Shown piece after piece: positions 1 to 64,000 of a stretch of 64,000 nt of DNA. Numbering within the stretch: the first letter of the stretch is position 1; the number at the start of each line of letters is the position of its first letter. The position numbers were made by a program, and so were the translations under genes. The stretch comes from Roseivirga sp. (GTDB lineage Bacteria > Bacteroidota > Bacteroidia > Cytophagales > Cyclobacteriaceae), in contig JAAWWF010000026.1 in NCBI GenBank assembly GCA_021404565.1, positions 1-64,000 on the forward strand, written 5' to 3'. The notes beneath the pieces are model-generated. The model did no database searches. It was given only the letters and a program-made list of their open reading frames with translations, and was not told the DNA's origin.

Positions 1-185
1 CATCGATATAATCAACATATAATACTAACGAGAGTAAAGGGGTATCGCGGGACAGGAAATGTTTACATTAAATATATTATATTTATCTGTGCCTCTAAGA
101 AAGAATCTGACAGGAGAATTTATCATTAAAAAAGCATTAGTATGACTCATAAAGCTGGCCGGGACTATGAGTTTTATGGTACTTT

Positions 186-875
186 TTATCGTCTGAAAAA
201 AGTCCGGCACCTGTCATTATAAAAATCAATCTTCTCCATACCTACCTCCAGTCTTGATAAATTGGTTGCCATGTGGGCTGCATATCCATCATCAATCGAC
301 AGTGATTGTAAGTGCCACTTACTGTCCTCGTAAGTTGACCCCCCCTCTTTCCAGGTTAAGGCCTTAAGAGGAATGGTTACACCACGACCATCGGCTTTAA
401 TGATACTTTCCTTGATGGTCCAGTAATCATAAAATTTACTCAACGTATCTTCAGCAGCATTAATTTCATCCCACTGTTCTTTGCTCATAGTCATGTCTAC
501 ATGAGCGAAGTCAATAGGCTTTACCTCCTCAATGTCGACACCAATCTTCATATTCATACCAATAGCACAAAGCACAAACCGGCCCGAATGAGTTATGTTA
601 AAATCAATGTTCTGTCTGATAAAGGGCCTTCCATGGCTGGTATACTGGAGCTGTTTCAGAGTTTCCTTACCCAGGCTATATTTCTGAAGCCCCTTAATCA
701 GAAGAAGCTTTCCGAACAGGCTCGCATATTGGTCCTGCCACCTTCTATATTTCAGCGTTTTTTTGCCCAAATCGTCTGGCAGGCAATTAAAGTAGTCTGC
801 CCATAATCTATCGGGAAGCCGGGTAGGAAAACCAGCATATAAAACATCTACGATATTGTTTCTATCTGTGCCCAT
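186..875 (-). CDS. 4'-phosphopantetheinyl transferase superfamily protein (Sfp-like)
   Basis: The enzyme would transfer the phosphopantetheine arm of coenzyme A to a serine on a carrier protein, in the cytoplasm. The 229-residue length fits the Sfp/HetI class rather than the short AcpS class. Both family motifs are visible: GVDIE at residues 112-116, whose Asp114 and Glu116 would bind magnesium, and WTIKES at 152-157 followed by a lysine-rich helix. A GGAGG sequence lies a few bases before the ATG at 875, which is unusual for this phylum and supports that start. The gene stands alone, with no polyketide, peptide-synthetase or fatty-acid gene next to it here, so its carrier-protein partner cannot be inferred. 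Family assignment is firm; the specific substrate is not. Confidence 0.9.
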   Translation of the reverse strand: MGTDRNNIVDVLYAGFPTRLPDRLWADYFNCLPDDLGKKTLKYRRWQDQYASLFGKLLLIKGLQKYSLGKETLKQLQYTSHGRPFIRQNIDFNITHSGRFVLCAIGMNMKIGVDIEEVKPIDFAHVDMTMSKEQWDEINAAEDTLSKFYDYWTIKESIIKADGRGVTIPLKALTWKEGGSTYEDSKWHLQSLSIDDGYAAHMATNLSRLEVGMEKIDFYNDRCRTFFRR

Positions 876-1054
876 CTAGTCCTCCAAATTAAGCAATCTA
901 CCCTCGCTATTCCTGCAGTATTTGATTTCTACTTGGAAAACTTCAAGAATGATTAGAGGCTTTTTCATACCACAAAACAAAAAACCCTAACGTTTTCAAT
1001 AGGCTTTCTGTACCCGTATTGCCTCTTTCAGCAGATATAGGCCTTCGGGTTATC

Positions 1055-1085
1055 AGCTCATTTAGATTCATTCAAGAAATGAGCT
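1055..1085. repeat. Inverted repeat, 9-bp perfect stem, 13-nt loop
   Basis: AGCTCATTT at 1055-1063 pairs with AAATGAGCT at 1077-1085. It lies between the phosphopantetheinyl transferase gene and the tRNA-Leu terminator. There is no T tract on either side, so it is not a standard terminator. About 979-1015 a degraded look-alike of the tRNA-Leu terminator region can be seen, which suggests that the whole spacer is old tRNA-locus debris. Confidence 0.45.
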
Positions 1086-1126
1086 CTATTTGTCGTACCT
1101 GTATTGTACCCAAAATACCAGAAACG

Positions 1127-1155
1127 AAAAAACCCTGACGATCCTGTCAGGGTTT
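1127..1155 (-). terminator. Rho-independent terminator of tRNA-Leu
   Basis: A 10-bp perfect stem (1130-1139 with 1146-1155, loop 1140-1145) is followed on the minus strand by a run of six T. It begins four bases after the 3' end of the minus-strand tRNA-Leu gene. Confidence 0.85.
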
Positions 1156-1158
1156 CTG

Positions 1159-1242
1159 TACCAGAGATGGGACTTGAACCCATACGCTCAGAAGAGCACA
1201 AGATTTTAAGTCTTGCGTGTCTACCAATTCCACCACTCCGGC
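1159..1242 (-). tRNA. tRNA-Leu, anticodon TAA
   Basis: An 84-nt class II tRNA. Reading the minus strand, the acceptor strand GCCGGAG (1242-1236) pairs with CTCTGGT (1166-1160) with two G-U pairs. The D arm holds TGGTAGAC, the anticodon loop reads CTTAAAA with TAA, a short variable arm follows, and the T arm has GGTTCAAGTCCC. The 3' CCA is not encoded; the discriminator base is A at 1159. The long D region and the variable arm identify leucine. It is probably transcribed with the tRNA-Gly gene upstream or from its own promoter in the hairpin-rich spacer. Confidence 0.95.
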
Positions 1243-1245
1243 ATT

Positions 1246-1292
1246 GCCTATCATAGCTTTCGCTAGGTTAGGCCTCAACTACTAAGTAGTTG
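1246..1292. repeat. Two-hairpin unit, copy 1 (next to intact tRNA-Leu)
   Basis: Hairpin A spans 1246-1273: an outer stem GCCTA/TAGGC, a three-by-three internal loop and an inner stem TAGC/GCTA. Hairpin B spans 1276-1292: CAACTAC pairs with GTAGTTG over a three-base loop. The pair lies immediately 5' of the minus-strand tRNA-Leu gene. A second pair with the same architecture but different bases lies at 1353-1397. Confidence 0.6.
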
Positions 1293-1293
1293 T

Positions 1294-1348
1294 AAAGTCT
1301 TGCGTGTTGTACCAACCTGCCTACCGCAGGCAGGTTCCACCACTCCGC
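1294..1348 (-). pseudogene. Broken 5' half of a second tRNA-Leu, interrupted by a palindrome
   Basis: Read on the minus strand, the segment repeats the first half of the neighbouring tRNA-Leu, from the acceptor strand (GCGGAGTGGTGGAA, one base shorter) through the D arm to the start of the anticodon stem (CACGCAAGACTT). It then loses similarity, so the anticodon loop, T arm and 3' acceptor strand are missing. A 19-bp palindrome sits inside the D arm. It cannot fold as a tRNA and is best read as a partial tandem duplication that has decayed. Confidence 0.8.
1316..1334. repeat. 19-bp palindromic insert in the tRNA fragment
   Basis: The insert has arms CCTGCCT and AGGCAGG around a five-base centre. 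It falls exactly between the bases that are adjacent (CCAA then TTCC) in the intact tRNA-Leu, so its ends are defined to within the flanking AA/TT. With those flanks the arms are nine bases long. It resembles the small dispersed GC-rich palindromes found in many bacterial genomes. Confidence 0.7.
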
Positions 1349-1352
1349 TTTA

Positions 1353-1397
1353 CCTACCAAAACCTTGGTATCGGTAGGCGTGACTATCAGATAGTCA
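1353..1397. repeat. Two-hairpin unit, copy 2 (next to the tRNA fragment)
   Basis: Hairpin A' spans 1353-1378 (outer stem CCTACC/GGTAGG, three-by-three internal loop, inner stem ACC/GGT). Hairpin B' spans 1381-1397 (TGACTAT pairs with ATAGTCA over three bases). Order, stem lengths and loop sizes match copy 1 at 1246-1292, while most paired bases differ. Confidence 0.6.
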
Positions 1398-1419
1398 ATA
1401 TTACGAATGGCTCTAAACC

Positions 1420-1445
1420 AAAAAAGCGTGATAAACACGCCTTTT
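1420..1445 (-). terminator. Probable terminator of tRNA-Gly
   Basis: On the minus strand a GCGTG/CACGC stem with a five-base loop (1426-1440) is followed by six T (1425-1420). It begins 11 bases beyond the 3' end of the minus-strand tRNA-Gly gene. Confidence 0.65.
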
Positions 1446-1455
1446 CTAGATTATG

Positions 1456-1528
<73 letters not shown>

Positions 1529-1742
1529 TTATTTCAGTACTTGAATTTCGCTCTTGTTGCGAAATGGGAATGCAAATTTAGTGAAGCCCTTTTAATATGC
1601 AACGGCTAAATTGAAAATTTTTCAGCCGTCTTTCAATCAAACCATCCTTAATCATCCGATAAAAGTTCAGCCATCGAACGCTTTACCTCCCAGACCAAAA
1701 CTGAGCTATTATCTACACTGACAAGAATTTCTTAAAAGCCGG

Positions 1743-4349
1743 CTACTCTTTCAGCTTCCCCTTAATCTCATTTAACTTAAGAAGGGCCTCCACTGGCGAT
1801 ATGGTATTGATATCCAGCCCTTCCAGAATCTCTTTAATCTCATTAAAGGTAGGGTCTGCCTCGAACATACTGAGCTGATAATTGTTCTTGGGCACCTCCT
1901 TCAGCTTATCTTCCGTCTGGTTCCTGATCTTATCCTTTTCCAGGTGATGCATGATCTCAGAAGCACGGATTACCACAGGGTTAGGCATACCAGCCATCTG
2001 AGCTACGTGAATACCAAAGCTGTGCTCACTCCCCCCCTCTTTCAGCTTACGCATAAAAATGACTTTATTGCCCACCTCTTTCACCGACACATTAAAGTTC
2101 TTAATAGCTGGAAAATCTTCCGTGAGCTGGTTCAGTTCATGATAATGTGTGGCAAACAAGGTTTTAGGTCTGAACTTCTTGTGGTTGTGCAGGTACTCTA
2201 CAATAGACCAGGCAATGGAAATACCATCGTAAGTGCTGGTACCGCGACCAATTTCATCCATCAGGATTAAGCTGCGTTCGCTCAGATTATTCAGGATGCT
2301 GGCCGTTTCCGTCATTTCCACCATAAAAGTAGATTCGCCTTTCGACAGATTATCGGAGGCGCCAACACGGGTAAAGACTTTATCCGTGATGCCCAGTATG
2401 GCCTTGGAAGCGGGTACGTAACAACCCATCTGTGCCATCAATACAATCAGAGCCGTTTGCCTCAACAGGGCTGATTTACCGGCCATATTGGGTCCGGTGA
2501 TGATCAGAATCTGATGCGTGTGATCATTTAAGTGTACATCATTAGGTACATAAGACTCTCCTACGGGCAACTGCTTTTCAATCACCGGATGGCGCCCATC
2601 CTGGATCTCGATCAGCATCTTATCATTCATCTCAGGCCTGCAGTACTTGTTCTGTTTGGCTACCGAGGCAAATGAGATCAGGCAGTCGAGCATACCAATC
2701 ACCCGGGCATCCTGCTGAATCTTGGTGGTGAAAGTAGCGGCCGCAGCAATCAGCTCGGCATACATGCGTTGCTCTATCACCTGAATGCGATCTTCCGCAT
2801 TCAGAATCTTTTCTTCGTAGGTCTTGAGTTCTTCGGTAATATATCGCTCAGCATTGACCAGTGTCTGTTTCCTGATCCATTCTTCCGGCACCTTGTCTTT
2901 GTGGGCATTGCTGACCTCCAGGTAATAGCCAAATACCTTGTTATAGGCGATTTTCAGGGAGGATATTCCGGTAGCAGCCACCTCACGCTCCTTGATCTGA
3001 ACGAGGTAGTCCTTTCCAGAGAAAGCGATTTTTCTCAGCTCATCCAGTTCTTCATCAATACCATCGCTCATGATATTGCCCTGATTAGTAAGCAATGGCG
3101 GGTCTTCTTTGAGTTCATGCTGAATCCTGCCCAACAAGTCATGGCAAGGATCGAGCTGATCGGCCATGGCTTTAAGCGCAGCATTACCCGTAGCATGCAA
3201 CAGGTCTTTGATGGGGCCCAGGTTTTCCAGGGCTCTGCGCAGCTGCTGCATCTCCCGCGGATTGATGCGCCCCACCGCTACCTTAGATATTAGCCTCTCC
3301 AGATCATTGATGACTTTTAAATGCTCATTGATCTGATCTGTCAGGTCCTCATCTTTATAGAAAGCATCTACTAAATTGAGCCTTTCCTCAATTCTGGCTT
3401 TTTCCTTTAAGGGAAGTACCATCCAGCGCTTCATCAGGCGCGAGCCCATGGGCGTATGGGTGTCGTCCAGAATTTCAATCAGTGGTACTCCTCCATCATG
3501 CTGTGGATATACGAGCTCCAGATTGCGAATGGTGAACTTATCCAGCCAAACGTATTTATCTTCTTCAAGCCGGTTGATGGCTGCAATATGCCCCACCTCC
3601 CGATGCTCAGTCTCTTCCAGGTAATATAACACCGCTCCCGCAGCTACAATACTCTGCGGCATATCCTCTACCCCGAAGCCCTTCAGGGAAGAGGTGTCGA
3701 AATGCTTGGTGAGTTTTTCATAAGTATAGTCATAGGCATACACCCAGTCTTCCAGTCGATAAGTATTGTAGTCATCCCGAAACTGCTCTGCAAAGGCCTC
3801 ACGCTGTGCCTTAGAGTAAATGATTTCAGAGGGATTAAGGCTCTGTAACAACTTATCGATATAGCCGGCATTGCCCTGAGCGGCCAGGAATTCTCCCGTA
3901 GAAAGATCCAGAAAAGCAGCTCCTATTTCCTTTTTATCGAAGTAGAGGGAAGCGAGGTAGTTGTTTCGCTTTTTGTCCAGCACATTGTCGTTAAAAGACA
4001 GTCCTGGTGTCACCAGCTCGGTAACACCGCGCTTTACAATGCCTTTGACATCCTTTGGGTTTTCAAGCTGGTCGCAAATCGCTACCCGGTTACCGGCACG
4101 TACCAGCTTGGGCAGGTAGGTATCCAACGAATGGTGTGGGAAACCTGCCAGCTCAATATGAGAAGCAGAACCGTTGGCACGCTTGGTAAGCACGATATCA
4201 AGCACCTTACTGGCCTTGATGGCATCTTCTCCGAAAGTTTCATAGAAATCGCCCACGCGAAAGAGCAGCAAGGCACCAGGGTGCTTCGCTTTGATCGCGT
4301 TGTATTGCTTCATTAAGGGGGTTTCCTTCGCTGTCTTCGCTTTCGCCAT
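1743..4349 (-). CDS. mutS: DNA mismatch repair protein MutS
   Basis: MutS binds mispaired or looped bases in newly replicated DNA and, with MutL, starts strand-directed repair. The 868-residue protein has the full MutS1 plan. The mismatch-wedge motif Phe-Tyr-Glu lies at residues 35-37, followed by the connector, the long lever and clamp helices, and the ATPase with Walker A GPNMAGKS at 619-626. After that come the signature-loop region GASDNLSKGEST, Walker B LILMDEIGRGTS and the ATHYHEL switch. The wedge motif separates it from MutS2, which lacks it. The ATG at 4349 gives the usual short lysine-rich lead before the wedge. The gene is transcribed alone toward the tRNA genes, with a candidate promoter at 4382-4389. 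No mutL is nearby. Confidence 0.98.
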   Translation of the reverse strand: MAKAKTAKETPLMKQYNAIKAKHPGALLLFRVGDFYETFGEDAIKASKVLDIVLTKRANGSASHIELAGFPHHSLDTYLPKLVRAGNRVAICDQLENPKDVKGIVKRGVTELVTPGLSFNDNVLDKKRNNYLASLYFDKKEIGAAFLDLSTGEFLAAQGNAGYIDKLLQSLNPSEIIYSKAQREAFAEQFRDDYNTYRLEDWVYAYDYTYEKLTKHFDTSSLKGFGVEDMPQSIVAAGAVLYYLEETEHREVGHIAAINRLEEDKYVWLDKFTIRNLELVYPQHDGGVPLIEILDDTHTPMGSRLMKRWMVLPLKEKARIEERLNLVDAFYKDEDLTDQINEHLKVINDLERLISKVAVGRINPREMQQLRRALENLGPIKDLLHATGNAALKAMADQLDPCHDLLGRIQHELKEDPPLLTNQGNIMSDGIDEELDELRKIAFSGKDYLVQIKEREVAATGISSLKIAYNKVFGYYLEVSNAHKDKVPEEWIRKQTLVNAERYITEELKTYEEKILNAEDRIQVIEQRMYAELIAAAATFTTKIQQDARVIGMLDCLISFASVAKQNKYCRPEMNDKMLIEIQDGRHPVIEKQLPVGESYVPNDVHLNDHTHQILIITGPNMAGKSALLRQTALIVLMAQMGCYVPASKAILGITDKVFTRVGASDNLSKGESTFMVEMTETASILNNLSERSLILMDEIGRGTSTYDGISIAWSIVEYLHNHKKFRPKTLFATHYHELNQLTEDFPAIKNFNVSVKEVGNKVIFMRKLKEGGSEHSFGIHVAQMAGMPNPVVIRASEIMHHLEKDKIRNQTEDKLKEVPKNNYQLSMFEADPTFNEIKEILEGLDINTISPVEALLKLNEIKGKLKE

Positions 4350-4381
4350 AGCAGGTATTATCTATTCTTTTGAGAAGACCC

Positions 4382-4389
4382 CAAAAATA
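4382..4389 (-). promoter_or_regulatory. Candidate -7 element (TATTTTTG) for mutS
   Basis: Reading the minus strand, the sequence matches the Bacteroidota TAnnTTTG element exactly and ends 32 bases before the mutS ATG. A TTTG element at the expected upstream distance is not seen, so the call is tentative. Confidence 0.35.
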
Positions 4390-4463
4390 GAAAAATAATG
4401 GCGCTCTGCCGACATGAAAACGGGCAGTCTGAGATTCTACCTGGCCGAAAGTTGAATTTGCTG

Positions 4464-5225
4464 TTAGAAAATAAATCCGACCTTAAAATCAAGGCGTTTG
4501 AGAAACCAATCTGTGCTGGAATAAAAATCCCTATTCCTCCACACAGTTCTCAGCTCTTGCTCTTTGACCCCCATGCTGAACAGGATACTACTCTTGCCAA
4601 GAGGCCATTGATAGCCTGCGCCAAGAGCCCAGGTTTTATCGCCTAGTACATCGCCAAAGTTCCCCTCAAAATCTGTTCTGGCCCTGGCCAGGGAATAGCC
4701 CAATCTACCGTAAACAAAAGGGTGAGAGGGGCGTTTACCAAAATCCTGTCGCAACTCCAAATAGAAGGGCATCGCCATAAAGGAAGTGTAGTAGTCAAGG
4801 GCTACACCCAACCCGGCATGCAGAGAGCCACGGGACTTTCTAAAAAAAGTATAGTCCATAGAAAGGCTGGAGAAGTTTCGGAGAAAGGTACCATCTTCAC
4901 CGTTCAACATGCCAAAGCGAACCTGGTGGTAAAATTTAGAACTTGCTACAGCCTTGTTCAGAGAATCGATGAGCAGGATCATTTCGGCCCTCAACGTAGA
5001 TTTGCGCCTGTTGTTGATCGCCACACCGCTGATACTGCCAATATTCACCCTCAGCACAGAAGCGCTGTCAGTCCTTATCGAGAGACTATTCGCTGAAGAA
5101 GTTTCTATAGTTCCCCTCAAAACGCTTCCGTTTTTGAGGAAGATACGTCCTTTTTGTGCTTTCAAGCCAGTAGAGACCAACAGCAGAAGGACTAGTGAAA
5201 AAAGACATCTTAGCTTAATCATCAA
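4464..5225 (-). CDS. Exported protein, probable small outer-membrane beta-barrel
   Basis: Family not recognised. The 253-residue protein begins with a clear signal peptide (hydrophobic residues about 7-20, cleavage after LKA). A short domain follows with a KNGSVLRGTI pattern that looks like a small beta-rich Sm-like or gluconolactonase-like strand pair, then a linker helix around residues 80-95. From about residue 98 the chain alternates hydrophobic and polar residues with many aromatic and glycine positions and ends in Phe-Ile-Phe. An aromatic last residue is typical of outer-membrane barrels. The start overlaps the end of the upstream lipoprotein gene by 11 bases, so the two are probably translationally coupled. 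Barrel is an inference from composition; function is unknown. Confidence 0.7.
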   Translation of the reverse strand: MMIKLRCLFSLVLLLLVSTGLKAQKGRIFLKNGSVLRGTIETSSANSLSIRTDSASVLRVNIGSISGVAINNRRKSTLRAEMILLIDSLNKAVASSKFYHQVRFGMLNGEDGTFLRNFSSLSMDYTFFRKSRGSLHAGLGVALDYYTSFMAMPFYLELRQDFGKRPSHPFVYGRLGYSLARARTDFEGNFGDVLGDKTWALGAGYQWPLGKSSILFSMGVKEQELRTVWRNRDFYSSTDWFLKRLDFKVGFIF

Positions 5226-6507
5226 AGTTGATTTGAATGGCGCTCAAAAGTCTGATATTGTCCAGATCTGAATAATCGTATTGATAGAGTCCATCATCTC
5301 CTATGAGCATGGCTATGTTGTTGAATGCGATAATGTCGTAGGCCTGAATGCTTCGATCATGGGCCAGCAGGTTCTGATCAATGTTAGCGATGTCTGAGGC
5401 ATCGAAAACTTTCAGTCCGTCTGTGCCATCACAGACAAAGAGGGTGTTACCATCTTTAGAAAGCCCGTGAGGGTTGAACATGGGAAATATATGAAGGGGC
5501 TTTGGGTTATTTAAATCAGAAATATCGATCACCTCCAACTGATTTGTCCAACCCTCGCATTCTGTACCGGATCTCAGTGTTACGAAAGCCAGGTCACCAT
5601 CTACGATAACGGGGTCACAGCTGTTGACATGCGTGTAGGAAGAAAGATATTCGGGGTTATTCCTGTCACTGATATCGAAGATGTGCATGCCACTGGCTGC
5701 TCCTACAAATAGCTCATCGCCTCTGGGAAACAGCGTTTCACTGTCCCAGGCGGCTGAAGCCTCCATGGCGCTTACAGGCGCCAGGGGTGCTGAAATATCC
5801 AGGTTCTTCAAGAGTCCCGCATCCAATGCATATAGATTATCATCAGCCAGTGCAAAGCGCGCCAGGGAGCCGGCAACACCGGGAGCGCCTTTGCTGGAAC
5901 CACCAGAGGCATCTCCGCTTTCAGCCAAGGCAAAACTGGCCAGTCTGCCATCGCCAAACCATCTTAGCCCTGGAGACCAGGAGGCGCAATCACTTGTTTC
6001 TGTCAGTTCTTCTGAGGGTTCCAGGTCGGTCATGACCAGATTCGATTCCCCTACGACCTCATAATACAGTTGGTCATGAGCCCTGAAATAGTCTTCAATT
6101 CGGTTTACCTCTGCTATCGCATTCAAATCGGATATGTCGAAAGTTACCAGATCCATGTAGCTGTCGGTATAGAGGTAATTGTCTTTTACAGCTATATCGA
6201 AAGAACCAGGCACTTTGATAAATGCGATATTGTTTGGGTTTGCAGGGTCCCGATTGTCTATGATGTGAATGCCATTCTTGGGTTCGTTTACAAAAAGGTA
6301 ACCTGCCTTGAAAAAGATTTTTCCGCGGGTTTCAATGAGCCTCCCTGGTTCTATTGCCACAGCACTACGAATGTCCGCCTTGTTTGAGTAAACCGGGTTA
6401 TAATAAGTGACCTTGTAGGTGGTTTCACAGGTGTCTGAGCAGCCAAAGTTGAGGAGCAGCAGCATGATAGCTCCCAGGCTGAAGATATAGTTCTTTTGAT
6501 TTTTCAT
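5215..6507 (-). CDS. LVIVD-repeat lipoprotein (beta-propeller-like)
   Basis: A 430-residue exported protein with a lipobox ending at Cys23 (NFGC). The rest is built from repeats of the LVIVD type, with lines such as GIHIIDNRDPANPNNIAFI, LVTFDISDLNAIAEV, MHIFDISDRNNPEYLS and LEVIDISDLNNPKPL. Such repeats are predicted to form propeller blades and are found in cell-surface proteins of Bacteroidota; no enzymatic role is established. Between about residues 165 and 205 the sequence departs from the repeat pattern and becomes rich in Gly, Ser and Ala, probably a loop. It is the first gene of a two-gene unit with the downstream barrel-like protein. Family assignment is good, function unknown. Confidence 0.8.
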   Translation of the reverse strand: MKNQKNYIFSLGAIMLLLLNFGCSDTCETTYKVTYYNPVYSNKADIRSAVAIEPGRLIETRGKIFFKAGYLFVNEPKNGIHIIDNRDPANPNNIAFIKVPGSFDIAVKDNYLYTDSYMDLVTFDISDLNAIAEVNRIEDYFRAHDQLYYEVVGESNLVMTDLEPSEELTETSDCASWSPGLRWFGDGRLASFALAESGDASGGSSKGAPGVAGSLARFALADDNLYALDAGLLKNLDISAPLAPVSAMEASAAWDSETLFPRGDELFVGAASGMHIFDISDRNNPEYLSSYTHVNSCDPVIVDGDLAFVTLRSGTECEGWTNQLEVIDISDLNNPKPLHIFPMFNPHGLSKDGNTLFVCDGTDGLKVFDASDIANIDQNLLAHDRSIQAYDIIAFNNIAMLIGDDGLYQYDYSDLDNIRLLSAIQINFDD

Positions 6508-6769
6508 GAGTCAGAGTTTAGTGGCATGTCGGTTTTTTAGACACAGGCTTGTTCAATCTGGTTGGATTGCGAGAAAAAATCATGAAAATGCTGCCCTCCC
6601 GACAATATAAACTAAAAGTTTCGTTATAAAATCGAAACGGCTTCACCACCGCCTGTTCAACCCACACAAATCACACCTTTTCAGGGCTAACACCGCAAAC
6701 AAGCATGATATGCATGCCTGTTAACCGTACCGTATTATCCATTTTTCAACATATAAAAACCCTAAGAAG

Positions 6770-7690
6770 ATGAAGCAAACAATCAAAATCGCTGTGGTGC
6801 TGCTCGTGGCAGTAGCCTTCTCTTTGGGCTGGGGTTTAATCACCAGCTCAGAACAAAATCAAACCGAAAAAGCCGAATTGATCAGGCAGAATGAAACTCT
6901 GGCAGATGCCATCAGCCGAAAGGAGTCGGACTTTAACGAAGCGCTCTACATGATGACCGAAGTCGAAGATCAGATCAGGCAAATCGTGGAAAAAGAAAAC
7001 CTTGTCTACAGTCATAACCTGGAAGGAGTAAAACCTAACAACCATGAGTTGCTCGTGCAAGAGATTGAAATGATCGATGAGTTGGTCATCCGTTCGAAGG
7101 CAAACATTAAATCACTTGAGGAGAAGGTAAAAGGCGCCAATTTCAAGACCAGTGTTTTTCAGAACAAGGTGGCACGCCTGAATGCTGAAATCAAAGAAAG
7201 AGAAACTGTGATTGCCGGTCTGAGAGAAGAGATCATGGCCAAAGATGAATCCATCAAACTAATGACCAGACAGGTGGATGCCCTGATTGAAACAGCCGCG
7301 GAACAAAGCGAAGTAATGGCGGGTAAAGACAATGAAATAGCACTACTAACTGACCAAAACAATGCCTTAAATAAGGCATACCTGGCGATTGGCTCCTTTA
7401 AAGAATTGAAAGATCGTGGACTCGTGCAGAGACAAGGAGGCTTCCTTTGGTTCGGGAGAACCATCGATGTACAAGAGGATGCCGATCGCGGGGAGTTTTT
7501 GGAAGTTGACATCCGGGAAGTGAATATGCTGCCTGTAAAAGCGGCTAATCTGAGCTTGTTAAGCGAGCATCCTGCCAGCAGCTACCAGGTAGTACCTGGA
7601 AAAACTGAGGATATGAAAATACTGGAGATTACAAATCCGGATGAGTTCTGGAAAGTATCGAAGTACCTGGTAATCTCCAAGAAGACATGA
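6770..7690 (+). CDS. Membrane-anchored coiled-coil protein of unknown function
   Basis: The 306-residue protein has an N-terminal hydrophobic segment (about residues 5-24) without a lipobox or clear cleavage site. A long run of charged heptad-like sequence rich in Glu, Lys and Leu follows to about residue 200, in at least two coiled-coil blocks. The C-terminal 100 residues are different (FLWFGRTIDVQEDADRGEFL and after) and probably form a small globular domain. The most likely place is the periplasm, anchored in the inner membrane. The gene has its own terminator at 7723-7769 and no partner on its strand. No family is recognised. Confidence 0.75.
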   Translation: MKQTIKIAVVLLVAVAFSLGWGLITSSEQNQTEKAELIRQNETLADAISRKESDFNEALYMMTEVEDQIRQIVEKENLVYSHNLEGVKPNNHELLVQEIEMIDELVIRSKANIKSLEEKVKGANFKTSVFQNKVARLNAEIKERETVIAGLREEIMAKDESIKLMTRQVDALIETAAEQSEVMAGKDNEIALLTDQNNALNKAYLAIGSFKELKDRGLVQRQGGFLWFGRTIDVQEDADRGEFLEVDIREVNMLPVKAANLSLLSEHPASSYQVVPGKTEDMKILEITNPDEFWKVSKYLVISKKT

Positions 7691-7722
7691 GTTGTTGATT
7701 GGTGTTGAGTTGGAGTGTCTGC

Positions 7723-7769
7723 CGCCTATGCTGAAACGTCAGTGCAGGAATGGCGGGCACTCTTTTTTT
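7723..7769 (+). terminator. Rho-independent terminator
   Basis: An 11-bp stem with two G-U pairs (7723-7733 with 7752-7762) ends in a run of T to 7768, 33 bases after the stop of the coiled-coil gene. Confidence 0.75.
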
Positions 7770-7785
7770 GGTTCAGCTACTCTGA

Positions 7786-7974
7786 TCAAACGATCAAAGA
7801 GCCGATTTTCGACCCTAAGAATTCACCAAGCGCATAGGCATGACCACTCAATGCAAAAGCAACTGCCCCAACAGCCAGGATGATAAAAGAAACTCTCTCA
7901 TAGTCGGGAAGCTTATTAAACTTATCAAGTTCAGACTGATGCTCTTTGCGGATTGCTGCTATTATCTTTTTCAT
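7786..7974 (-). CDS. Small single-pass membrane protein, hypothetical
   Basis: A 62-residue reading frame. The first 28 residues are charged and helical (KKIIAAIRKEHQSELDKF), and one hydrophobic segment follows at about residues 29-48, then a short tail. That layout is common in real small membrane proteins and unusual for a chance frame. It has about 250 bases of non-coding sequence upstream on its own strand. No family is recognised and the call rests on composition only. Confidence 0.45.
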   Translation of the reverse strand: MKKIIAAIRKEHQSELDKFNKLPDYERVSFIILAVGAVAFALSGHAYALGEFLGSKIGSLIV

Positions 7975-8215
7975 TACAAGCTGTTTAAGATTGATTTGAA
8001 AACCTCTTTTGAGCTCTCATAAAGTATATCGCTTACTTCCACCCAAACTATAGAGGCCAGAATCCACAGGTCATCGCTTCCAGCCTAGTCGCTAACTTAT
8101 CCGTATGGCACTTAGACTTTATCATTGTGACATCACTTTTCATAGTCAAAAAATAAAGAAAGCCTTACAAATATAAAAACCTAACCGTCATGGCCGAACC
8201 CGTTTATCATTGTTT

Positions 8216-8223
8216 TAGATTTG
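8216..8223 (+). promoter_or_regulatory. Candidate -7 element (TAGATTTG) directly before the methyltransferase start
   Basis: An exact TAnnTTTG match ends three bases before the ATG at 8227. If used, transcription would begin at or inside the start codon and the message would be leaderless. No TTTG lies at the usual upstream distance. Confidence 0.3.
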
Positions 8224-8226
8224 TAA

Positions 8227-8757
8227 ATGCGCAAAACCAGGAACGAAGAACTCGACAGGCTATCCATTGAAGAGTTTAAAGAATCGGAGAAAACACCACT
8301 GGTACTGGTGCTCGATAATCTTCGCAGCATGCACAATGTAGGATCGGCTTTTCGTACGGCCGATGCTTTTGCGATAGAAAAAATATACCTCTGTGGTATT
8401 ACCGCACAGCCTCCTCATCGCGAAATTCATAAAACTGCCCTGGGTGCTACTGACTCTGTTAGCTGGTCGCATGAAAAGGACACTACTACGCTATGTCAGC
8501 AGCTACAGCAGGAGGGCTATGAAGTGTTAGCGGTAGAACAGGCCCATCAGAGCTTATCCCTTGAAAGCTTCCGACCAGACAGCGATAAGAAGTATGCCTT
8601 GGTTTTTGGAAATGAGGTTTTTGGTGTAAGTGACGAGGTGGTCGCTGTCGTGGACCAATGCCTCGAAATCCCCCAATTTGGTACGAAACATTCATTGAAC
8701 GTATCCGTCAGCATGGGTGTGGTACTCTGGGACCTTGTGAGCAAGCTCAAGTTCTGA
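8227..8757 (+). CDS. TrmH/SpoU family RNA 2'-O-methyltransferase
   Basis: The enzyme would transfer methyl from S-adenosylmethionine to a ribose 2'-OH in tRNA or rRNA. The three SPOUT motifs are in order: motif 1 VLDNLRSMHNVGSAFRTADA at about residues 29-48, motif 2 FGNEVFGVSDEV near 118, and motif 3 HSLNVSVSMGVVLWDL near 155-171. The trefoil-knot domain fills the protein. At 176 residues it is a short form without the N-terminal L30e-like domain of RlmB, so TrmH- or TrmL-like specificity is possible. The start is fixed by the MRK-EEL-RLS opening that this short form usually has. It is followed 66 bases later by a small membrane protein gene. Substrate position cannot be read from the sequence. 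Confidence 0.92.
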   Translation: MRKTRNEELDRLSIEEFKESEKTPLVLVLDNLRSMHNVGSAFRTADAFAIEKIYLCGITAQPPHREIHKTALGATDSVSWSHEKDTTTLCQQLQQEGYEVLAVEQAHQSLSLESFRPDSDKKYALVFGNEVFGVSDEVVAVVDQCLEIPQFGTKHSLNVSVSMGVVLWDLVSKLKF

Positions 8758-8823
8758 TAAGACATTGTCTCTTGCCCCGATTTGTTCTAAATTCACAGAA
8801 TTTCAAAAAAAGGTCGATTACTC

Positions 8824-9273
8824 ATGACGGACATCAACAACAAAAGCAAAGTCAATCGCTTCAAATTCCTCCTCTACTTTTACGGAGCTTTTATCGTCTT
8901 CATTTTCGTTTATAAATTCATCATTGCTCCTGAAACTCCAGCGCTGGTTCTGCTGGCGGCCTTCGCTCCCATTTTCGGCTTTATGTCGTCAATCGTCAAC
9001 TGGCCTATTTACCTGCATGCGGTAGAAGCGGAAGACGGCATGGTAATCAATACACAAAAGCTCTTTTCTAAAAAGAAAGAATCCCTGCTGATCACCAAGT
9101 ATAATTTTGACAGCTACTACGAGACCGACCACCTGCATATAGGCCTGAACCTGCTGGACAAGGAAGATGAGATGCAGCAGCATAGAATCAAAGTCAGTTG
9201 GATGCGCCTGAAAGACCTGCGCGCCCTCGAAGAAAAGCTCAGGGAGATCAACCCCTATGCTCCTGTGAAGTAA
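8824..9273 (+). CDS. Two-TM membrane protein with C-terminal cytoplasmic domain, hypothetical
   Basis: The 149-residue protein has two hydrophobic segments at about residues 16-36 and 40-62, separated by a very short turn. A soluble domain of about 80 residues follows, with alternating strand-like stretches (GMVINTQKLFSKKKESLLITKY, HLHIGLNLLDKEDEM) and a final helix. The layout recalls small bacterial PH-like membrane proteins, but no motif confirms it. It is probably cotranscribed with the RNA methyltransferase 66 bases upstream. Function unknown. Confidence 0.65.
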   Translation: MTDINNKSKVNRFKFLLYFYGAFIVFIFVYKFIIAPETPALVLLAAFAPIFGFMSSIVNWPIYLHAVEAEDGMVINTQKLFSKKKESLLITKYNFDSYYETDHLHIGLNLLDKEDEMQQHRIKVSWMRLKDLRALEEKLREINPYAPVK

Positions 9274-9368
9274 GCTCAATCCAGCCCACAAAAATCCCGT
9301 TGCCCTTATTCAGCGAACCGCGTATGACACTTAAGTCACTGGGTAAAACCGAGCGACTGTGATTATGA

Positions 9369-9399
9369 GTCGTCTGACCACTTGGAGTGGTCGGACGAC
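9369..9399. repeat. 14-bp near-perfect palindrome
   Basis: GTCGTCTGACCACT (9369-9382) faces AGTGGTCGGACGAC (9386-9399) over three bases, with one G-T pair. It has no adjoining T tract. A related but less symmetrical sequence lies about 62379-62408, so it is likely a dispersed repeat rather than a signal tied to its neighbours. Confidence 0.6.
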
Positions 9400-9420
9400 T
9401 AGTAGTTAGGCGATTGATTA

Positions 9421-9478
9421 AAACTACATTTAGGAACTTTTATTTTTTTGCTCCGTATTAAAAAACTACATTTAGGAA
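9421..9478. promoter_or_regulatory. Duplicated operator-like site before the PadR gene
   Basis: The 16-mer AAACTACATTTAGGAA occurs twice, at 9421-9436 and 9463-9478, 42 bases apart, about four helical turns. Each copy has a weak dyad (CTA, four bases, TAG). The second copy contains TACATTTA, one base off the Bacteroidota -7 element, with a TTTG at 9447-9450 somewhat closer than usual. An autoregulatory site for the PadR protein that overlaps its own promoter is the simplest reading. Confidence 0.5.
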
Positions 9479-9540
9479 ATTTATCCTCTTTGGCTAAACC
9501 TCAAATGGATGAATCGTCAAGATGAAATAAGCATACAATT

Positions 9541-9879
9541 ATGAAAAAGTATCAATTAGGTGAATTTGAAGAGATCGTCTTATTGACAGTAGGCGTGCTT
9601 TATGGGGGGGCTTATGGAGTGGCTATCAAGGAACGGATTGAGCAGAAGCTTGAAAGGAAGGTTTCCGTAGGAGCCCTCCAATCGGCCTTGAGACGCATGG
9701 AAAGCAAAGGTTACCTCGGCTCAGAGCTGGGCGAAACGACCAAAGAGCGCGGTGGAAAACGCAAGCGCTACTTTAAAATTACCTCTCTTGGCAAAAAGGC
9801 TCTCGATTATAATATCCAAACACGCATGGAGCTCTGGAATCAGATTCCAGATGTGGCCTGGGAGTTTAAGCTATGCTAA
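9541..9879 (+). CDS. PadR family transcriptional regulator
   Basis: A 112-residue winged-helix repressor. The opening LGEFEEIVLLTVGVLYGGAYGVAIKERIE and the wing region SALRRMESKGYLGSELGETTKERGGKRKRYFKIT are diagnostic of the short PadR subfamily. The C-terminal dimerisation part is brief, as is usual for PadR proteins paired with permeases. The stop overlaps the permease start by seven bases, so the two genes are translationally coupled. The likely role is to control this permease operon through the duplicated site upstream. The inducing compound is unknown. Confidence 0.93.
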   Translation: MKKYQLGEFEEIVLLTVGVLYGGAYGVAIKERIEQKLERKVSVGALQSALRRMESKGYLGSELGETTKERGGKRKRYFKITSLGKKALDYNIQTRMELWNQIPDVAWEFKLC

Positions 9880-12515
9880 AACGACTGGGAGAAAGACTTC
9901 TCTCATTTTACTGTCACCCCGATTTTCAGGAGGACATCAAGGGTGATCTGGAGGAGTACTATTTTTTTAACCTGGAAGAGCGTGGTCAAAAGTATGCCTC
10001 ACGAAAGTACCTGACAGATGTGGTACTCTTGTTCAGGCTGACGCTGCTCCGGGACAATTGGTTAACTCAGAATTTATCAAATATCGCAATGGTCAAAAAC
10101 AACTTAAAAGTGGCGTATCGAAGTATGATGCGACACAAATTCTACTCTTTTCTCAATCTTAGCGGCCTGGCCGTTAGTATTGCAGCCAGTATTCTTATAG
10201 CCATTTTTGTTCAGCATGAACTAAGCTATGACTCTTATCATCAGGAATCAGATAAGGTGTATCGCATCGCTACGCACCTCAAATTCGGAGATAATGAATT
10301 CAGGATTCCGGCAGCTCCGGCTCCCATGGCTAAAACCCTGAAAACGGATTACCCCGAAATCAGAGAATCAGGCAGGTGGCGTTCGAGCTTCACCGCCATG
10401 GTCGAGCATAACAATCAGTTTTACAACCAATCGCGCATCAGCTATGTAGATCAGAGTATGTTTAACATACTGACCTTTGACATTATCAGAGGTGACATGA
10501 ACCACTTTCTGGATGAGCCCAATACCACGGTTTTGACGCAAACGGTCGCTTCTAAGATCTTTGGTCAGGCCGATCCGATTGGAAAAGTGATTCGCTTTGA
10601 AGATCAGTTTGACCTCAAAGTAACTGGCGTGATAGCCGATATTCCGGACAACTCACATTTCAGGCCTCAGATGATGATCAGTATGCTGAGTAACCCTGAT
10701 CAAACCAGCACCAACTGGCTCAGTAACAACTACATGACCTACCTGAAGTTGTCAGATACCAATGATCCACAAGGACTTTATGACAAGTTTCCTTCTTTTA
10801 TAAAAACACATTTTTCGGCACAGATCAAGCAGTTTATAGGTGCTACCTTAGAGCAGCTGCAAAGCTCTGGTTCTATTATCGAATATCAGCTTCAACCCAT
10901 CGAGCGCATTCACCTGTACTCTAGTCAGGATTATGGTATTCCTTCTGAGGGCTCTATCCAATATGTGTATATTTTCAGCATCATCGGCTTCTTCATTCTG
11001 TTGATAGCCTGCATTAATTTCATGAATCTGGCTACGGCCAGGGCCTCTATCAGGGCTAAGGAAGTAGGAGTTCGTAAGGTGCTGGGCTCATTGAGAAAGC
11101 AACTGATTAACCAGTTTCTAACAGAGGCTGTGCTGAGCAGTGTACTGGCCTTTAGTGTGGCCATCGGTATTGTTTACCTGGTACTTCCTTACTTTAATGA
11201 AATCACCGATAAGGCAATCGTAAACCCCGTATTCGGTAGTGGAGGTCTGTGGCCTTACCTTATCATCTCCTGCCTTGTGGTAGGCCTCTCTGCAGGACTC
11301 TATCCTGCCTTTGTACTCTCGGGTTTTTCACCGGTCAAAGTACTCAAAGGAGAGACTACCAAGGGCAAATCGGGGGTACTGATGAGAAATATACTCGTGG
11401 TGATTCAGTTCACAACTTCCATCTTCCTGATCATAAGCTCGCTGGTTGTATACAATCAGCTTAGCTACCTCCAAACCAAAGAACTAGGCTTTAACAAGGA
11501 TCAGATACTGATCATCAACGAAACCCAGGTGCTGGGAGAGAGCGTGGAAGTATTTAAGAACCGCATGAAGAGTGTACCGGGAGTCATGAGTGCTACAGTA
11601 AGCAGCTACCTGCCTGCAGTCAACATTGGCAATGACTTTCCATTGCTCAGAGCAGATGCGACCTCTAATGAGGAAGCTGTATCAGTCCAAAACTGGGATG
11701 TGGACCCGGACTATGCTGAGACCTACGATCTGGAAATTGTGGAGGGTCGTTTCTTCTCTGAAGACATGGCCACAGACTCTATGGGGATTATCCTTAACGA
11801 GACTGCACTAAAACGCTTTGGCTATACAGAAGACCCGATTGGCAAGAAGATCAAGCGCATGGGAGGGCTCTCCGGGGCACAACCTCCTACCTACACCATT
11901 GTAGGGGTGATTAAAGATTTTCACTTTAGAAATATGACGGAGGTGATCCTACCCCAGGCTATGTATTTGCGCCCCAGTACGGGTAGTGTGAGTATCAAGT
12001 TTGCCCCTGAGCAGGCATTGGCAGTTCAAAAAGCAGCCGGAGATATCTGGTCTGAAATGAGTAACGGAAGGCCTTACGACTACAACTTTATGGATGACTT
12101 GTTTGCCAACCAGTTTCAGTCAGAAAGCCGGGTTCAGACCATTTTTACCATTTTTGCTTCCCTGGCCATTGTCATTGCCTGTCTTGGACTATTTGGCCTC
12201 TCTGCCTATGTAACAGAGCAACGTAAAAAGGAAATAGGCATACGCAAAGTACTGGGTGCTTCTATGCCAAGCCTGATTGGCTTACTCTTCTCAAGCTTCA
12301 ACAAGCTGGTACTGATCTCGGCTGTGCTCGCCATACCAGTGGCCTATTTCTTTATGGAGCAGTGGCTCGCTGACTTCAGCTATCAGATCTCGCTCAATGT
12401 GGCTGTATTCATTATTGGCGCCCTGGGCACCTTTCTGATTGCCTGGTTTACCGTAGGATTCCAGTCGTTAAAGGCCGCAAGGAGAAATCCGGTTGAGAAT
12501 TTGAGAACGGAATAA
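9873..12515 (+). CDS. MacB/FtsX-type ABC transporter permease with N-terminal prefix domain
   Basis: An 880-residue permease of the type VII ABC class, which works by moving periplasmic domains rather than by a channel. An N-terminal cytoplasmic prefix of about 75 residues (LKRLGERLLSFYCHPDFQED) is of the 'permease prefix domain' kind often coupled to PadR regulators. Two MacB-like units follow, each with one membrane helix, a large periplasmic domain and a three-helix FtsX domain. The FtsX domains carry EVGVRKVLGSLRKQL near residue 395 and EIGIRKVLGASMPSL near 790. No ATPase gene is adjacent, so the partner must be encoded elsewhere. The likely role is efflux or envelope stress relief; the substrate is unknown. 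Confidence 0.9.
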   Translation: MLKRLGERLLSFYCHPDFQEDIKGDLEEYYFFNLEERGQKYASRKYLTDVVLLFRLTLLRDNWLTQNLSNIAMVKNNLKVAYRSMMRHKFYSFLNLSGLAVSIAASILIAIFVQHELSYDSYHQESDKVYRIATHLKFGDNEFRIPAAPAPMAKTLKTDYPEIRESGRWRSSFTAMVEHNNQFYNQSRISYVDQSMFNILTFDIIRGDMNHFLDEPNTTVLTQTVASKIFGQADPIGKVIRFEDQFDLKVTGVIADIPDNSHFRPQMMISMLSNPDQTSTNWLSNNYMTYLKLSDTNDPQGLYDKFPSFIKTHFSAQIKQFIGATLEQLQSSGSIIEYQLQPIERIHLYSSQDYGIPSEGSIQYVYIFSIIGFFILLIACINFMNLATARASIRAKEVGVRKVLGSLRKQLINQFLTEAVLSSVLAFSVAIGIVYLVLPYFNEITDKAIVNPVFGSGGLWPYLIISCLVVGLSAGLYPAFVLSGFSPVKVLKGETTKGKSGVLMRNILVVIQFTTSIFLIISSLVVYNQLSYLQTKELGFNKDQILIINETQVLGESVEVFKNRMKSVPGVMSATVSSYLPAVNIGNDFPLLRADATSNEEAVSVQNWDVDPDYAETYDLEIVEGRFFSEDMATDSMGIILNETALKRFGYTEDPIGKKIKRMGGLSGAQPPTYTIVGVIKDFHFRNMTEVILPQAMYLRPSTGSVSIKFAPEQALAVQKAAGDIWSEMSNGRPYDYNFMDDLFANQFQSESRVQTIFTIFASLAIVIACLGLFGLSAYVTEQRKKEIGIRKVLGASMPSLIGLLFSSFNKLVLISAVLAIPVAYFFMEQWLADFSYQISLNVAVFIIGALGTFLIAWFTVGFQSLKAARRNPVENLRTE

Positions 12516-12528
12516 GGTTAATGTTAGA

Positions 12529-12584
12529 TTTTAAATGATGAATGTTGAATGAGCAGTCTCCAATTCAACATTCATCGCTTAAAA
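12529..12584. terminator. Bidirectional terminator-like inverted repeat between convergent genes
   Basis: A perfect 14-bp stem (12537-12550 with 12563-12576) extends outward, after a two-base mismatch, by TTTTAA/TTAAAA. It lies between the permease stop and the stop codon of the converging gene, which it overlaps at 12579-12581. The flanking A/T runs suit termination in both directions. Confidence 0.6.
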
Positions 12585-13172
12585 CTCGACATCATTTACC
12601 CATTCTGCAAAAACTTTTGGAAAGCGATCTGCAAGAACATCAAGTTCATGAGGTTTAAATTTCCAGTCAAAATAGGCAATTATCTCTTTTTCTGTCAAAT
12701 TGATTGTTTTGCTTTTAGCGAAAATACCTTTCCCTGTATAAACTATTTTCAGCTTTAATGTGAAAGACACTTTATGATCATAAAAGGACCCGTCTGGTTC
12801 CATAAATTTCTCGATTTCTGATTCGAATTCGAGTTGAATTTCATCATCGAAACAAAGGTAACAGTCTTCAAAATTTAGTTTATCGGTTTCAGCCTTACCT
12901 CCATTCTTGAGAAATCGTCTCCAAGCTTCGAAAGTCTTTGGTCCATGAATTTCGGAAGACGTTCGTCCGAATTCAGAATTCAGTACACTATCAACCTTTC
13001 TTACGATGGAATTCGAATAGTTAAATGAACGCGTATTAATCTTAGCGCCTTCAGGAAATTCCAATCCAATCCTGGGTCCATCATCCATCTGCAGCGCATA
13101 AGTTTTTTGACTGACTATAACGATCAGGAATACCAACAGTGGATAAATTCTAACATCTCTCAGGTTTATCAT
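12579..13172 (-). CDS. Exported protein of unknown function
   Basis: The 197-residue protein has a signal peptide (hydrophobic residues about 10-20, cleavage after YA-L near 26). The mature part is rich in Phe, Lys and Glu, contains a single Cys pair in EDCYLCFDDE near residue 100, and has no recognised domain. The CxxC could bind metal or form a disulfide. It begins seven bases after the ROK kinase stop, so it is probably the second gene of that transcript. I do not recognise it. Confidence 0.65.
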   Translation of the reverse strand: MINLRDVRIYPLLVFLIVIVSQKTYALQMDDGPRIGLEFPEGAKINTRSFNYSNSIVRKVDSVLNSEFGRTSSEIHGPKTFEAWRRFLKNGGKAETDKLNFEDCYLCFDDEIQLEFESEIEKFMEPDGSFYDHKVSFTLKLKIVYTGKGIFAKSKTINLTEKEIIAYFDWKFKPHELDVLADRFPKVFAEWVNDVEF

Positions 13173-13179
13173 TATTAGA

Positions 13180-14091
13180 TTAAGCCATTAAAAAAGCAGC
13201 ACCAAATACCCCGGCACTGTCTCCCAACTTTGGCCTGATGATTTTGGTGTCCATGCGCGGGTTGAAGATATGCTTCTCTACTTCTGCAGCTCCTCTTGTG
13301 TACAGCTCATCTATATTGCCTACACCTCCGCCCAACACAATCACATCGGGATCAAGGATGTTGATGACCACCGAAATGCCCAGGCCAAAAAAATGAATCA
13401 ACCTGTCCAGGGTCTTGACCGCATTTTCGTCTTCACCCGATCGGGCCAGCGGGATGATTTCCTTGAGTCTTTTTGATTCTCCTGAGATCTCTTTGTAATA
13501 GCGCTCAAGGGATGGACCGGCAATTACCTTTTCCACACAGCCGCTTTTACCACAGTAGCAGGGGCCTCCTGAGGCATCCAGAAAGTTATGTCCCCACTCT
13601 CCTCCAATGCCTTGTTTCCCATTGATGATTTGCCCGTTCACCACGGCACCACCTCCGGCTCCGGTGCCCATGATTACACCAAAAACCACTTTAGCATCAG
13701 GGTCCACTTCAGGCACGGCACCCATACGGGCTTCCGCCAGGGCAAAGCAATTAGCATCATTGGCCATGATAATTGGCATCTGCATCAGGGTTTCCAGGTC
13801 TTTCTGAAAAGGTTTTTTATTGATCGCCTGGGAGTTGCTGTTTTTAAGCAGGCCAGTCGGTGGGTCAATTGCTCCGGGTGTACCCATACCGAAAGTCTTT
13901 GGGCGTTCTCCAATTTCTTCACTGATAAGGTCGATCAGTAGCTTTACGCGATTGAGGGTATGCTCGTAGCCCTGGTCTGCCTCCGTATCGATACGCTTAC
14001 GAACCAATACTTCAGGTTCGGCAGCAGACTTTAAAACAACTCCTTCAATCTTGGTACCACCCAAATCGATACCCCATAACTTTTCAGACAT
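13180..14091 (-). CDS. ROK family sugar kinase (glucokinase or fructokinase type)
   Basis: The enzyme would phosphorylate a free hexose with ATP in the cytoplasm. The 303-residue chain has the phosphate-binding opening GIDLGGTKIEG at 7-17, a second phosphate motif GTGAGGG at 142-148, the likely catalytic Asp112 in NDANCFAL, and the ROK zinc site made by His168, Cys178, Cys180 and Cys185. No DNA-binding domain precedes it, so it is a kinase and not a ROK repressor. It sits about 1.3 kb from the alpha-glucosidase operon and could phosphorylate the glucose released there, or fructose if sucrose is the substrate. Specificity cannot be told from these motifs. Confidence 0.9.
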   Translation of the reverse strand: MSEKLWGIDLGGTKIEGVVLKSAAEPEVLVRKRIDTEADQGYEHTLNRVKLLIDLISEEIGERPKTFGMGTPGAIDPPTGLLKNSNSQAINKKPFQKDLETLMQMPIIMANDANCFALAEARMGAVPEVDPDAKVVFGVIMGTGAGGGAVVNGQIINGKQGIGGEWGHNFLDASGGPCYCGKSGCVEKVIAGPSLERYYKEISGESKRLKEIIPLARSGEDENAVKTLDRLIHFFGLGISVVINILDPDVIVLGGGVGNIDELYTRGAAEVEKHIFNPRMDTKIIRPKLGDSAGVFGAAFLMA

Positions 14092-14171
14092 AGCTTCAAT
14101 AATTGTCAGCGGATTAAAATAGGGAATTTAATATGAAAGGAGGATGCTTTCAGGGAGAATTACCGGGTATT

Positions 14172-14181
14172 CGTTTGCATA
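14172..14181. promoter_or_regulatory. Half-site resembling the LacI-type operators
   Basis: CGTTTGCATA matches ten bases of the right half of the operator at 23961-23974 and its flank. The left half is absent. It lies 81 bases before the ROK kinase start and 14 bases before the following plus-strand gene. It may be chance. Confidence 0.2.
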
Positions 14182-14194
14182 AAACAAGAAGGAA

Positions 14195-15415
14195 GTGATG
14201 ACCCGATCATATAACTTGATACTAATGTTTTATATGATCCAAAAAGGCCCCCTTCAACCCAAGTACTTTTGGGTTTTCCTGATTGTTGTAGTTTGCTGTT
14301 TCAACAGCTGCAGTCAAAAGGAAAACACCGAAAGCTCAGAAATCAGCGATTATAAAATTGAGATCGCTGACTCTGTAGTTTTAAACAGACTTTCTCCTGT
14401 GACGATCAGAGATTACAATGAGAAGACGGATGAGCTTCTCCTGGAAAGTCTTCAAACGGGAGAGGTTCTGGTAATGAGTGGTAAGGGGGAGATTATCAGT
14501 AGTTTCAAGCCTTATACAGAGGGTCCGAACTATACAGAGGACCGTAGTTTTGGATGGAGTTTTTCGGGCGATAATGAGCTGCTGGCCTATGGTCAGGTAT
14601 ACTTTCACAGGCTGACTAAATCAGGTGATCTGAAAGATAGAATACCCTACCCGGTAGATGTAAGAGGCTGGGTGATTCGTGATTATGATCCTGAAAACAT
14701 TTTTCAGATACAGGAGGGCCGCAATGCAGAAATTCTCGCCATCATTCCCGGGGCCTCCACGCCATATAAAACACGTACGCAAACGTACATGGACTCTGCC
14801 CGAAAGGTATTCGCCATTAATATTCAGAGCGGTGAGCATAGAAGCCTGTCTCCCATACCGGCCGTGAGTGACTACCGCACCATGGGAGCCTATGTGGATT
14901 CCGGAACCCCGATTATGACAAGAATGAAAGGGAATACGTTTGCTTCTACCTACGAAGTAGACTCAAAAATCTACCTCCATGATATGGCGAAAAATCAACT
15001 AGTAAAGGTTTTGGACATCCCGGAAGATTACCTTCCTGAATATGAATCAGTACCATTTGGAAGCAAAGGTAAGGCGACTATCAGCCGTGGCAATGCACGC
15101 ATATTTTCCACGGGAGATAAGATCATCGTAGTCAATATAGGCCAGATTCCCGATGACGTAATGCGGGGAATCATGGAATTGGAGGGCTGGTGGGAATCTC
15201 CGGAATTAGAGGCAGCTGCTCGTCAGCATATGACCCATACCTATCTCGTTTTTGATGAGGAAGGTTTTCTCGGGGAATTAAAATGGGAAGACAATGCCCA
15301 CTTCTTCTATCAGACGGCCGGTACAGAAAATGGTTATTTCTGGATTCAGCGGCAATACTCGGACGAACGGGATTATCTCACCTTCTTAAAAGTAAGGGTG
15401 GTGAAGGCCGACTAA
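14195..15415 (+). CDS. Lipoprotein, probable beta-propeller, function unknown
   Basis: The frame opens 406 codons long, but the better start is the third internal Met at 14234. It gives a compact signal peptide ending in the lipobox FNSC, with Cys at residue 26 of that form. The mature part has repeating strand patterns typical of Bacteroidota six-bladed propeller lipoproteins (DYNEKTDELLLESLQTGEVLVM, DYDPENIFQIQEGRNAEILAI, DEEGFLGELKWEDNAHFFYQT). No catalytic motif is visible. It converges on the alpha-glucosidase gene with only 17 bases between stops and is divergent from the ROK kinase. Location in the envelope is well supported; function is unknown. Confidence 0.7.
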   Translation: MMTRSYNLILMFYMIQKGPLQPKYFWVFLIVVVCCFNSCSQKENTESSEISDYKIEIADSVVLNRLSPVTIRDYNEKTDELLLESLQTGEVLVMSGKGEIISSFKPYTEGPNYTEDRSFGWSFSGDNELLAYGQVYFHRLTKSGDLKDRIPYPVDVRGWVIRDYDPENIFQIQEGRNAEILAIIPGASTPYKTRTQTYMDSARKVFAINIQSGEHRSLSPIPAVSDYRTMGAYVDSGTPIMTRMKGNTFASTYEVDSKIYLHDMAKNQLVKVLDIPEDYLPEYESVPFGSKGKATISRGNARIFSTGDKIIVVNIGQIPDDVMRGIMELEGWWESPELEAAARQHMTHTYLVFDEEGFLGELKWEDNAHFFYQTAGTENGYFWIQRQYSDERDYLTFLKVRVVKAD

Positions 15416-15432
15416 GTTTAACATAAGGAAAA

Positions 15433-17085
15433 CTAATCATTCACCCTGAAAACCTTGGCTTCCCAGGGACGCATCAACAGGTCTTCAGTGGAATCGTCAT
15501 AGTTATAAGCGAGTAGCTCAAGGCCCGTGATGATGGGTGTAAAATCCACCACCTGATCAGAAAAATTGAGCACAACGAGGTATTCATTTTCCTCATCCCA
15601 TCTGCGATAGGCATAAACCTGCTTGTGATCGTTCTCAATTGATTCGTAGTCACCATAGACAAGGGTAGGGTGTTCTTTTCTGAACTGAATCATCTTACGG
15701 AAATAATTCAGGACAGAGCGTTTATCCCGCTCCTGGCTGGCCACATTGATCTCCGTATAATTGGGATTCACCTTGATCCAGGGCTCTGAATCGGAAAAGC
15801 CTCCATTGCTATCATCGGACCATTGAATAGGCGTACGGGCATTGTCTCTCCCCATTTGATGCGCATTGTGGATATGGTCTTGCGGATTTTGACCATCGGC
15901 TTCAAGCTGCCTGAAGTAGTTGAGTGTTTCTACATCTCTGTAGTCTTCTGTACTTTCAAAAGCTACATTGCTCATGCCAATCTCATCTCCCTGATAAACA
16001 TAAGGGGTCCCCCTCATGGTCATGAGTAGAGTAGCCAATAGCTTTGAGGCTTCCTCCCGGTATTTACCATCGGTGGCAAAGCGCGAGACCATTCGCGGGA
16101 AATCGTGATTGCCCAGGAAGATACTGCCCCAGCCCTTTCCGTTGAGCTTTTCATCCCAGCGATTGAACACATCTTTGAACTCGACCAGGGAGTATGGAAT
16201 GGGGTCAAATTTGCCTCCATCGCCCATATCTAAAAACATATGATCAAAGTGAAAAACCATATTGAGCTCATCGCGGTCTTCACCCACATAGTCGAGGCCA
16301 TGTTCGAGCGTAATGCCGGGGCCTTCTCCTACCGTCATGATATCAAATTTGCTAAGCACCTCCCGGTTCATCTCTTTCAGGAATTCGTGAATTCTCGGGC
16401 CATTGGCATATTGCTTTGCGATGGTTTCTTCAAATACGGGTGATACCATATCAGCGTATTCTTCCCGTTTAGAGATAAGCGAGATCACATCCATACGGAA
16501 GCCATCTACCCCCTTATCAAACCAGTATTTGATGATGTCATTTACCTCGGCTCTTACCTTAGGATTTTCCCAATTGAGGTCAGGCTGTTTGGTAGTAAAC
16601 AAGTGCAGGTAGTACTCATCGGTGGCGGTATCATGTTGCCAGGCTGAGCCTCCGAAAAAAGCTTCCCAGTTGTTGGGCGGTCCACCATTCTGACCGGGCT
16701 TCCAAATATAGTAATCCCGATAAGGGTTGTCTTTGGACTTTCTGGACTCCTCAAACCAGGCATGTTCGTCTGAAGAGTGGTTGACCACAAGATCCATCAC
16801 GAGCTTCATGTCCCTTTTATGAATTCCGGCCAGTAGCTCATCGAAATCGGCCATGGTACCGAATTCACTCATGATATCCCGGTAGTCTGCTATATCATAA
16901 CCGTTGTCGTCATTGGGTGATTTGTATACCGGGCAGAGCCAGATGACATCAATACCCAGCGATTTGATATAGTCCAGTTTTTGAACAACCCCCTGAATAT
17001 CGCCAATGCCGTCATTGTTCGAATCGTTGAAGCTACGCGGGTAAATTTGGTATACCACACTCTCTTTCCACCAGGTCTTTTTCAT
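15433..17085 (-). CDS. GH13 alpha-glucosidase (oligo-1,6-glucosidase/trehalose-6-phosphate hydrolase-like)
   Basis: A 550-residue cytoplasmic GH13 enzyme without a signal peptide. The catalytic set is complete: nucleophile Asp199 in GFRMDV, acid/base Glu254 in VGEGPG, and transition-state Asp328 in GNHDFPR. The opening KESVVYQIYPRSFNDSNNDGIGDIQG and the QPDLNWENP loop belong to the exo-acting alpha-glucosidase subfamilies that remove one glucose from small alpha-glucosides. It is the last gene of the operon, four bases after the amylosucrase-like gene. In context it would release glucose from an imported glucoside. Isomaltose, sucrose, trehalose or glucosylglycerol are all possible substrates, and subfamily-specific residues would have to decide. 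Confidence 0.93.
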   Translation of the reverse strand: MKKTWWKESVVYQIYPRSFNDSNNDGIGDIQGVVQKLDYIKSLGIDVIWLCPVYKSPNDDNGYDIADYRDIMSEFGTMADFDELLAGIHKRDMKLVMDLVVNHSSDEHAWFEESRKSKDNPYRDYYIWKPGQNGGPPNNWEAFFGGSAWQHDTATDEYYLHLFTTKQPDLNWENPKVRAEVNDIIKYWFDKGVDGFRMDVISLISKREEYADMVSPVFEETIAKQYANGPRIHEFLKEMNREVLSKFDIMTVGEGPGITLEHGLDYVGEDRDELNMVFHFDHMFLDMGDGGKFDPIPYSLVEFKDVFNRWDEKLNGKGWGSIFLGNHDFPRMVSRFATDGKYREEASKLLATLLMTMRGTPYVYQGDEIGMSNVAFESTEDYRDVETLNYFRQLEADGQNPQDHIHNAHQMGRDNARTPIQWSDDSNGGFSDSEPWIKVNPNYTEINVASQERDKRSVLNYFRKMIQFRKEHPTLVYGDYESIENDHKQVYAYRRWDEENEYLVVLNFSDQVVDFTPIITGLELLAYNYDDSTEDLLMRPWEAKVFRVND

Positions 17086-17089
17086 GAGC

Positions 17090-19039
17090 TTATTGCGTAT
17101 TAGTCAGCCAGTAATGCTGATAGGGTTTTAAAATCAGTCTTCCTTCTTCGAGTTCTATTTTCTTTCCTGAAATCTTATCGAAGAGGCGGTCGTGTTGCAG
17201 TCTCAGTCCGGGAAATGTAGCGTGTGCATGGATGAACTGATCAGTATCCTTAAAATTGTGTATTGCCAGGGTGAGCAAGTCATCTTTGCTGCGTACATAG
17301 GCAAATACATGCTCGTTCTCCAGATTTACAATCTCCAGGTTGTTGTTATCAGCCAGCTCGGGTGATGCCTTTCGGGCAGCAATCATGCGTTGTAAGGCCG
17401 TGAATACAGCCTGACTGGGTTGTCCTTTCCTGGTTCTTTTCGCAGCTTCTTTCCAGTCAATAACAGGCCTGTGGATCCATCGATTGTCATCGCTATGAGT
17501 CGGATCATCCGAAAAGCCATAGTCGTTGAGGGTAGCCAGCTCATCGCCATAATACACCATGGGGATACCCCCATAGGAAAGGATGACAGAGTGTAGCATA
17601 TTGATACGATCCACCGCCCTGGTCACGGCAAGTCTGTTCCCTGATTCCAAGGCAGTCTCTAAGCCTGCCAACGAGGCAAGTGAGCCCGATATGCGCGCAT
17701 CACCATTCTTAGGGTTGTACATAAAGGGCATTCCCTTTGCAAAAGTACCCTCGAACTTGTTCGTAAGGAATCGGGTAAGGAACCTGCGATGCATATAAGG
17801 ATCAAAGCCTGCTTCGCTGATATGCCGGTCTTCAAAGCCTAAACCAATATCGTCATGACAACGGATATAATTGATCCAGGTAGTACCTGGTGGTTTCTCC
17901 GGCAGATCTCTTAGGCCCAGCTGCATCACCTTGGTACTATGCGTTGCTATGGAGTTCCACAGCAGTGCCATCAGTGTGGCATTATAGGCCATGTCATGCT
18001 CGTTGCTCCATACCTTTGATTCACCAAAGTACTTCACAATTTCATCCGGTGCCACGATCGCCTCTGCCAGAAAGGCCACTCCGGGAGCTACGACCTGGGT
18101 ACAAAGCTTAAAAAGCTGATGAATGATGTGTGCCTCGGGCAGGTTCTGGCTGGCCGTTCCCATGCGCTTCCACACGAAGGCCACCGCATCCATACGGAAG
18201 ATGTCTACTCCCATGTTGGCGAGGAACAACACCACATCCAGCATCTCAATAAATACCTTGGGGTTGGTATAGTTAAGATCCCACTGATAGTGGTTGAACA
18301 CCGTCATGACCCATCGCTGCATGGCTTCATCAAAGGTGAAATTACCCGGTGCAGTTTCAGGGAAAACCTCGGGCAAGCCACGTTCAAAAAGCTCGGGAAC
18401 AGTACGATCCGGGAAGGTGTAATAGTAATCCTGATAATGAGCATCTCCCTGCTGCGCTTTGGCGGCCCACTCATGTTCATCAGAGGTATGGTTGACCACA
18501 ACATCTATCATCAACAGCATGTCCTTCTCACGAAGGGTTTTCGCTACCTTTTTAAAGTCTTTATTGCTTCCGAAACGCTTGTCGATTTTCCGGTAATCGG
18601 AAACCGCGTAGCCACCATCGTTTTTCTCTTTGGGGCTTTCGAGTACGGGCATAAGGTGTAGCAGATTCACCCCGAGTTCATCAAAGTAGTCGATCTTGTC
18701 AATCAAACCGTTGAGGTCTTTGTTAAAGCGATCGGCATAGAGCATCATGCCTGTGGTTTGCTCACTGCGAAACCACCCCGGGTTTGCCTCCCTTTGCGCA
18801 TCCGACTTTCTAAGGGCCGCAGGTCTGGCTACATAGTTTCGGAGCATAACGGCTAAAAGTGCCTTCAGCTGCTCTTCAAAGTCCTCCCTTCCAGCGTAGA
18901 GCTTTTCGAAACGCTCAAAAATATCATTGAACAGGGAATAAAGCCTGTTTTCAAAGGGGGGTGTGTTTTTCGAATTTGCCCCGGCCAGAATATCGGAAAG
19001 GCATTTTCGCAGAAATAAGTGGGCGGTTGGATTATACAT
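17090..19039 (-). CDS. Amylosucrase-like GH13 enzyme (subfamily GH13_4 type)
   Basis: The 649-residue protein matches amylosucrase in length and plan: an all-helical N-terminal domain of about 90 residues, the catalytic barrel, a long B' insertion and a C-terminal beta domain. Catalytic residues are Asp284 (FRMDAV), Glu326 (LAEAI) and Asp396 after His395 (CHDDIG). The Neisseria enzyme has Asp286, Glu328 and Asp393, so spacing is conserved. Classical amylosucrase splits sucrose and transfers glucose to a glucan; relatives only hydrolyse sucrose, and glycerol can act as acceptor. No signal peptide is present. It lies between glpD and the alpha-glucosidase, nine and four bases away. That context points to glucosylglycerol or sucrose chemistry. 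Confidence 0.88.
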   Translation of the reverse strand: MYNPTAHLFLRKCLSDILAGANSKNTPPFENRLYSLFNDIFERFEKLYAGREDFEEQLKALLAVMLRNYVARPAALRKSDAQREANPGWFRSEQTTGMMLYADRFNKDLNGLIDKIDYFDELGVNLLHLMPVLESPKEKNDGGYAVSDYRKIDKRFGSNKDFKKVAKTLREKDMLLMIDVVVNHTSDEHEWAAKAQQGDAHYQDYYYTFPDRTVPELFERGLPEVFPETAPGNFTFDEAMQRWVMTVFNHYQWDLNYTNPKVFIEMLDVVLFLANMGVDIFRMDAVAFVWKRMGTASQNLPEAHIIHQLFKLCTQVVAPGVAFLAEAIVAPDEIVKYFGESKVWSNEHDMAYNATLMALLWNSIATHSTKVMQLGLRDLPEKPPGTTWINYIRCHDDIGLGFEDRHISEAGFDPYMHRRFLTRFLTNKFEGTFAKGMPFMYNPKNGDARISGSLASLAGLETALESGNRLAVTRAVDRINMLHSVILSYGGIPMVYYGDELATLNDYGFSDDPTHSDDNRWIHRPVIDWKEAAKRTRKGQPSQAVFTALQRMIAARKASPELADNNNLEIVNLENEHVFAYVRSKDDLLTLAIHNFKDTDQFIHAHATFPGLRLQHDRLFDKISGKKIELEEGRLILKPYQHYWLTNTQ

Positions 19040-19048
19040 TGATTGCTA

Positions 19049-23881
<4,833 letters not shown>

Positions 23882-23960
23882 GTGCTAGTTTTTAAGTTAA
23901 GGTCGGGCAGAGACAAAATTTGCATCAGTCTCATTTACACCGGGTTAGCAAGTCGTTTTA

Positions 23961-23974
23961 TGCAAACGTTTGCA
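23961..23974. promoter_or_regulatory. LacI-family operator, perfect 14-bp palindrome
   Basis: TGCAAACGTTTGCA is a perfect palindrome with the central CG typical of LacI/GalR operators. With its flanks the symmetry extends to ATGCAAACGTTTGCAT. It lies 80 bases before the symporter ATG and is the only such site before the five-gene operon. No LacI-type gene is in the window. A near copy lies upstream of susC at 60298-60311. Confidence 0.75.
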
Positions 23975-24096
23975 TATTAGCCAACTTATAAGTATAGCTA
24001 CAAAGCACTGAAAATCATAGAAAAAGGCTCAGGATATTGGCAGGCAACGCTGACCTCACTCCCCGGCTTTACCTCTGGAAATACAGTCAGTTTAAC

Positions 24097-24128
24097 AAAA
24101 AAAGCCAACCACAAATTGTGTGGCTGGC
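24097..24128 (-). terminator. Rho-independent terminator of the haloperoxidase gene
   Basis: On the minus strand a 10-bp stem with one G-U pair (24128-24119 with 24113-24104) is followed by seven T (24103-24097). It begins 24 bases after the stop of the gene at 24152. Confidence 0.85.
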
Positions 24129-24151
24129 CCTTTACCGAATAGGGCAAATTT

Positions 24152-25486
24152 TTATTCCTTACTGGAAAGCGCCTCGTTTTTCAACTGTAGTTTCCCAACC
24201 AGAAATCCTCCGAGTGCTCTTCCCTGTGTCACACCGTTATCGATGGCAGGACGGTAATGAATCCCTCCGTACAGTCGGCTTACAGCAGCTTCTTCAGAGG
24301 CGTGAATGAACGACTTGAACGAGCGTACACCTAAACCATATTTTACTTCCGTGTCATCGTCAAAAGCGAAGTCTTCTCCAAAGAGAGAGGTCATGGCTAT
24401 AGCGGCTGCGCTGGAGATAACGCTATGCCCGCTGGTATACTCCGGAAAGGGAGGGGTTTGTAGTAATGGCAACCACTCTTCATCTACATATTTGTTGATG
24501 AGGGTCTCAGGACGAATGAGATTACTGCGGTACTTCTCATCCCAGCAGCTGATAAAAGCATCTGCCAGGGCAATAGAGGTCAAAGCATAAGCCTCTGCCG
24601 ATTTCATCACTCCACTATTCGTTTGCTGGCTGGCCACTTTTACAATGCCAATCCAATGGCCACCGGGGGTGATTTTCTTGGAGGCATACATTACATGTCC
24701 TGTCACATTTACTACATAGGGGTTGCAATCCCAAAAGCTGGCAATCTCTTTCTGCTCATCGGTCAGGCTGTTGCCCACTTCGTAAACTTCCATCACCTCT
24801 TTGTAGAACAGACTGTTTTTGTCCTTCATATTGTACTGAGTTGGAAGATCCGGAGCAAACTGCTGGGCAGAGTCCAATACAAAAGGCCTGATCTGATTCC
24901 AGCTTGGCTCAATGGCCTCCATATAAGAAGGAGGGGTCGGCTGCCAGCGGGTTTCATCTTCGGTGATGGTAAACTTAGGAAAGGTGCGGGTTTGTGCGTA
25001 ATTGTCTTTGCCGGCCCAGGCCAGAATATGTGCGGCCACCTCATCACCATATGCCACAGATTTATCGAAAAAGCTGCTGTTGACACCTTCTTTGAGCGTG
25101 GTATACAGTTCTTCTTTATAGGCATCCATCTTATCTTCTGAGAAGATCAGAGCTGTTCCTACTTTGATAAAGGCTTCCAGGGCAGCTAGTTCCATACTTA
25201 CCTCACCCTCAGGTTGCGGAATGGCTTCAAAATCCGTCAGCTGACCCGCCAGGCTTCTGTATTCAGAGTTGCCCAGGGCCATAATTTCATAACCAGCTAT
25301 GCTGGGATAGGCGTAAATGCGACTGGCGACCGGTGGTGAAAATATATCATGCACAATTACATCAGTAAGTTGCTGCATGGTATCATGGTAGGTGTCGGCC
25401 GAGATGGCTACTTCTTTCTTCCCAGAGTCGCAGCTGGCCAGAAATACGAGGCAGATCAATCCAATCCAAAAGGTCTTCTTCATCAC
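24152..25486 (-). CDS. Vanadium-dependent haloperoxidase / PAP2-type lipoprotein
   Basis: The 444-residue exported protein has a lipobox ending at Cys19 (LASC). The C-terminal half has the signature of the acid phosphatase/vanadium haloperoxidase superfamily: Lys-Tyr-Arg around the KYRSNLIRPE segment, EYTSGHS with His354, and SRLYGGIHYRPA with Arg and His410, the residue that would bind vanadate or be phosphorylated. The long all-helical N-terminal half is the type seen in bacterial haloperoxidase-like proteins rather than in lipid phosphatases. It would act in the periplasm or at the surface. Whether it oxidises halide or removes phosphate cannot be told by eye. It is monocistronic, with a good terminator. 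Confidence 0.85.
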   Translation of the reverse strand: MMKKTFWIGLICLVFLASCDSGKKEVAISADTYHDTMQQLTDVIVHDIFSPPVASRIYAYPSIAGYEIMALGNSEYRSLAGQLTDFEAIPQPEGEVSMELAALEAFIKVGTALIFSEDKMDAYKEELYTTLKEGVNSSFFDKSVAYGDEVAAHILAWAGKDNYAQTRTFPKFTITEDETRWQPTPPSYMEAIEPSWNQIRPFVLDSAQQFAPDLPTQYNMKDKNSLFYKEVMEVYEVGNSLTDEQKEIASFWDCNPYVVNVTGHVMYASKKITPGGHWIGIVKVASQQTNSGVMKSAEAYALTSIALADAFISCWDEKYRSNLIRPETLINKYVDEEWLPLLQTPPFPEYTSGHSVISSAAAIAMTSLFGEDFAFDDDTEVKYGLGVRSFKSFIHASEEAAVSRLYGGIHYRPAIDNGVTQGRALGGFLVGKLQLKNEALSSKE

Positions 25487-25565
25487 AGTGTCAATTTTCT
25501 CAATCTCAAAGTTAGGAAAACCAGACCTAAAACAAGCTCAGATTAAGACTAAAAGTCTTTGAAAA

Positions 25566-28500
25566 TCAAGCAGCTGACGATTTTCGAAACCTGGATATTA
25601 GAAAAAAAGCAACTGGTATGAACAGCAGGAACCACCAGAAACCCGGCAGGCCCGCACTCACTAAAGGTGCATCATTCCCATTGACAACAAAATGAGCCCA
25701 GTAATAGGGGTGTGACTGCAGAGCATCTGCCTTGTTGATATACTCAAGCTTAGCGGCAGACATCGATGTTGATTTGCTTTGTCCTTCGGCCAGATTTTGA
25801 TAGAAGCTCTTCATCAGCTGCCCTGAGCTCTGGTCATTGGCTAGCCAAAGGGTCATCACAGCGCTTCTGCTACCAGCATAAAAGAAGCCATTCGCCATAC
25901 TGATAACGCCTTCTCCTCTTATCACATCACCACTTCCCGAATTACAGGCACTTAACACCACCATATCTGCTGGTGCACGCATCGCGAATAACTCCCTTGT
26001 AAGCAGATTACCGTCATTCAGTGAGTCAAGGTCCTCTTCAGCAAACAGCAGTCTCGAATAGAGTGGTGCCTCATTGTTGATCAAACCATGGCTTGCAATA
26101 TGGATGATCGAGTAATCGTCAATGACTTCCTTGAAACGCTTCTCAGTGGCTTCTTTTGACAGAAAAGTCCTGGTATCCAAAACAGAAGCTATGCTGTTAA
26201 CTTCCTGTTCTGTCCAGATGAGATCGGCCAACTCACTTCGATCCTCAGAGACTGCAGCTCCAGCTCCGCCATCACCGGCCCAGGGTGCAAAAGCTGCTAC
26301 TTTGGGGTTAGCTGCGGATTTACCGGAAGACTGAAGGGCTAAAAGTGTGGCGGAGTTAGCATAAGATACGTTGACATTTTTCAACAAATAATCAAGGTCT
26401 TTAAAGCTCTTCTCAGTTCCTGTGTTTTGCAAAACCAGCGCCTCGAATGCCAGCAGGCCTAAGTCTCCATCCGGAATGATCAATAATTCGGATTTCCCCT
26501 CGAGGTTTTGCGGGGTAATACCCAATAGCGGGGAGAGGAATTTGCTAACGGCCAGATAATCTTCGAAGGCGGATTTGCTGTCCTGAAGCAAGCCAATAAA
26601 CTCCTTTAGTTTTACATGAAATTCCCTATCTATTGTTTTGGATTCAATTGCCACACCTTGCTTGCTGATTTTCATGAGTACAAGACTGCTGTTATTCAAC
26701 TGATAATGAAACATCATCTGGTTTTCATTGAGCAGGTCATTGCGGACTTCATCCAGTGAGGTAAATTCCTTTTCAATCTTCAGGCGATGGTAGGCTGGAA
26801 AGGACTTCTTCAGGTTTTCGTTAAACTCTGCCTCCGACTGTAGATAGGCAAACAGCTCGCTTTCATATTTCTGAATTCTACTGGTATCACTACCCTGATT
26901 CACTTCTTTTGCCTGATAGAGCTGAGCCTCCAGGAAAGCTATATTCTTGGCCAGGGCCCCTTTCAAAAAGAACAGGGAATCGGGTAAATCCAGCGTACCG
27001 AGCTGAATACTTTCATTCACATTGGCAATGATCAGATTGGCCTTATTTTTTTCCAGAGACTCAAAGATAAAATCACTGTAATCCTCACTTGTCAGCTCCA
27101 TAAGCTTCTTACTTACCGATACACTCAGGCTATTCAGGCGTGACAAAGTGCTTTTTATCAACAACCTGTCAGTATAATTGTCAGGATTATTATCCATTTT
27201 AAGCCCGACTTTGTGGCCAAGTTGCAGTGTAGACATTGCCAGTTCCAGAAAGGAAAGATCTTGGGTAGTTTTGTGTTTTTCTTCCAAAATGGCAGCCTTA
27301 TTGACAAGCGCCCTGAAAAGAGGTTTTTCATTAGCACTTTCAACCTCCTGAGGGTTAACCTCAATACTGGTATCGTTGAAATCGGGAACGGCAGCGATCA
27401 GGGCTTGCTGATATTGCGCCAACGCTTCTTCTTGTCTCCCGGTTTTGTACAGCAAAGCAGCATAAGCATTGCCTATTGAAGCAGGGTCATTTCCTTTGCC
27501 ACCGGTATTCTTAGTAACAATCTCCAGTGCCCGTGATAAATTCTTTAGCGCCTCCTCCTCTTTTAATTCGTTTTGAGCCTGAACCTCTCCCAACCTCAGG
27601 TATGTCAGTGCGAGAATTCTGGGATCAGCCTGCACGCTGGGTTTTGACAGAATATCCAGACTCTTTTGCAGACTACCAATAGCCTCTTTATTATCTCCCT
27701 TATTTTGGAAGATATGCCCCAGAATCAGATAGGCATTCCCTGTTTTCCTGTGATCAGTACCGAGCAAATCCTGGCAAAACTGCAAACATTCCCGGATGGT
27801 ACTCTCCGCATTTTCCCAATCGCCCAGAGTATTGTAATGGTCTGCCAGCCCCAACAGCATATCAATCATAAGCGGATCCTGCGGATTGTAGAGCTTCAGG
27901 ATGCTTCTCCCCTGCTGTACAAACTGTACGGCTTTTTGATTCAGACCCAGCTTGGAATAAGCCGAACTCAGGTTGTAATAAATCTTGATTAACTCAGGGT
28001 GATTAGGGTTTTGGTAAAGTTCACTGAGTAGTTCTGCCGATTTCTCCAGATAGCCTATGGCCTCCTCCATCAGGCCCATATAAATAGTTAAACCGCCCTG
28101 ATTATTGAGCACTTTGGCCACCCTGATATCGTTAACTCCCAATGAATCAAAAATGGCCAGCGCCTGGTCCCAGTCATTTCCAGCCTCAAAAAGCCCCCCT
28201 GTATTAGCAAGTGATACGCCCCTTCCGATGTAAACAGAGGCAAGGCGTTCACTGGCCTTGGGGTCCTCTTTTTCATAGTTATCCAGTGCCAGCTGATAAC
28301 TTTTAAGGGCATTGGCAAAGTCTCCTCCACTTTCATAAATAACTGCTTTGTTTCTATAGAGCTCCAACAGCAAATTATGACCCTTAATTTTGGCAGCCTG
28401 TCCCTCCACCTCTTCCAGCAAGGCAAAGGCCTCCTGATGTTTTCTCAATGCATTGAGGCTATACGCTTTTTCTATTTTGCTATGATAATAAGATGCCATG

Positions 28501-28685
28501 TCATCATCCACCTTATAGCCTTCCAAGGCTTTATCGTAGTAATAAATAGCACTGTCAAAGCGACCTATATTGGCCTGGTATCGTGCTTGCTCATGTAAAG
28601 TATCAGCCTTGCTTAGAATCTCTTCCTGAGCTAACAGGGATGTGGCACTCAGGATTGCCCAGAGTAGGGTAAAAACACTCTTCAT
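25566..28685 (-). CDS. CHAT-domain protease with TPR repeats, periplasmic and membrane-anchored
   Basis: A 1039-residue protein with a signal peptide (cleavage after LLA near residue 19), then about ten TPR or TPR-like repeats to about residue 450, a helical linker, and a C-terminal CHAT domain. The caspase-like dyad is intact: His866 in IASHG and Cys914 in SACNSG. A hydrophobic segment near residues 1008-1027 followed by basic residues would anchor it in the inner membrane with the protease in the periplasm. CHAT proteins cut partner proteins after binding by their repeats. It is the closest gene downstream of the HlyD gene, 184 bases away, and is a paralogue of the protein at 34848-37991. 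The target is unknown. Confidence 0.9.
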   Translation of the reverse strand: MKSVFTLLWAILSATSLLAQEEILSKADTLHEQARYQANIGRFDSAIYYYDKALEGYKVDDDMASYYHSKIEKAYSLNALRKHQEAFALLEEVEGQAAKIKGHNLLLELYRNKAVIYESGGDFANALKSYQLALDNYEKEDPKASERLASVYIGRGVSLANTGGLFEAGNDWDQALAIFDSLGVNDIRVAKVLNNQGGLTIYMGLMEEAIGYLEKSAELLSELYQNPNHPELIKIYYNLSSAYSKLGLNQKAVQFVQQGRSILKLYNPQDPLMIDMLLGLADHYNTLGDWENAESTIRECLQFCQDLLGTDHRKTGNAYLILGHIFQNKGDNKEAIGSLQKSLDILSKPSVQADPRILALTYLRLGEVQAQNELKEEEALKNLSRALEIVTKNTGGKGNDPASIGNAYAALLYKTGRQEEALAQYQQALIAAVPDFNDTSIEVNPQEVESANEKPLFRALVNKAAILEEKHKTTQDLSFLELAMSTLQLGHKVGLKMDNNPDNYTDRLLIKSTLSRLNSLSVSVSKKLMELTSEDYSDFIFESLEKNKANLIIANVNESIQLGTLDLPDSLFFLKGALAKNIAFLEAQLYQAKEVNQGSDTSRIQKYESELFAYLQSEAEFNENLKKSFPAYHRLKIEKEFTSLDEVRNDLLNENQMMFHYQLNNSSLVLMKISKQGVAIESKTIDREFHVKLKEFIGLLQDSKSAFEDYLAVSKFLSPLLGITPQNLEGKSELLIIPDGDLGLLAFEALVLQNTGTEKSFKDLDYLLKNVNVSYANSATLLALQSSGKSAANPKVAAFAPWAGDGGAGAAVSEDRSELADLIWTEQEVNSIASVLDTRTFLSKEATEKRFKEVIDDYSIIHIASHGLINNEAPLYSRLLFAEEDLDSLNDGNLLTRELFAMRAPADMVVLSACNSGSGDVIRGEGVISMANGFFYAGSRSAVMTLWLANDQSSGQLMKSFYQNLAEGQSKSTSMSAAKLEYINKADALQSHPYYWAHFVVNGNDAPLVSAGLPGFWWFLLFIPVAFFLISRFRKSSAA

Positions 28686-28868
28686 AGAATTAGTATTTAG
28701 AAATTTCGGTTGACTACGGTATTAAATTATAAAAATATAATGAACACCGGTTCATTTAACGCTCACTCGATTTTAGAAAGAACAATTAGAGTTAATAAAA
28801 TAAACAGGAGGGCAATGAGTCAGAAGTGGAGTTGTGTTCTCCTATTCAGGGCCTGTGAAACCCATGGA

Positions 28869-30164
28869 TTAGTTTTTCAGAATATCTTTCAATGAGCTAA
28901 AGAGACGCTCGATGAGCCGAAGGTCTTCTGTGATTATTTCTGCGGAAGAAGTCATTTCGGGAGTATAATCCAACCGGGTACCATATTGTGTAAGAAGTCC
29001 TTTTTCGAGATTCACGCCAATGGCATAAACCTCGCCATCGGCCAATAAGGGCAATGTGCTTATCACTCCCTGAATACTGCCATACTCACCGGATGGAAAC
29101 TTATCGAGCTTTAATTTAACTTCCTGACCAATTTTCACCTTACCAAAGCCCGCAGCGGGGATTTTTACCTCTACTTCATATTCCTTACCTGATGGAATAA
29201 CCGCGAACAGTGTTGTACCCGGATCAACAAGTTGGTTCGTTTTCACCCTTCCCTGATAGTCCAGTTTACCGGTTATCGGTGCCCTTATTGTAAAATCCGT
29301 TTCCCATCGAATAATGTAGTTCTGTAGGGTACTGATCATTGTCTCTATTCCGGATCTATCTTCCATTGACTTTTCGATACGTGCGATGGAAAAGTCCTGA
29401 ATCTGGCTTTCAAGGTCTTCAAGCGTGAGTTCACTCTGGATAATACTTTTCTTAATGGCCTCATCTGATTTCAGCGATTGATTATAGGCTGTTTTTGCAT
29501 TCAGGAAGTCCAGCTTGGCGATAAGTCCAAGCTTGAATTCTTCCTCCTTCATTTCAAACCTTTCCCTGGCATGCACAATGTCTTTTCTGCTCAATTTCGC
29601 TTCATTTAATGTTATTTGCTTAAGGTCGGTATGGTGCTTCAACCTGGTTTTTAGTGTCTGCAATTTTCGGAATTGATCCTCGTCAAATAAAAATATCTCA
29701 TAGTCTTTCAGCGCATTTTTCAGATTGAGGAAGTCATTGGAGGCATCATACAAATTGACCGTTTGCGCATTTTCAAAACTCCTAGGCACGGAATCGCTCA
29801 TAAATGTATTTGCCTGCTCAAGAAAAGACCTCAAATACTCAATGGATGCCACAGGTATCGGGTTGGCCATTTCAGCAATCACCTGCCCTGAAGAGACCTG
29901 CTCTCCATTGCTAATATGAATTTTGTGAATTCTTCCACTCACTTTGGTGGATACATAAACTGGCGGAGTGGCTGTGGAGATTATGGCGCGGCCCTCGATT
30001 ATATCAGGATATTTAATGAAATAGCTTAGTGTAAATACTGCCAATACTATAAGCATAAGGACCGTATTACCCCGGCTGACCATCCAGTTAGGTGGTCTGT
30101 TGAGGATGTTCTGAACATCTTCTGACCTGAGTTCTATGTTGATATGATCGTCTTCCTCTGGCAT
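28869..30164 (-). CDS. HlyD-family membrane fusion protein
   Basis: The adaptor links the inner-membrane exporter to an outer-membrane channel. The 431-residue chain has one transmembrane helix at about residues 33-53 after a short cytoplasmic lead. A biotinyl-lipoyl half follows (GRIHKIHISNGEQVSSGQVIAEM), then a long alpha-helical hairpin from about 95 to 275, the second half motif FTIRAPITGKLDY, and a beta-barrel domain. It starts directly after the C39 ABC transporter stop, with no gap, so the two are one unit. No TolC-type outer-membrane gene is nearby. This is the normal partner of a bacteriocin-type exporter. Confidence 0.93.
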   Translation of the reverse strand: MPEEDDHINIELRSEDVQNILNRPPNWMVSRGNTVLMLIVLAVFTLSYFIKYPDIIEGRAIISTATPPVYVSTKVSGRIHKIHISNGEQVSSGQVIAEMANPIPVASIEYLRSFLEQANTFMSDSVPRSFENAQTVNLYDASNDFLNLKNALKDYEIFLFDEDQFRKLQTLKTRLKHHTDLKQITLNEAKLSRKDIVHARERFEMKEEEFKLGLIAKLDFLNAKTAYNQSLKSDEAIKKSIIQSELTLEDLESQIQDFSIARIEKSMEDRSGIETMISTLQNYIIRWETDFTIRAPITGKLDYQGRVKTNQLVDPGTTLFAVIPSGKEYEVEVKIPAAGFGKVKIGQEVKLKLDKFPSGEYGSIQGVISTLPLLADGEVYAIGVNLEKGLLTQYGTRLDYTPEMTSSAEIITEDLRLIERLFSSLKDILKN

Positions 30165-32351
30165 TTAGCTTCCAAGTTCAAGTTGATTCTTCACCAATTC
30201 AAAGTAGGATCCTTTCAGGGCAACAAGTTCTTTATGGTTGCCTGTCTCTACCACATTGCCCTGATCCAGCACCACAATCTGATGGGCATTTTTTACGGTG
30301 CTTAAGCGATGGGCGATTACGAGGACCGTTTTATTCTCGAAAAACCTATTGAGGTTCTCCATGATCGTCTTTTCATTGTTCGCATCGAGTGCCGAAGTCG
30401 CTTCGTCAAAAAACAAGAATCTCGGATCTTTATAGACGGCCCTCGCAATTAAAAGCCTTTGTTTCTGCCCGGTGCTCAGGCCTATACCCTCCATTCCTAT
30501 TTTCGTATTGTAGGCCAATGGTAATGATTCTATAAAGTCTCTCAGGTTTGCTACCTCCAGGGCATGCAGCATCTTTTCTTTATCTATCACATCATCACCA
30601 ATGGCCACATTACTGGCGATGGTATCATTGAAGATATAGCCCTCCTGCATCACGACTCCACACTTATCCCTCCAGGCTTGCTGGGTAATAGCATCAAGAT
30701 CTCCATTGCCTATCATGATTTTGCCGGAGCCGGGTTCGTAGAATTTGAGTAACACCTTCATCAGTGTGGTTTTACCTCCCCCACTTACTCCAACTATGGC
30801 TGTTACTTTATTGGCAGGTATTGTCAGACTAAGGTTTTTCAAGACATTCACATCTGATCCGGGGTAGCGGAAGCTCATATTTTCCAGTGCGATATCCCTG
30901 TCTACGGGAACTTCGGCATGCTTCTCACTATCATGCTGCTTCTCATCTTCCATGTTATGAATTTCTCCTAACCTGTCAAGTGAAATTTTGGCGTCCTGCA
31001 CTTCTTTGATAAAGCTGATCAGCTGGGTGATGGGTGAATTCAGCTGACCTACGATATAAGAGATGGCCATCATCATACCTAATGTGAGTTCTCCTTTAAT
31101 CACCAGGGTGGCTGAAATGACTGAGATCAGTATATTTTTCAGCTCATTGATAAAGGATGAGCCTATGCTCTGGTATTGTTCCAGGGCGAGGCTCTCTATG
31201 GATAGTTTAAAGAGCCGGGCTTGCAGGTGCTCCCAGGCCCAGCGTTTTTTCTTCTCAGCATTATGCAGCTTGATCTCCTGCATGCCGTTAATCAGTTCTA
31301 TTACTTTGCTCTGCTCGTTACTGGTCTGATTAAACTTTTTGTAGTCCAGATTCTTTCTCTTTTTCAGGAAAACAACAATCCAGAGGAAATAAAGTACGCT
31401 GCCTGCCAGAAATATGGAGAAAATCAAAAGGCTGTAGGTGGCCAGTACAATACCGAATATGATCAGGTTCAGGAATGAGAAAAGCACATTGAGAGAGGAG
31501 GTGGTCAGTATGCGCTCAATACGACTGTGATCATTGATTCTCTGTAGGATATCTCCCGTCATTTTAACATCGAAAAACGAAATGGGCAGGTTCATCAGTT
31601 TGATGAAAAAATCTGAGATTAAAGAAATGTTGATTCTGCCACTTACATGAAGCAATATCCAGCTTCTGATAACTTCTATGGCTGTTCTTCCAAAGAACAG
31701 AAACAGCTGGGCAATCAGGATGAGGTAGACAAAGTCCAGGTCCTGATTTTCAATACCAACATCCACAATACTTTGCGTTAGGAAAGGGGCAACTAACTGC
31801 AATAAACTGGCTGCCATAAGCCCGATAACCAGCTGAAGTAGCAGGCGTTTGTACTGAAGCAGATATTTAGAAATGAACTTTAAATTATAGCTGATGTCTT
31901 GCTCATAAGGTTCCTGAAAGAGCTTGGGGGTTGGTTCCAGTAACAAGACAATTCCTTCTTCTGTGGTAGCATCAGCATTTTTCCCTATCCATGAAGTAAT
32001 AAATTCATCTCTCGTATAAGAGAGCAGTCCTGAAGCCGGATCAGATACATGAATTTTATCTTTCCTGATCTTATAAACCACTGCATAGTGATTCTTATTC
32101 CAATGCACAATAGCGGGCAAGGGGGCGCCTTCAGCGAAGTTTTCATAATTTATTTTAACCCCAACAGTGCGAAACCCAACTGACTCGGCCGCATCGCTCA
32201 AGCCCATCATAGAACTCCCCTCCCTTGTGGTTTGAGCAAGGGTTCTGAGGTGCTGTGTATTAATACTCTTGCCATAGTGCCTGGCAATAATTTTAATACA
32301 GGTAGGTCCGCAATCTTTTGATTCAGATTGTTTATAAAAAGGAAACCTCAT
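30165..32351 (-). CDS. C39 peptidase ABC transporter for a double-glycine leader peptide
   Basis: The protein cuts the leader from its peptide after Gly-Gly and exports the mature part with ATP. The 728 residues hold an N-terminal C39 peptidase with the full triad: Cys14 in KDCGPTC, His88 in WNKNHYAVVY and Asp104 in HVSDPASG. Six transmembrane helices follow from about residue 165 to 445, then an ATPase with Walker A GVSGGGKTT and signature LSTGQKQR. It lies 94 bases after the cysteine-rich peptide gene and directly before the HlyD gene. The peptide at 32446-32670 is the obvious substrate. The intact triad means cleavage is expected, unlike in HlyB-type transporters. Confidence 0.95.
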   Translation of the reverse strand: MRFPFYKQSESKDCGPTCIKIIARHYGKSINTQHLRTLAQTTREGSSMMGLSDAAESVGFRTVGVKINYENFAEGAPLPAIVHWNKNHYAVVYKIRKDKIHVSDPASGLLSYTRDEFITSWIGKNADATTEEGIVLLLEPTPKLFQEPYEQDISYNLKFISKYLLQYKRLLLQLVIGLMAASLLQLVAPFLTQSIVDVGIENQDLDFVYLILIAQLFLFFGRTAIEVIRSWILLHVSGRINISLISDFFIKLMNLPISFFDVKMTGDILQRINDHSRIERILTTSSLNVLFSFLNLIIFGIVLATYSLLIFSIFLAGSVLYFLWIVVFLKKRKNLDYKKFNQTSNEQSKVIELINGMQEIKLHNAEKKKRWAWEHLQARLFKLSIESLALEQYQSIGSSFINELKNILISVISATLVIKGELTLGMMMAISYIVGQLNSPITQLISFIKEVQDAKISLDRLGEIHNMEDEKQHDSEKHAEVPVDRDIALENMSFRYPGSDVNVLKNLSLTIPANKVTAIVGVSGGGKTTLMKVLLKFYEPGSGKIMIGNGDLDAITQQAWRDKCGVVMQEGYIFNDTIASNVAIGDDVIDKEKMLHALEVANLRDFIESLPLAYNTKIGMEGIGLSTGQKQRLLIARAVYKDPRFLFFDEATSALDANNEKTIMENLNRFFENKTVLVIAHRLSTVKNAHQIVVLDQGNVVETGNHKELVALKGSYFELVKNQLELGS

Positions 32352-32395
32352 GGTGGGAGAAGTGATTTTGACTGGTCAATCAGAAAGGGAAGTTC

Positions 32396-32429
32396 AAAGA
32401 AAAGGGGGCTCACACCAATGTGTGAGCCC
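32396..32429 (-). terminator. Terminator or attenuator between peptide and exporter genes
   Basis: A perfect 10-bp stem (32429-32420 with 32415-32406) over four bases is followed on the minus strand by CC and a U-rich run. It begins 17 bases after the peptide stop and ends 45 bases before the exporter start. Partial termination here would give more peptide mRNA than exporter mRNA. Confidence 0.7.
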
Positions 32430-32445
32430 AATTGCCAATGGTCAA

Positions 32446-32670
32446 TCAATGAATAATGCCACAGGGACCACCTGGTTGTTGATCAGGATCATGCATCATG
32501 CAGTGCCCGGCTGAGCAATACCAGCATTGTACGTTACCGCACTGACTTGCAAAAGAGCAACATCCGTAAATCCAGTCACAGATGCCGATAAGGCCACCAC
32601 CGCTCACTTCTTTTTGAGCAGATTTTGAAAGCACCTTGGCTCCCGGCAGGTTTGAAATTAAACTGTTCAT
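32446..32670 (-). CDS. Cysteine-rich peptide precursor with double-glycine leader
   Basis: A 74-residue precursor. Residues 1-25 form a bacteriocin-type leader as seen in Bacteroidota (KVLSKSAQKEVSGG, cleavage expected after Gly25 or Gly26). The predicted core of about 49 residues holds eight cysteines: one in GICDW, a pair in YGCCSF, then QCG, QCWYC, HCM and PCG. It also has aromatic residues and a Pro-Gly-rich tail. Eight is an even number, which fits four disulfides, and the upstream neighbour is a disulfide-forming VKOR fusion. No lanthionine, radical-SAM or cyclodehydratase gene is nearby, so disulfides are the only modification suggested. The activity, whether antimicrobial, signalling or structural, is unknown. 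Confidence 0.85.
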   Translation of the reverse strand: MNSLISNLPGAKVLSKSAQKEVSGGGLIGICDWIYGCCSFASQCGNVQCWYCSAGHCMMHDPDQQPGGPCGIIH

Positions 32671-32732
32671 AATAAAAAATTAGATTGTATAAAGTCCCTG
32701 ACGTATTTAGAGACACACAGGGGTTTGCGTCT

Positions 32733-32749
32733 ATTCTCCGCGAGAGAAT
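32733..32749. repeat. Short inverted repeat upstream of the peptide gene
   Basis: ATTCTC pairs with GAGAAT over five bases, 63 bases before the peptide ATG and 57 bases after the VKOR fusion stop. There is no T tract. It could be an operator or an mRNA hairpin. Confidence 0.3.
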
Positions 32750-32805
32750 TTCTTAAATGAAGCCATTCAGGTTCCTGATGAAATTATGCTGATGTCAAGC
32801 TTTAG

Positions 32806-34404
32806 CTACCCGGTGAGTTCGGTGAGGTCTTCAGTGAAGTAAGCGAGGTCTTCTAAGCCAAATTGTTTGGGAAACTCCCGACCGTTTATAAGGGTGACGG
32901 GCGTAAAATTGAGCCCCTGCTCACTGCACCATTTTCTGTGTGCTTCCAGCCCAAGGAGAATCTCGCCATCATCGGATTGGCCCCATGTGCTGATCCAGTC
33001 TTCCTGAGGCATATTTGAGTAAGCTTCATGCCATGCCCTCATGAATGTCTTTGAGTCAGCCTTGTGATAAATCTCCATGAGCTTTTGGGCTATCAGGGTT
33101 GCTTCCTCTTCATGGTTTTGATAGTTGACGCTGAACCTTACAACCACCTGTACCTCTGACGGTCCGGAAAGCAGGCTGACTAGTTGCTGATGTTGCTCTT
33201 TGCAATAGAAGCAAGATGGATTGGTTATGGCAACAATCTTGAGAGCACAGTCTTTGTCCTGATTGCCCAGGACCAACTCGGAAGTGTAATCCACTGCGTA
33301 ACTGAGCTTTGGCTGGTTCAGGTAAGCTGGCTTAAAAAGTTCAAAATCTCGTCTTAACTTAAAATAATCGACTTGCAGATTTTGAAGTGACTGAGAACTG
33401 CTGATTGCTTTTTTCAGAATCACCCAGGCCGAAATGACTGTTAACACGGAAAGAGACTCGCCCAAAAGGTCGGATGTCACCCAGCTAAAACTCAGCACAT
33501 CGGTTCCCGAAGCCAGCACAACTCCTGCCTGTGCCCATAAAATGAGAACACTTACCAGGCAGAGCCGACACCACTTTTTAATCCTGAATGCCTGATAAAT
33601 GATAGAGTATACAGTGATGGGCAAAACCAGCAGGCTGCCTGTATATACCATGGAAACCTCAAAATCGGAACCAAGGCCTTTCAAAACCCAAAAACTCAGA
33701 AGGCTTCCGAAATAGATAATTCCCAGATCGGTTAGTTTTAACCATCTAAATATTGAAGCTCCCTGAGAGGCCAAAACATCTTCACAGCTTGTCTTCTCTC
33801 CTTCGCCACAAATCTTGCTGATCAGGGCCGAGTTCAGGCCCATCTCACTTCGGTAGATCAAACCAAATATGGCTAAGCCGCCTAAGGATAAAAACAGATG
33901 ACCGAGTTGATACCAATCCGTAACGGAACGATATAAAGCAACCCCGGATACAACTGCCAGCAAAGCGATCAGGCCCGAGACTAAAGCGTTTCCTCTGAAT
34001 AAATCGAGTTTCGTTTTTATTCCCTTCTCTACCAGCACCACCAGCCCGGTCCACATGTCTAAAAAAGCTGATATGCTGTACCGCACTTGTTCATCTACAC
34101 TTTTGTAAACCAATACCTCGTCTTTGACTCTTTTGGCCAGTACCATCCCATTTCGACCCCCATCTGAAACCCAGGCAAAAAAGCTCTGAGGCAACAAGCC
34201 GAGGGTAGTATCATCGGCATTGACCTCAGCGGCTACATTAGGTACTTTTAAATGATCCAGCGCATCTGTCAGAGCCCTGAAGCTACCCGATCCGGGATGA
34301 CCGAGGAATTGTACTCTTAATTCTGATTGGGGAATGTGATGGTTGTTTTCACGTAGGTATAAGTCAAGGACTTCTATTATTTCTTTTTTACCGGTGTCAG
34401 ACAT
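32806..34404 (-). CDS. VKOR-thioredoxin fusion with degenerate C39-like N-terminal domain
   Basis: A 532-residue membrane oxidoreductase that would form disulfides in exported peptides and return electrons to quinone. Residues 1-130 look like a C39 peptidase fold (HPGSGSFRALTDALDHLKV) whose catalytic cysteine is absent. Five or so membrane helices from about 138 to 330 form the VKOR domain, with loop cysteines Cys199 and Cys207 and the quinone-side pair Cys279-x-x-Cys282. A thioredoxin-like domain at about 370-530 carries Cys398-Phe-Tyr-Cys401. The dead peptidase domain may bind the same leader as the live C39 exporter. It is the gene before the eight-cysteine peptide, 135 bases away. The oxidase role is inferred from family and context. 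Confidence 0.88.
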   Translation of the reverse strand: MSDTGKKEIIEVLDLYLRENNHHIPQSELRVQFLGHPGSGSFRALTDALDHLKVPNVAAEVNADDTTLGLLPQSFFAWVSDGGRNGMVLAKRVKDEVLVYKSVDEQVRYSISAFLDMWTGLVVLVEKGIKTKLDLFRGNALVSGLIALLAVVSGVALYRSVTDWYQLGHLFLSLGGLAIFGLIYRSEMGLNSALISKICGEGEKTSCEDVLASQGASIFRWLKLTDLGIIYFGSLLSFWVLKGLGSDFEVSMVYTGSLLVLPITVYSIIYQAFRIKKWCRLCLVSVLILWAQAGVVLASGTDVLSFSWVTSDLLGESLSVLTVISAWVILKKAISSSQSLQNLQVDYFKLRRDFELFKPAYLNQPKLSYAVDYTSELVLGNQDKDCALKIVAITNPSCFYCKEQHQQLVSLLSGPSEVQVVVRFSVNYQNHEEEATLIAQKLMEIYHKADSKTFMRAWHEAYSNMPQEDWISTWGQSDDGEILLGLEAHRKWCSEQGLNFTPVTLINGREFPKQFGLEDLAYFTEDLTELTG

Positions 34405-34847
34405 AGGCTCTCATTTGATGGTTGTGATTCTTCATTTTCATTTGCTCGATTGTACCCTACTATCCATCTGTTTCGGCAAGACTATTCACTATTGATGAAA
34501 TCAGCAGCCTGCTTGTCAAGGTCAGTTCTCAGCCGGGTCCGTCAGAAATTTTGTCTTACTATTATGGAATAGTACCTCATTTGACTTAAGTGAAGTTTTG
34601 CAGAAAACCGGAACGACATTCCTGATTCAATTCCTGTTGGAAAATGATCAGGATTCTTACTCTGTATTATCGTTAGAATTACACTTTAGTCATCATTAGG
34701 TTGCATTGATAAATGGGAGGTAGTCAGGATATGATTATTTTTTCAAAAAAATAATTGAATGCCCGAGCGGAATCCCGAACTGACTATGGCCGACAGTGAG
34801 GGACTACTTTACAAATACCCCTGCAATGTCCTTAAGCAAGTGAAGCT
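34405..34847. other. 443-bp intergenic region before the VKOR fusion gene
   Basis: I find no credible gene. It must hold the promoter of the VKOR/peptide/export genes, since the CHAT gene upstream ends at 34848, but no TAnnTTTG match with a TTTG partner is clear. A pure A/T palindrome at 34734-34755 and a CCTGAT/ATCAGG repeat at 34621-34652 are the only structures seen. The promoter may be of ECF type, read by the sigma factor encoded at 38749-39312. Confidence 0.4.
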
Positions 34848-37800
34848 CTAAGAAGTGTACTTCTTCTTTTTTATTAAAAGAATCGCGGAGAGGACGAACA
34901 AGAGTATCAGGGCCAACAAGTAGTAATCAGGACTTGATTTCAGAAGGGGCCGATCATCACCATTGACTACAAAATGCGCCCAGTAATAGGGATGGGCCAG
35001 GAGGCCATTCCTTTCTTCCAGATAAGAAAGTTTGGCATGACGGAGGGCCTGACTTTTTGATTCTCCCTGCGCCAGGTTTTTGTAGAACTGATCCATTATC
35101 AGGGAAGAGCTTTGGTCGTTAGCTGTCCAGAGGGTCATGACAAGGCTTTTTGATCCTGCATAAAAGAAGCTGTTAGCAAGGCTCAATATTCCTTCACCCG
35201 TAAATACTTCGCCCCGACCGGTGTTACAGGCGCTCAAAACCACCATTTCGGCAGGCACATCAAGGTTGAAGATCTCCCGGGTATTGAGGTATCCGTCATT
35301 AACAGAGTCCGTGTCAAATGGCGCAAATACAAGTTTGGAATACATAGGATCTTCTTCGTTGAGAAGTCCATGGCTGGCAACATGCACAATGGCATATTCG
35401 GAGCTCAGCTGCTTAAATATCTTTTCGGTTGCCTGTTGCTCAACAAATGGTTGTGTAATGAAGTGGTTTGAAATACCTGATACTTCATCAGAAACCCAAC
35501 TAAGCTCCCCCAGTCCGCTTCTTACAGTGTCATTCATGGCCAGAGCGTTTTGTCCGGGTACATTGAAGACAGGAGCGAAGGCCAAAACCTCATTGGTTTC
35601 AAAGATTTTCGGCTGTTCAATTTGCCTCGAAAGCACCATAGCGGAGCTCGCATAACTAATGGCATGTGATTTAACGAGATATTCCAGGCCCTGAAACCCC
35701 GTAGCCTCCTTTTGAGAATTTGTGGACAATGTTGCAAAAGGAACCAGCGCAATAATGTCGTCAGGTATGATGGTAAGACTCTGGTAGTTTTCTATCTGCA
35801 GGGTATCGGGTAATAGTATCGAGGAAAGTCTTTCATTCAGAGCTTTGAATTTTTTGAACTCAGCTGCACTCTGAGCGGGCTTGTCTAATGCTCCTAAATA
35901 AGCTGACACAATCGAATCCAGATCTGCTGTAACCTGTGTTTTAATCAATTTGGTCTTGCGTTTGTCAATGGCAAAAGTATAGAGCTTACCCTCATCCAGG
36001 TGGTATGCAATGAGCAACTTATTCCTACCAATCAACTGCTTTCTGACCTGATCTAAGTCGATATGATTATCTGCATATTTTTCTCTGTAGTAGCTTGGGT
36101 AATTTTCCCTGATCTGGTCTAGAAAAGCCGCCTGCCTGTCTCTTTCTTTCAATAGCCGGTTTCGATAGTATTCTGTCTTTATCGAGTCATTGCTTGAATA
36201 GATCTCTGCTTCTAAATAGCTGATACCTGCCTCATAGTCTTCCCCCAGGGCGATCAGGGAATCAGGTAGGCTGGACTGATTGAGAAATATATTTTCCTGG
36301 ATGCTAAAGAGTACCAGGCTGGCCTTGTCTTTATCGGCAAACTGGAAAGCCTGATCCAGATAACGAGATTCTTTAGTAAGATCATAAAGCCTGTTGGCAG
36401 TACGAAAAGCCAGGCCATTTATTTCCGAAACCCTCTTTTGATAAGTCAGTTTATCCGCAAAAATTCGCGGTCTGGTTCTTAATTGTCTCGCAAGGGTATC
36501 TGCCTTCAGCACGGTAGCATAAACTGCATTGAGTGACTCCGGCTTTTTGTCTGCGATTCTTCCTAAGGATTGGGCTTTTCGGGTAAGTAAAGAAAGCAGC
36601 GTTGCATCATCCTGAAAAGCCTCGGAAGCCGGGTTTTTCATGAGGTCCATACTACTGAACTCAGGTGATTTGGTTGTCAGCGTCTTCTGATAGTAGTAGA
36701 CAGAAGAATCATACTGGGCCAAATCATAAAACAAATCCCCAAGGTCACTATACATGCCGAATATGATGTTTCCTTGATCATATTCGCTGTTTTTTACTAT
36801 TCCAAGGGCATTATAAATGGTACTAAACCCCTTACTTTCATCTCCCTTCATCGCCATAGTTGTACCCTCAAGGAATAGGGCCTGCGGATACTGTGTCTCG
36901 TTTATAGGAAACTCCAATGGTTCGTAAATGGCACTGGCCTGCCGGAAATATTGAAGCGCCTGTTCATGATCCCCCATTCGCCTGAAATATTTGGCCAGAT
37001 TGGTATAGGCTTGTGCGGTAAAGGAGCTGCTTTGGCCATGCAAGCGAATGTTATGGTCCAGTGCCTCTTGTTTGAGTTCTAAGGCTTTCTCCTCTTCACC
37101 CATATTCATGTAAACACCAGATAAGTGTTCTTTGATTTCCGGAGTTCTGAAATCTCTTGGCGTAGCCTGGAGAGATAGATTCAAAGCCTCTGTCAATAGC
37201 TCTATTGCTTCTTTATAGGCATATCGTTCTGCAGCCAAATCTCCCTGTGCCGTATAGTTGAGCATCAAATTCCGGTTGCCCTTGGTCGGAGGTAATTGAT
37301 TAATAATCTCAAGCTGCTTTTTCAGGTAGTATTCAGCTTTTTTTATCAAGCCCTGCTCCTGCGCCAGCCCTGCAAGATTATGATAATTGATACCTGCGTT
37401 GGGGTGCAGAATATCCTTGGATTCGAAGAGGTGTTCAACCTTCTCATAATATTCCTGAGCCTTTAACGCAAATTGTTGGTTACTATAAATGTAGCCTTGC
37501 CCCATATACATCAGTGCCCTGAGCATATTAGTTTTTCTTGTGTCCAGCTCTTCAAAACTCTCCTCAGCAAGTGCATAATATTCCTGAGCCAGTTCTATCT
37601 CAGATCTTTCTAAGGCCTGCGTAGCCAGATTCAAGTAAGCATAGAAAACAACATTGCCTCCTTTAACTTCTTTGGCTTCCCTGGCTATGGCTAAAGACTT
37701 GGCGGTACTTTCTTCAAATCTACCGGCACGATATATTTCGCTAGACTGCTCAATCCTCATCTGAAAATGCCTGATCAGATCATTGTTGGCCAGGTAAACT

Positions 37801-37991
37801 TCAGATGCTGCGAGATAGTAATAGGCCGCGCTGTCATAGCTTCTAAGCGTAGTGAAATCCCAGGCCTTATCCGCCAGTGAATCTGCCTTTAACTTGAGGG
37901 AGAGAGAGTCGGTTTGTGCAAGCAACTCACTATCGCCAAAAGCGGCTATGCCCGTGAATAAGAATATTGATAACCAGATTGTCCTTTTCAT
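34848..37991 (-). CDS. CHAT-domain protease with TPR repeats, second paralogue
   Basis: The 1047-residue protein has the same plan as the one at 25566-28685: a signal peptide (cleavage after LLA near residue 25), many TPR repeats to about residue 450, a helical middle, and a CHAT domain. The dyad is intact at His874 (VASHG) and Cys922 (SACNTG). The C-terminal hydrophobic segment at about residues 1022-1041 ends in KKKKYTS and would anchor the protein in the inner membrane. It follows the putative anti-sigma gene by 68 bases and is probably in the sigma-factor operon. The two paralogues share the CHAT end strongly and differ in the TPR half, as expected if they bind different partners. Confidence 0.9.
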   Translation of the reverse strand: MKRTIWLSIFLFTGIAAFGDSELLAQTDSLSLKLKADSLADKAWDFTTLRSYDSAAYYYLAASEVYLANNDLIRHFQMRIEQSSEIYRAGRFEESTAKSLAIAREAKEVKGGNVVFYAYLNLATQALERSEIELAQEYYALAEESFEELDTRKTNMLRALMYMGQGYIYSNQQFALKAQEYYEKVEHLFESKDILHPNAGINYHNLAGLAQEQGLIKKAEYYLKKQLEIINQLPPTKGNRNLMLNYTAQGDLAAERYAYKEAIELLTEALNLSLQATPRDFRTPEIKEHLSGVYMNMGEEEKALELKQEALDHNIRLHGQSSSFTAQAYTNLAKYFRRMGDHEQALQYFRQASAIYEPLEFPINETQYPQALFLEGTTMAMKGDESKGFSTIYNALGIVKNSEYDQGNIIFGMYSDLGDLFYDLAQYDSSVYYYQKTLTTKSPEFSSMDLMKNPASEAFQDDATLLSLLTRKAQSLGRIADKKPESLNAVYATVLKADTLARQLRTRPRIFADKLTYQKRVSEINGLAFRTANRLYDLTKESRYLDQAFQFADKDKASLVLFSIQENIFLNQSSLPDSLIALGEDYEAGISYLEAEIYSSNDSIKTEYYRNRLLKERDRQAAFLDQIRENYPSYYREKYADNHIDLDQVRKQLIGRNKLLIAYHLDEGKLYTFAIDKRKTKLIKTQVTADLDSIVSAYLGALDKPAQSAAEFKKFKALNERLSSILLPDTLQIENYQSLTIIPDDIIALVPFATLSTNSQKEATGFQGLEYLVKSHAISYASSAMVLSRQIEQPKIFETNEVLAFAPVFNVPGQNALAMNDTVRSGLGELSWVSDEVSGISNHFITQPFVEQQATEKIFKQLSSEYAIVHVASHGLLNEEDPMYSKLVFAPFDTDSVNDGYLNTREIFNLDVPAEMVVLSACNTGRGEVFTGEGILSLANSFFYAGSKSLVMTLWTANDQSSSLIMDQFYKNLAQGESKSQALRHAKLSYLEERNGLLAHPYYWAHFVVNGDDRPLLKSSPDYYLLALILLFVLSAILLIKKKKYTS

Positions 37992-38059
37992 AATCGATTG
38001 ACACTATTGAAAACTCATGCCGTCAGACAGTACAAGGGGTTTGCCCCTACGCCCCTGCC

Positions 38060-38752
38060 TCAGTTAAGCTGATCTAATATTTCCCTGGCGGCTTCCTGAT
38101 TCGGACCTACCTTTTCCACCTGTCGCAAATAATAAATGGCCGAATCTCGATGATCCGTTAAGAGAAAACCCAGTCCTCTATACCAAATTGATGGGTTATA
38201 GAAAATGCTTGAACGCTCAATACTACTTAACCCCGACACCGCCTGTTCGGGGAGTCTTAGCTCAAGCTGGCTCAGTGATCTATAGAAAGAAACGGTATCA
38301 GAATCAGCTAAATCATTGAATAACCCTATAGCCTTTTTGTACTCCCTTCTTTCGTATGAAGCCAATGCCTCATAGACATCTCCTTCTGTGGCTCTACTGG
38401 TTATGGCATTGGGATACACGGTGAAATATTCGTCAAAGAGTAAATCAGGTTCCACCGTTTTACTGGGTAAAAACAACCAAACCAAAGCCAGGGCTGCAGC
38501 AACCCTTACCGGGATGAGATACTTAATTGAGATTCCTTTCTTTACGGAAGGCTCCTTCTTCATAATATCACTCAGCTCATCACGAATGCCCAGAGATTTG
38601 ATCAGAAACACTTCTTGTTTGTACTTATCGAAATCTAATTTTAGTTCAGCATCTTCAGCCATCCTCTGCTCAAAACCTGCCTCAAGATCAGCAGACAAGC
38701 GCCCCTCTAAATAGGCATCATAGCGTTCAATATTTTGCTCTCTAATGGTCAT
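38060..38752 (-). CDS. Putative membrane anti-sigma partner with TPR-like periplasmic part
   Basis: A 230-residue single-pass protein. The first 75 residues are acidic and helical (ERYDAYLEGRLSADLEAGFEQRMAED), which matches the N-terminal region of Bacteroidota anti-sigma-like proteins but lacks a zinc-finger HxxxCxxC motif. A membrane helix lies at about 78-95. The periplasmic part has two or three TPR-like helical pairs (YEALASYERREYKKAIGLFNDL, WYRGLGFLLTDHRDSAIYYLRQV). The start overlaps the sigma-factor stop as ATGA, so they are coupled. Control of the sigma factor is inferred from position and layout only. Confidence 0.75.
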   Translation of the reverse strand: MTIREQNIERYDAYLEGRLSADLEAGFEQRMAEDAELKLDFDKYKQEVFLIKSLGIRDELSDIMKKEPSVKKGISIKYLIPVRVAAALALVWLFLPSKTVEPDLLFDEYFTVYPNAITSRATEGDVYEALASYERREYKKAIGLFNDLADSDTVSFYRSLSQLELRLPEQAVSGLSSIERSSIFYNPSIWYRGLGFLLTDHRDSAIYYLRQVEKVGPNQEAAREILDQLN

Positions 38753-39312
38753 ATAATGAAATGATCCTTTTTCAAACCATATCCCTGAATTATTTCGCCA
38801 AGCTTTTTCATGCAGCGTAGTTTTTTTGTCCTCGCTACCTGAGTACTGCTTAACCCAAACCTCCGGGCCAGCTCCTCCATACTGCTTCCGTTATAGTAAA
38901 AGCCCGTAAGAAAGGAGCGACAATCGACATCCATCCGGGCTAACACTTCCCTAATAAGATTTGCATTGATTTCATCATTGTGACCATCTGTTAGTTGATC
39001 ATTCTCAAGGGAGGTAGTCACGATTTTTCGTTTTCTGATCTGCTGCAACCAAAGATTTCTGGCAACAGCATAAGTGTAGGAGGTGATCGCTGACTCTCCT
39101 CTGAATTTACCCTCCAGCAGGTTTTTATAAACTACAGCAATGGTGTCCTGAAAAAAGTCTTTAGCCTCTTCTTCAGTACCGCTGTTTGACTGAATGTAGG
39201 CGGCTACTTTGGGGAAACAATTTTCATAAAGGTATTCAAGGGCTTCCGCTCTTTTCCGCTTATCAGATGATAAGATGTAGTCTATGCAGCTATTCGGTCT
39301 CATGAGGAACAA
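38749..39312 (-). CDS. ECF-type RNA polymerase sigma factor
   Basis: The 187-residue protein has sigma region 2 at about residues 25-95 (DFFQDTIAVVYKNLLEGKF, ITSYTYAVARNLWLQQIRKRK) and region 4 at about 125-175 with a helix-turn-helix (SMEELARRFGLSSTQVARTKKLRCMKKL). Region 3 is absent, as in ECF factors. An alternative start is Met4. It heads the operon with the putative anti-sigma and the CHAT protease, and it diverges from a small cysteine-containing secreted protein. Its likely targets are these genes, and possibly the export locus at 25.6-34.4 kb. Target promoters could not be recognised by eye. Confidence 0.93.
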   Translation of the reverse strand: MFLMRPNSCIDYILSSDKRKRAEALEYLYENCFPKVAAYIQSNSGTEEEAKDFFQDTIAVVYKNLLEGKFRGESAITSYTYAVARNLWLQQIRKRKIVTTSLENDQLTDGHNDEINANLIREVLARMDVDCRSFLTGFYYNGSSMEELARRFGLSSTQVARTKKLRCMKKLGEIIQGYGLKKDHFII

Positions 39313-39584
39313 CGCAATTTGAATAAATCAACTGAGATACGCCACAAAAAGACCCCTAACTGGCCTCATAATTACTTATTAAAGCACAATAAACTCTTTA
39401 AAACACGAGTCATACGGATTATTCATAAGAATCAGGGCTTTTTCAAAACTGATTTGAATAAGAGATAACATTATAAAACCAGTAAAATCCACCATATCAG
39501 AAAAAAGTTCAATGATTGTGACTACGCTTAAGAAACAGACGCAACCTAAGGGTGAAATCAATTTTTAAACTAAACAAATCAGTT

Positions 39585-39989
39585 ATGAGAAAATTAATGA
39601 CATGCTTTGTCCTTCTGGCATTTATCGCGAGTACAAATGTCCAGGCCCAAGAAGTAGGAGGAAGAGTAGATCCTCCTTGCTATCCCGGTATTCAGACCTT
39701 GACTGCAGCGCAACAACTGCAACTTTCAGCACAAGGTTATGCTCTGGGTCTTCAGCTTGGTTGTGAAGAAACGTCCTCGGGTCAAAACAATTCGACTGTA
39801 ATCACAACTATTGACTGGGCTGATTGTCAGGGAATACCCATATATGGTGAAGGCGTAATGATCGGCTATCTGCGCGCCCGTTATGGGTCACCAGATCGCT
39901 GCATTTACTGTGCAAATATCAGCTGCAATCCTCCAGGTGGTGGAGGTGGTGGTGGTGGTACTGGCGGAGGGTCAGGACCTATTGGATAG
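39585..39989 (+). CDS. Small secreted six-cysteine protein with polyglycine tail
   Basis: Family not recognised. The frame opens at a GTG at 39552, but the ATG at 39585 gives a clean signal peptide (KLMTCFVLLAFIASTNVQA) and is preferred; the protein is then 134 residues. The mature part has six cysteines (PPCYP, LGCEE, ADCQG and the cluster RCIYCANISC) and ends in a glycine tail of eight Gly, Thr, three Gly. The tail is encoded mostly by GGT and GGA triplets. It diverges from the ECF sigma gene across 272 bases, and has its own terminator. The even cysteine count and the nearby VKOR and CHAT genes suggest a disulfide-bonded partner of the same system. That link is inference. Confidence 0.7.
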   Translation: MRKLMTCFVLLAFIASTNVQAQEVGGRVDPPCYPGIQTLTAAQQLQLSAQGYALGLQLGCEETSSGQNNSTVITTIDWADCQGIPIYGEGVMIGYLRARYGSPDRCIYCANISCNPPGGGGGGGGTGGGSGPIG

Positions 39990-39997
39990 ATCAGATT

Positions 39998-40028
39998 AAA
40001 AAGGAGGGGCTAATAACTCCTCCTTTTT
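39998..40028. terminator. Bidirectional Rho-independent terminator
   Basis: AAAAAGGAGG (39998-40007) pairs with CCTCCTTTTT (40019-40028). The A/T outer ends serve as the U tract in either direction, so it can end both the plus-strand cysteine protein and the minus-strand GH65 operon, whose last stop is at 40102. Confidence 0.85.
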
Positions 40029-40101
40029 AATAACTCAAGATTTACCCTCTTTTCTTGAAACCTGATCTGCTGTCAAAGTCCCATCACTTCAGCGGTTTTA
40101 A

Positions 40102-42120
40102 TCATTTTCTGAGATAGTACCCCTTCACCTCAAACTTCTTCCACTTTCCTGGCTTGTTGATTTTACCCTGTACAATGCCCTCATTGGTAATGTCAAGGCC
40201 TCCAAAACCTCCCAACACAGTCTGTAGCATGCCTCCGGCACCCGTGGCAAAATAGGGATTCGTACCACCTCTGGTTTCTGAGAGCACACCAAAGGGAGGT
40301 ACGGCATTGGGTCGGAAGCTATTGGCCCATACCTCATAGGCCCTGTTGGTTTCTCCCAGTCGGGCATATATACTTGCCAACACGCAAAAGCCCATCGCAG
40401 GGCCGTTAGGAGACATTCTGGCCTGATAGTACTTCAAATCCTTTCTGACCTGACCCCTGTCGGTATAAAACTGCAATGGATAAGAGAGCAGGTTAACGTC
40501 CGCCTGCTTGATCATTACCCCTGCATAAGTAGCGTTTTCTTTGGTAACACCACCCGGATATTTGAGAATGGGAATATTCTCTGCCACATGCGCCCAATCG
40601 GGATCGGCCCGCTCTCCCAGTGCCTGCGCTGCTTCTGTGGCATAGCCCAGGGTCATTTTGGCAATGGCATTGGTAAAGGCATTATTGTCAATGTTTTCTT
40701 CCCATTCGTTAGCGCCAATTACGTTTTTGATATCATACTGTCCGGGGCCATTGCGCTCGACCCTGCTTGCCCAGAACTTCGCCACCTCTTTGAGTACCGG
40801 CCAGCCACGGTCACGCAGCCATTCATTGTCTCCTGTTACCTGATAGTACTTCCAGAAAGCCCAGCCAACACAGCCGGTAATATGATGTTCGAATGGACCT
40901 GTTAAGGCCCATACGGGAGTATCCTCAGACCCATCATCAGCGGATTCCCAGGGAAACTGCGCCCCTTTATAGCCATGGGCAAAAGCATTCTGTTTGGCCG
41001 CCTCAAGCCGCTGAAAACGGTATTCCAGCAGTGAACGGGCTATTTCAGGCTGAAGCATCAACAGTGGCGGATACATCCAGAGCTCAGTATCCCAAAACAC
41101 ATGTCCATTATACCCCAGACCCGAAAGCCCCATGGGCGAAAGGGAATAGGCAGTACCTTCTCTTGCGAAAGAGTACAGATGATAGAGTGCAGACCTTACA
41201 TCCTTCTGCGATTGGAGGTCACCCTCAATAATCACATCCCCTTCCCAAAGCTTATTCCAAGCCCTGGTATGTCTGTCGAGCAAGCGCTCAATGCCTTCCA
41301 GTCGGGCGTAAATCGTCAGTCTTTCAGCCTCATTCAGAGGGTCAGCAAAATGCTCACTGGCAAGGGTAGAGCCTACCAGGGCAAACTCGTAGGTCTCCCC
41401 CGCTTTGATATCCACATTGAACTTGGCCCAGTGGCGATTGAAATCCCAGTCTTCATGGATGACCTTGGGCTCATGGCCATGCTCTTCGCTGAATATAAAG
41501 GTCGAAGAGGCCGCCACCTCGCTGGAACCTGAGGGGCTCTTACCATGTGAAGTCATCAAGGGAAAGGAGACATGGGGCCGGTCTATCTGAGCATAGAGCT
41601 GCTTTACATCTCTCAAATGATCAGGAGCCTCCATGATGGCAATGGGTGTAGCGCGAATGTCCTTTTTAGCCGTGATTTTCATGATCACCATAGCAGTAAA
41701 GGGCAGGTGCCTTAAAGACATTACCCGATGCTCCACACTGGCCAGGTCTTCAATATCAAAGGTGGTTGTAAGGATGGCCTGCTTCATATCCAGCACCTGC
41801 TGGTAATTTCGGATCATATCTCCACCTATCCTCCGGCTGTCGATATCCAGATCCAGGTTGATATGATTGAAGGTTTTGAGGATATTGGAAACACGGCCTC
41901 TTTGGTAATTGTCATACACCCCGTTGAGTACGACATCCTGTACGTGCATGGCCTGTGGTGAGGAAACAATGCCCACCATACCATTGCCTACCGTAATACC
42001 ATAATAGTCATTGGGATCGATGTTTTTAGCGGGAATGTGCCAGGGGGATTCATCATAATTTTGTGCCCCTAAGGATAGACACAGGAGGATGGCCAAACAG
42101 CCAGAAATAAGCTTTTTCAT
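40102..42120 (-). CDS. Periplasmic GH65 alpha-glucosidase
   Basis: The 672-residue protein has a signal peptide (cleavage after LGA near residue 19). A beta-sandwich domain to about residue 270 precedes an (alpha/alpha)6 barrel with GH65 features: GHVFWDTELWMYPPLLMLQP, QFPWESADDGSED and GANEWEENIDNNAFTN. The likely general acid is Glu472 in the last motif. Its layout is closest to the hydrolases of the family, such as acid trehalase, the animal collagen-disaccharide glucosidase PGGHG and kojibiose hydrolase, rather than to the cytoplasmic phosphorylases, because it is exported and lacks an obvious phosphate loop. Known relatives cut alpha-1,2 or alpha-1,1 glucosyl bonds. It is the distal gene of the SusC/D locus, 139 bases after the second SusC. 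The exact bond is unknown. Confidence 0.87.
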   Translation of the reverse strand: MKKLISGCLAILLCLSLGAQNYDESPWHIPAKNIDPNDYYGITVGNGMVGIVSSPQAMHVQDVVLNGVYDNYQRGRVSNILKTFNHINLDLDIDSRRIGGDMIRNYQQVLDMKQAILTTTFDIEDLASVEHRVMSLRHLPFTAMVIMKITAKKDIRATPIAIMEAPDHLRDVKQLYAQIDRPHVSFPLMTSHGKSPSGSSEVAASSTFIFSEEHGHEPKVIHEDWDFNRHWAKFNVDIKAGETYEFALVGSTLASEHFADPLNEAERLTIYARLEGIERLLDRHTRAWNKLWEGDVIIEGDLQSQKDVRSALYHLYSFAREGTAYSLSPMGLSGLGYNGHVFWDTELWMYPPLLMLQPEIARSLLEYRFQRLEAAKQNAFAHGYKGAQFPWESADDGSEDTPVWALTGPFEHHITGCVGWAFWKYYQVTGDNEWLRDRGWPVLKEVAKFWASRVERNGPGQYDIKNVIGANEWEENIDNNAFTNAIAKMTLGYATEAAQALGERADPDWAHVAENIPILKYPGGVTKENATYAGVMIKQADVNLLSYPLQFYTDRGQVRKDLKYYQARMSPNGPAMGFCVLASIYARLGETNRAYEVWANSFRPNAVPPFGVLSETRGGTNPYFATGAGGMLQTVLGGFGGLDITNEGIVQGKINKPGKWKKFEVKGYYLRK

Positions 42121-42259
42121 GCTACTCGTTTTTTATTTACTGATTAGTCACGATTTTGGGAGCATATCTCACAAAACCAGGTAATAGGATTCCTCCAAAT
42201 CCATTATTAATGTTAATGATTTTTGAATAAACCGGCCAGCTTTAAAAGTCTAAAATTGA

Positions 42260-45007
42260 TTAGAAACCAAGCCTCAGTGATAAAGTACAGGTGCGGGTGG
42301 TAAAGTACAGGTCGCGGCTGTCGATACCGCCAGCAACACCCACCAGCGGGCCACGGTTGATATTGCTGGAATACCTGACCTCCGGATCGAGTCCTTCATA
42401 ATTAGTGATGGTGAACAGGTTCTGTCCGATCAGTTCTGCGGTAAGGCGATTGTCTCCTTTCAGATCGAAGGTTTTTCCCAGCGCCAGATGATTCAGGCGG
42501 AGAAATGAAGCATCTTCCACATAAAGATCTGACAGAACCGTGCGGTTGAGGCCAAGGCTCTTATCAGTTACAATGGTATTCCACGTATTGGTAGCAGGAT
42601 CCCGGCTCTCATAGAACCAGCGATTCTGATTCAGGAGCGAGTGCCCCAGGCTACCCCTGATCAGTACATTCAGGTGCCAGCTACCTTTTGACAGAGAGTT
42701 ATAAAAGCCTATATCGGCTGAAGGCAAAGCATTACCAGCCCTACCCCACTCATCCCAGTTGTTGAGTGCCTCTACCCTGGGAGTGCCCCCATCCTGACCT
42801 AAATACCTTGGTGCATAAAGTCCATTTACCTCTTGCCCTAATATATTTCTGGTAACCACGTTGGACAAGCCTCCCGGTAAAAAAGAACCAAAACCAAAAA
42901 GACGCTCATAGCCTATCCGGCCGTCAGAATTCAACCTGTCATTTACAGGCCTTTCATAGAAAATAGCATTTACACTAGTGTTCCATTGGATACCATTTCC
43001 AGGGTTGTTATGATAATTGAGTGTGATTTCCACACCTCCGGAGGAGATACCCCAAAAATTGGTAAAGACTGATGAGGCGGTATAAACCCTGCCCGGATCA
43101 AAATCGTGAGGGGCACCCACGATGACAGGCTCATTAAAAATAATGCCTTCGGTTTTTCTGGAGTAATAGTCTATAGAACCGTGGATATTCAGGCCATCAA
43201 TAGTAAAATCCAGCCCCAGGTTAAACTCATCTGTAGTTTCCCATTTGAGCTCAGGGTTGGTGTTCCATGCCTGAATCAGGCCTACAAAACGATCATCTGT
43301 CGTGGTTGGGTCAAGATCAAGGTCAGTGATGCCACCATTGCGAAAAACAGGCAGGGCCAGTGTCGGGTCCGGGGGCAGGTTTCCACTTCGTCCATAGCTG
43401 GCTCGGATGGTAATTATATTATTCATACCGGCATCTATCACGCTCGTGAGATCATACTCAAGGCCAAGCCCGTAAAACAGGCCCGTTCTATTATTGACAA
43501 AACCGCTGTAGGTATCGGCACGCAGGTTAGCCCAGGCACGCAAAGACTCCCTGTAACTAAGCCTGGCTGTAGCATAATAGGAATTGAGTCTGTCAGTTGT
43601 CTTAAAGCTGGAAGCGTCAGTATAAGAACCACTCCTCAGGGCTCCGGCACCCAGGTTATTAAAGGTTTGTGAATCAAAGAGGAACTGCCGCACCTGCGCG
43701 CTAAAGCCTTCTGTGCTTCTGTTCTGAAAGGCCGTGCCTACCTGAGCTGAAAATACCAGATCATCTGACAGACTCTTATCCAGGCTTATATTGATATCGG
43801 CAATCTCTGTAAAGCTATCCGTTGAAGAGCGGCCGGCCACCCCGTTTCCATATCTCCCGGTTTCCCAGTCAGCCCGACTATAGTACATCCCCTCCAGCAA
43901 ATTTGAGCGGTCTTGCGTATAGCTGGCTGCCACCCGGATAAAATCGCTGACCTTATAGCTCAGCCCAAAGTTCATCAGGAGTGTTTTTTCTTCATCTTCC
44001 ATGAGCTGATTATTCATCAGGGCAACCGGATTCTGAAAGTCAAAGAGATCCTGTTGAAAATAACCGCCATCCTCAACAGTATTTACATCGTCAAAAACAG
44101 GGGCTGTTGGGTTATAGCTGTTTATGTGGCGGAATACCCTTGGGTTAACATAACCGCGTGTGCCATTGGTTAAATTCAGCCTTAGTGACGCTTTGAGCCT
44201 ATCATTTAAGGCGCTCTGCTCTAACCAAACAGCCGTGTTAAGTCGCTTTCTGAAGGAAGGACTCACAATTCCCTCAACGTCTCTGTAGTTCACAGAAAAG
44301 GAATAGGCGCTGTTGTCCAGTCGCTGGCGTAGGGAAAAATGGATATTTTCTGAAACCGCTGTTTTCGTGCTTTCCTCCAGCCAATCGGTATTGCTACCAT
44401 GGTCGGTACCTCCTCTGCTGACAAACTCATCCCGATCGAGGACCTCAAACCTACGGCCAACATTATCTATGCTCATAGAGGTCTGGAAGCTCATTTGTGC
44501 TTTTCCTTTCCGACCTTTTTTTGTAGTAATCAGCAATACACCATTGGCACCCCGCATGCCATAGAAAGCGGTCGCTGCTGACTCTTTGAGCACCTCAATA
44601 CTTTCAATATCATTAGGATCAATATTGTCCAGGGACACCCCTGCAATGCCATCCAAAACAATCAGGGGTTTGTTTTCAGTTGTAAAGGTATTCAGGCCAC
44701 GAATCCTGACGGTAAAATCTCCGTTGGGATCCCCTCCGGGTCTGGTAACAGAGACACCTGCCATACGCCCCATGATCAACTGAAAGGGGTCATAAAGATT
44801 GCCTTTATTAAATGGAGCTTCGGCAAACGGAACCCCAACAGCATAGCATATAATGCGATTTGGCAATACATATCCATAACTGTAAGGGGCATCTTTCAAT
44901 GCGGCTGTATCACGAAGTGGTTTTGGCTCAACATTTTGTGACCGAGCATCGAAACACAGTCCCGATAACAAAAGGCAAGCTAAGACCAGGAAAGAAGACA
45001 CTCTCAT
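42260..45007 (-). CDS. Second SusC/RagA TonB-dependent receptor, lacks the N-terminal beta domain
   Basis: The 915-residue outer-membrane protein has a signal peptide and a SusC-type plug and barrel, ending in Phe. The plug motifs are clear (VTRPGGDPNGDFTVRIRGLNTF, PLIVLDGIAGVSLDNIDPNDIESIEVLKESAATAFYG). It aligns along its whole barrel with the SusC at 57212-60181, but the carboxypeptidase-D-like domain and the DEVVVVGYG TonB-box region of that protein are replaced by about 60 unrelated residues. No SusD follows. It may share the SusD of the first receptor or work with the FG-GAP lipoproteins encoded just before it. TonB coupling is doubtful from sequence. It looks like a duplicate specialised within the same locus. 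Confidence 0.88.
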   Translation of the reverse strand: MRVSSFLVLACLLLSGLCFDARSQNVEPKPLRDTAALKDAPYSYGYVLPNRIICYAVGVPFAEAPFNKGNLYDPFQLIMGRMAGVSVTRPGGDPNGDFTVRIRGLNTFTTENKPLIVLDGIAGVSLDNIDPNDIESIEVLKESAATAFYGMRGANGVLLITTKKGRKGKAQMSFQTSMSIDNVGRRFEVLDRDEFVSRGGTDHGSNTDWLEESTKTAVSENIHFSLRQRLDNSAYSFSVNYRDVEGIVSPSFRKRLNTAVWLEQSALNDRLKASLRLNLTNGTRGYVNPRVFRHINSYNPTAPVFDDVNTVEDGGYFQQDLFDFQNPVALMNNQLMEDEEKTLLMNFGLSYKVSDFIRVAASYTQDRSNLLEGMYYSRADWETGRYGNGVAGRSSTDSFTEIADINISLDKSLSDDLVFSAQVGTAFQNRSTEGFSAQVRQFLFDSQTFNNLGAGALRSGSYTDASSFKTTDRLNSYYATARLSYRESLRAWANLRADTYSGFVNNRTGLFYGLGLEYDLTSVIDAGMNNIITIRASYGRSGNLPPDPTLALPVFRNGGITDLDLDPTTTDDRFVGLIQAWNTNPELKWETTDEFNLGLDFTIDGLNIHGSIDYYSRKTEGIIFNEPVIVGAPHDFDPGRVYTASSVFTNFWGISSGGVEITLNYHNNPGNGIQWNTSVNAIFYERPVNDRLNSDGRIGYERLFGFGSFLPGGLSNVVTRNILGQEVNGLYAPRYLGQDGGTPRVEALNNWDEWGRAGNALPSADIGFYNSLSKGSWHLNVLIRGSLGHSLLNQNRWFYESRDPATNTWNTIVTDKSLGLNRTVLSDLYVEDASFLRLNHLALGKTFDLKGDNRLTAELIGQNLFTITNYEGLDPEVRYSSNINRGPLVGVAGGIDSRDLYFTTRTCTLSLRLGF

Positions 45008-45070
45008 TTCTCAAATTTTCACTGAATCTAAACAACTTAAAATAGTGAAAATACGAGCGGGATTAATGGA

Positions 45071-48000
45071 TTATCTTTGTTTTAATAAGAAAACGACTGG
45101 TTTGTTATTGTTCCGGAGGGCAATAATGCGCCTCGAAGAACTACCTCCATTGAGAAAGGCAGCATTGCGGTAATCACCCCAGGTTTGCGTATTATTCAAA
45201 TTTTCCTCGGTACTTACCTGAAAACTTCCCTTACCGTCTCCTATGAGGTAAGTTACAGGATTGGCTGCTGCCCTTCCTATGTCGTTTCGAAAGGCGTAGA
45301 GATTGCCTACCAAAAAGAGGTCAAGATGCCCGTCTGCATTGAAGTCATCTGCGAGAATATCCATTACCGGGCTCAGCTGTGCTTCGGTGGGAAGATCTAT
45401 TCTTGTGAAGCTTCCTGAGCGGTTGTTTATAAAAACAGCACTGGCAAAGGTTTTTACGTGCTTTTTGAGAGATCGCTCCAGCAGCTCAGCACCAAAAAGG
45501 TCCTCAGGCTTTTTAAGCCCGGCATAGGTCTTGTAATCCGGATGTTTCTTTTTGATAAATGCCATCTGCTTAATCAGATCATCGCGGGAAGCAAAGGGGA
45601 TCTCAGCTTCACCCATAAAATGAAACAGTACGGGGTCAACCTGCCCATTTTGATCAAAGTCATTCAGGTAGAGGCTCAGAGGTTTTGACTCAGTAGCTTT
45701 CAGCTTGCTGTTGAGGCCCATATTGCCGGCAATGATGTCCAGGTCTCCATCCGCATCTACATCAGCCAACGCCAGAGAAAACCACCAGCCTTCGCTATTT
45801 TCTAGACCTGAAGTGGTGGCCCGGGTAAACTGTCCCTTGCCATTGTTTTGCAGCAGTGTGAGAGGCGTCCATTCTCCGGCTACGAGCAGGTCTTCATCAC
45901 CATCCTGATCATAGTCAAACCAGGTAGCATCATTGAGCATGCCCAGCTGATTGGCCATAGGGATTCGCGTACCTGTTTGATCTGCAAAATTCCCGGTACC
46001 ATCATTGATCAGCAGATGATGAGCCGGGTTCAGCCCGTAAATTCCCTTGACAATATTAGCGCCTACAAAAAGGTCGAGGTCTCCATCCGAATCAATATCA
46101 ACAGCACTTACGGTTTTGCCATGCGTACCAAATTGGGGCAGTGCACTAGGTGCAAACTGAAGGTTTCCCTGGCCATCATTGAGATACAGTCGGTCGAATG
46201 TAAAGACCTGACCGTTGTTATATTCATTGCCGGCACTGACTACGTACAAGTCCTGATCTCCGTCATTGTCTGCATCAAAAAATAAGGCATCAGCATCTTC
46301 GGCTCTGGAGAGCTGCTCAAAAGCTTCTATTGGCTTAAGCTTAAAGCCACCATTCGCTTGCTGCAACCATAAAGCTCCAGGCTGCTCCTTAGCCCCGCCC
46401 AGGTACATGTCGTCAAGGCCATCTCCATTTACATCGGCTACCGCCAGGGCAGGTCCTTCAGTGCTGAATTTTCTGGGAATCAGGTACTCATTGTTATAGT
46501 CTTTATAAGTGACGTTTTCCTTATGAGCCCATTGCTCAAACTCATTGATTTGAAAGGCTGACTTATTCGTTTCAGCCGGTTTGATTCCATCCCCTTCAGG
46601 AGCATAGGAAATCTTCAGCACCTGGTCTGGAGTCACTTGCTCAATCGTCTGAAATTGTCCGTCAGGCCAAATCACCGTAACCCCATCAATTTGTGTGGTG
46701 GCTCCGAGGCCAAAGTGAAGCTCGGTACTTACGGCTGATTGAAAACCTCTGGTAGGCATTACTTCCCGGGTCAATCGCTGGCCATCTTTGCGTACAGTAA
46801 CCTTAGCCCCGAGTGCCTGTTTGTTCAAGCCAGTCCCTTCCAATACGACTTTGAGAAAATGCTGTCCGTTTTGCTGCCTTGCATTGTTTTTATAGACAAA
46901 GGCCGGCTGATTGGTGTTGTTAATCACTAAATCCAGGTCACCGTCATTGTCCAGATCGGCATAAGCAGAGCCATTGGAATAAGAGCTTTGGTCAAGCCCC
47001 CAATCAACTCCTACAGATTCAAATTGCAAGCCCCCTTTATTTCTTCCAGCGTAGTTGGGTATTTTGACATTGGGCAGGTTCTCAATCTGAAAGGCCTCCA
47101 GCTCATCGGGGCTCATTCCTTTTACTCCCGGCTGGTCCTGGCCATAGTTCACATAGTCCAGGTCGTTGGGCCGCTTATAAATGCCATTGGAAATATGCAG
47201 GTCGAGCAGACCGTCATTGTCCATATCAAAAGCCAGGGGTGCCCAGCTCCAGTCAGTGGCAAAGGTGCCGGCCAGCAGGCTCACATCGCTGAATGAACCA
47301 TTACCCAGGTTTTTTTGGAGGGTATTGCGCACATACTGGTGGGCATAGCCAAAATTGAGCTTGATATCATATACATCGGTCTTGTCTTCCCCGACAGACA
47401 TCTGCCAGATTTCAGGATCAGAGGGCAGCATATCTGTCGTGATAATTTCACTGAGACCATCATTGTCCAGATCGTCAGCAGCATTGCCCATAGAGTAGCG
47501 GCTGGTATAGGTGATTTTCTGCTCTAATTCTTCGGAGAAAGTACCGTCCTGATTATTAGTGTAGAGGTAGTCGTTTTCGGTAAAGTCGTTGGAAACATAG
47601 ATATCGAGCCAGCCGTCATTGTTCAGGTCGCTGATCGCGAGCCCCAAACCAAACCCCAGGGCGCTGGAGTAGATTCCGGCCTGACTGGTGACGTCTGTAA
47701 ATTCGTCTGAGCCCTGGGCCAGCTGGCTTTGAAAGAGCCTGTCACCTCCCAGTTCATCTATCTTATCTCTGGTGGAAGATTCAGCAAAAACTGCCGGATT
47801 TTTAATGGAGTGATTGAGCAGGTACATGTCCAGGTCTCCGTCTCTGTCATAATCAAAAAATGCTGCCTGGGTAGAAAAACCTACGAAGTCGAGCCCGTAT
47901 TTTTTAGCCTCATCCACAAAGGTCATGTCTCCCTGATTGATAAAGAGCTGGTTGGCCCCTTTGGCTTCCTTATAATCTCCTACCTGTGAAACGTAAATGT

Positions 48001-48388
48001 CCAGTAGTCCGTCACCATTCACATCGGCCATGGTTACTCCGGTAGACCAGGTCCCTTTTCCGGCTACTCCCGCCTTCACGGAAATATCTTCAAAACGGAA
48101 ACCTCCTTTGTTCAAATACAGCTTGTTGGGTACCTGATTGCCCACAAAGTAGAGATCGGGTAGCCCATCACCATTGATATCGCCTACAGCCACACCTGCT
48201 CCGTTATAGTAATAGAGATACTCGAGGATATTGAAGTCTGCCGTCTCTTTCAGCTGATTGTTAAAACTCACTCCAGTGGATGCTGATGTGAGCAGCGAAA
48301 ACAGCCTGGGCTGAGGTGGCTCAGCTGGTTCACTGGTGCAGGAGAGCATCAGCCATACTGCCAGAAAGGGAATAAGACGTTTGGGCAT
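45071..48388 (-). CDS. FG-GAP/VCBS and ASPIC/UnbV repeat lipoprotein, copy 3
   Basis: A 1105-residue lipoprotein (Cys17, lipobox MLSC, followed by Thr-Ser-Glu) predicted to sit on the cell surface. It is made of integrin-alpha-like FG-GAP repeats with many calcium-loop motifs (DINGDGLPDLYFV, DVNGDGLLDIYVS, DYDRDGDLDMYLL, DLDNDGDLDLVIN, DIDSDGDLDLFVG). An ASPIC/UnbV-type segment near residues 505-585 carries GAKVTVRKDG, HFGLG and VIWPDG. The first and second halves each look like a propeller. No catalytic motif is seen. Such proteins are regular but uncharacterised members of SusC/D loci; a glycan- or protein-binding role is inferred. It follows the paralogue at 48394 by five bases. Confidence 0.88.
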   Translation of the reverse strand: MPKRLIPFLAVWLMLSCTSEPAEPPQPRLFSLLTSASTGVSFNNQLKETADFNILEYLYYYNGAGVAVGDINGDGLPDLYFVGNQVPNKLYLNKGGFRFEDISVKAGVAGKGTWSTGVTMADVNGDGLLDIYVSQVGDYKEAKGANQLFINQGDMTFVDEAKKYGLDFVGFSTQAAFFDYDRDGDLDMYLLNHSIKNPAVFAESSTRDKIDELGGDRLFQSQLAQGSDEFTDVTSQAGIYSSALGFGLGLAISDLNNDGWLDIYVSNDFTENDYLYTNNQDGTFSEELEQKITYTSRYSMGNAADDLDNDGLSEIITTDMLPSDPEIWQMSVGEDKTDVYDIKLNFGYAHQYVRNTLQKNLGNGSFSDVSLLAGTFATDWSWAPLAFDMDNDGLLDLHISNGIYKRPNDLDYVNYGQDQPGVKGMSPDELEAFQIENLPNVKIPNYAGRNKGGLQFESVGVDWGLDQSSYSNGSAYADLDNDGDLDLVINNTNQPAFVYKNNARQQNGQHFLKVVLEGTGLNKQALGAKVTVRKDGQRLTREVMPTRGFQSAVSTELHFGLGATTQIDGVTVIWPDGQFQTIEQVTPDQVLKISYAPEGDGIKPAETNKSAFQINEFEQWAHKENVTYKDYNNEYLIPRKFSTEGPALAVADVNGDGLDDMYLGGAKEQPGALWLQQANGGFKLKPIEAFEQLSRAEDADALFFDADNDGDQDLYVVSAGNEYNNGQVFTFDRLYLNDGQGNLQFAPSALPQFGTHGKTVSAVDIDSDGDLDLFVGANIVKGIYGLNPAHHLLINDGTGNFADQTGTRIPMANQLGMLNDATWFDYDQDGDEDLLVAGEWTPLTLLQNNGKGQFTRATTSGLENSEGWWFSLALADVDADGDLDIIAGNMGLNSKLKATESKPLSLYLNDFDQNGQVDPVLFHFMGEAEIPFASRDDLIKQMAFIKKKHPDYKTYAGLKKPEDLFGAELLERSLKKHVKTFASAVFINNRSGSFTRIDLPTEAQLSPVMDILADDFNADGHLDLFLVGNLYAFRNDIGRAAANPVTYLIGDGKGSFQVSTEENLNNTQTWGDYRNAAFLNGGSSSRRIIALRNNNKPVVFLLKQR

Positions 48389-48393
48389 TCTGA

Positions 48394-51300
48394 TCAGAAT
48401 TTGAACGCCCTGAGACGATCGTTATTAATGGCCGCCAGTAAGATGGTCTCTCCCCCTGAACTGATAATACCGAAATCTCTAACCTCTCCTGCGATGGAAA
48501 GGCCTGAGGTTCCCGGGTCTACATTCGTGAAGCCACCTTTACCATTGCCAGCCAGTAAGACACCATAGTTGGCGTCATATTTACCAACCTGAGGTTTGGC
48601 CCTATGGAGGTTACCTCCCAGCAAAATATCAGGATTGCCATCATGATTGAAATCCGCTACCGACAAGGCATAAACCGGTGCATACTGTGCTTCAACCGGC
48701 AAAGCGGTGACTGAAAAAGTACCGTCTCCGTTGTTGAGCATAAGGGCAGACTCCAGAAATGTGGCTTCTGAGATGACCGTATTTTCCAACTGCTCAGGGG
48801 TAAAAATCTGCTCTATCGTCTGGTCTTTGAAAGACTCATATTTGAGGTATTTCTTTTTGATGCTGGGTATCTGCATGGCCAGCTCATGCTTGAGTGTATA
48901 TGGCAATATTTTTCCCTCAATCTCCCTGGTATAAATATGCTCTGCGCTACCATTGCGATCAAAGTCATTTACATAGAGTCTGATGGGTGCCTCAGCACTT
49001 GCTCTGAAACGCGAGTTGAGTCCATGATTACCGACTATGAAATCCATATCACCATCATTGTCTACATCTGCAGATGTGATGCTGTTGTACCAGCCATGAA
49101 GCTGGTCTGTGCCGGCACTTACCGTCACCCGACTGAGTTTTCCTGCTTCATTGGTGAAGACTTCCGGAGTCATCCATTCACCCACTACCACCAGGTCCTG
49201 ATCTTTATCTCCATCTATATCGGCCCAGGTGGCATCAGTCACCATGCCCAGGTCTTTCAACTCTGGAGCCAGATCTTCTGTAGCATTGGTAAAGCTTCCC
49301 TTACCATTATTGAGATAGATAAAGCTGGATGGTGCCACTCCATAGAGAAAAGGACGTACTCTTGAGCCTACAAAAAGGTCCTGAAGGCCGTCACCGTTCA
49401 AATCTACCGCCCTGGCTACTGCTGTACTGTTTCTGTATGTTCTCAGAAAGGGAGAATCTGCTTTGGTAAATCCTCCCTGACCGTTGTTGAGATAAAGCCG
49501 ATCTATCAGCTGGATGGAGCCTACTCCGAACTCGTTGCCTCCACTGGTAACAAAGAGGTCAAGATCCCCATCATTTTCTATATCCAGAAAGACGGCATCG
49601 GTGTCTTCTGATTGCTTGTCTGTCTCGAATGCAGGTACGCTGATTCTTACATAAGTGCCACTGGCTGTTGCACGGTATAGTGCGCCTGCCTGATCTTTGG
49701 CTCCACCCAGGTAGAGGTCATTCAGGCCATCACCATTCACATCACCCGTGGTGAGCTTAGGCCCTTCATTGGAAAGCATATGGTAGGTAAGCCTGTCACG
49801 GTCAAAGTCAACGAAGGTGTTTTCTTCATGCCTGAAGTCGATGAGTTGGCCTGCATCAACTTCTTCGAATACCGTTTTTGAAGCACGAAGGTCAGAACTT
49901 CCTGCATTTTTGGCGTCTCCCCAGGTAAGCTTCAGGGTTTGGTCAGCGGGAACATTTGACATCTCAGTGACTGTGCCATCAGGCCAGGTGACAGAGACCT
50001 TATCTATGGTGGTGTTTTTACCAATTCCAAAATTTAGTCGATCGTCTACGGTAGACTGGAAGCCACGAATAGGCATTTGCTCTAAAAAGAAGGTTTCGCC
50101 TGCCACATAAAGGGTCACTTTTGCACCCACCGCTTTGGTATTGCTCCCCTTGCCCTGGAGGTCTACCTTCAGGTAGTGGTTCTCAGGTCTGAGTGTTTCG
50201 GTTTTATTTTTGAAAATATCTGCCGTAGCATTGAGGTTACTGACTACCAGGTCCAGGTCACCATCATTGTCCAGATCGCCATAGGCAGCACCATTTGAAT
50301 GTACCGGAGTACCAAGGCCCCAGTCGACCGCTTTGTTTTCAAACTTAAGGTCGCCCTGATTCTGATAGGCATAGTTAGGAATCGGGTTAACCGGTATCGG
50401 GTCAATCAGGGCAAAATAATTGGCCCCGCTATCTGTTTTGATTTTTGCCTTGGTTTCCGGATCGTCAATGAAGTTGAGGTAATCGAGGTCGGTAATGTCT
50501 TTGTAAATTCCATTGGCAACAAAGAGATCTTTCAACCCATCGTTGTCCATATCGAAAAAGAGCGCACCCCAGCTCCAGTCGGTGGCCTCTATGCCTGCCA
50601 AACGCCCCAGCTCACTGAAGGTACCGTTGCCATTGTTCACGTGAAGCATGTTGCGCGAAAACTGGTAATGGTATCCGTTTTGAAAACCAAAATGATGACG
50701 ATCCCAACTCTCGAAGGTGGTTACTTGTTTGAGTCTTTCGTCTGGTTCAGGGAGCATGTCTGTTACAAATATATCCGGGCGGGCATCATTGTTAATATCT
50801 GCCATATCAGCACCCATTGATGCTGCACTAATGGTTTGCATACTGTTTTCCAGTACTTCTGAGAAGCTTCCATCCTGATTGTTGATGTAGAGGTAGTCGC
50901 GCTCGAAAAAGTCGTTGGAGATGAAAATATCCTGCCAGTCATCATCATTGACATCCCCTACCGTTACACCCAGACCAAAGCCGATAACACTGCCATAAAT
51001 GCCTGCTTGCTCGCTTACGTCTACAAACTGGTTTCCATCATTGCGAAAGAACTTGTCTCCTCCCACGCTGTCGCGAACAGGTCGTTCATTCTGCATCAGG
51101 TTGAAACTACCAATGGCCTGATAAGAGTTATTGAGCAGATATACGTCCAGATCGCCATCCTTGTCATAATCGAAGAAGGCAGCGTGTGTGGAAAAACCAC
51201 GATCGGCCAGGCCAAATTCAACAGCCTTGTCGGTGAAGGTGCCATCACCATTATTGATAAAGAGCTCGTTCTGCTTATTGTCTCCATCAATATCCCCTGA

Positions 51301-51702
51301 GTTACACACATAGATATCGAGCCAGCCATCGCCATCTACATCAGCAAGGCTTACACCAGTGCTCCAGGCCCTCGAACCGCCAACTCCCGCAGCTTCAGTA
51401 GCATCTTCGAACTGAAAATCGCCTTTATTGATGTACAGCTTGTTGGCTACCTTGTTACCGGTAAAATAGATATCGAGCAGACCATCATTGTTGACATCGC
51501 CCATGGCTACCCCTCCGCCATTATAGAAGTTTCGGTAGGTAAAGACATTGAATTTGCTGTCATATTCCAGCTCATTCATAAAATTCACTCCTGAACCGGA
51601 AGCTGCTACTTTTTCGAAAAGAGGAGCTTTTGGTTGCTCACCAGGACCATCGCAGGCGTAGAGTGCCAGCACGCAAAAAATAATAGGATATAGCCTTTTC
51701 AT
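48394..51702 (-). CDS. FG-GAP/VCBS and ASPIC/UnbV repeat lipoprotein, copy 2
   Basis: A 1102-residue paralogue of its two neighbours, with a lipobox at Cys17 (LYAC) followed by Asp-Gly. Calcium-loop FG-GAP motifs recur through both halves (DVNNDGLLDIYFT, DVDGDGWLDIYVC, DYDKDGDLDVYLL, DMDNDGLKDLFVA, DLNGDGLQDLFVG). The ASPIC/UnbV segment lies near residues 500-580 (GAKVTLYVAG, NFGIG, VTWPDG). After Cys the mature end runs Glu-Gln-Pro, as in surface lipoproteins of the phylum. It sits 19 bases after the small lipoprotein gene and five bases before copy 3. It is closest to copy 1 in the shared RDRLTYHMLSNEGP-type linker. Function unknown; ligand binding is inferred. Confidence 0.88.
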   Translation of the reverse strand: MKRLYPIIFCVLALYACDGPGEQPKAPLFEKVAASGSGVNFMNELEYDSKFNVFTYRNFYNGGGVAMGDVNNDGLLDIYFTGNKVANKLYINKGDFQFEDATEAAGVGGSRAWSTGVSLADVDGDGWLDIYVCNSGDIDGDNKQNELFINNGDGTFTDKAVEFGLADRGFSTHAAFFDYDKDGDLDVYLLNNSYQAIGSFNLMQNERPVRDSVGGDKFFRNDGNQFVDVSEQAGIYGSVIGFGLGVTVGDVNDDDWQDIFISNDFFERDYLYINNQDGSFSEVLENSMQTISAASMGADMADINNDARPDIFVTDMLPEPDERLKQVTTFESWDRHHFGFQNGYHYQFSRNMLHVNNGNGTFSELGRLAGIEATDWSWGALFFDMDNDGLKDLFVANGIYKDITDLDYLNFIDDPETKAKIKTDSGANYFALIDPIPVNPIPNYAYQNQGDLKFENKAVDWGLGTPVHSNGAAYGDLDNDGDLDLVVSNLNATADIFKNKTETLRPENHYLKVDLQGKGSNTKAVGAKVTLYVAGETFFLEQMPIRGFQSTVDDRLNFGIGKNTTIDKVSVTWPDGTVTEMSNVPADQTLKLTWGDAKNAGSSDLRASKTVFEEVDAGQLIDFRHEENTFVDFDRDRLTYHMLSNEGPKLTTGDVNGDGLNDLYLGGAKDQAGALYRATASGTYVRISVPAFETDKQSEDTDAVFLDIENDGDLDLFVTSGGNEFGVGSIQLIDRLYLNNGQGGFTKADSPFLRTYRNSTAVARAVDLNGDGLQDLFVGSRVRPFLYGVAPSSFIYLNNGKGSFTNATEDLAPELKDLGMVTDATWADIDGDKDQDLVVVGEWMTPEVFTNEAGKLSRVTVSAGTDQLHGWYNSITSADVDNDGDMDFIVGNHGLNSRFRASAEAPIRLYVNDFDRNGSAEHIYTREIEGKILPYTLKHELAMQIPSIKKKYLKYESFKDQTIEQIFTPEQLENTVISEATFLESALMLNNGDGTFSVTALPVEAQYAPVYALSVADFNHDGNPDILLGGNLHRAKPQVGKYDANYGVLLAGNGKGGFTNVDPGTSGLSIAGEVRDFGIISSGGETILLAAINNDRLRAFKF

Positions 51703-51721
51703 TAAATCTCTGGTTGGGTGA

Positions 51722-52303
51722 TCAGGAGTTCTTTTTCAACTCATTTAGCACAGTTAAATCCGTGATAACGGCTCTTACGGTAGATACATTTCTTTTAAAG
51801 ATTCGTACCCTTCGGTTGCCATCAACTTTTACCAAAATACTCATGGTGCCATCATTGCTTTCAACCTCTATGAATTCGCCTCCATACCACTTCTCAAAGA
51901 GGGCACGCACATCTTGCAGCAATACATCATTAGACATCTCTTTGTTCCAGAGAGCCCACTCCGTATACTGAAAATCCACAGGCATTTCATAAATGGCACT
52001 ATCTATAAATGTGGGGTAAAACTGCATACTGCCCACAAATTTCAGTTCATCGTCCAGATTATATTGAATGGACATGTTGCCCACGCCTTGGGTAAAAACT
52101 CCTTGCTTATTGAGCTCCCAGCAATGTGTGTAGAATTCTTTGCGATCCATATCGAAACGGATCCCCAGGAAAAGACTGTCCATACGTACATTCGTGGCCA
52201 GCTCTTTCTCTACCAGCTTATCGTATTCCGATTTTTTCGTACAGGCAGAAGCACCCAATACTATTAAAAGAAACACCACTGCCGTTTTTAATAAGTTCTT
52301 CAT
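51722..52303 (-). CDS. Small lipoprotein of unknown function in the SusC/D locus
   Basis: The 193-residue protein has a lipobox ending at Cys21 (GASAC) followed by Thr-Lys-Lys. The mature part is a compact alpha/beta sequence (RMDSLFLGIRFDMDRKEFYTHCWELNKQGVFTQG) with a Met-x-x-Lys-Glu-Phe segment, and has no recognised family or catalytic motif. The start overlaps the stop of the preceding FG-GAP gene as ATGA, so the two are coupled. Its lysine-rich post-cysteine residues differ from the acidic ones of its neighbours, so it may stay on the periplasmic side while they face out. That is inference. Confidence 0.75.
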   Translation of the reverse strand: MKNLLKTAVVFLLIVLGASACTKKSEYDKLVEKELATNVRMDSLFLGIRFDMDRKEFYTHCWELNKQGVFTQGVGNMSIQYNLDDELKFVGSMQFYPTFIDSAIYEMPVDFQYTEWALWNKEMSNDVLLQDVRALFEKWYGGEFIEVESNDGTMSILVKVDGNRRVRIFKRNVSTVRAVITDLTVLNELKKNS

Positions 52304-55300
52304 CTCTCACTATTTCTTCTAAATACTTTCAATTCGTCATTGTTGCGGACAAAGATCAACAAAGGCCCCTGGTCTGAATTGATTGACTCCACCTGTCGCA
52401 CTTCTCCTTTAACAAAGATTCCCGACTCAATGGCCTTCAGGGGTTCAAAACTCCCATTACCTAAACCCCTCAAAGTTAAGCCATAAGAGGCATTATTAAT
52501 ACCCAATTCGGGTTTCATTCGGGTCTGATTACCTCCTAAAATCAAATCAGTATAGCCATCGTCATCCGTGTCTGTTGCATGGATGGCATAGGTTTGAGAA
52601 ATCTGCGCCTGTTCTGGCAGCAAAATCTTTTCGAAAGCACCATTTCCCTGATTGATGAAAAGGCTGCTGGCAAGCTCCCTTACCTCCAAAGTCAGCATAT
52701 TTTCCAGGGCATCCGGACTGAAAATCTCGTCCAGGGTTTTGTCTTTATAGCTATCGTATTTGATATACTTTTTTCTAAGGCCCGGCAGTTGCTTTACCAG
52801 GTCTTTCAGCATAATGATCGGCACGGCCTTTTCACCATCATACATACAGGTGATTTGCTCCACGCTCCCGTTTTTGTCAAAGTCGTTGATATGAAGTGTC
52901 AGTGGCTTGGCTGTCGAAGCCATGAGGCGTGTATTCAGCCCCATATTGCCCACAGCAAAGTCGATGAGTCCATCTCCATTGAAATCTCCTGATTCAATGG
53001 TCTTCCACAACCCGTGGCTGTCTTTTAAACCAGAGGCAGAAAGGTGGTCTTTGAAGCTTCCATCTTCATTGAGGAAGATACGCACAGGCATCCACTCTCC
53101 CACAAAAACAAGGTCAAGGTCCTGGTCTCCATCCAGATCAGCTACCAGGGCGTCTGTCAACAACCCCAGCCCCTTAAAGTCAGGTGCTTTGTCTTCTGTT
53201 ACATTCCTGAAAACAGCGTTCCCCTGATTCTCAAAAAGGAAGGCATCTCCGGGAACACCATAGCTAAAGGGAGTCAATCGTGTACCCGTAATGATGTCCT
53301 GATCACCGTCACCATCATAGTCAAAGGCCTTGATAAACCCAGAGCTCTGGCTGCTGATGGGAAACTGCGCAAATGGCAGCCGCGTAAAGGCTTCGCTGCC
53401 TGAATTCAAATAGATGCGGTCTCTGAGGTTGGGATCACCCAGGCCAAATTCATTACCACCGCCCGCTACCAGCAGGTCCAGGTCACCATCGCCATCCAGG
53501 TCGGCTAAGTCAGCATCTACATCCTCTGCCATTTTATCATCTTCAAAGGCCGGTATATTTAATTCCCCGAAGGTTCCATCTTTTGATTGCACAAACACCT
53601 GTCCGGCAAAGCCCTTTGCTCCCCCCAGATAAAAATCTTCCAGTCCATCGCCATTCACATCACCTTTTGCCAGGGCTGGCCCTTCATTGGAGCTCATTTG
53701 GAAGATCAGCCGGTCTCGGTCAAAGTCGGAAAATTCATTTTCCTTATGTATATAATCGAGAGGAGAAAGCATGGCCTCGAAAGCGGGTTTGGAGCTGGTA
53801 GCCTCAGACAGCGAAGCGTTGAGTCCTTCTGTCTGATTTACTTTCAGCAACTGATCTGCCTGAACGCCCGCCAACTTTGTTAAGCTGCCATCTGGCCAGG
53901 TTATGTGCAAAGAATCGGCCTTAGCATTCTGCCCCAACCCAAAGTGCATGCGGTAGTCCATGGATGACATATAGCCTTTTACCGGGTTATGCTCTTCAAC
54001 CATCTCTGTTCCTCCGGCAAAAACGCTCACGCGGGTACCAAAGGCAAAAGGGTTTTCATCATTGCCCTGTAGGTTGAGCATCAGGTAGTGATGATCGCCT
54101 TGCTCAGCGCTCTTGTTTTTATAGACAAAGGCTTCATCGTTGATGTTATTGACGACCAGATCCAGATCTCCGTCATTGTCCAGGTCGGAGTAAACAGCTC
54201 CGTTTGAAAAGGAGGGATCAGCCAGACCCGCCTCGCTGGCAACATTGTCAAAATCAAAGCCCCCCTTATTCCTAAACAGGTAGTTGGGCAAGGGTACTGA
54301 CGGAATGACATCGATCAGGTTGGTAATGACCGTGCTGTCCTTTCTGTGCTCATCAAAGAGCAGGCTGTTGCTCGCATAAAAGTTGATGTAGTCCTGATCG
54401 GTAAGGTCTTTATAGATTCCGTTGGCTACAAAGAGGTCTTTATTGCCATCATTGTCAAAGTCAAAGATCAATGCACCCCAGCTCCAATCAGTAGCATGAA
54501 GGCCCTTCAGCCGGCTCACTTCACTAAAAAAAACATTGTCTGCATCACCGGGAATGGCTCCCTGATTGAGCTGCAGTGAATTGCGTGTAAACTGGTGGTG
54601 GTAACCATTTTTGATATTGGCCTGGTACTTATCCCAGTCTTCAAAAAGGGTCTTTGTCTTCACCCGTTCCATAGATTCGGGCAGCATTTCCGTCACGTAA
54701 ATTTCAGGGTAGCCATCTCCGTTCAGGTCGGCAATATCAGCGCCCATAGAACCCATACTGCTTTCGGTGATATAGTCTTCCAATGATTCGCGAAAGGTGC
54801 CGTCTTTGGCATTGATATACAGATAGTCGCGCTCGAAAAAGTCGTTGGATACAAAGATATCCGGCCAGCCATCTACATTTACATCGGCTACGGTAACTCC
54901 CAGCCCGTAGCCTATGGCACTACTATAAATACCTGCTTCTGAAGTGACATCCTTAAAGTGACCTCCATCATTGCGATAGAGTTTGTTACCACCCTCCGGG
55001 TCTGGGGTATCTCGCTGACCTTTTCTGAGGTCATAAATACCGACCGATCGGGTACTGTTGTTGAGCAGATAGAAGTCGAGATCGCCATCTTTATCATAAT
55101 CCAGAAAAGCAGCATGATTGGAAAGGCCCAGATCGGCTACTCCATATGCCTCGGCCTGCTCAGTAAAGGTCAGGTCACCATTATTGATAAACAGTTCGTT
55201 GTTTCTGTTGTCTCCATCCAGGGGCCCTGACTTGCATACATAAATATCGAGCCAGCCATCACCGTTGACATCAGCCATACTCACTCCGGTGGACCATACG

Positions 55301-55629
55301 TTGGCAGAAGCCACACCGGCCGCTCCAGTTATGTCTTCGAATTTAAAATCGCCCTTATTCAGGTAAAGTTGATTGTCAACAAGGTTTCCGGCAAAATAGA
55401 GATCCTGCAAGCCATCATTGTTAATGTCCCCCACAGCCACCCCGGCACCATTGTAAAAATTCCTGTAGGTATAGGTATTCAGCTGCTCATCGTATTCCAG
55501 CTGATTTCTGAAATTGATGCCCGTTTCAGAAGTATTGAGGCGTTCAAACACAGCCGGTATTTCAGGCTGATTCTGACAGCTGCAAAACAGAAAAAAAAGC
55601 AGGGAACAATACCAACCGCACTTGATCAT
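52300..55629 (-). CDS. FG-GAP/VCBS and ASPIC/UnbV repeat lipoprotein, copy 1
   Basis: A 1109-residue lipoprotein (Cys18, lipobox FCSC, then Gln-Asn-Gln-Pro-Glu). It is built like copies 2 and 3, with at least 12 calcium-loop motifs (DINNDGLQDLYFA, DVNVDGWPDIFVS, DFDNDGNKDLFVA, DLDGDGDLDLLVA, DTDDDGYTDLILG) and an ASPIC/UnbV segment near residues 515-595 (GTRVSVFAGG, HFGLG, ITWPDG). It is the first gene after SusD, but a strong terminator at 55658-55682 lies between them. Expression therefore depends on read-through or a promoter inside the 77-base gap. Three full-length paralogues in one locus point to subunits of a surface complex or to different ligands. Confidence 0.88.
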   Translation of the reverse strand: MIKCGWYCSLLFFLFCSCQNQPEIPAVFERLNTSETGINFRNQLEYDEQLNTYTYRNFYNGAGVAVGDINNDGLQDLYFAGNLVDNQLYLNKGDFKFEDITGAAGVASANVWSTGVSMADVNGDGWLDIYVCKSGPLDGDNRNNELFINNGDLTFTEQAEAYGVADLGLSNHAAFLDYDKDGDLDFYLLNNSTRSVGIYDLRKGQRDTPDPEGGNKLYRNDGGHFKDVTSEAGIYSSAIGYGLGVTVADVNVDGWPDIFVSNDFFERDYLYINAKDGTFRESLEDYITESSMGSMGADIADLNGDGYPEIYVTEMLPESMERVKTKTLFEDWDKYQANIKNGYHHQFTRNSLQLNQGAIPGDADNVFFSEVSRLKGLHATDWSWGALIFDFDNDGNKDLFVANGIYKDLTDQDYINFYASNSLLFDEHRKDSTVITNLIDVIPSVPLPNYLFRNKGGFDFDNVASEAGLADPSFSNGAVYSDLDNDGDLDLVVNNINDEAFVYKNKSAEQGDHHYLMLNLQGNDENPFAFGTRVSVFAGGTEMVEEHNPVKGYMSSMDYRMHFGLGQNAKADSLHITWPDGSLTKLAGVQADQLLKVNQTEGLNASLSEATSSKPAFEAMLSPLDYIHKENEFSDFDRDRLIFQMSSNEGPALAKGDVNGDGLEDFYLGGAKGFAGQVFVQSKDGTFGELNIPAFEDDKMAEDVDADLADLDGDGDLDLLVAGGGNEFGLGDPNLRDRIYLNSGSEAFTRLPFAQFPISSQSSGFIKAFDYDGDGDQDIITGTRLTPFSYGVPGDAFLFENQGNAVFRNVTEDKAPDFKGLGLLTDALVADLDGDQDLDLVFVGEWMPVRIFLNEDGSFKDHLSASGLKDSHGLWKTIESGDFNGDGLIDFAVGNMGLNTRLMASTAKPLTLHINDFDKNGSVEQITCMYDGEKAVPIIMLKDLVKQLPGLRKKYIKYDSYKDKTLDEIFSPDALENMLTLEVRELASSLFINQGNGAFEKILLPEQAQISQTYAIHATDTDDDGYTDLILGGNQTRMKPELGINNASYGLTLRGLGNGSFEPLKAIESGIFVKGEVRQVESINSDQGPLLIFVRNNDELKVFRRNSER

Positions 55630-55657
55630 AATCTTCTGGATGAGGCAATTATGGCAT

Positions 55658-55682
55658 AAAAAAAGGGAGCAAAAATGCTCCC
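55658..55682 (-). terminator. Strong terminator/attenuator between susD and the FG-GAP genes
   Basis: A perfect 6-bp GC-rich stem GGGAGC/GCTCCC over six bases (55682-55665) is followed on the minus strand by seven T (55664-55658). It begins 24 bases after the susD stop at 55707. It would make susC and susD mRNA more abundant than the downstream genes. Confidence 0.85.
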
Positions 55683-55706
55683 TTCAAATATAATGATAAG
55701 TTTTTA

Positions 55707-57197
55707 CTAGTATCCCGGGTTTTGTACCAGGTCAGCATTTACATCAATCTGCCCTTGTGGGATAGGGAAGATGTTAACTGTAGCAGGAGAAGCTGGCTTT
55801 TCCCACCATGCGTCATTGTATTTTCCGAACCTGATAAGGTCAGAACGTCTCCAGCCTTCAGCAAATACTTCTCTTCCTCTTTCAGCCAGCAAGATGTCAG
55901 CATCAATAGTAGTAAGAGGATCTGCTCCCGCTCTTTGACGGATTTGATTCACGAAATCCAGAGCACCTGCATTATTACCTTGTCTCCACATTACTTCAGC
56001 CTTCATCAAGATGATGTCACCGTAACGGAAAAGAGGCCAGTCATTGCTCAAGCTTGCTCCTGCACCAGAAGCAATTTCGAACTTACCTACACGTACACCC
56101 GCCTGACGCAGTGAGTTAGGTCTTAACTCATTGATTTCAGGAGTAAAAGTAAGTGGAGCTCCATCAGGATCACCTGGCTCAAAACTCAGGTCTTCCAAAC
56201 GAGTACCGTCTGAAGAAAACTGAGGTCCTTCGAGGAAACCTAACCTTCTTGAATCGTTGGCATCGTATGCGTTGTAGAAATCTTCCAGAGAAGCGTAACC
56301 ATTCCATGGCTGAGCCTGCAGGTTAAAAGTTTGCTGAGTCAGGTAGTGACCTGTCATTTGAGCAAGGTTGAAACCACCAGCGTTGTTCTCATCGTAAGGC
56401 AGTGTCAGGATGTTCTCAGAAGATCCACCGTTGTTGGTAGAGAAGCTTGCGAAGAAGTTGTTCTCTAAGCTATAGTTACCGCTGTTGATGATCGCGTCAA
56501 TGTTTGTCTCAGCAGCAGCCCACTGAGCCGTACCGGTATAAACTTCAGCGTTCAGATAAAGCTTGGCCAAAATAGCACGGGCCGACATAGCGTTGATAGT
56601 CGTTTTACCAGTACCTGTTGAAAGGTTGGCAAGGTTATCTTCAACACTTGAACGAATGAATTCGAATACCTGAGCTCTCGCTACAGTAGGAGGCGTAGGA
56701 TCATCATCTGTTTCCAGAATAACAGGTACGTTACCATAGGCATCGATCAACCAAAGGTATATCATCGCTCTCAGTACTCTGAGCTCAGCGCCCAGGGCTA
56801 CTACATCAGGAAATCTCTTCAACAACAGGTTGATTTCACCAATTGCCGTATAGCAGTAATTCCATGCATTACCTACTGATTGCTCAGTAGCACCGTAGTT
56901 GTGCTGATGCATTCTGATCCACTGTCCACCATCTTCCCAGTCAGCGCCTTTATGAGCGATAACCATTTCATCAGATGCTACTTCGTGCATCGACCATAGA
57001 GAGTTGTGTCCTCCCCAGGTACCAATAATCGTTGAGTATGCTGATGCTTTTAACACATCAGTAAGCACAGGATTATCGGAGTTTGCCACTTCTTCTGGCG
57101 TATAGCCATTGAATAGCTCTTGCTCTGGCTCTTCGCAAGCACTCAACGTAATGAAGAGCGCTGCGATAAAACAAATGCTTTTATTAAATTTTGACAT
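55707..57197 (-). CDS. SusD/RagB outer-membrane lipoprotein
   Basis: SusD-type proteins bind glycan at the surface and form the lid of the SusC channel. The 496-residue chain has a lipobox at Cys21 (LSAC) followed by Glu-Glu-Pro-Glu-Gln-Glu, a strong acidic surface-export signal. Helical TPR-like pairs follow (NAWNYCYTAIGEINLLLKRF, LRVLRAMIYLWLIDAYGNVPVI, SARAILAKLYLNAEVYTG), and the C-terminal RagB segment has LADRG-like LLAERGREVFAEGWRRSDLIRFGKY. It starts 14 bases after susC and is its partner. Aromatic residues in the middle suggest a sugar-binding face, but the ligand cannot be read. Confidence 0.95.
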   Translation of the reverse strand: MSKFNKSICFIAALFITLSACEEPEQELFNGYTPEEVANSDNPVLTDVLKASAYSTIIGTWGGHNSLWSMHEVASDEMVIAHKGADWEDGGQWIRMHQHNYGATEQSVGNAWNYCYTAIGEINLLLKRFPDVVALGAELRVLRAMIYLWLIDAYGNVPVILETDDDPTPPTVARAQVFEFIRSSVEDNLANLSTGTGKTTINAMSARAILAKLYLNAEVYTGTAQWAAAETNIDAIINSGNYSLENNFFASFSTNNGGSSENILTLPYDENNAGGFNLAQMTGHYLTQQTFNLQAQPWNGYASLEDFYNAYDANDSRRLGFLEGPQFSSDGTRLEDLSFEPGDPDGAPLTFTPEINELRPNSLRQAGVRVGKFEIASGAGASLSNDWPLFRYGDIILMKAEVMWRQGNNAGALDFVNQIRQRAGADPLTTIDADILLAERGREVFAEGWRRSDLIRFGKYNDAWWEKPASPATVNIFPIPQGQIDVNADLVQNPGY

Positions 57198-57211
57198 ATC
57201 TCTGCTATAGT

Positions 57212-60181
57212 TTATTTAAAGTTGATAGTAGTACCAACAGTTACTGTTCTGGTAGTGAAGTAAGTATTTCTTCTTTCAATACCAGGAGACAAGCTTGAAG
57301 TAAATCCATTACCGTTAGCCTGGTCTGTATAACGAACTTCAGGATCAATACCAGTGTAGTCAGTAATCGTGAACAGGTTCTGTCCGGCTACATATACTCT
57401 GATGTTTGAAATCCATTCGCTGCTGGTTGGCACATTGTATCCTAACTGAAGGTTGTCCAGTCTGATAAAAGATGCATCCTCAATATACAAATCTGAGAAA
57501 GTAGGAGTAGAAAGAACTACAGGGGTTTTGTCAGTTGTAACACTGTTCCACGTATTTGATCCTGAATCCTGGTTCTCGTAGAATCCTCTGTAAGAGTTGT
57601 ACAGTTCGTGACCGAAGCTACCTCTCAGGAAGAAAGTCAAATCCCAATCTCCTAAAGAGAATGCATTGTTGAAACCGAAGTCACCATCAGGAAGTGCATT
57701 ACCCAATACTTCGAAATCATCAGGACTGTTGATGTCTGCAGAAAGTACATACTCGTTGTTTTCATCAAGACCTAAGAATCTTGGTCCGTAGAAGTTACCT
57801 AAAGTCTGACCTACCCTGTTTTCAATAATAGGGTTGTTGTTCTGACCTGGAGAACCTGGAGTAGCAAATCTCAGGAATTCGAAACCAACCTCAGGGCTAA
57901 ATGATAAACTCTCGATCGTAGTTTTGTCATAAATAGTGAAGTTGATACTTGGAGTCCAGCTTACCTGACCCAGTTTGATATCGTTGAAAGAAGCAGCGAA
58001 TTCGAAACCGCCAGCTTGCAGATCAGCAAGGTTTAACCAGGTAGAACCAGCAGTGTTGATCAAGCTTGGATCAACAGCAGAAGGAGCACCTACTGTTACA
58101 GGAACGTTGAAAAGAAGATCTTCTACGTTTCTGCTATAGTAATCTATAGTACCGGTGATTTTGCTATCGAAGATCGCAAAGTCAACCCCTATGTCAAACT
58201 CTTTCTTAGTTTCCCACTTGAGCTCAGGGTTCTGGTTCTGGAACTGACGAAGACCAACATAGTTGTCATCAGTAGTCAAAGGATCAGAATCCAAATCAAC
58301 AATACCACCATTACCCAATACAGGCAGTGCTAAAGTAGCACTTGGAGGAAGGTTACCCGTGATACCGTAAGATACTCTCAGCTTCAGAGAGTTTACAGGA
58401 CCAAGATCAGCTATGTCAGCCAATTCAGCACCAGCACTTAATGCAGGGAAGTAACCAGTCTTTTCGTTTTCACCGAAACCTGAGAAAGACTCAGCTCTTA
58501 CAGAAGCAGACAAGAAGTAAGTTCCCTGGTAAGAGAAGTTCAGTCTGGCAAATGCAGAGTTCAATTGATCGGTAGACTTATAAGAATATAAGTTTGTGTT
58601 GCTACCAACTCTGATTGCTCCACCACCAAGGTTGTTCCAGGTATTAGAATCAAACAGGAATTGTCTTACCTGAGCACCAAAACCTTCGAAGGTTCTTTTT
58701 TGTGTTTCCATACCAACCAGAGCAGTCATGTTCAGGTCAGTAGCCACTTCTGTGGTATAGTTAAGTGTTCCAGTCAGAATCTCAGTGAAGCGATCATCCG
58801 TTTGCCTCATGGCAACACCTCTTGCACCAAAACCAGTCTGTGGGTCGAGTCTTGACCAGAATGCACCTCTCAGTTGGTTGAATCTATCCTGAGAGTACTG
58901 AACTGCAACAGTCAGGTCATCAAGAATGTCAAACTCAGCTCTGTAGCTTGAAAGCAACTGCTTGGTAGTACCACCAAATTTCTGCTGCTTAGAAAGGGCT
59001 ACAGGGTTAAAGAAATCAAACAAATCTCTTTGGAAATAACCACCGTCATTCACTGTGTTCTCATTATCGAAAACAGGAGCGGTAGGGTTGTATATAGCAG
59101 CGTAACGGAAAGCACCATTGTTGATACCTTCGTTTTCACCATTAGTCATAGACAGGTTTACATTCAGTCTCAATCTGTCGTTGATGGCAGTGTGACCTAA
59201 GTTTAAACGAGTGTTCAAACGCTCGTTGCTTACACCTTTAGCAATACCTTCGTTTTGTCTCCAGTTTACAGAAGCTCTGTAAGTAGTACCACCAAAAGCA
59301 CCGGTAACAGAAACGTTAGTAGCATAAGAAACGCCAGTCTGAGTCAATTCATCAACCCAGTCAGTATCAGAACCAAAGTTAGTACCACCTCTTGCCACGA
59401 ATTCGCTGGCAGACAGTACATCAATATTGTTGGCAATGTTATCGAAACTAACAAAGCTGTTCAGGCTTACGTTCGTTCTGCCTTCAGCGCTGTTCGCCTG
59501 GTTGGTAGTTACCAGAATTACACCTGAAGAACCTCTTGCTCCATAAATCGCAGCACCAGAACCATCCTTCAGTACATCAATAGATACAATATCATTAGGA
59601 TCTACGTTTGCTAAATCAGCTCCAGGGACACCATCTAATACGATAAGCGGAGAACTGTTGGCACCAAAAGTAGAAAGACCTCTCAGACGGATGTTAAATC
59701 CACCATTTGGGTCACCACCCGGACGGGTAATAGAAAGACCAGCTACCTTACCCTGCAACAGCTGAGTAGGATTACTGATATTACCTTTGTTGAAATCCTC
59801 TGGCTTGATACTTGCCACAGAACTCGTAATCTCTTTCTTTTCTTGTGAACCATAACCCACAACAACTACTTCGTCTAACAAAGCAACGTCTGGTTGTAAC
59901 ACTATATTAATAGTGGTCTGGCTACCTACAAGAACTTCCTGAGATATGTAACCAATAAACGAAAAAACAAGTGTCTCATCTGCCGATACCTGAACGGAAT
60001 AATTACCATCAAGATCAGTAGGTGTTCCCCTTGTAGTTCCCTTTACAGTCACGTTCGCGCGGGGAATGCCTAGGCCGTCATCCCCTCCGGTCACCGTTCC
60101 AGTAACGGTCTTAGTTTGTGCCAGCAGGGCTCCCTGGAAACCGACCGACATAACTAGAAGGATTAGTAAAAACTTTTTCAT
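57212..60181 (-). CDS. SusC/RagA TonB-dependent outer-membrane receptor
   Basis: The receptor imports oligosaccharide or glycoside through the outer membrane with TonB energy. The frame is open to 60256, but the Met at 60181 starts a standard signal peptide (KKFLLILLVMSVGFQGALLA) and is preferred; the protein is then 989 residues. A carboxypeptidase-D-like beta domain comes next (TGTVTGGDDGLGIPRANVTV), then the TonB-box region DEVVVVGYGSQEKK, the plug (ITRPGGDPNGGFNIRLRGL, PLIVLDGVPGADLANVDPNDIVSIDVLKD) and the barrel, ending in Phe-Lys. By eye its codon choice and that of susD look more uniform than in downstream genes, as in highly expressed genes. It heads the locus, 117 bases after the LacI-type operator. 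Confidence 0.96.
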   Translation of the reverse strand: MKKFLLILLVMSVGFQGALLAQTKTVTGTVTGGDDGLGIPRANVTVKGTTRGTPTDLDGNYSVQVSADETLVFSFIGYISQEVLVGSQTTINIVLQPDVALLDEVVVVGYGSQEKKEITSSVASIKPEDFNKGNISNPTQLLQGKVAGLSITRPGGDPNGGFNIRLRGLSTFGANSSPLIVLDGVPGADLANVDPNDIVSIDVLKDGSGAAIYGARGSSGVILVTTNQANSAEGRTNVSLNSFVSFDNIANNIDVLSASEFVARGGTNFGSDTDWVDELTQTGVSYATNVSVTGAFGGTTYRASVNWRQNEGIAKGVSNERLNTRLNLGHTAINDRLRLNVNLSMTNGENEGINNGAFRYAAIYNPTAPVFDNENTVNDGGYFQRDLFDFFNPVALSKQQKFGGTTKQLLSSYRAEFDILDDLTVAVQYSQDRFNQLRGAFWSRLDPQTGFGARGVAMRQTDDRFTEILTGTLNYTTEVATDLNMTALVGMETQKRTFEGFGAQVRQFLFDSNTWNNLGGGAIRVGSNTNLYSYKSTDQLNSAFARLNFSYQGTYFLSASVRAESFSGFGENEKTGYFPALSAGAELADIADLGPVNSLKLRVSYGITGNLPPSATLALPVLGNGGIVDLDSDPLTTDDNYVGLRQFQNQNPELKWETKKEFDIGVDFAIFDSKITGTIDYYSRNVEDLLFNVPVTVGAPSAVDPSLINTAGSTWLNLADLQAGGFEFAASFNDIKLGQVSWTPSINFTIYDKTTIESLSFSPEVGFEFLRFATPGSPGQNNNPIIENRVGQTLGNFYGPRFLGLDENNEYVLSADINSPDDFEVLGNALPDGDFGFNNAFSLGDWDLTFFLRGSFGHELYNSYRGFYENQDSGSNTWNSVTTDKTPVVLSTPTFSDLYIEDASFIRLDNLQLGYNVPTSSEWISNIRVYVAGQNLFTITDYTGIDPEVRYTDQANGNGFTSSLSPGIERRNTYFTTRTVTVGTTINFK

Positions 60182-60297
60182 ACAATCATTATTTTTTTTT
60201 AATCGAGATTGGCCCGTAAGCAGGCCAAAAAGTGCAATCGAATGCTCAAAGTACAATTACTGACAGTGATTTCATAGGGAAATTAATCTAAAATTGA

Positions 60298-60311
60298 TGC
60301 AAACGATTGCA
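60298..60311. promoter_or_regulatory. LacI-family operator upstream of susC
   Basis: TGCAAACGATTGCA differs from the perfect palindrome at 23961-23974 by one base and keeps the central CG. It lies 117 bases before the preferred susC start. Two such 14-mers, each placed upstream of a sugar-related operon, are unlikely to be chance. Confidence 0.7.
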
Positions 60312-60710
60312 GAATAGTCCTCTTTTTTTGTATAGGGTCGGCTACCGGATATTTATGTTTTTTGGCCCAAAAAAGCCATTAAAATACACCACCATAACTT
60401 TTATAGAAGCTTGCCATTGTGGCTTCAAAGAAGACCTCTTTCGGCAACCGTATGCATAAGCAAATTGTTTTAGCGCTGCTTTTTATGATATAAACCATGT
60501 ATATTTTGCAATTTTCGCCCATTTGGCCTTTCAATCGTTGGCATAAAGCCAAGGTAACACGGGCTTAATTATGACCGGCAAGAACCCCTTTCAAGCCTGA
60601 AAAACAGTGGTAAACGACCCAAAACCCCACATGTAACGGCAATAATTAGCAAGCTTGACCATGACGGTAAGCAGATGAACAAATTATTAACAAAATTCAA
60701 CGCGTTTCGA

Positions 60711-60718
60711 TAGTTTTG
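60711..60718 (+). promoter_or_regulatory. Candidate -7 element (TAGTTTTG) for dgt
   Basis: An exact TAnnTTTG match ends 17 bases before the dgt ATG, which would give a 5' leader of about 13 bases. No TTTG is seen at the usual -33 distance. Confidence 0.4.
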
Positions 60719-60735
60719 CTCAACGAAAAGAATTC

Positions 60736-62058
60736 ATGAACTGGTTACAGCTTCTCTCTCAGCAAACACTACCCGATGCCAGGGGCAACCTGGCCCGTAC
60801 GGCTTTCGATCGCGACTTCGACAGGATCATCTTTTCACACCCCTTTCGCAGGCTCCAGGACAAGACCCAGGTGCACCCCCTGCCGGAGCAGGACTTTGTG
60901 CATACCCGACTCACCCATAGCCTTGAAGTTTCCAGCGTAGGCCGGTCACTCGGCAGGCTTGTAGGCAAAGCACTGATAGAACGTCATCCGGAGCTTAGCC
61001 ACTTAGTGGATGCCAATGACTTTGGGGCCATTGTGGCAGCGGCTTCTCTGGCACATGATATCGGCAACCCGCCCTTTGGCCATTCGGGTGAGTCTTCTAT
61101 CTCCAGCTACTTTCTGGAGCGCTCCTCTCTCTATAAAGATGAGTTTTCTGAGATAGAATGGTCTGACCTGATTCAGTTTGAGGGCAATGCCCAGGGCTTT
61201 CGTCTGTTGAACAAGCCCGGCTACCAGGGCCTGAAGCTTACGAACCCTACCCTGGCCGCCTTTACCAAATATCCACGCCCCTCTAAAATTGCGGAAAGAG
61301 ATAAAAGCCGAAAGAGCCAGAAGAAGTTCGGATTTTACAATTCAGAGCAAACCATATTTAAAGGTATGGCTGATGAGCTTGGCCTGGTATCACTTGGAAC
61401 CGACCAATGGTGCCGCCACCCACTGGCTTTTCTGGTAGAAGCCGCTGATGATATTTGTTACCATATTATTGACCTGGAAGATGGCTGTAACCTCGGGCTT
61501 GTTTCTCATGAACAGACGGTAGCACTTTATGCGGCCATCATCGGGAATAAATTCAATCCCGAAAAACTGGAGCAGATTCAAAGTAAGAAAGAACAGATAG
61601 GTGTATTGCGTGCGCTTTCCATTTCACACCTGATAGATGAATGCGCGGCCATGTTTCTGGACAATGAGGAAGCCCTGCTCAAGGGAGACTTCGATCGTTC
61701 GCTGGCCGATGAGATTGCCTCCAAAGATGCCCTGAAAGAAATCATCACGGTTTCTATAGAGAAGATATATCGCAGTAAGACGGTGCTCGAAACGGAAGCA
61801 GCGGGTTATCAGATACTCAGCGGCTTGCTGGACACCTTCCTGCCCTGTGCTATATCTAAGTATACCAATACCGTAACCGCCAAAGACAAGGTTTTCTACA
61901 GGCTCTTGCCTCAGGAAGTACAGGGAGAAATTGAATCGGCCGAAAGCACCTATCAGGCTTGCAGGGCCATGCTCGATTTTGTGGCGGGTATGACGGATTC
62001 TTCGGCTATCCATCTTTATCGTAAGGTGAAGGGGATTGCTTTGCCGGGGATTCGTTGA
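60736..62058 (+). CDS. dgt: Deoxyguanosinetriphosphate triphosphohydrolase-like protein (dGTPase)
   Basis: The enzyme splits dNTPs, classically dGTP, into the deoxynucleoside and tripolyphosphate, and so lowers the dNTP pool. The 440-residue chain has the HD-domain metal ligands: His61 in THSLEVSSVGRSLG and the His107-Asp108 pair in LAHDIGNPPFGHSGE, with a later Asp in AADDICYHIIDLEDG. The opening DARGNLARTAFDRDFDRIIFSHPFRRLQDKTQV is typical of the group. It is monocistronic, with a good -7 element 17 bases upstream. Family assignment is firm; nucleotide preference in this phylum is not settled. Confidence 0.95.
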   Translation: MNWLQLLSQQTLPDARGNLARTAFDRDFDRIIFSHPFRRLQDKTQVHPLPEQDFVHTRLTHSLEVSSVGRSLGRLVGKALIERHPELSHLVDANDFGAIVAAASLAHDIGNPPFGHSGESSISSYFLERSSLYKDEFSEIEWSDLIQFEGNAQGFRLLNKPGYQGLKLTNPTLAAFTKYPRPSKIAERDKSRKSQKKFGFYNSEQTIFKGMADELGLVSLGTDQWCRHPLAFLVEAADDICYHIIDLEDGCNLGLVSHEQTVALYAAIIGNKFNPEKLEQIQSKKEQIGVLRALSISHLIDECAAMFLDNEEALLKGDFDRSLADEIASKDALKEIITVSIEKIYRSKTVLETEAAGYQILSGLLDTFLPCAISKYTNTVTAKDKVFYRLLPQEVQGEIESAESTYQACRAMLDFVAGMTDSSAIHLYRKVKGIALPGIR

Positions 62059-62086
62059 TATGGTTATTGGTTATCGGTTAATCGTT

Positions 62087-62135
62087 ATTGGTTGCAATGA
62101 CGTCTTGCTCAACGCGATTCCAAAACTCTAAGCGA
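62087..62135 (+). repeat. 49-bp exact direct repeat, copy 1
   Basis: Identical to 62405-62453. The similarity goes on imperfectly to about 62170 (for example GGGAATGACAGAA against GGGAATGATAGAA). The copies are 318 bases apart, start to start. Confidence 0.85.
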
Positions 62136-62199
62136 CAGAGATTCACGCTCAGGCAGGGAATGACAGAAGGACGTAAATTATACCATCCGTCATCCATCT

Positions 62200-62225
62200 T
62201 TGCTTTTTGATGGGCCAAAAAGCAA
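62200..62225. repeat. 10-bp hairpin between the direct repeats
   Basis: TTGCTTTTTG (62200-62209) pairs with CAAAAAGCAA (62216-62225) over six bases. A/T-rich arms with no T tract beyond. Possibly a weak dgt terminator or part of the dispersed repeat. Confidence 0.5.
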
Positions 62226-62404
62226 CAAAAACCCTTTCCCGATAACTCCAAATCCAAGGCTGATTTTTACCCGCAAGGCTTGCGCGTGCCAGATCCAATC
62301 ACCTTGTATTTCGCGCTGTTATCGGTTCAACCCCCCTCCTGGATGTATAGAGCAGGTATATGAAGCTTTAGGCCACTGATCCGACCACTTGGAGTCATCA
62401 GACG

Positions 62405-62453
62405 ATTGGTTGCAATGACGTCTTGCTCAACGCGATTCCAAAACTCTAAGCGA
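62405..62453 (+). repeat. 49-bp exact direct repeat, copy 2
   Basis: Identical to 62087-62135, with a half-decayed GACCACTTGGAGT palindrome just before it. Confidence 0.85.
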
Positions 62454-62713
62454 AACAGGTTCCGGTCAGGGCCGGGAATGATAGAAAGATATTGTCGCGT
62501 TTCACCTCTTGAAGGGTAAACTAATTTCAGAGCGAAACACAAATTCACTTTAAGCCTGATAACCTAATACACCAATAACCTGCAACAGAAGGCACGCTGC
62601 TCCCGATCCACCAACCTTACCGGTTCCCAAATCGGCCAATCAACGAATAAACTGCTTGCCTCTATACCTTATATATAGGGTGAAAAACATTACCTTTGTC
62701 ATCTTGTTCAAAA

Positions 62714-64000
62714 ATGTGGTCTAAATTCCCTCATATCGTACTGAAATACAGGCTCATACTGATGATCCTGCTATTCGCTTTTACAGGCTTTATGGCTTAC
62801 CAGGCCCAGTTTGTGAAGATGGCTTATAACTTCAATACGGCTGTTCCCGAAACAGACGAGAATTATAAGTATTTCCAGCAGTTCAAAGATAAGTTTGGCG
62901 AAGACGGCAATATCCTGGTCCTGGGGGTCAAAGACAGCAGCCTTTACAAGCTCAATAGCTTTCAGCTTTACAAAAAACTGAACGATGACATTGCCGATAT
63001 GGAAGAGATCACCAATGTGATTTCATTGTCATCATTACAAAAGATTGTACGAGACCGGGAAGCCCGATCCTTTAACCTGGAGCCGCTGATTCCGGAAACA
63101 CCGCAAACGCAGGAAGAACTGGACGACATCCTCGAAGAGGCCATTGACCTGAAGTTCTATAGCGGTCAGATTCTGAATGCCGATAATGGTGCCACCCTCA
63201 TCCTGATCAATATGGATCGGGAGGTGCTCAACTCAGCCCGCAGAAATGGCGTGGTCAATGAGATCAAACGACTCGGTGAAGCTTTTACGGCTCAAACCGG
63301 CATAGAAATGCATTACTCGGGTATGCCCTTTGTGCGTACCATGATGCAGCAAAAAACCAACAAGGAGCTTCGTCTCTTTATCGGGCTGTCTATTGGCATC
63401 ACCGCCCTGATCCTCTTCCTGTTTTTCCGCTCATGGCCGGCAGTGGTTTTTCCGCTGATAGTGATAGCCGTGGTGGTTACCTGGGTACTGGGTACGGTGG
63501 GCATTCTCAATTATGAAATCAACATACTGACAGGGCTGATCCCGTCCATCATTATTGTCATCGGTATACCCAACTCCATCTATCTGCTTAATAAGTATCA
63601 CCAGGAGTTTGTGAAGCATGGCGATAAGATCCGTGCCATTGTGATGATGATCAAGAAGATCGGGTTGGTCACCTTTATCACCAACTTCACCACAGCTATT
63701 GGCTTTTTGGTACTGGTCACCACAGACATCAAGCTGCTTAAAGAGTTCGGTTTGGTAGCGGGCATCAACATACTGGCCACCTTTATCGTGAGTATTGTAC
63801 TCATTCCGGGCATCTTCTCTTATCTGCCGGCCCCCAATGCCAAGCAGTTGAAGCACCTGGAGTTTAAAGGCATCAGCCGTTTTCTAACCTTACTGGACCT
63901 GCTCGTTCACAGGCATCGCTACCGCGTGTTCATTGTCACCGGCATCGTGGTGGGGCTTTCTATTGTCGGGCTGACAAGGCTCTATTCCGTGGCCTTTATG
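62714..64000 (+). CDS. RND/MMPL family transporter, N-terminal 429 residues (cut by window end)
   Basis: The frame is open from the ATG at 62714 to the last base. It begins WSKFPHIVLKYRLILMILLF, with the first membrane helix at about residues 13-30. A periplasmic domain of about 185 residues follows, then a block of five helices from about 218 to 385 (FIGLSIGITALILFLFFRSW, VFPLIVIAVVVTWVLGTVGI, IIPSIIIVIGIPNSIYLLNKYHQEF). This order, one helix, large loop and helix block, is the first half of an RND protein of the MMPL/Patched type, often called predicted exporters of the RND superfamily. A second helix near 410-427 begins the second half. It likely moves lipids or hydrophobic compounds in the envelope. 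The substrate is unknown. Confidence 0.9.
   Translation, partial: MWSKFPHIVLKYRLILMILLFAFTGFMAYQAQFVKMAYNFNTAVPETDENYKYFQQFKDKFGEDGNILVLGVKDSSLYKLNSFQLYKKLNDDIADMEEITNVISLSSLQKIVRDREARSFNLEPLIPETPQTQEELDDILEEAIDLKFYSGQILNADNGATLILINMDREVLNSARRNGVVNEIKRLGEAFTAQTGIEMHYSGMPFVRTMMQQKTNKELRLFIGLSIGITALILFLFFRSWPAVVFPLIVIAVVVTWVLGTVGILNYEINILTGLIPSIIIVIGIPNSIYLLNKYHQEFVKHGDKIRAIVMMIKKIGLVTFITNFTTAIGFLVLVTTDIKLLKEFGLVAGINILATFIVSIVLIPGIFSYLPAPNAKQLKHLEFKGISRFLTLLDLLVHRHRYRVFIVTGIVVGLSIVGLTRLYSVAFM

What the first reader, a model, noticed from the sequence alone, without database searches (positions are those of the whole stretch)
28869..34404. Disulfide-rich peptide export locus: VKOR fusion, eight-cysteine double-glycine peptide, C39 exporter, HlyD
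The sequence shows an ordered set of genes: a VKOR-thioredoxin membrane oxidase, a 74-residue precursor with a Gly-Gly leader and eight cysteines in the core, a C39 ABC exporter with intact Cys14/His88/Asp104, and an HlyD adaptor. C39 exporters cut Gly-Gly leaders and VKOR enzymes make disulfides. No other modification enzyme is present. The inference is a peptide exported and locked by four disulfides, a class of product poorly described in Bacteroidota. Its role could be antimicrobial, signalling or self-directed.
Basis: partly seen in the sequence, partly recalled or inferred. Interest (0 to 1): 0.8.

Follow-up and report, generated by a model that had tools for sequence, protein, structure and literature searches.

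The report
Leader-guided disulfide peptide export locus
A bacterium of the Bacteroidota carries genes that appear to build a small peptide locked by disulfide bonds, using an unusual membrane enzyme that seems to grip the peptide's leader and to work on the inside of the cell before the peptide is exported.

Summary
In detail: VKOR fusion, 74-aa GG peptide with eight core Cys, C39 exporter and HlyD lie in that order. It is one member of a Bacteroidota system: 248 GG-leader ORFs, 242 with four or more core Cys, in 52 of 62 VKOR stretches. Non-redundant cores have even Cys counts in 175, odd in 21, and Cys is conserved better than other residues, so disulfides are likely. The VKOR protein begins with a C39-fold domain without catalytic residues that keeps a likely leader-binding pair. 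It has an extra transmembrane segment, and its charge bias is reversed in 56 of 56 analysable fusions versus 0 of 27 ordinary VKORs. So leader reader, VKOR cysteines and thioredoxin domain probably face the cytoplasm: a leader-guided oxidase acting before C39 cleavage and export. Disulfides, topology and activity are unproven, and the window core has no detectable relative. Closest known: bacteroidetocins. Cores are acidic on average; the peptide's target is open.

The parts
32806..34404 (-). pseudo-C39 - TM - VKOR - thioredoxin fusion, proposed leader-guided disulfide oxidase (532 aa)
34030..34404 (-). N-terminal C39-fold domain (residues 1-125); no Cys in window residues 1-139
   Evidence: hhalign vs exporter C39 E 5e-13; AF2 mean pLDDT 91.2 for residues 1-135; Foldseek PCAT1 peptidase E 9.2e-7, TM 0.69; 0 of 58 with DCG motif
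33931..33987 (-). extra transmembrane segment between pseudo-C39 and VKOR (residues 140-158)
   Evidence: hydropathy
33520..33897 (-). VKOR domain, Cys199, Cys207, Cys279-X2-Cys282
   Evidence: PF07884; near-invariant Cys in 58-row alignment
32845..33255 (-). thioredoxin/DsbA-like domain, Cys398-X2-Cys401
   Evidence: Pfam Thioredoxin_4 weak; PDB profile hits to DsbA/DsbC-like proteins; C398 invariant, C401 near-invariant
32596..32670 (-). 25-aa GG leader of the precursor (L-12, Q-7, V-4, G-2 G-1)
32449..32595 (-). 49-aa core peptide, eight Cys
32406..32429 (-). hairpin (10 bp) followed by T-rich run between peptide and exporter genes, terminator/attenuator-like
   Evidence: (z -3.32)
30165..32351 (-). 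C39 peptidase ABC exporter, Q8/C14/H88/D104 present
28869..30164 (-). HlyD-family adaptor
34848..37991 (-). TPR-CHAT protein upstream of the VKOR gene (444 bp away); a CHAT protein lies 32-169 bp before VKOR in 6 other loci, one of them partial
38749..39312 (-). ECF-type sigma factor; related sigma genes in 7 other VKOR stretches

Best explanation
The locus makes and exports one disulfide-rich peptide. The precursor's GG leader is bound by the catalytically dead C39 domain at the N-terminus of the VKOR fusion. The fused thioredoxin domain puts disulfides into the core on the cytoplasmic face of the inner membrane and is re-oxidised by the VKOR domain (to quinone, by analogy with VKOR). The still-leadered peptide is then passed to the C39-ABC exporter, which cuts after GG and exports the core through HlyD and an outer-membrane channel encoded elsewhere. 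Supported here by computation: gene order, exporter catalytic residues, the C39 fold and its lost catalytic residues, family-wide even and conserved Cys, the extra segment and the reversed charge bias. Inferred: leader binding, cytoplasmic oxidation, order of steps, four disulfides in this core, and the biological target.
For: Exporter Q/C/H/D present in 32 of 32. Family: 248 GG-leader ORFs in 52 of 62 stretches, 245 on the VKOR strand; 197 non-redundant cores: 175 even, 21 odd, one without Cys; control ORFs 536 even, 1050 odd; Cys 13% of core residues against 5 of 6129 leader residues; Cys conserved 90% vs 52% in 258 pairs; related cores look constrained, median dN 0.26, dS 1.35 in 129 usable of 181 pairs. 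Co-occurrence in 98 family genomes: close C39 exporter in 19 of 21 fusion genomes vs 12 of 77 others, p 2.5e-10; leader hits 14/21 vs 5/77, p 2.7e-8. Pseudo-C39; no DCG motif in 58, His at 1 of 58; positions aligned to PCAT1 A55/I59, which hold leader -7/-12 (PMC6959990 section 8), are Leu/Ser in the exporter (29 of 32 each) and Leu (53 of 58) and Thr or Ser (50 of 58) in the pseudo-C39; the window has Met48/Ser52 and Phe42/Thr46. Topology: two hydrophobic segments before the first VKOR Cys in 59 of 59 fusions tested, 0 of 5 ordinary VKORs tested; Cys side the more positive in 56 of 56 analysable fusions and 11 of 11 further rows (two of them repeats), 0 of 27 ordinary VKORs.
Against: No experiment shows a disulfide, export or orientation. 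Hydropathy and the positive-inside rule are simple predictors, and the charge measure was set up after seeing the window's charges. The window core has no relative and its AF2 model is useless (pLDDT 41). A single-sequence PDB search with the window fusion finds neither C39 nor VKOR; the homology rests on profiles. Six of 58 fusions have a Cys in the first 30 residues, two rows have one at the column next to where the catalytic Cys would lie. 10 of 62 stretches show no leader peptide. In G048 the fusion stands apart from its exporters and leader peptides, which are on other contigs. Two fusion genomes, G026 and G029, have no C39 exporter at E 1e-10. Fusions also sit beside weak ATP-grasp plus SPASM (L075) or LanC-like (L077) genes. 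Leader hits occur in five genomes counted as fusion-negative: G021, G038, G055, G070, G097; G038 has a fusion fragment and the G021 genes lie at contig starts, but in G070 Cys-rich peptides sit beside a split exporter with no fusion seen. 21 cores have odd Cys counts. The leader and exporter profiles used for co-occurrence were built partly from the same fusion genomes.
Confidence: 0.6

Rival explanations
1. Same disulfide-rich peptide, but ordinary compartment logic: VKOR and thioredoxin face the periplasm and oxidise the core after C39 cleavage and translocation; the pseudo-C39 domain only docks the oxidase to the exporter or binds the core.
For: Ordinary VKORs act at the periplasmic face (established knowledge); the cytoplasm is normally reducing. 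HlyB carries a C39-like domain (PDB 3zua, hit) that does not cleave (recalled).
Against: Charge bias is reversed in 56/56 analysable fusions vs 0/27 ordinary VKORs, and the extra segment puts the pseudo-C39 on the same side as the VKOR cysteines, which would leave a leader-type domain in the periplasm, where the cleaved leader is not expected.
Confidence: 0.25
2. Bacteroidetocin-like class II bacteriocin: an antibacterial peptide whose disulfides mainly stabilise it.
For: Bacteroidetocin regions also join a GG peptide with Cys, a thiol oxidoreductase and a C39 exporter and lack immunity genes (PMC6671954). This is compatible with the best explanation as the peptide's role. No other same-strand ORF of 60+ aa lies between VKOR and HlyD in the window or in 15 other of 32 such intervals, one of them only 35 bp.
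Against: Leader 25 aa not 15-16, eight not four Cys, one fusion in place of a TM protein plus an oxidoreductase; cores are acidic on average (mean net charge -1.65; window core -3) rather than cationic; up to 18 leader-peptide ORFs in one stretch.
Confidence: 0.35
3. The Cys bind metal or carry another crosslink (thioether) rather than disulfides.
For: Related fusions occur beside LanC-like or ATP-grasp/SPASM genes; 19 and 14 of 101 relatives match NCBIfam leader_Chryseo and the rSAM-target family TIGR04149 at E <= 0.1.
Against: No such enzyme among the 20 window proteins scanned; an oxidase defines every locus studied; even Cys counts; few CxC (0.22 per core) and few His (0.79 per core, though 3 in the window core).
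Confidence: 0.08
4. The 74-aa ORF is a chance ORF and the locus serves peptides encoded elsewhere.
For: No homologue of the core.
Against: Leader HMM from other genomes E 1.2e-6, unique in the window; position between VKOR and exporter, where 31 of 37 stretches with a same-strand downstream exporter have a leader peptide; followed by a strong hairpin plus T-run.
Confidence: 0.03

Closest known systems
Bacteroidetocins (class IIf bacteriocins, PMC6671954; passages and section 7 read)
   Same: Bacteroidota; GG-leader Cys peptide; thiol oxidoreductase and C39-ABC exporter in one region; no obvious immunity gene
   Different: 15-16 aa leader, 42-aa core with four Cys, separate five-TM protein and separate oxidoreductase; no C39-like domain on the oxidase or reversed topology in the passages read; whether their TM protein is VKOR-like could not be tested here
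PCAT/C39 exporters such as PCAT1, LahT, ComA (PMC6959990: passages and section 8; PMC6363468: passages)
   Same: Exporter of this locus keeps the catalytic residues and substrate leader logic (L-12, residue -7, -4, GG)
   Different: Here a second, inactive C39 copy is fused to an oxidase; leader -7 is mostly Gln (209 of 248) instead of Leu
VKOR-thioredoxin disulfide oxidases (PDB 4nv6, VKORC1/thioredoxin domain protein)
   Same: Four VKOR Cys and a thioredoxin-like CxxC domain
   Different: Extra N-terminal pseudo-C39 and extra segment; charge bias reversed
Inverted VKOR of the archaeon Aeropyrum pernix; inverted DsbB/VKOR used in E. coli cytoplasm (recalled; papers not held)
   Same: Cytoplasm-facing disulfide formation
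   Different: Not tied to a leader-binding domain or to peptide export, as far as recalled
TMcin disulfide step (DsbA-type tmcD, PMC13252029; outline with abstract, and section 8)
   Same: A dedicated oxidoreductase in a peptide cluster makes the product's disulfide
   Different: DsbA family, Staphylococcus, membrane-integrated one-disulfide peptide

Membership tests
C39 peptidase ABC exporter (PCAT) | C39 domain with Q/C/H/D, ABC membrane and nucleotide-binding domains | tested here: met
C39 peptidase ABC exporter (PCAT) | cleaves the partner peptide after GG | not testable with these tools
   leader matches the known pattern; no cleavage data
VKOR family | Pfam VKOR above cut-off and four conserved Cys | tested here: met
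   53.1 bits vs 27.5; C199, C207, C279, C282 near-invariant
VKOR family | active site on the periplasmic side | tested here: not met
   charge bias says the opposite, 56/56 vs 0/27; a prediction, not a measurement
Peptidase C39 (N-terminal domain of the fusion) | C39 fold | tested here: met
Peptidase C39 (N-terminal domain of the fusion) | catalytic Cys/His/Asp | tested here: not met
   no DCG motif in 58; no Cys at the extrapolated position in 58 (2 at the next column); His at 1 of 58; Asp at 18 of 58
Bacteroidetocin (class IIf) | 15-16 aa GG leader, about 42-aa core with four Cys | tested here: not met
   25-aa leader, 49-aa core, eight Cys
Bacteroidetocin (class IIf) | separate TM protein and thiol oxidoreductase genes plus C39 ABC | tested here: not met
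   one fused protein in the window; exporter present
Bacteroidetocin (class IIf) | kills Bacteroidales | not testable with these tools
   needs assay
NCBIfam TIGR04149 / leader_Chryseo precursor families | model match | tested here: not met
   window peptide: no family at E<=0.1; 14 and 19 of 101 relatives match at E<=0.1
WAP or other eukaryotic Cys-rich mini-domains | Pfam match of the core | tested here: not met
   window peptide none; 9 of 101 relatives hit WAP at E<=0.1, best 5e-5

The most novel reading that the evidence does not exclude
Bacteroidota have a general factory for disulfide-rich mini-proteins in which a dead C39 domain reads the GG leader and an inverted VKOR-thioredoxin makes the disulfides in the cytoplasm before export: a leader-guided disulfide synthase, i.e. 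disulfides installed with RiPP logic. One enzyme and one exporter serve arrays of up to 18 precursors with mostly four-, six- and eight-Cys cores, a bacterial counterpart of venom or plant defensin repertoires.
Probability: 0.5. Interest if true: 0.92.

Novelty: new variant of a known kind. Interest (0 to 1): 0.77.

Why it matters
If right, bacteria fold disulfide mini-proteins on the inside of the cell with a substrate-specific, leader-recruited oxidase. That would be a new way to guide disulfide formation, a possible tool for making disulfide-rich peptides in E. coli, and would open a large little-explored set of secreted Bacteroidota peptides (fusion in 33 of 296 sampled phylum genomes). 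The claim is directly testable with one enzyme and one short peptide.

Tried and rejected
Core-to-core relatives of the window peptide: the only hit in 98 family genomes besides itself (G050, E 0.008) lies in another frame of a 678-aa ORF and was dropped; the best local score to 247 other cores (49) is below the mean of 60 Cys-fixed shuffles (50.7). Diversifying selection in cores was expected and not found: median dN is well below dS, but dS is high and only 13 pairs have core dS < 0.6. AF2 on the lone precursor gave pLDDT 41 and was not interpreted. Pfam WAP/EB/nodulin/knottin-like hits of relatives are weak and may only reflect Cys spacing. Promoter scan: 2 found, 0.8 expected, not used. 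Chance-ORF and metal-binding readings rejected as above. Ten paper searches listed no paper that I recognised as describing a C39-VKOR fusion (both terms: none); only open-licence papers are held and I opened four. That curated domain databases may already list a VKOR subfamily fused to a C39 domain is my recollection, unchecked.

Limits of the counts: leader finding used an HMM trained on 77 leaders from the same loci, so leader conservation is partly by construction; Cys content was not used in scoring, but training leaders had cores with at least 3 Cys. The 62 stretches hold one contig twice (L075 = L080), so 61 are distinct. The co-occurrence table was tallied by hand; 'close' exporter was set at 140 bits after seeing the scores, and the profiles came partly from the same genomes. 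Two of 58 fusions (L091, L097) and two of 29 ordinary VKORs (L164, L169) could not be analysed for topology; some of the 27 ordinary VKORs are near-copies from one genus; several VKOR matches were not fetched as loci; the two-segment test was run on 5 of the 27. The Cys-conservation alignments used BLOSUM62, which favours Cys-Cys columns. The PCAT1 residue mapping was done by hand (offset 3 between paper and chain numbering).
Full report
Observation. The 74-residue precursor reads as a 25-aa leader ending in GG and a 49-aa core with eight Cys, spacing 5-0-5-4-2-4-12. A leader model built from 220 leaders of other genomes finds this ORF alone among 532 in the window (E 1.2e-6, next 2.8) and it has the most Cys of 197 ORFs of its size range. 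Between peptide and exporter genes lies a 10-bp hairpin followed by a T-rich run (z -3.32); such sites follow 43 of 248 leader-peptide ORFs, 36 of 468 ORFs of 250+ aa and 15 of 744 random places.

The system is larger than the window. The same genome has a second locus (C18: VKOR, exporter, HlyD and four GG Cys peptides) and a third (C48: VKOR and exporter, with GG peptides near the ends of contigs C48 and C81). Fusion relatives were found in 21 of 98 family genomes, in 39 loci of named genomes, all Bacteroidota by their record titles (a scan with two short patterns, not exhaustive), and in 33 of 296 phylum genomes. I studied 62 stretches: the window, two own paralogues, 39 named loci and 20 family-genome loci. 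Leader peptides were found in 52 of the 62: 248 ORFs, 245 on the VKOR strand, 242 with at least four core Cys, up to 18 per stretch. In 37 stretches an exporter follows the VKOR gene on the same strand, and 31 of these have at least one leader peptide between them. In 16 of 32 VKOR-to-HlyD intervals, the window's included (one is only 35 bp), there is no other same-strand ORF of 60 aa or more that could be an immunity gene.

Evidence for disulfides. Among 197 non-redundant cores, 175 have an even number of Cys (mostly 4 or 6), 21 an odd number and one none; control ORFs from the same stretches are 536 even and 1050 odd. The excess holds in Flavobacteriaceae loci (113 vs 12) and in the others (62 vs 9). 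Leaders hold 5 Cys in 6129 residues against 13% in cores. In 258 pairs of related cores, Cys are conserved at 2432 of 2698 places and other residues at 8772 of 16990. Related cores show dN well below dS, so the peptides look like real genes under constraint; variety seems to come from many distinct families rather than rapid change within one.

Link between the parts. In 98 genomes of the family, a close C39 exporter occurs in 19 of 21 genomes with the fusion and 12 of 77 without (p 2.5e-10); leader hits in 14 of 21 and 5 of 77 (p 2.7e-8). The profiles were built partly from these same genomes, so the contrast is somewhat flattered. Exceptions are real: in G048 the fusion lies apart from its exporters and leader peptides, which are on other contigs; G026 and G029 have no C39 exporter at E 1e-10, although G026 has two leader peptides by its fusion; five genomes counted as fusion-negative have leader hits (G021, G038, G055, G070, G097), of which G038 has a fusion fragment at a contig edge, G021 genes lie at contig starts, and G070 shows Cys-rich peptides beside a split exporter with no fusion seen; one locus carries weak ATP-grasp and SPASM genes and one a LanC-like gene.

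The fusion's first domain is a dead C39. Profile comparison with the exporters' own C39 domains gives E 5e-13; PDB profile search finds ComA (2e-7 with the full profile; 2e-5 with the domain alone), though the window sequence alone finds neither C39 nor VKOR; the AF2 model has mean pLDDT 91.2 and its best Foldseek hits are PCAT1 and ComA peptidase domains (E 9e-7 to 1e-5, TM 0.66-0.69). No fusion has the DCG motif; none of 58 has Cys at the extrapolated catalytic position, 2 have it at the next column, and 6 have some Cys in the first 30 residues; the window has none in residues 1-139; His is found at 1 of 58 and Asp at 18 of 58, while the exporters keep Q, C, H and D in 32 of 32. Two PCAT1 residues that hold the leader's positions -7 and -12 (A55, I59; PMC6959990 section 8) align, by hand, with position 48/52 of the exporter (Leu 29, Ser 29 of 32) and 42/46 of the pseudo-C39 (Leu 53 of 58; Thr or Ser 50 of 58); the window has Met/Ser and Phe/Thr there. 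Leaders have L-12 in 243 of 248, Q-7 in 209, I or V at -4 in 241 (partly by construction of the search). So the domain has lost cleavage but kept what looks like the leader-binding pair. Leader binding itself is inference.

Orientation. The fusions carry an extra hydrophobic segment between the dead C39 and the first VKOR helix; two segments precede the first VKOR Cys in all 59 fusions tested and in none of the five ordinary VKORs tested alongside. Thus the dead C39, the VKOR Cys and the thioredoxin domain should lie on one side. Mean K+R counts in fusions are 2.45 and 3.00 in the two Cys-side stretches and 0.48, 0.36 and 0.32 in the three on the other side; in ordinary VKORs 0.33 and 1.00 against 2.85, 2.85 and 2.81. 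The Cys side is the more positive in 56 of 56 analysable fusions and in 11 of 11 further rows, two of them repeats, but in 0 of 27 ordinary Bacteroidota VKORs. By the positive-inside rule the catalytic side of the fusion faces the cytoplasm. This fits with leader reading, since in PCAT1 the leader is bound and cut by the cytosolic peptidase domain (PMC6959990 passages), and with a wide export path (15,000 cubic angstrom cavity reported there).

Mechanism and role. Best reading: leader-guided cytoplasmic disulfide formation, then GG cleavage and export. The product's role is open. Cores are acidic on average (mean net charge -1.65, window -3), which speaks against a simple cationic membrane-active peptide. 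Bacteroidetocins show that such loci can make antibacterial peptides without an immunity gene (PMC6671954). A TPR-CHAT gene lies directly before VKOR, with an ECF-type sigma gene beyond it, in L005, L042, L047, L064 and L072 as it does more loosely in the window; L063 has a partial CHAT ORF there. This suggests ECF regulation in part of the family.

Novelty. Known: GG peptides with Cys, a thiol oxidoreductase and C39 export in Bacteroidota. Not found in the library searched (ten searches listed under Tried and rejected; open-licence papers only): a dead C39 fused to VKOR, its reversed orientation, and the arrays of Cys-rich cores. I file it as a new variant of a known kind, with a real chance that the maturation step is a new principle.

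Noticed in passing
window 34848-37991 and 25566-28685: Two TPR-CHAT (caspase-like) proteins flank the locus; a CHAT protein directly precedes the VKOR gene in L005, L042, L047, L064, L072 (and a partial one in L063), with an ECF-type sigma gene beyond it in the first five.
   Followed up: partly
G000:C48:143-205 and G000:C81:519677-522391: A third own-genome peptide type (pattern ...AYCA...CTP) near the ends of two contigs, which may be one locus split by the assembly; the C48 VKOR and exporter genes abut and no HlyD was found in the stretch.
   Followed up: partly
L075 4370-6502: Cyclobacterium lianum VKOR-fusion locus with a weak ATP-grasp match and a SPASM protein between VKOR and exporter: the fusion may also serve graspetide-type precursors.
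   Followed up: no
L077 7847-10440: Alistipes VKOR fusion followed by a LanC-like gene.
   Followed up: no
L097: A fusion in which no VKOR CxxC was found, in the genome (G029) where no C39 exporter was detected: possible decay together.
   Followed up: no
L044, L046, L048, L051, L053, L054, L056, L059, L060: In Tenacibaculum the locus sits behind an ORF of about 941 aa with a weak ABC match that looks like uvrA (name recalled) and a 226-249 aa ORF; the one of these tested (L048) has no Pfam match.
   Followed up: partly
window 39552-39989: Divergent ORF next to the sigma gene: apparent signal peptide, several Cys and a Gly-rich tail, no Pfam or NCBIfam match.
   Followed up: no
L069, L095, L053: Two VKOR fusions in one stretch (L069, L095) and near-identical duplicated peptide genes (L053 16125-16343 and 16867-17085), signs of recent local duplication.
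   Followed up: no
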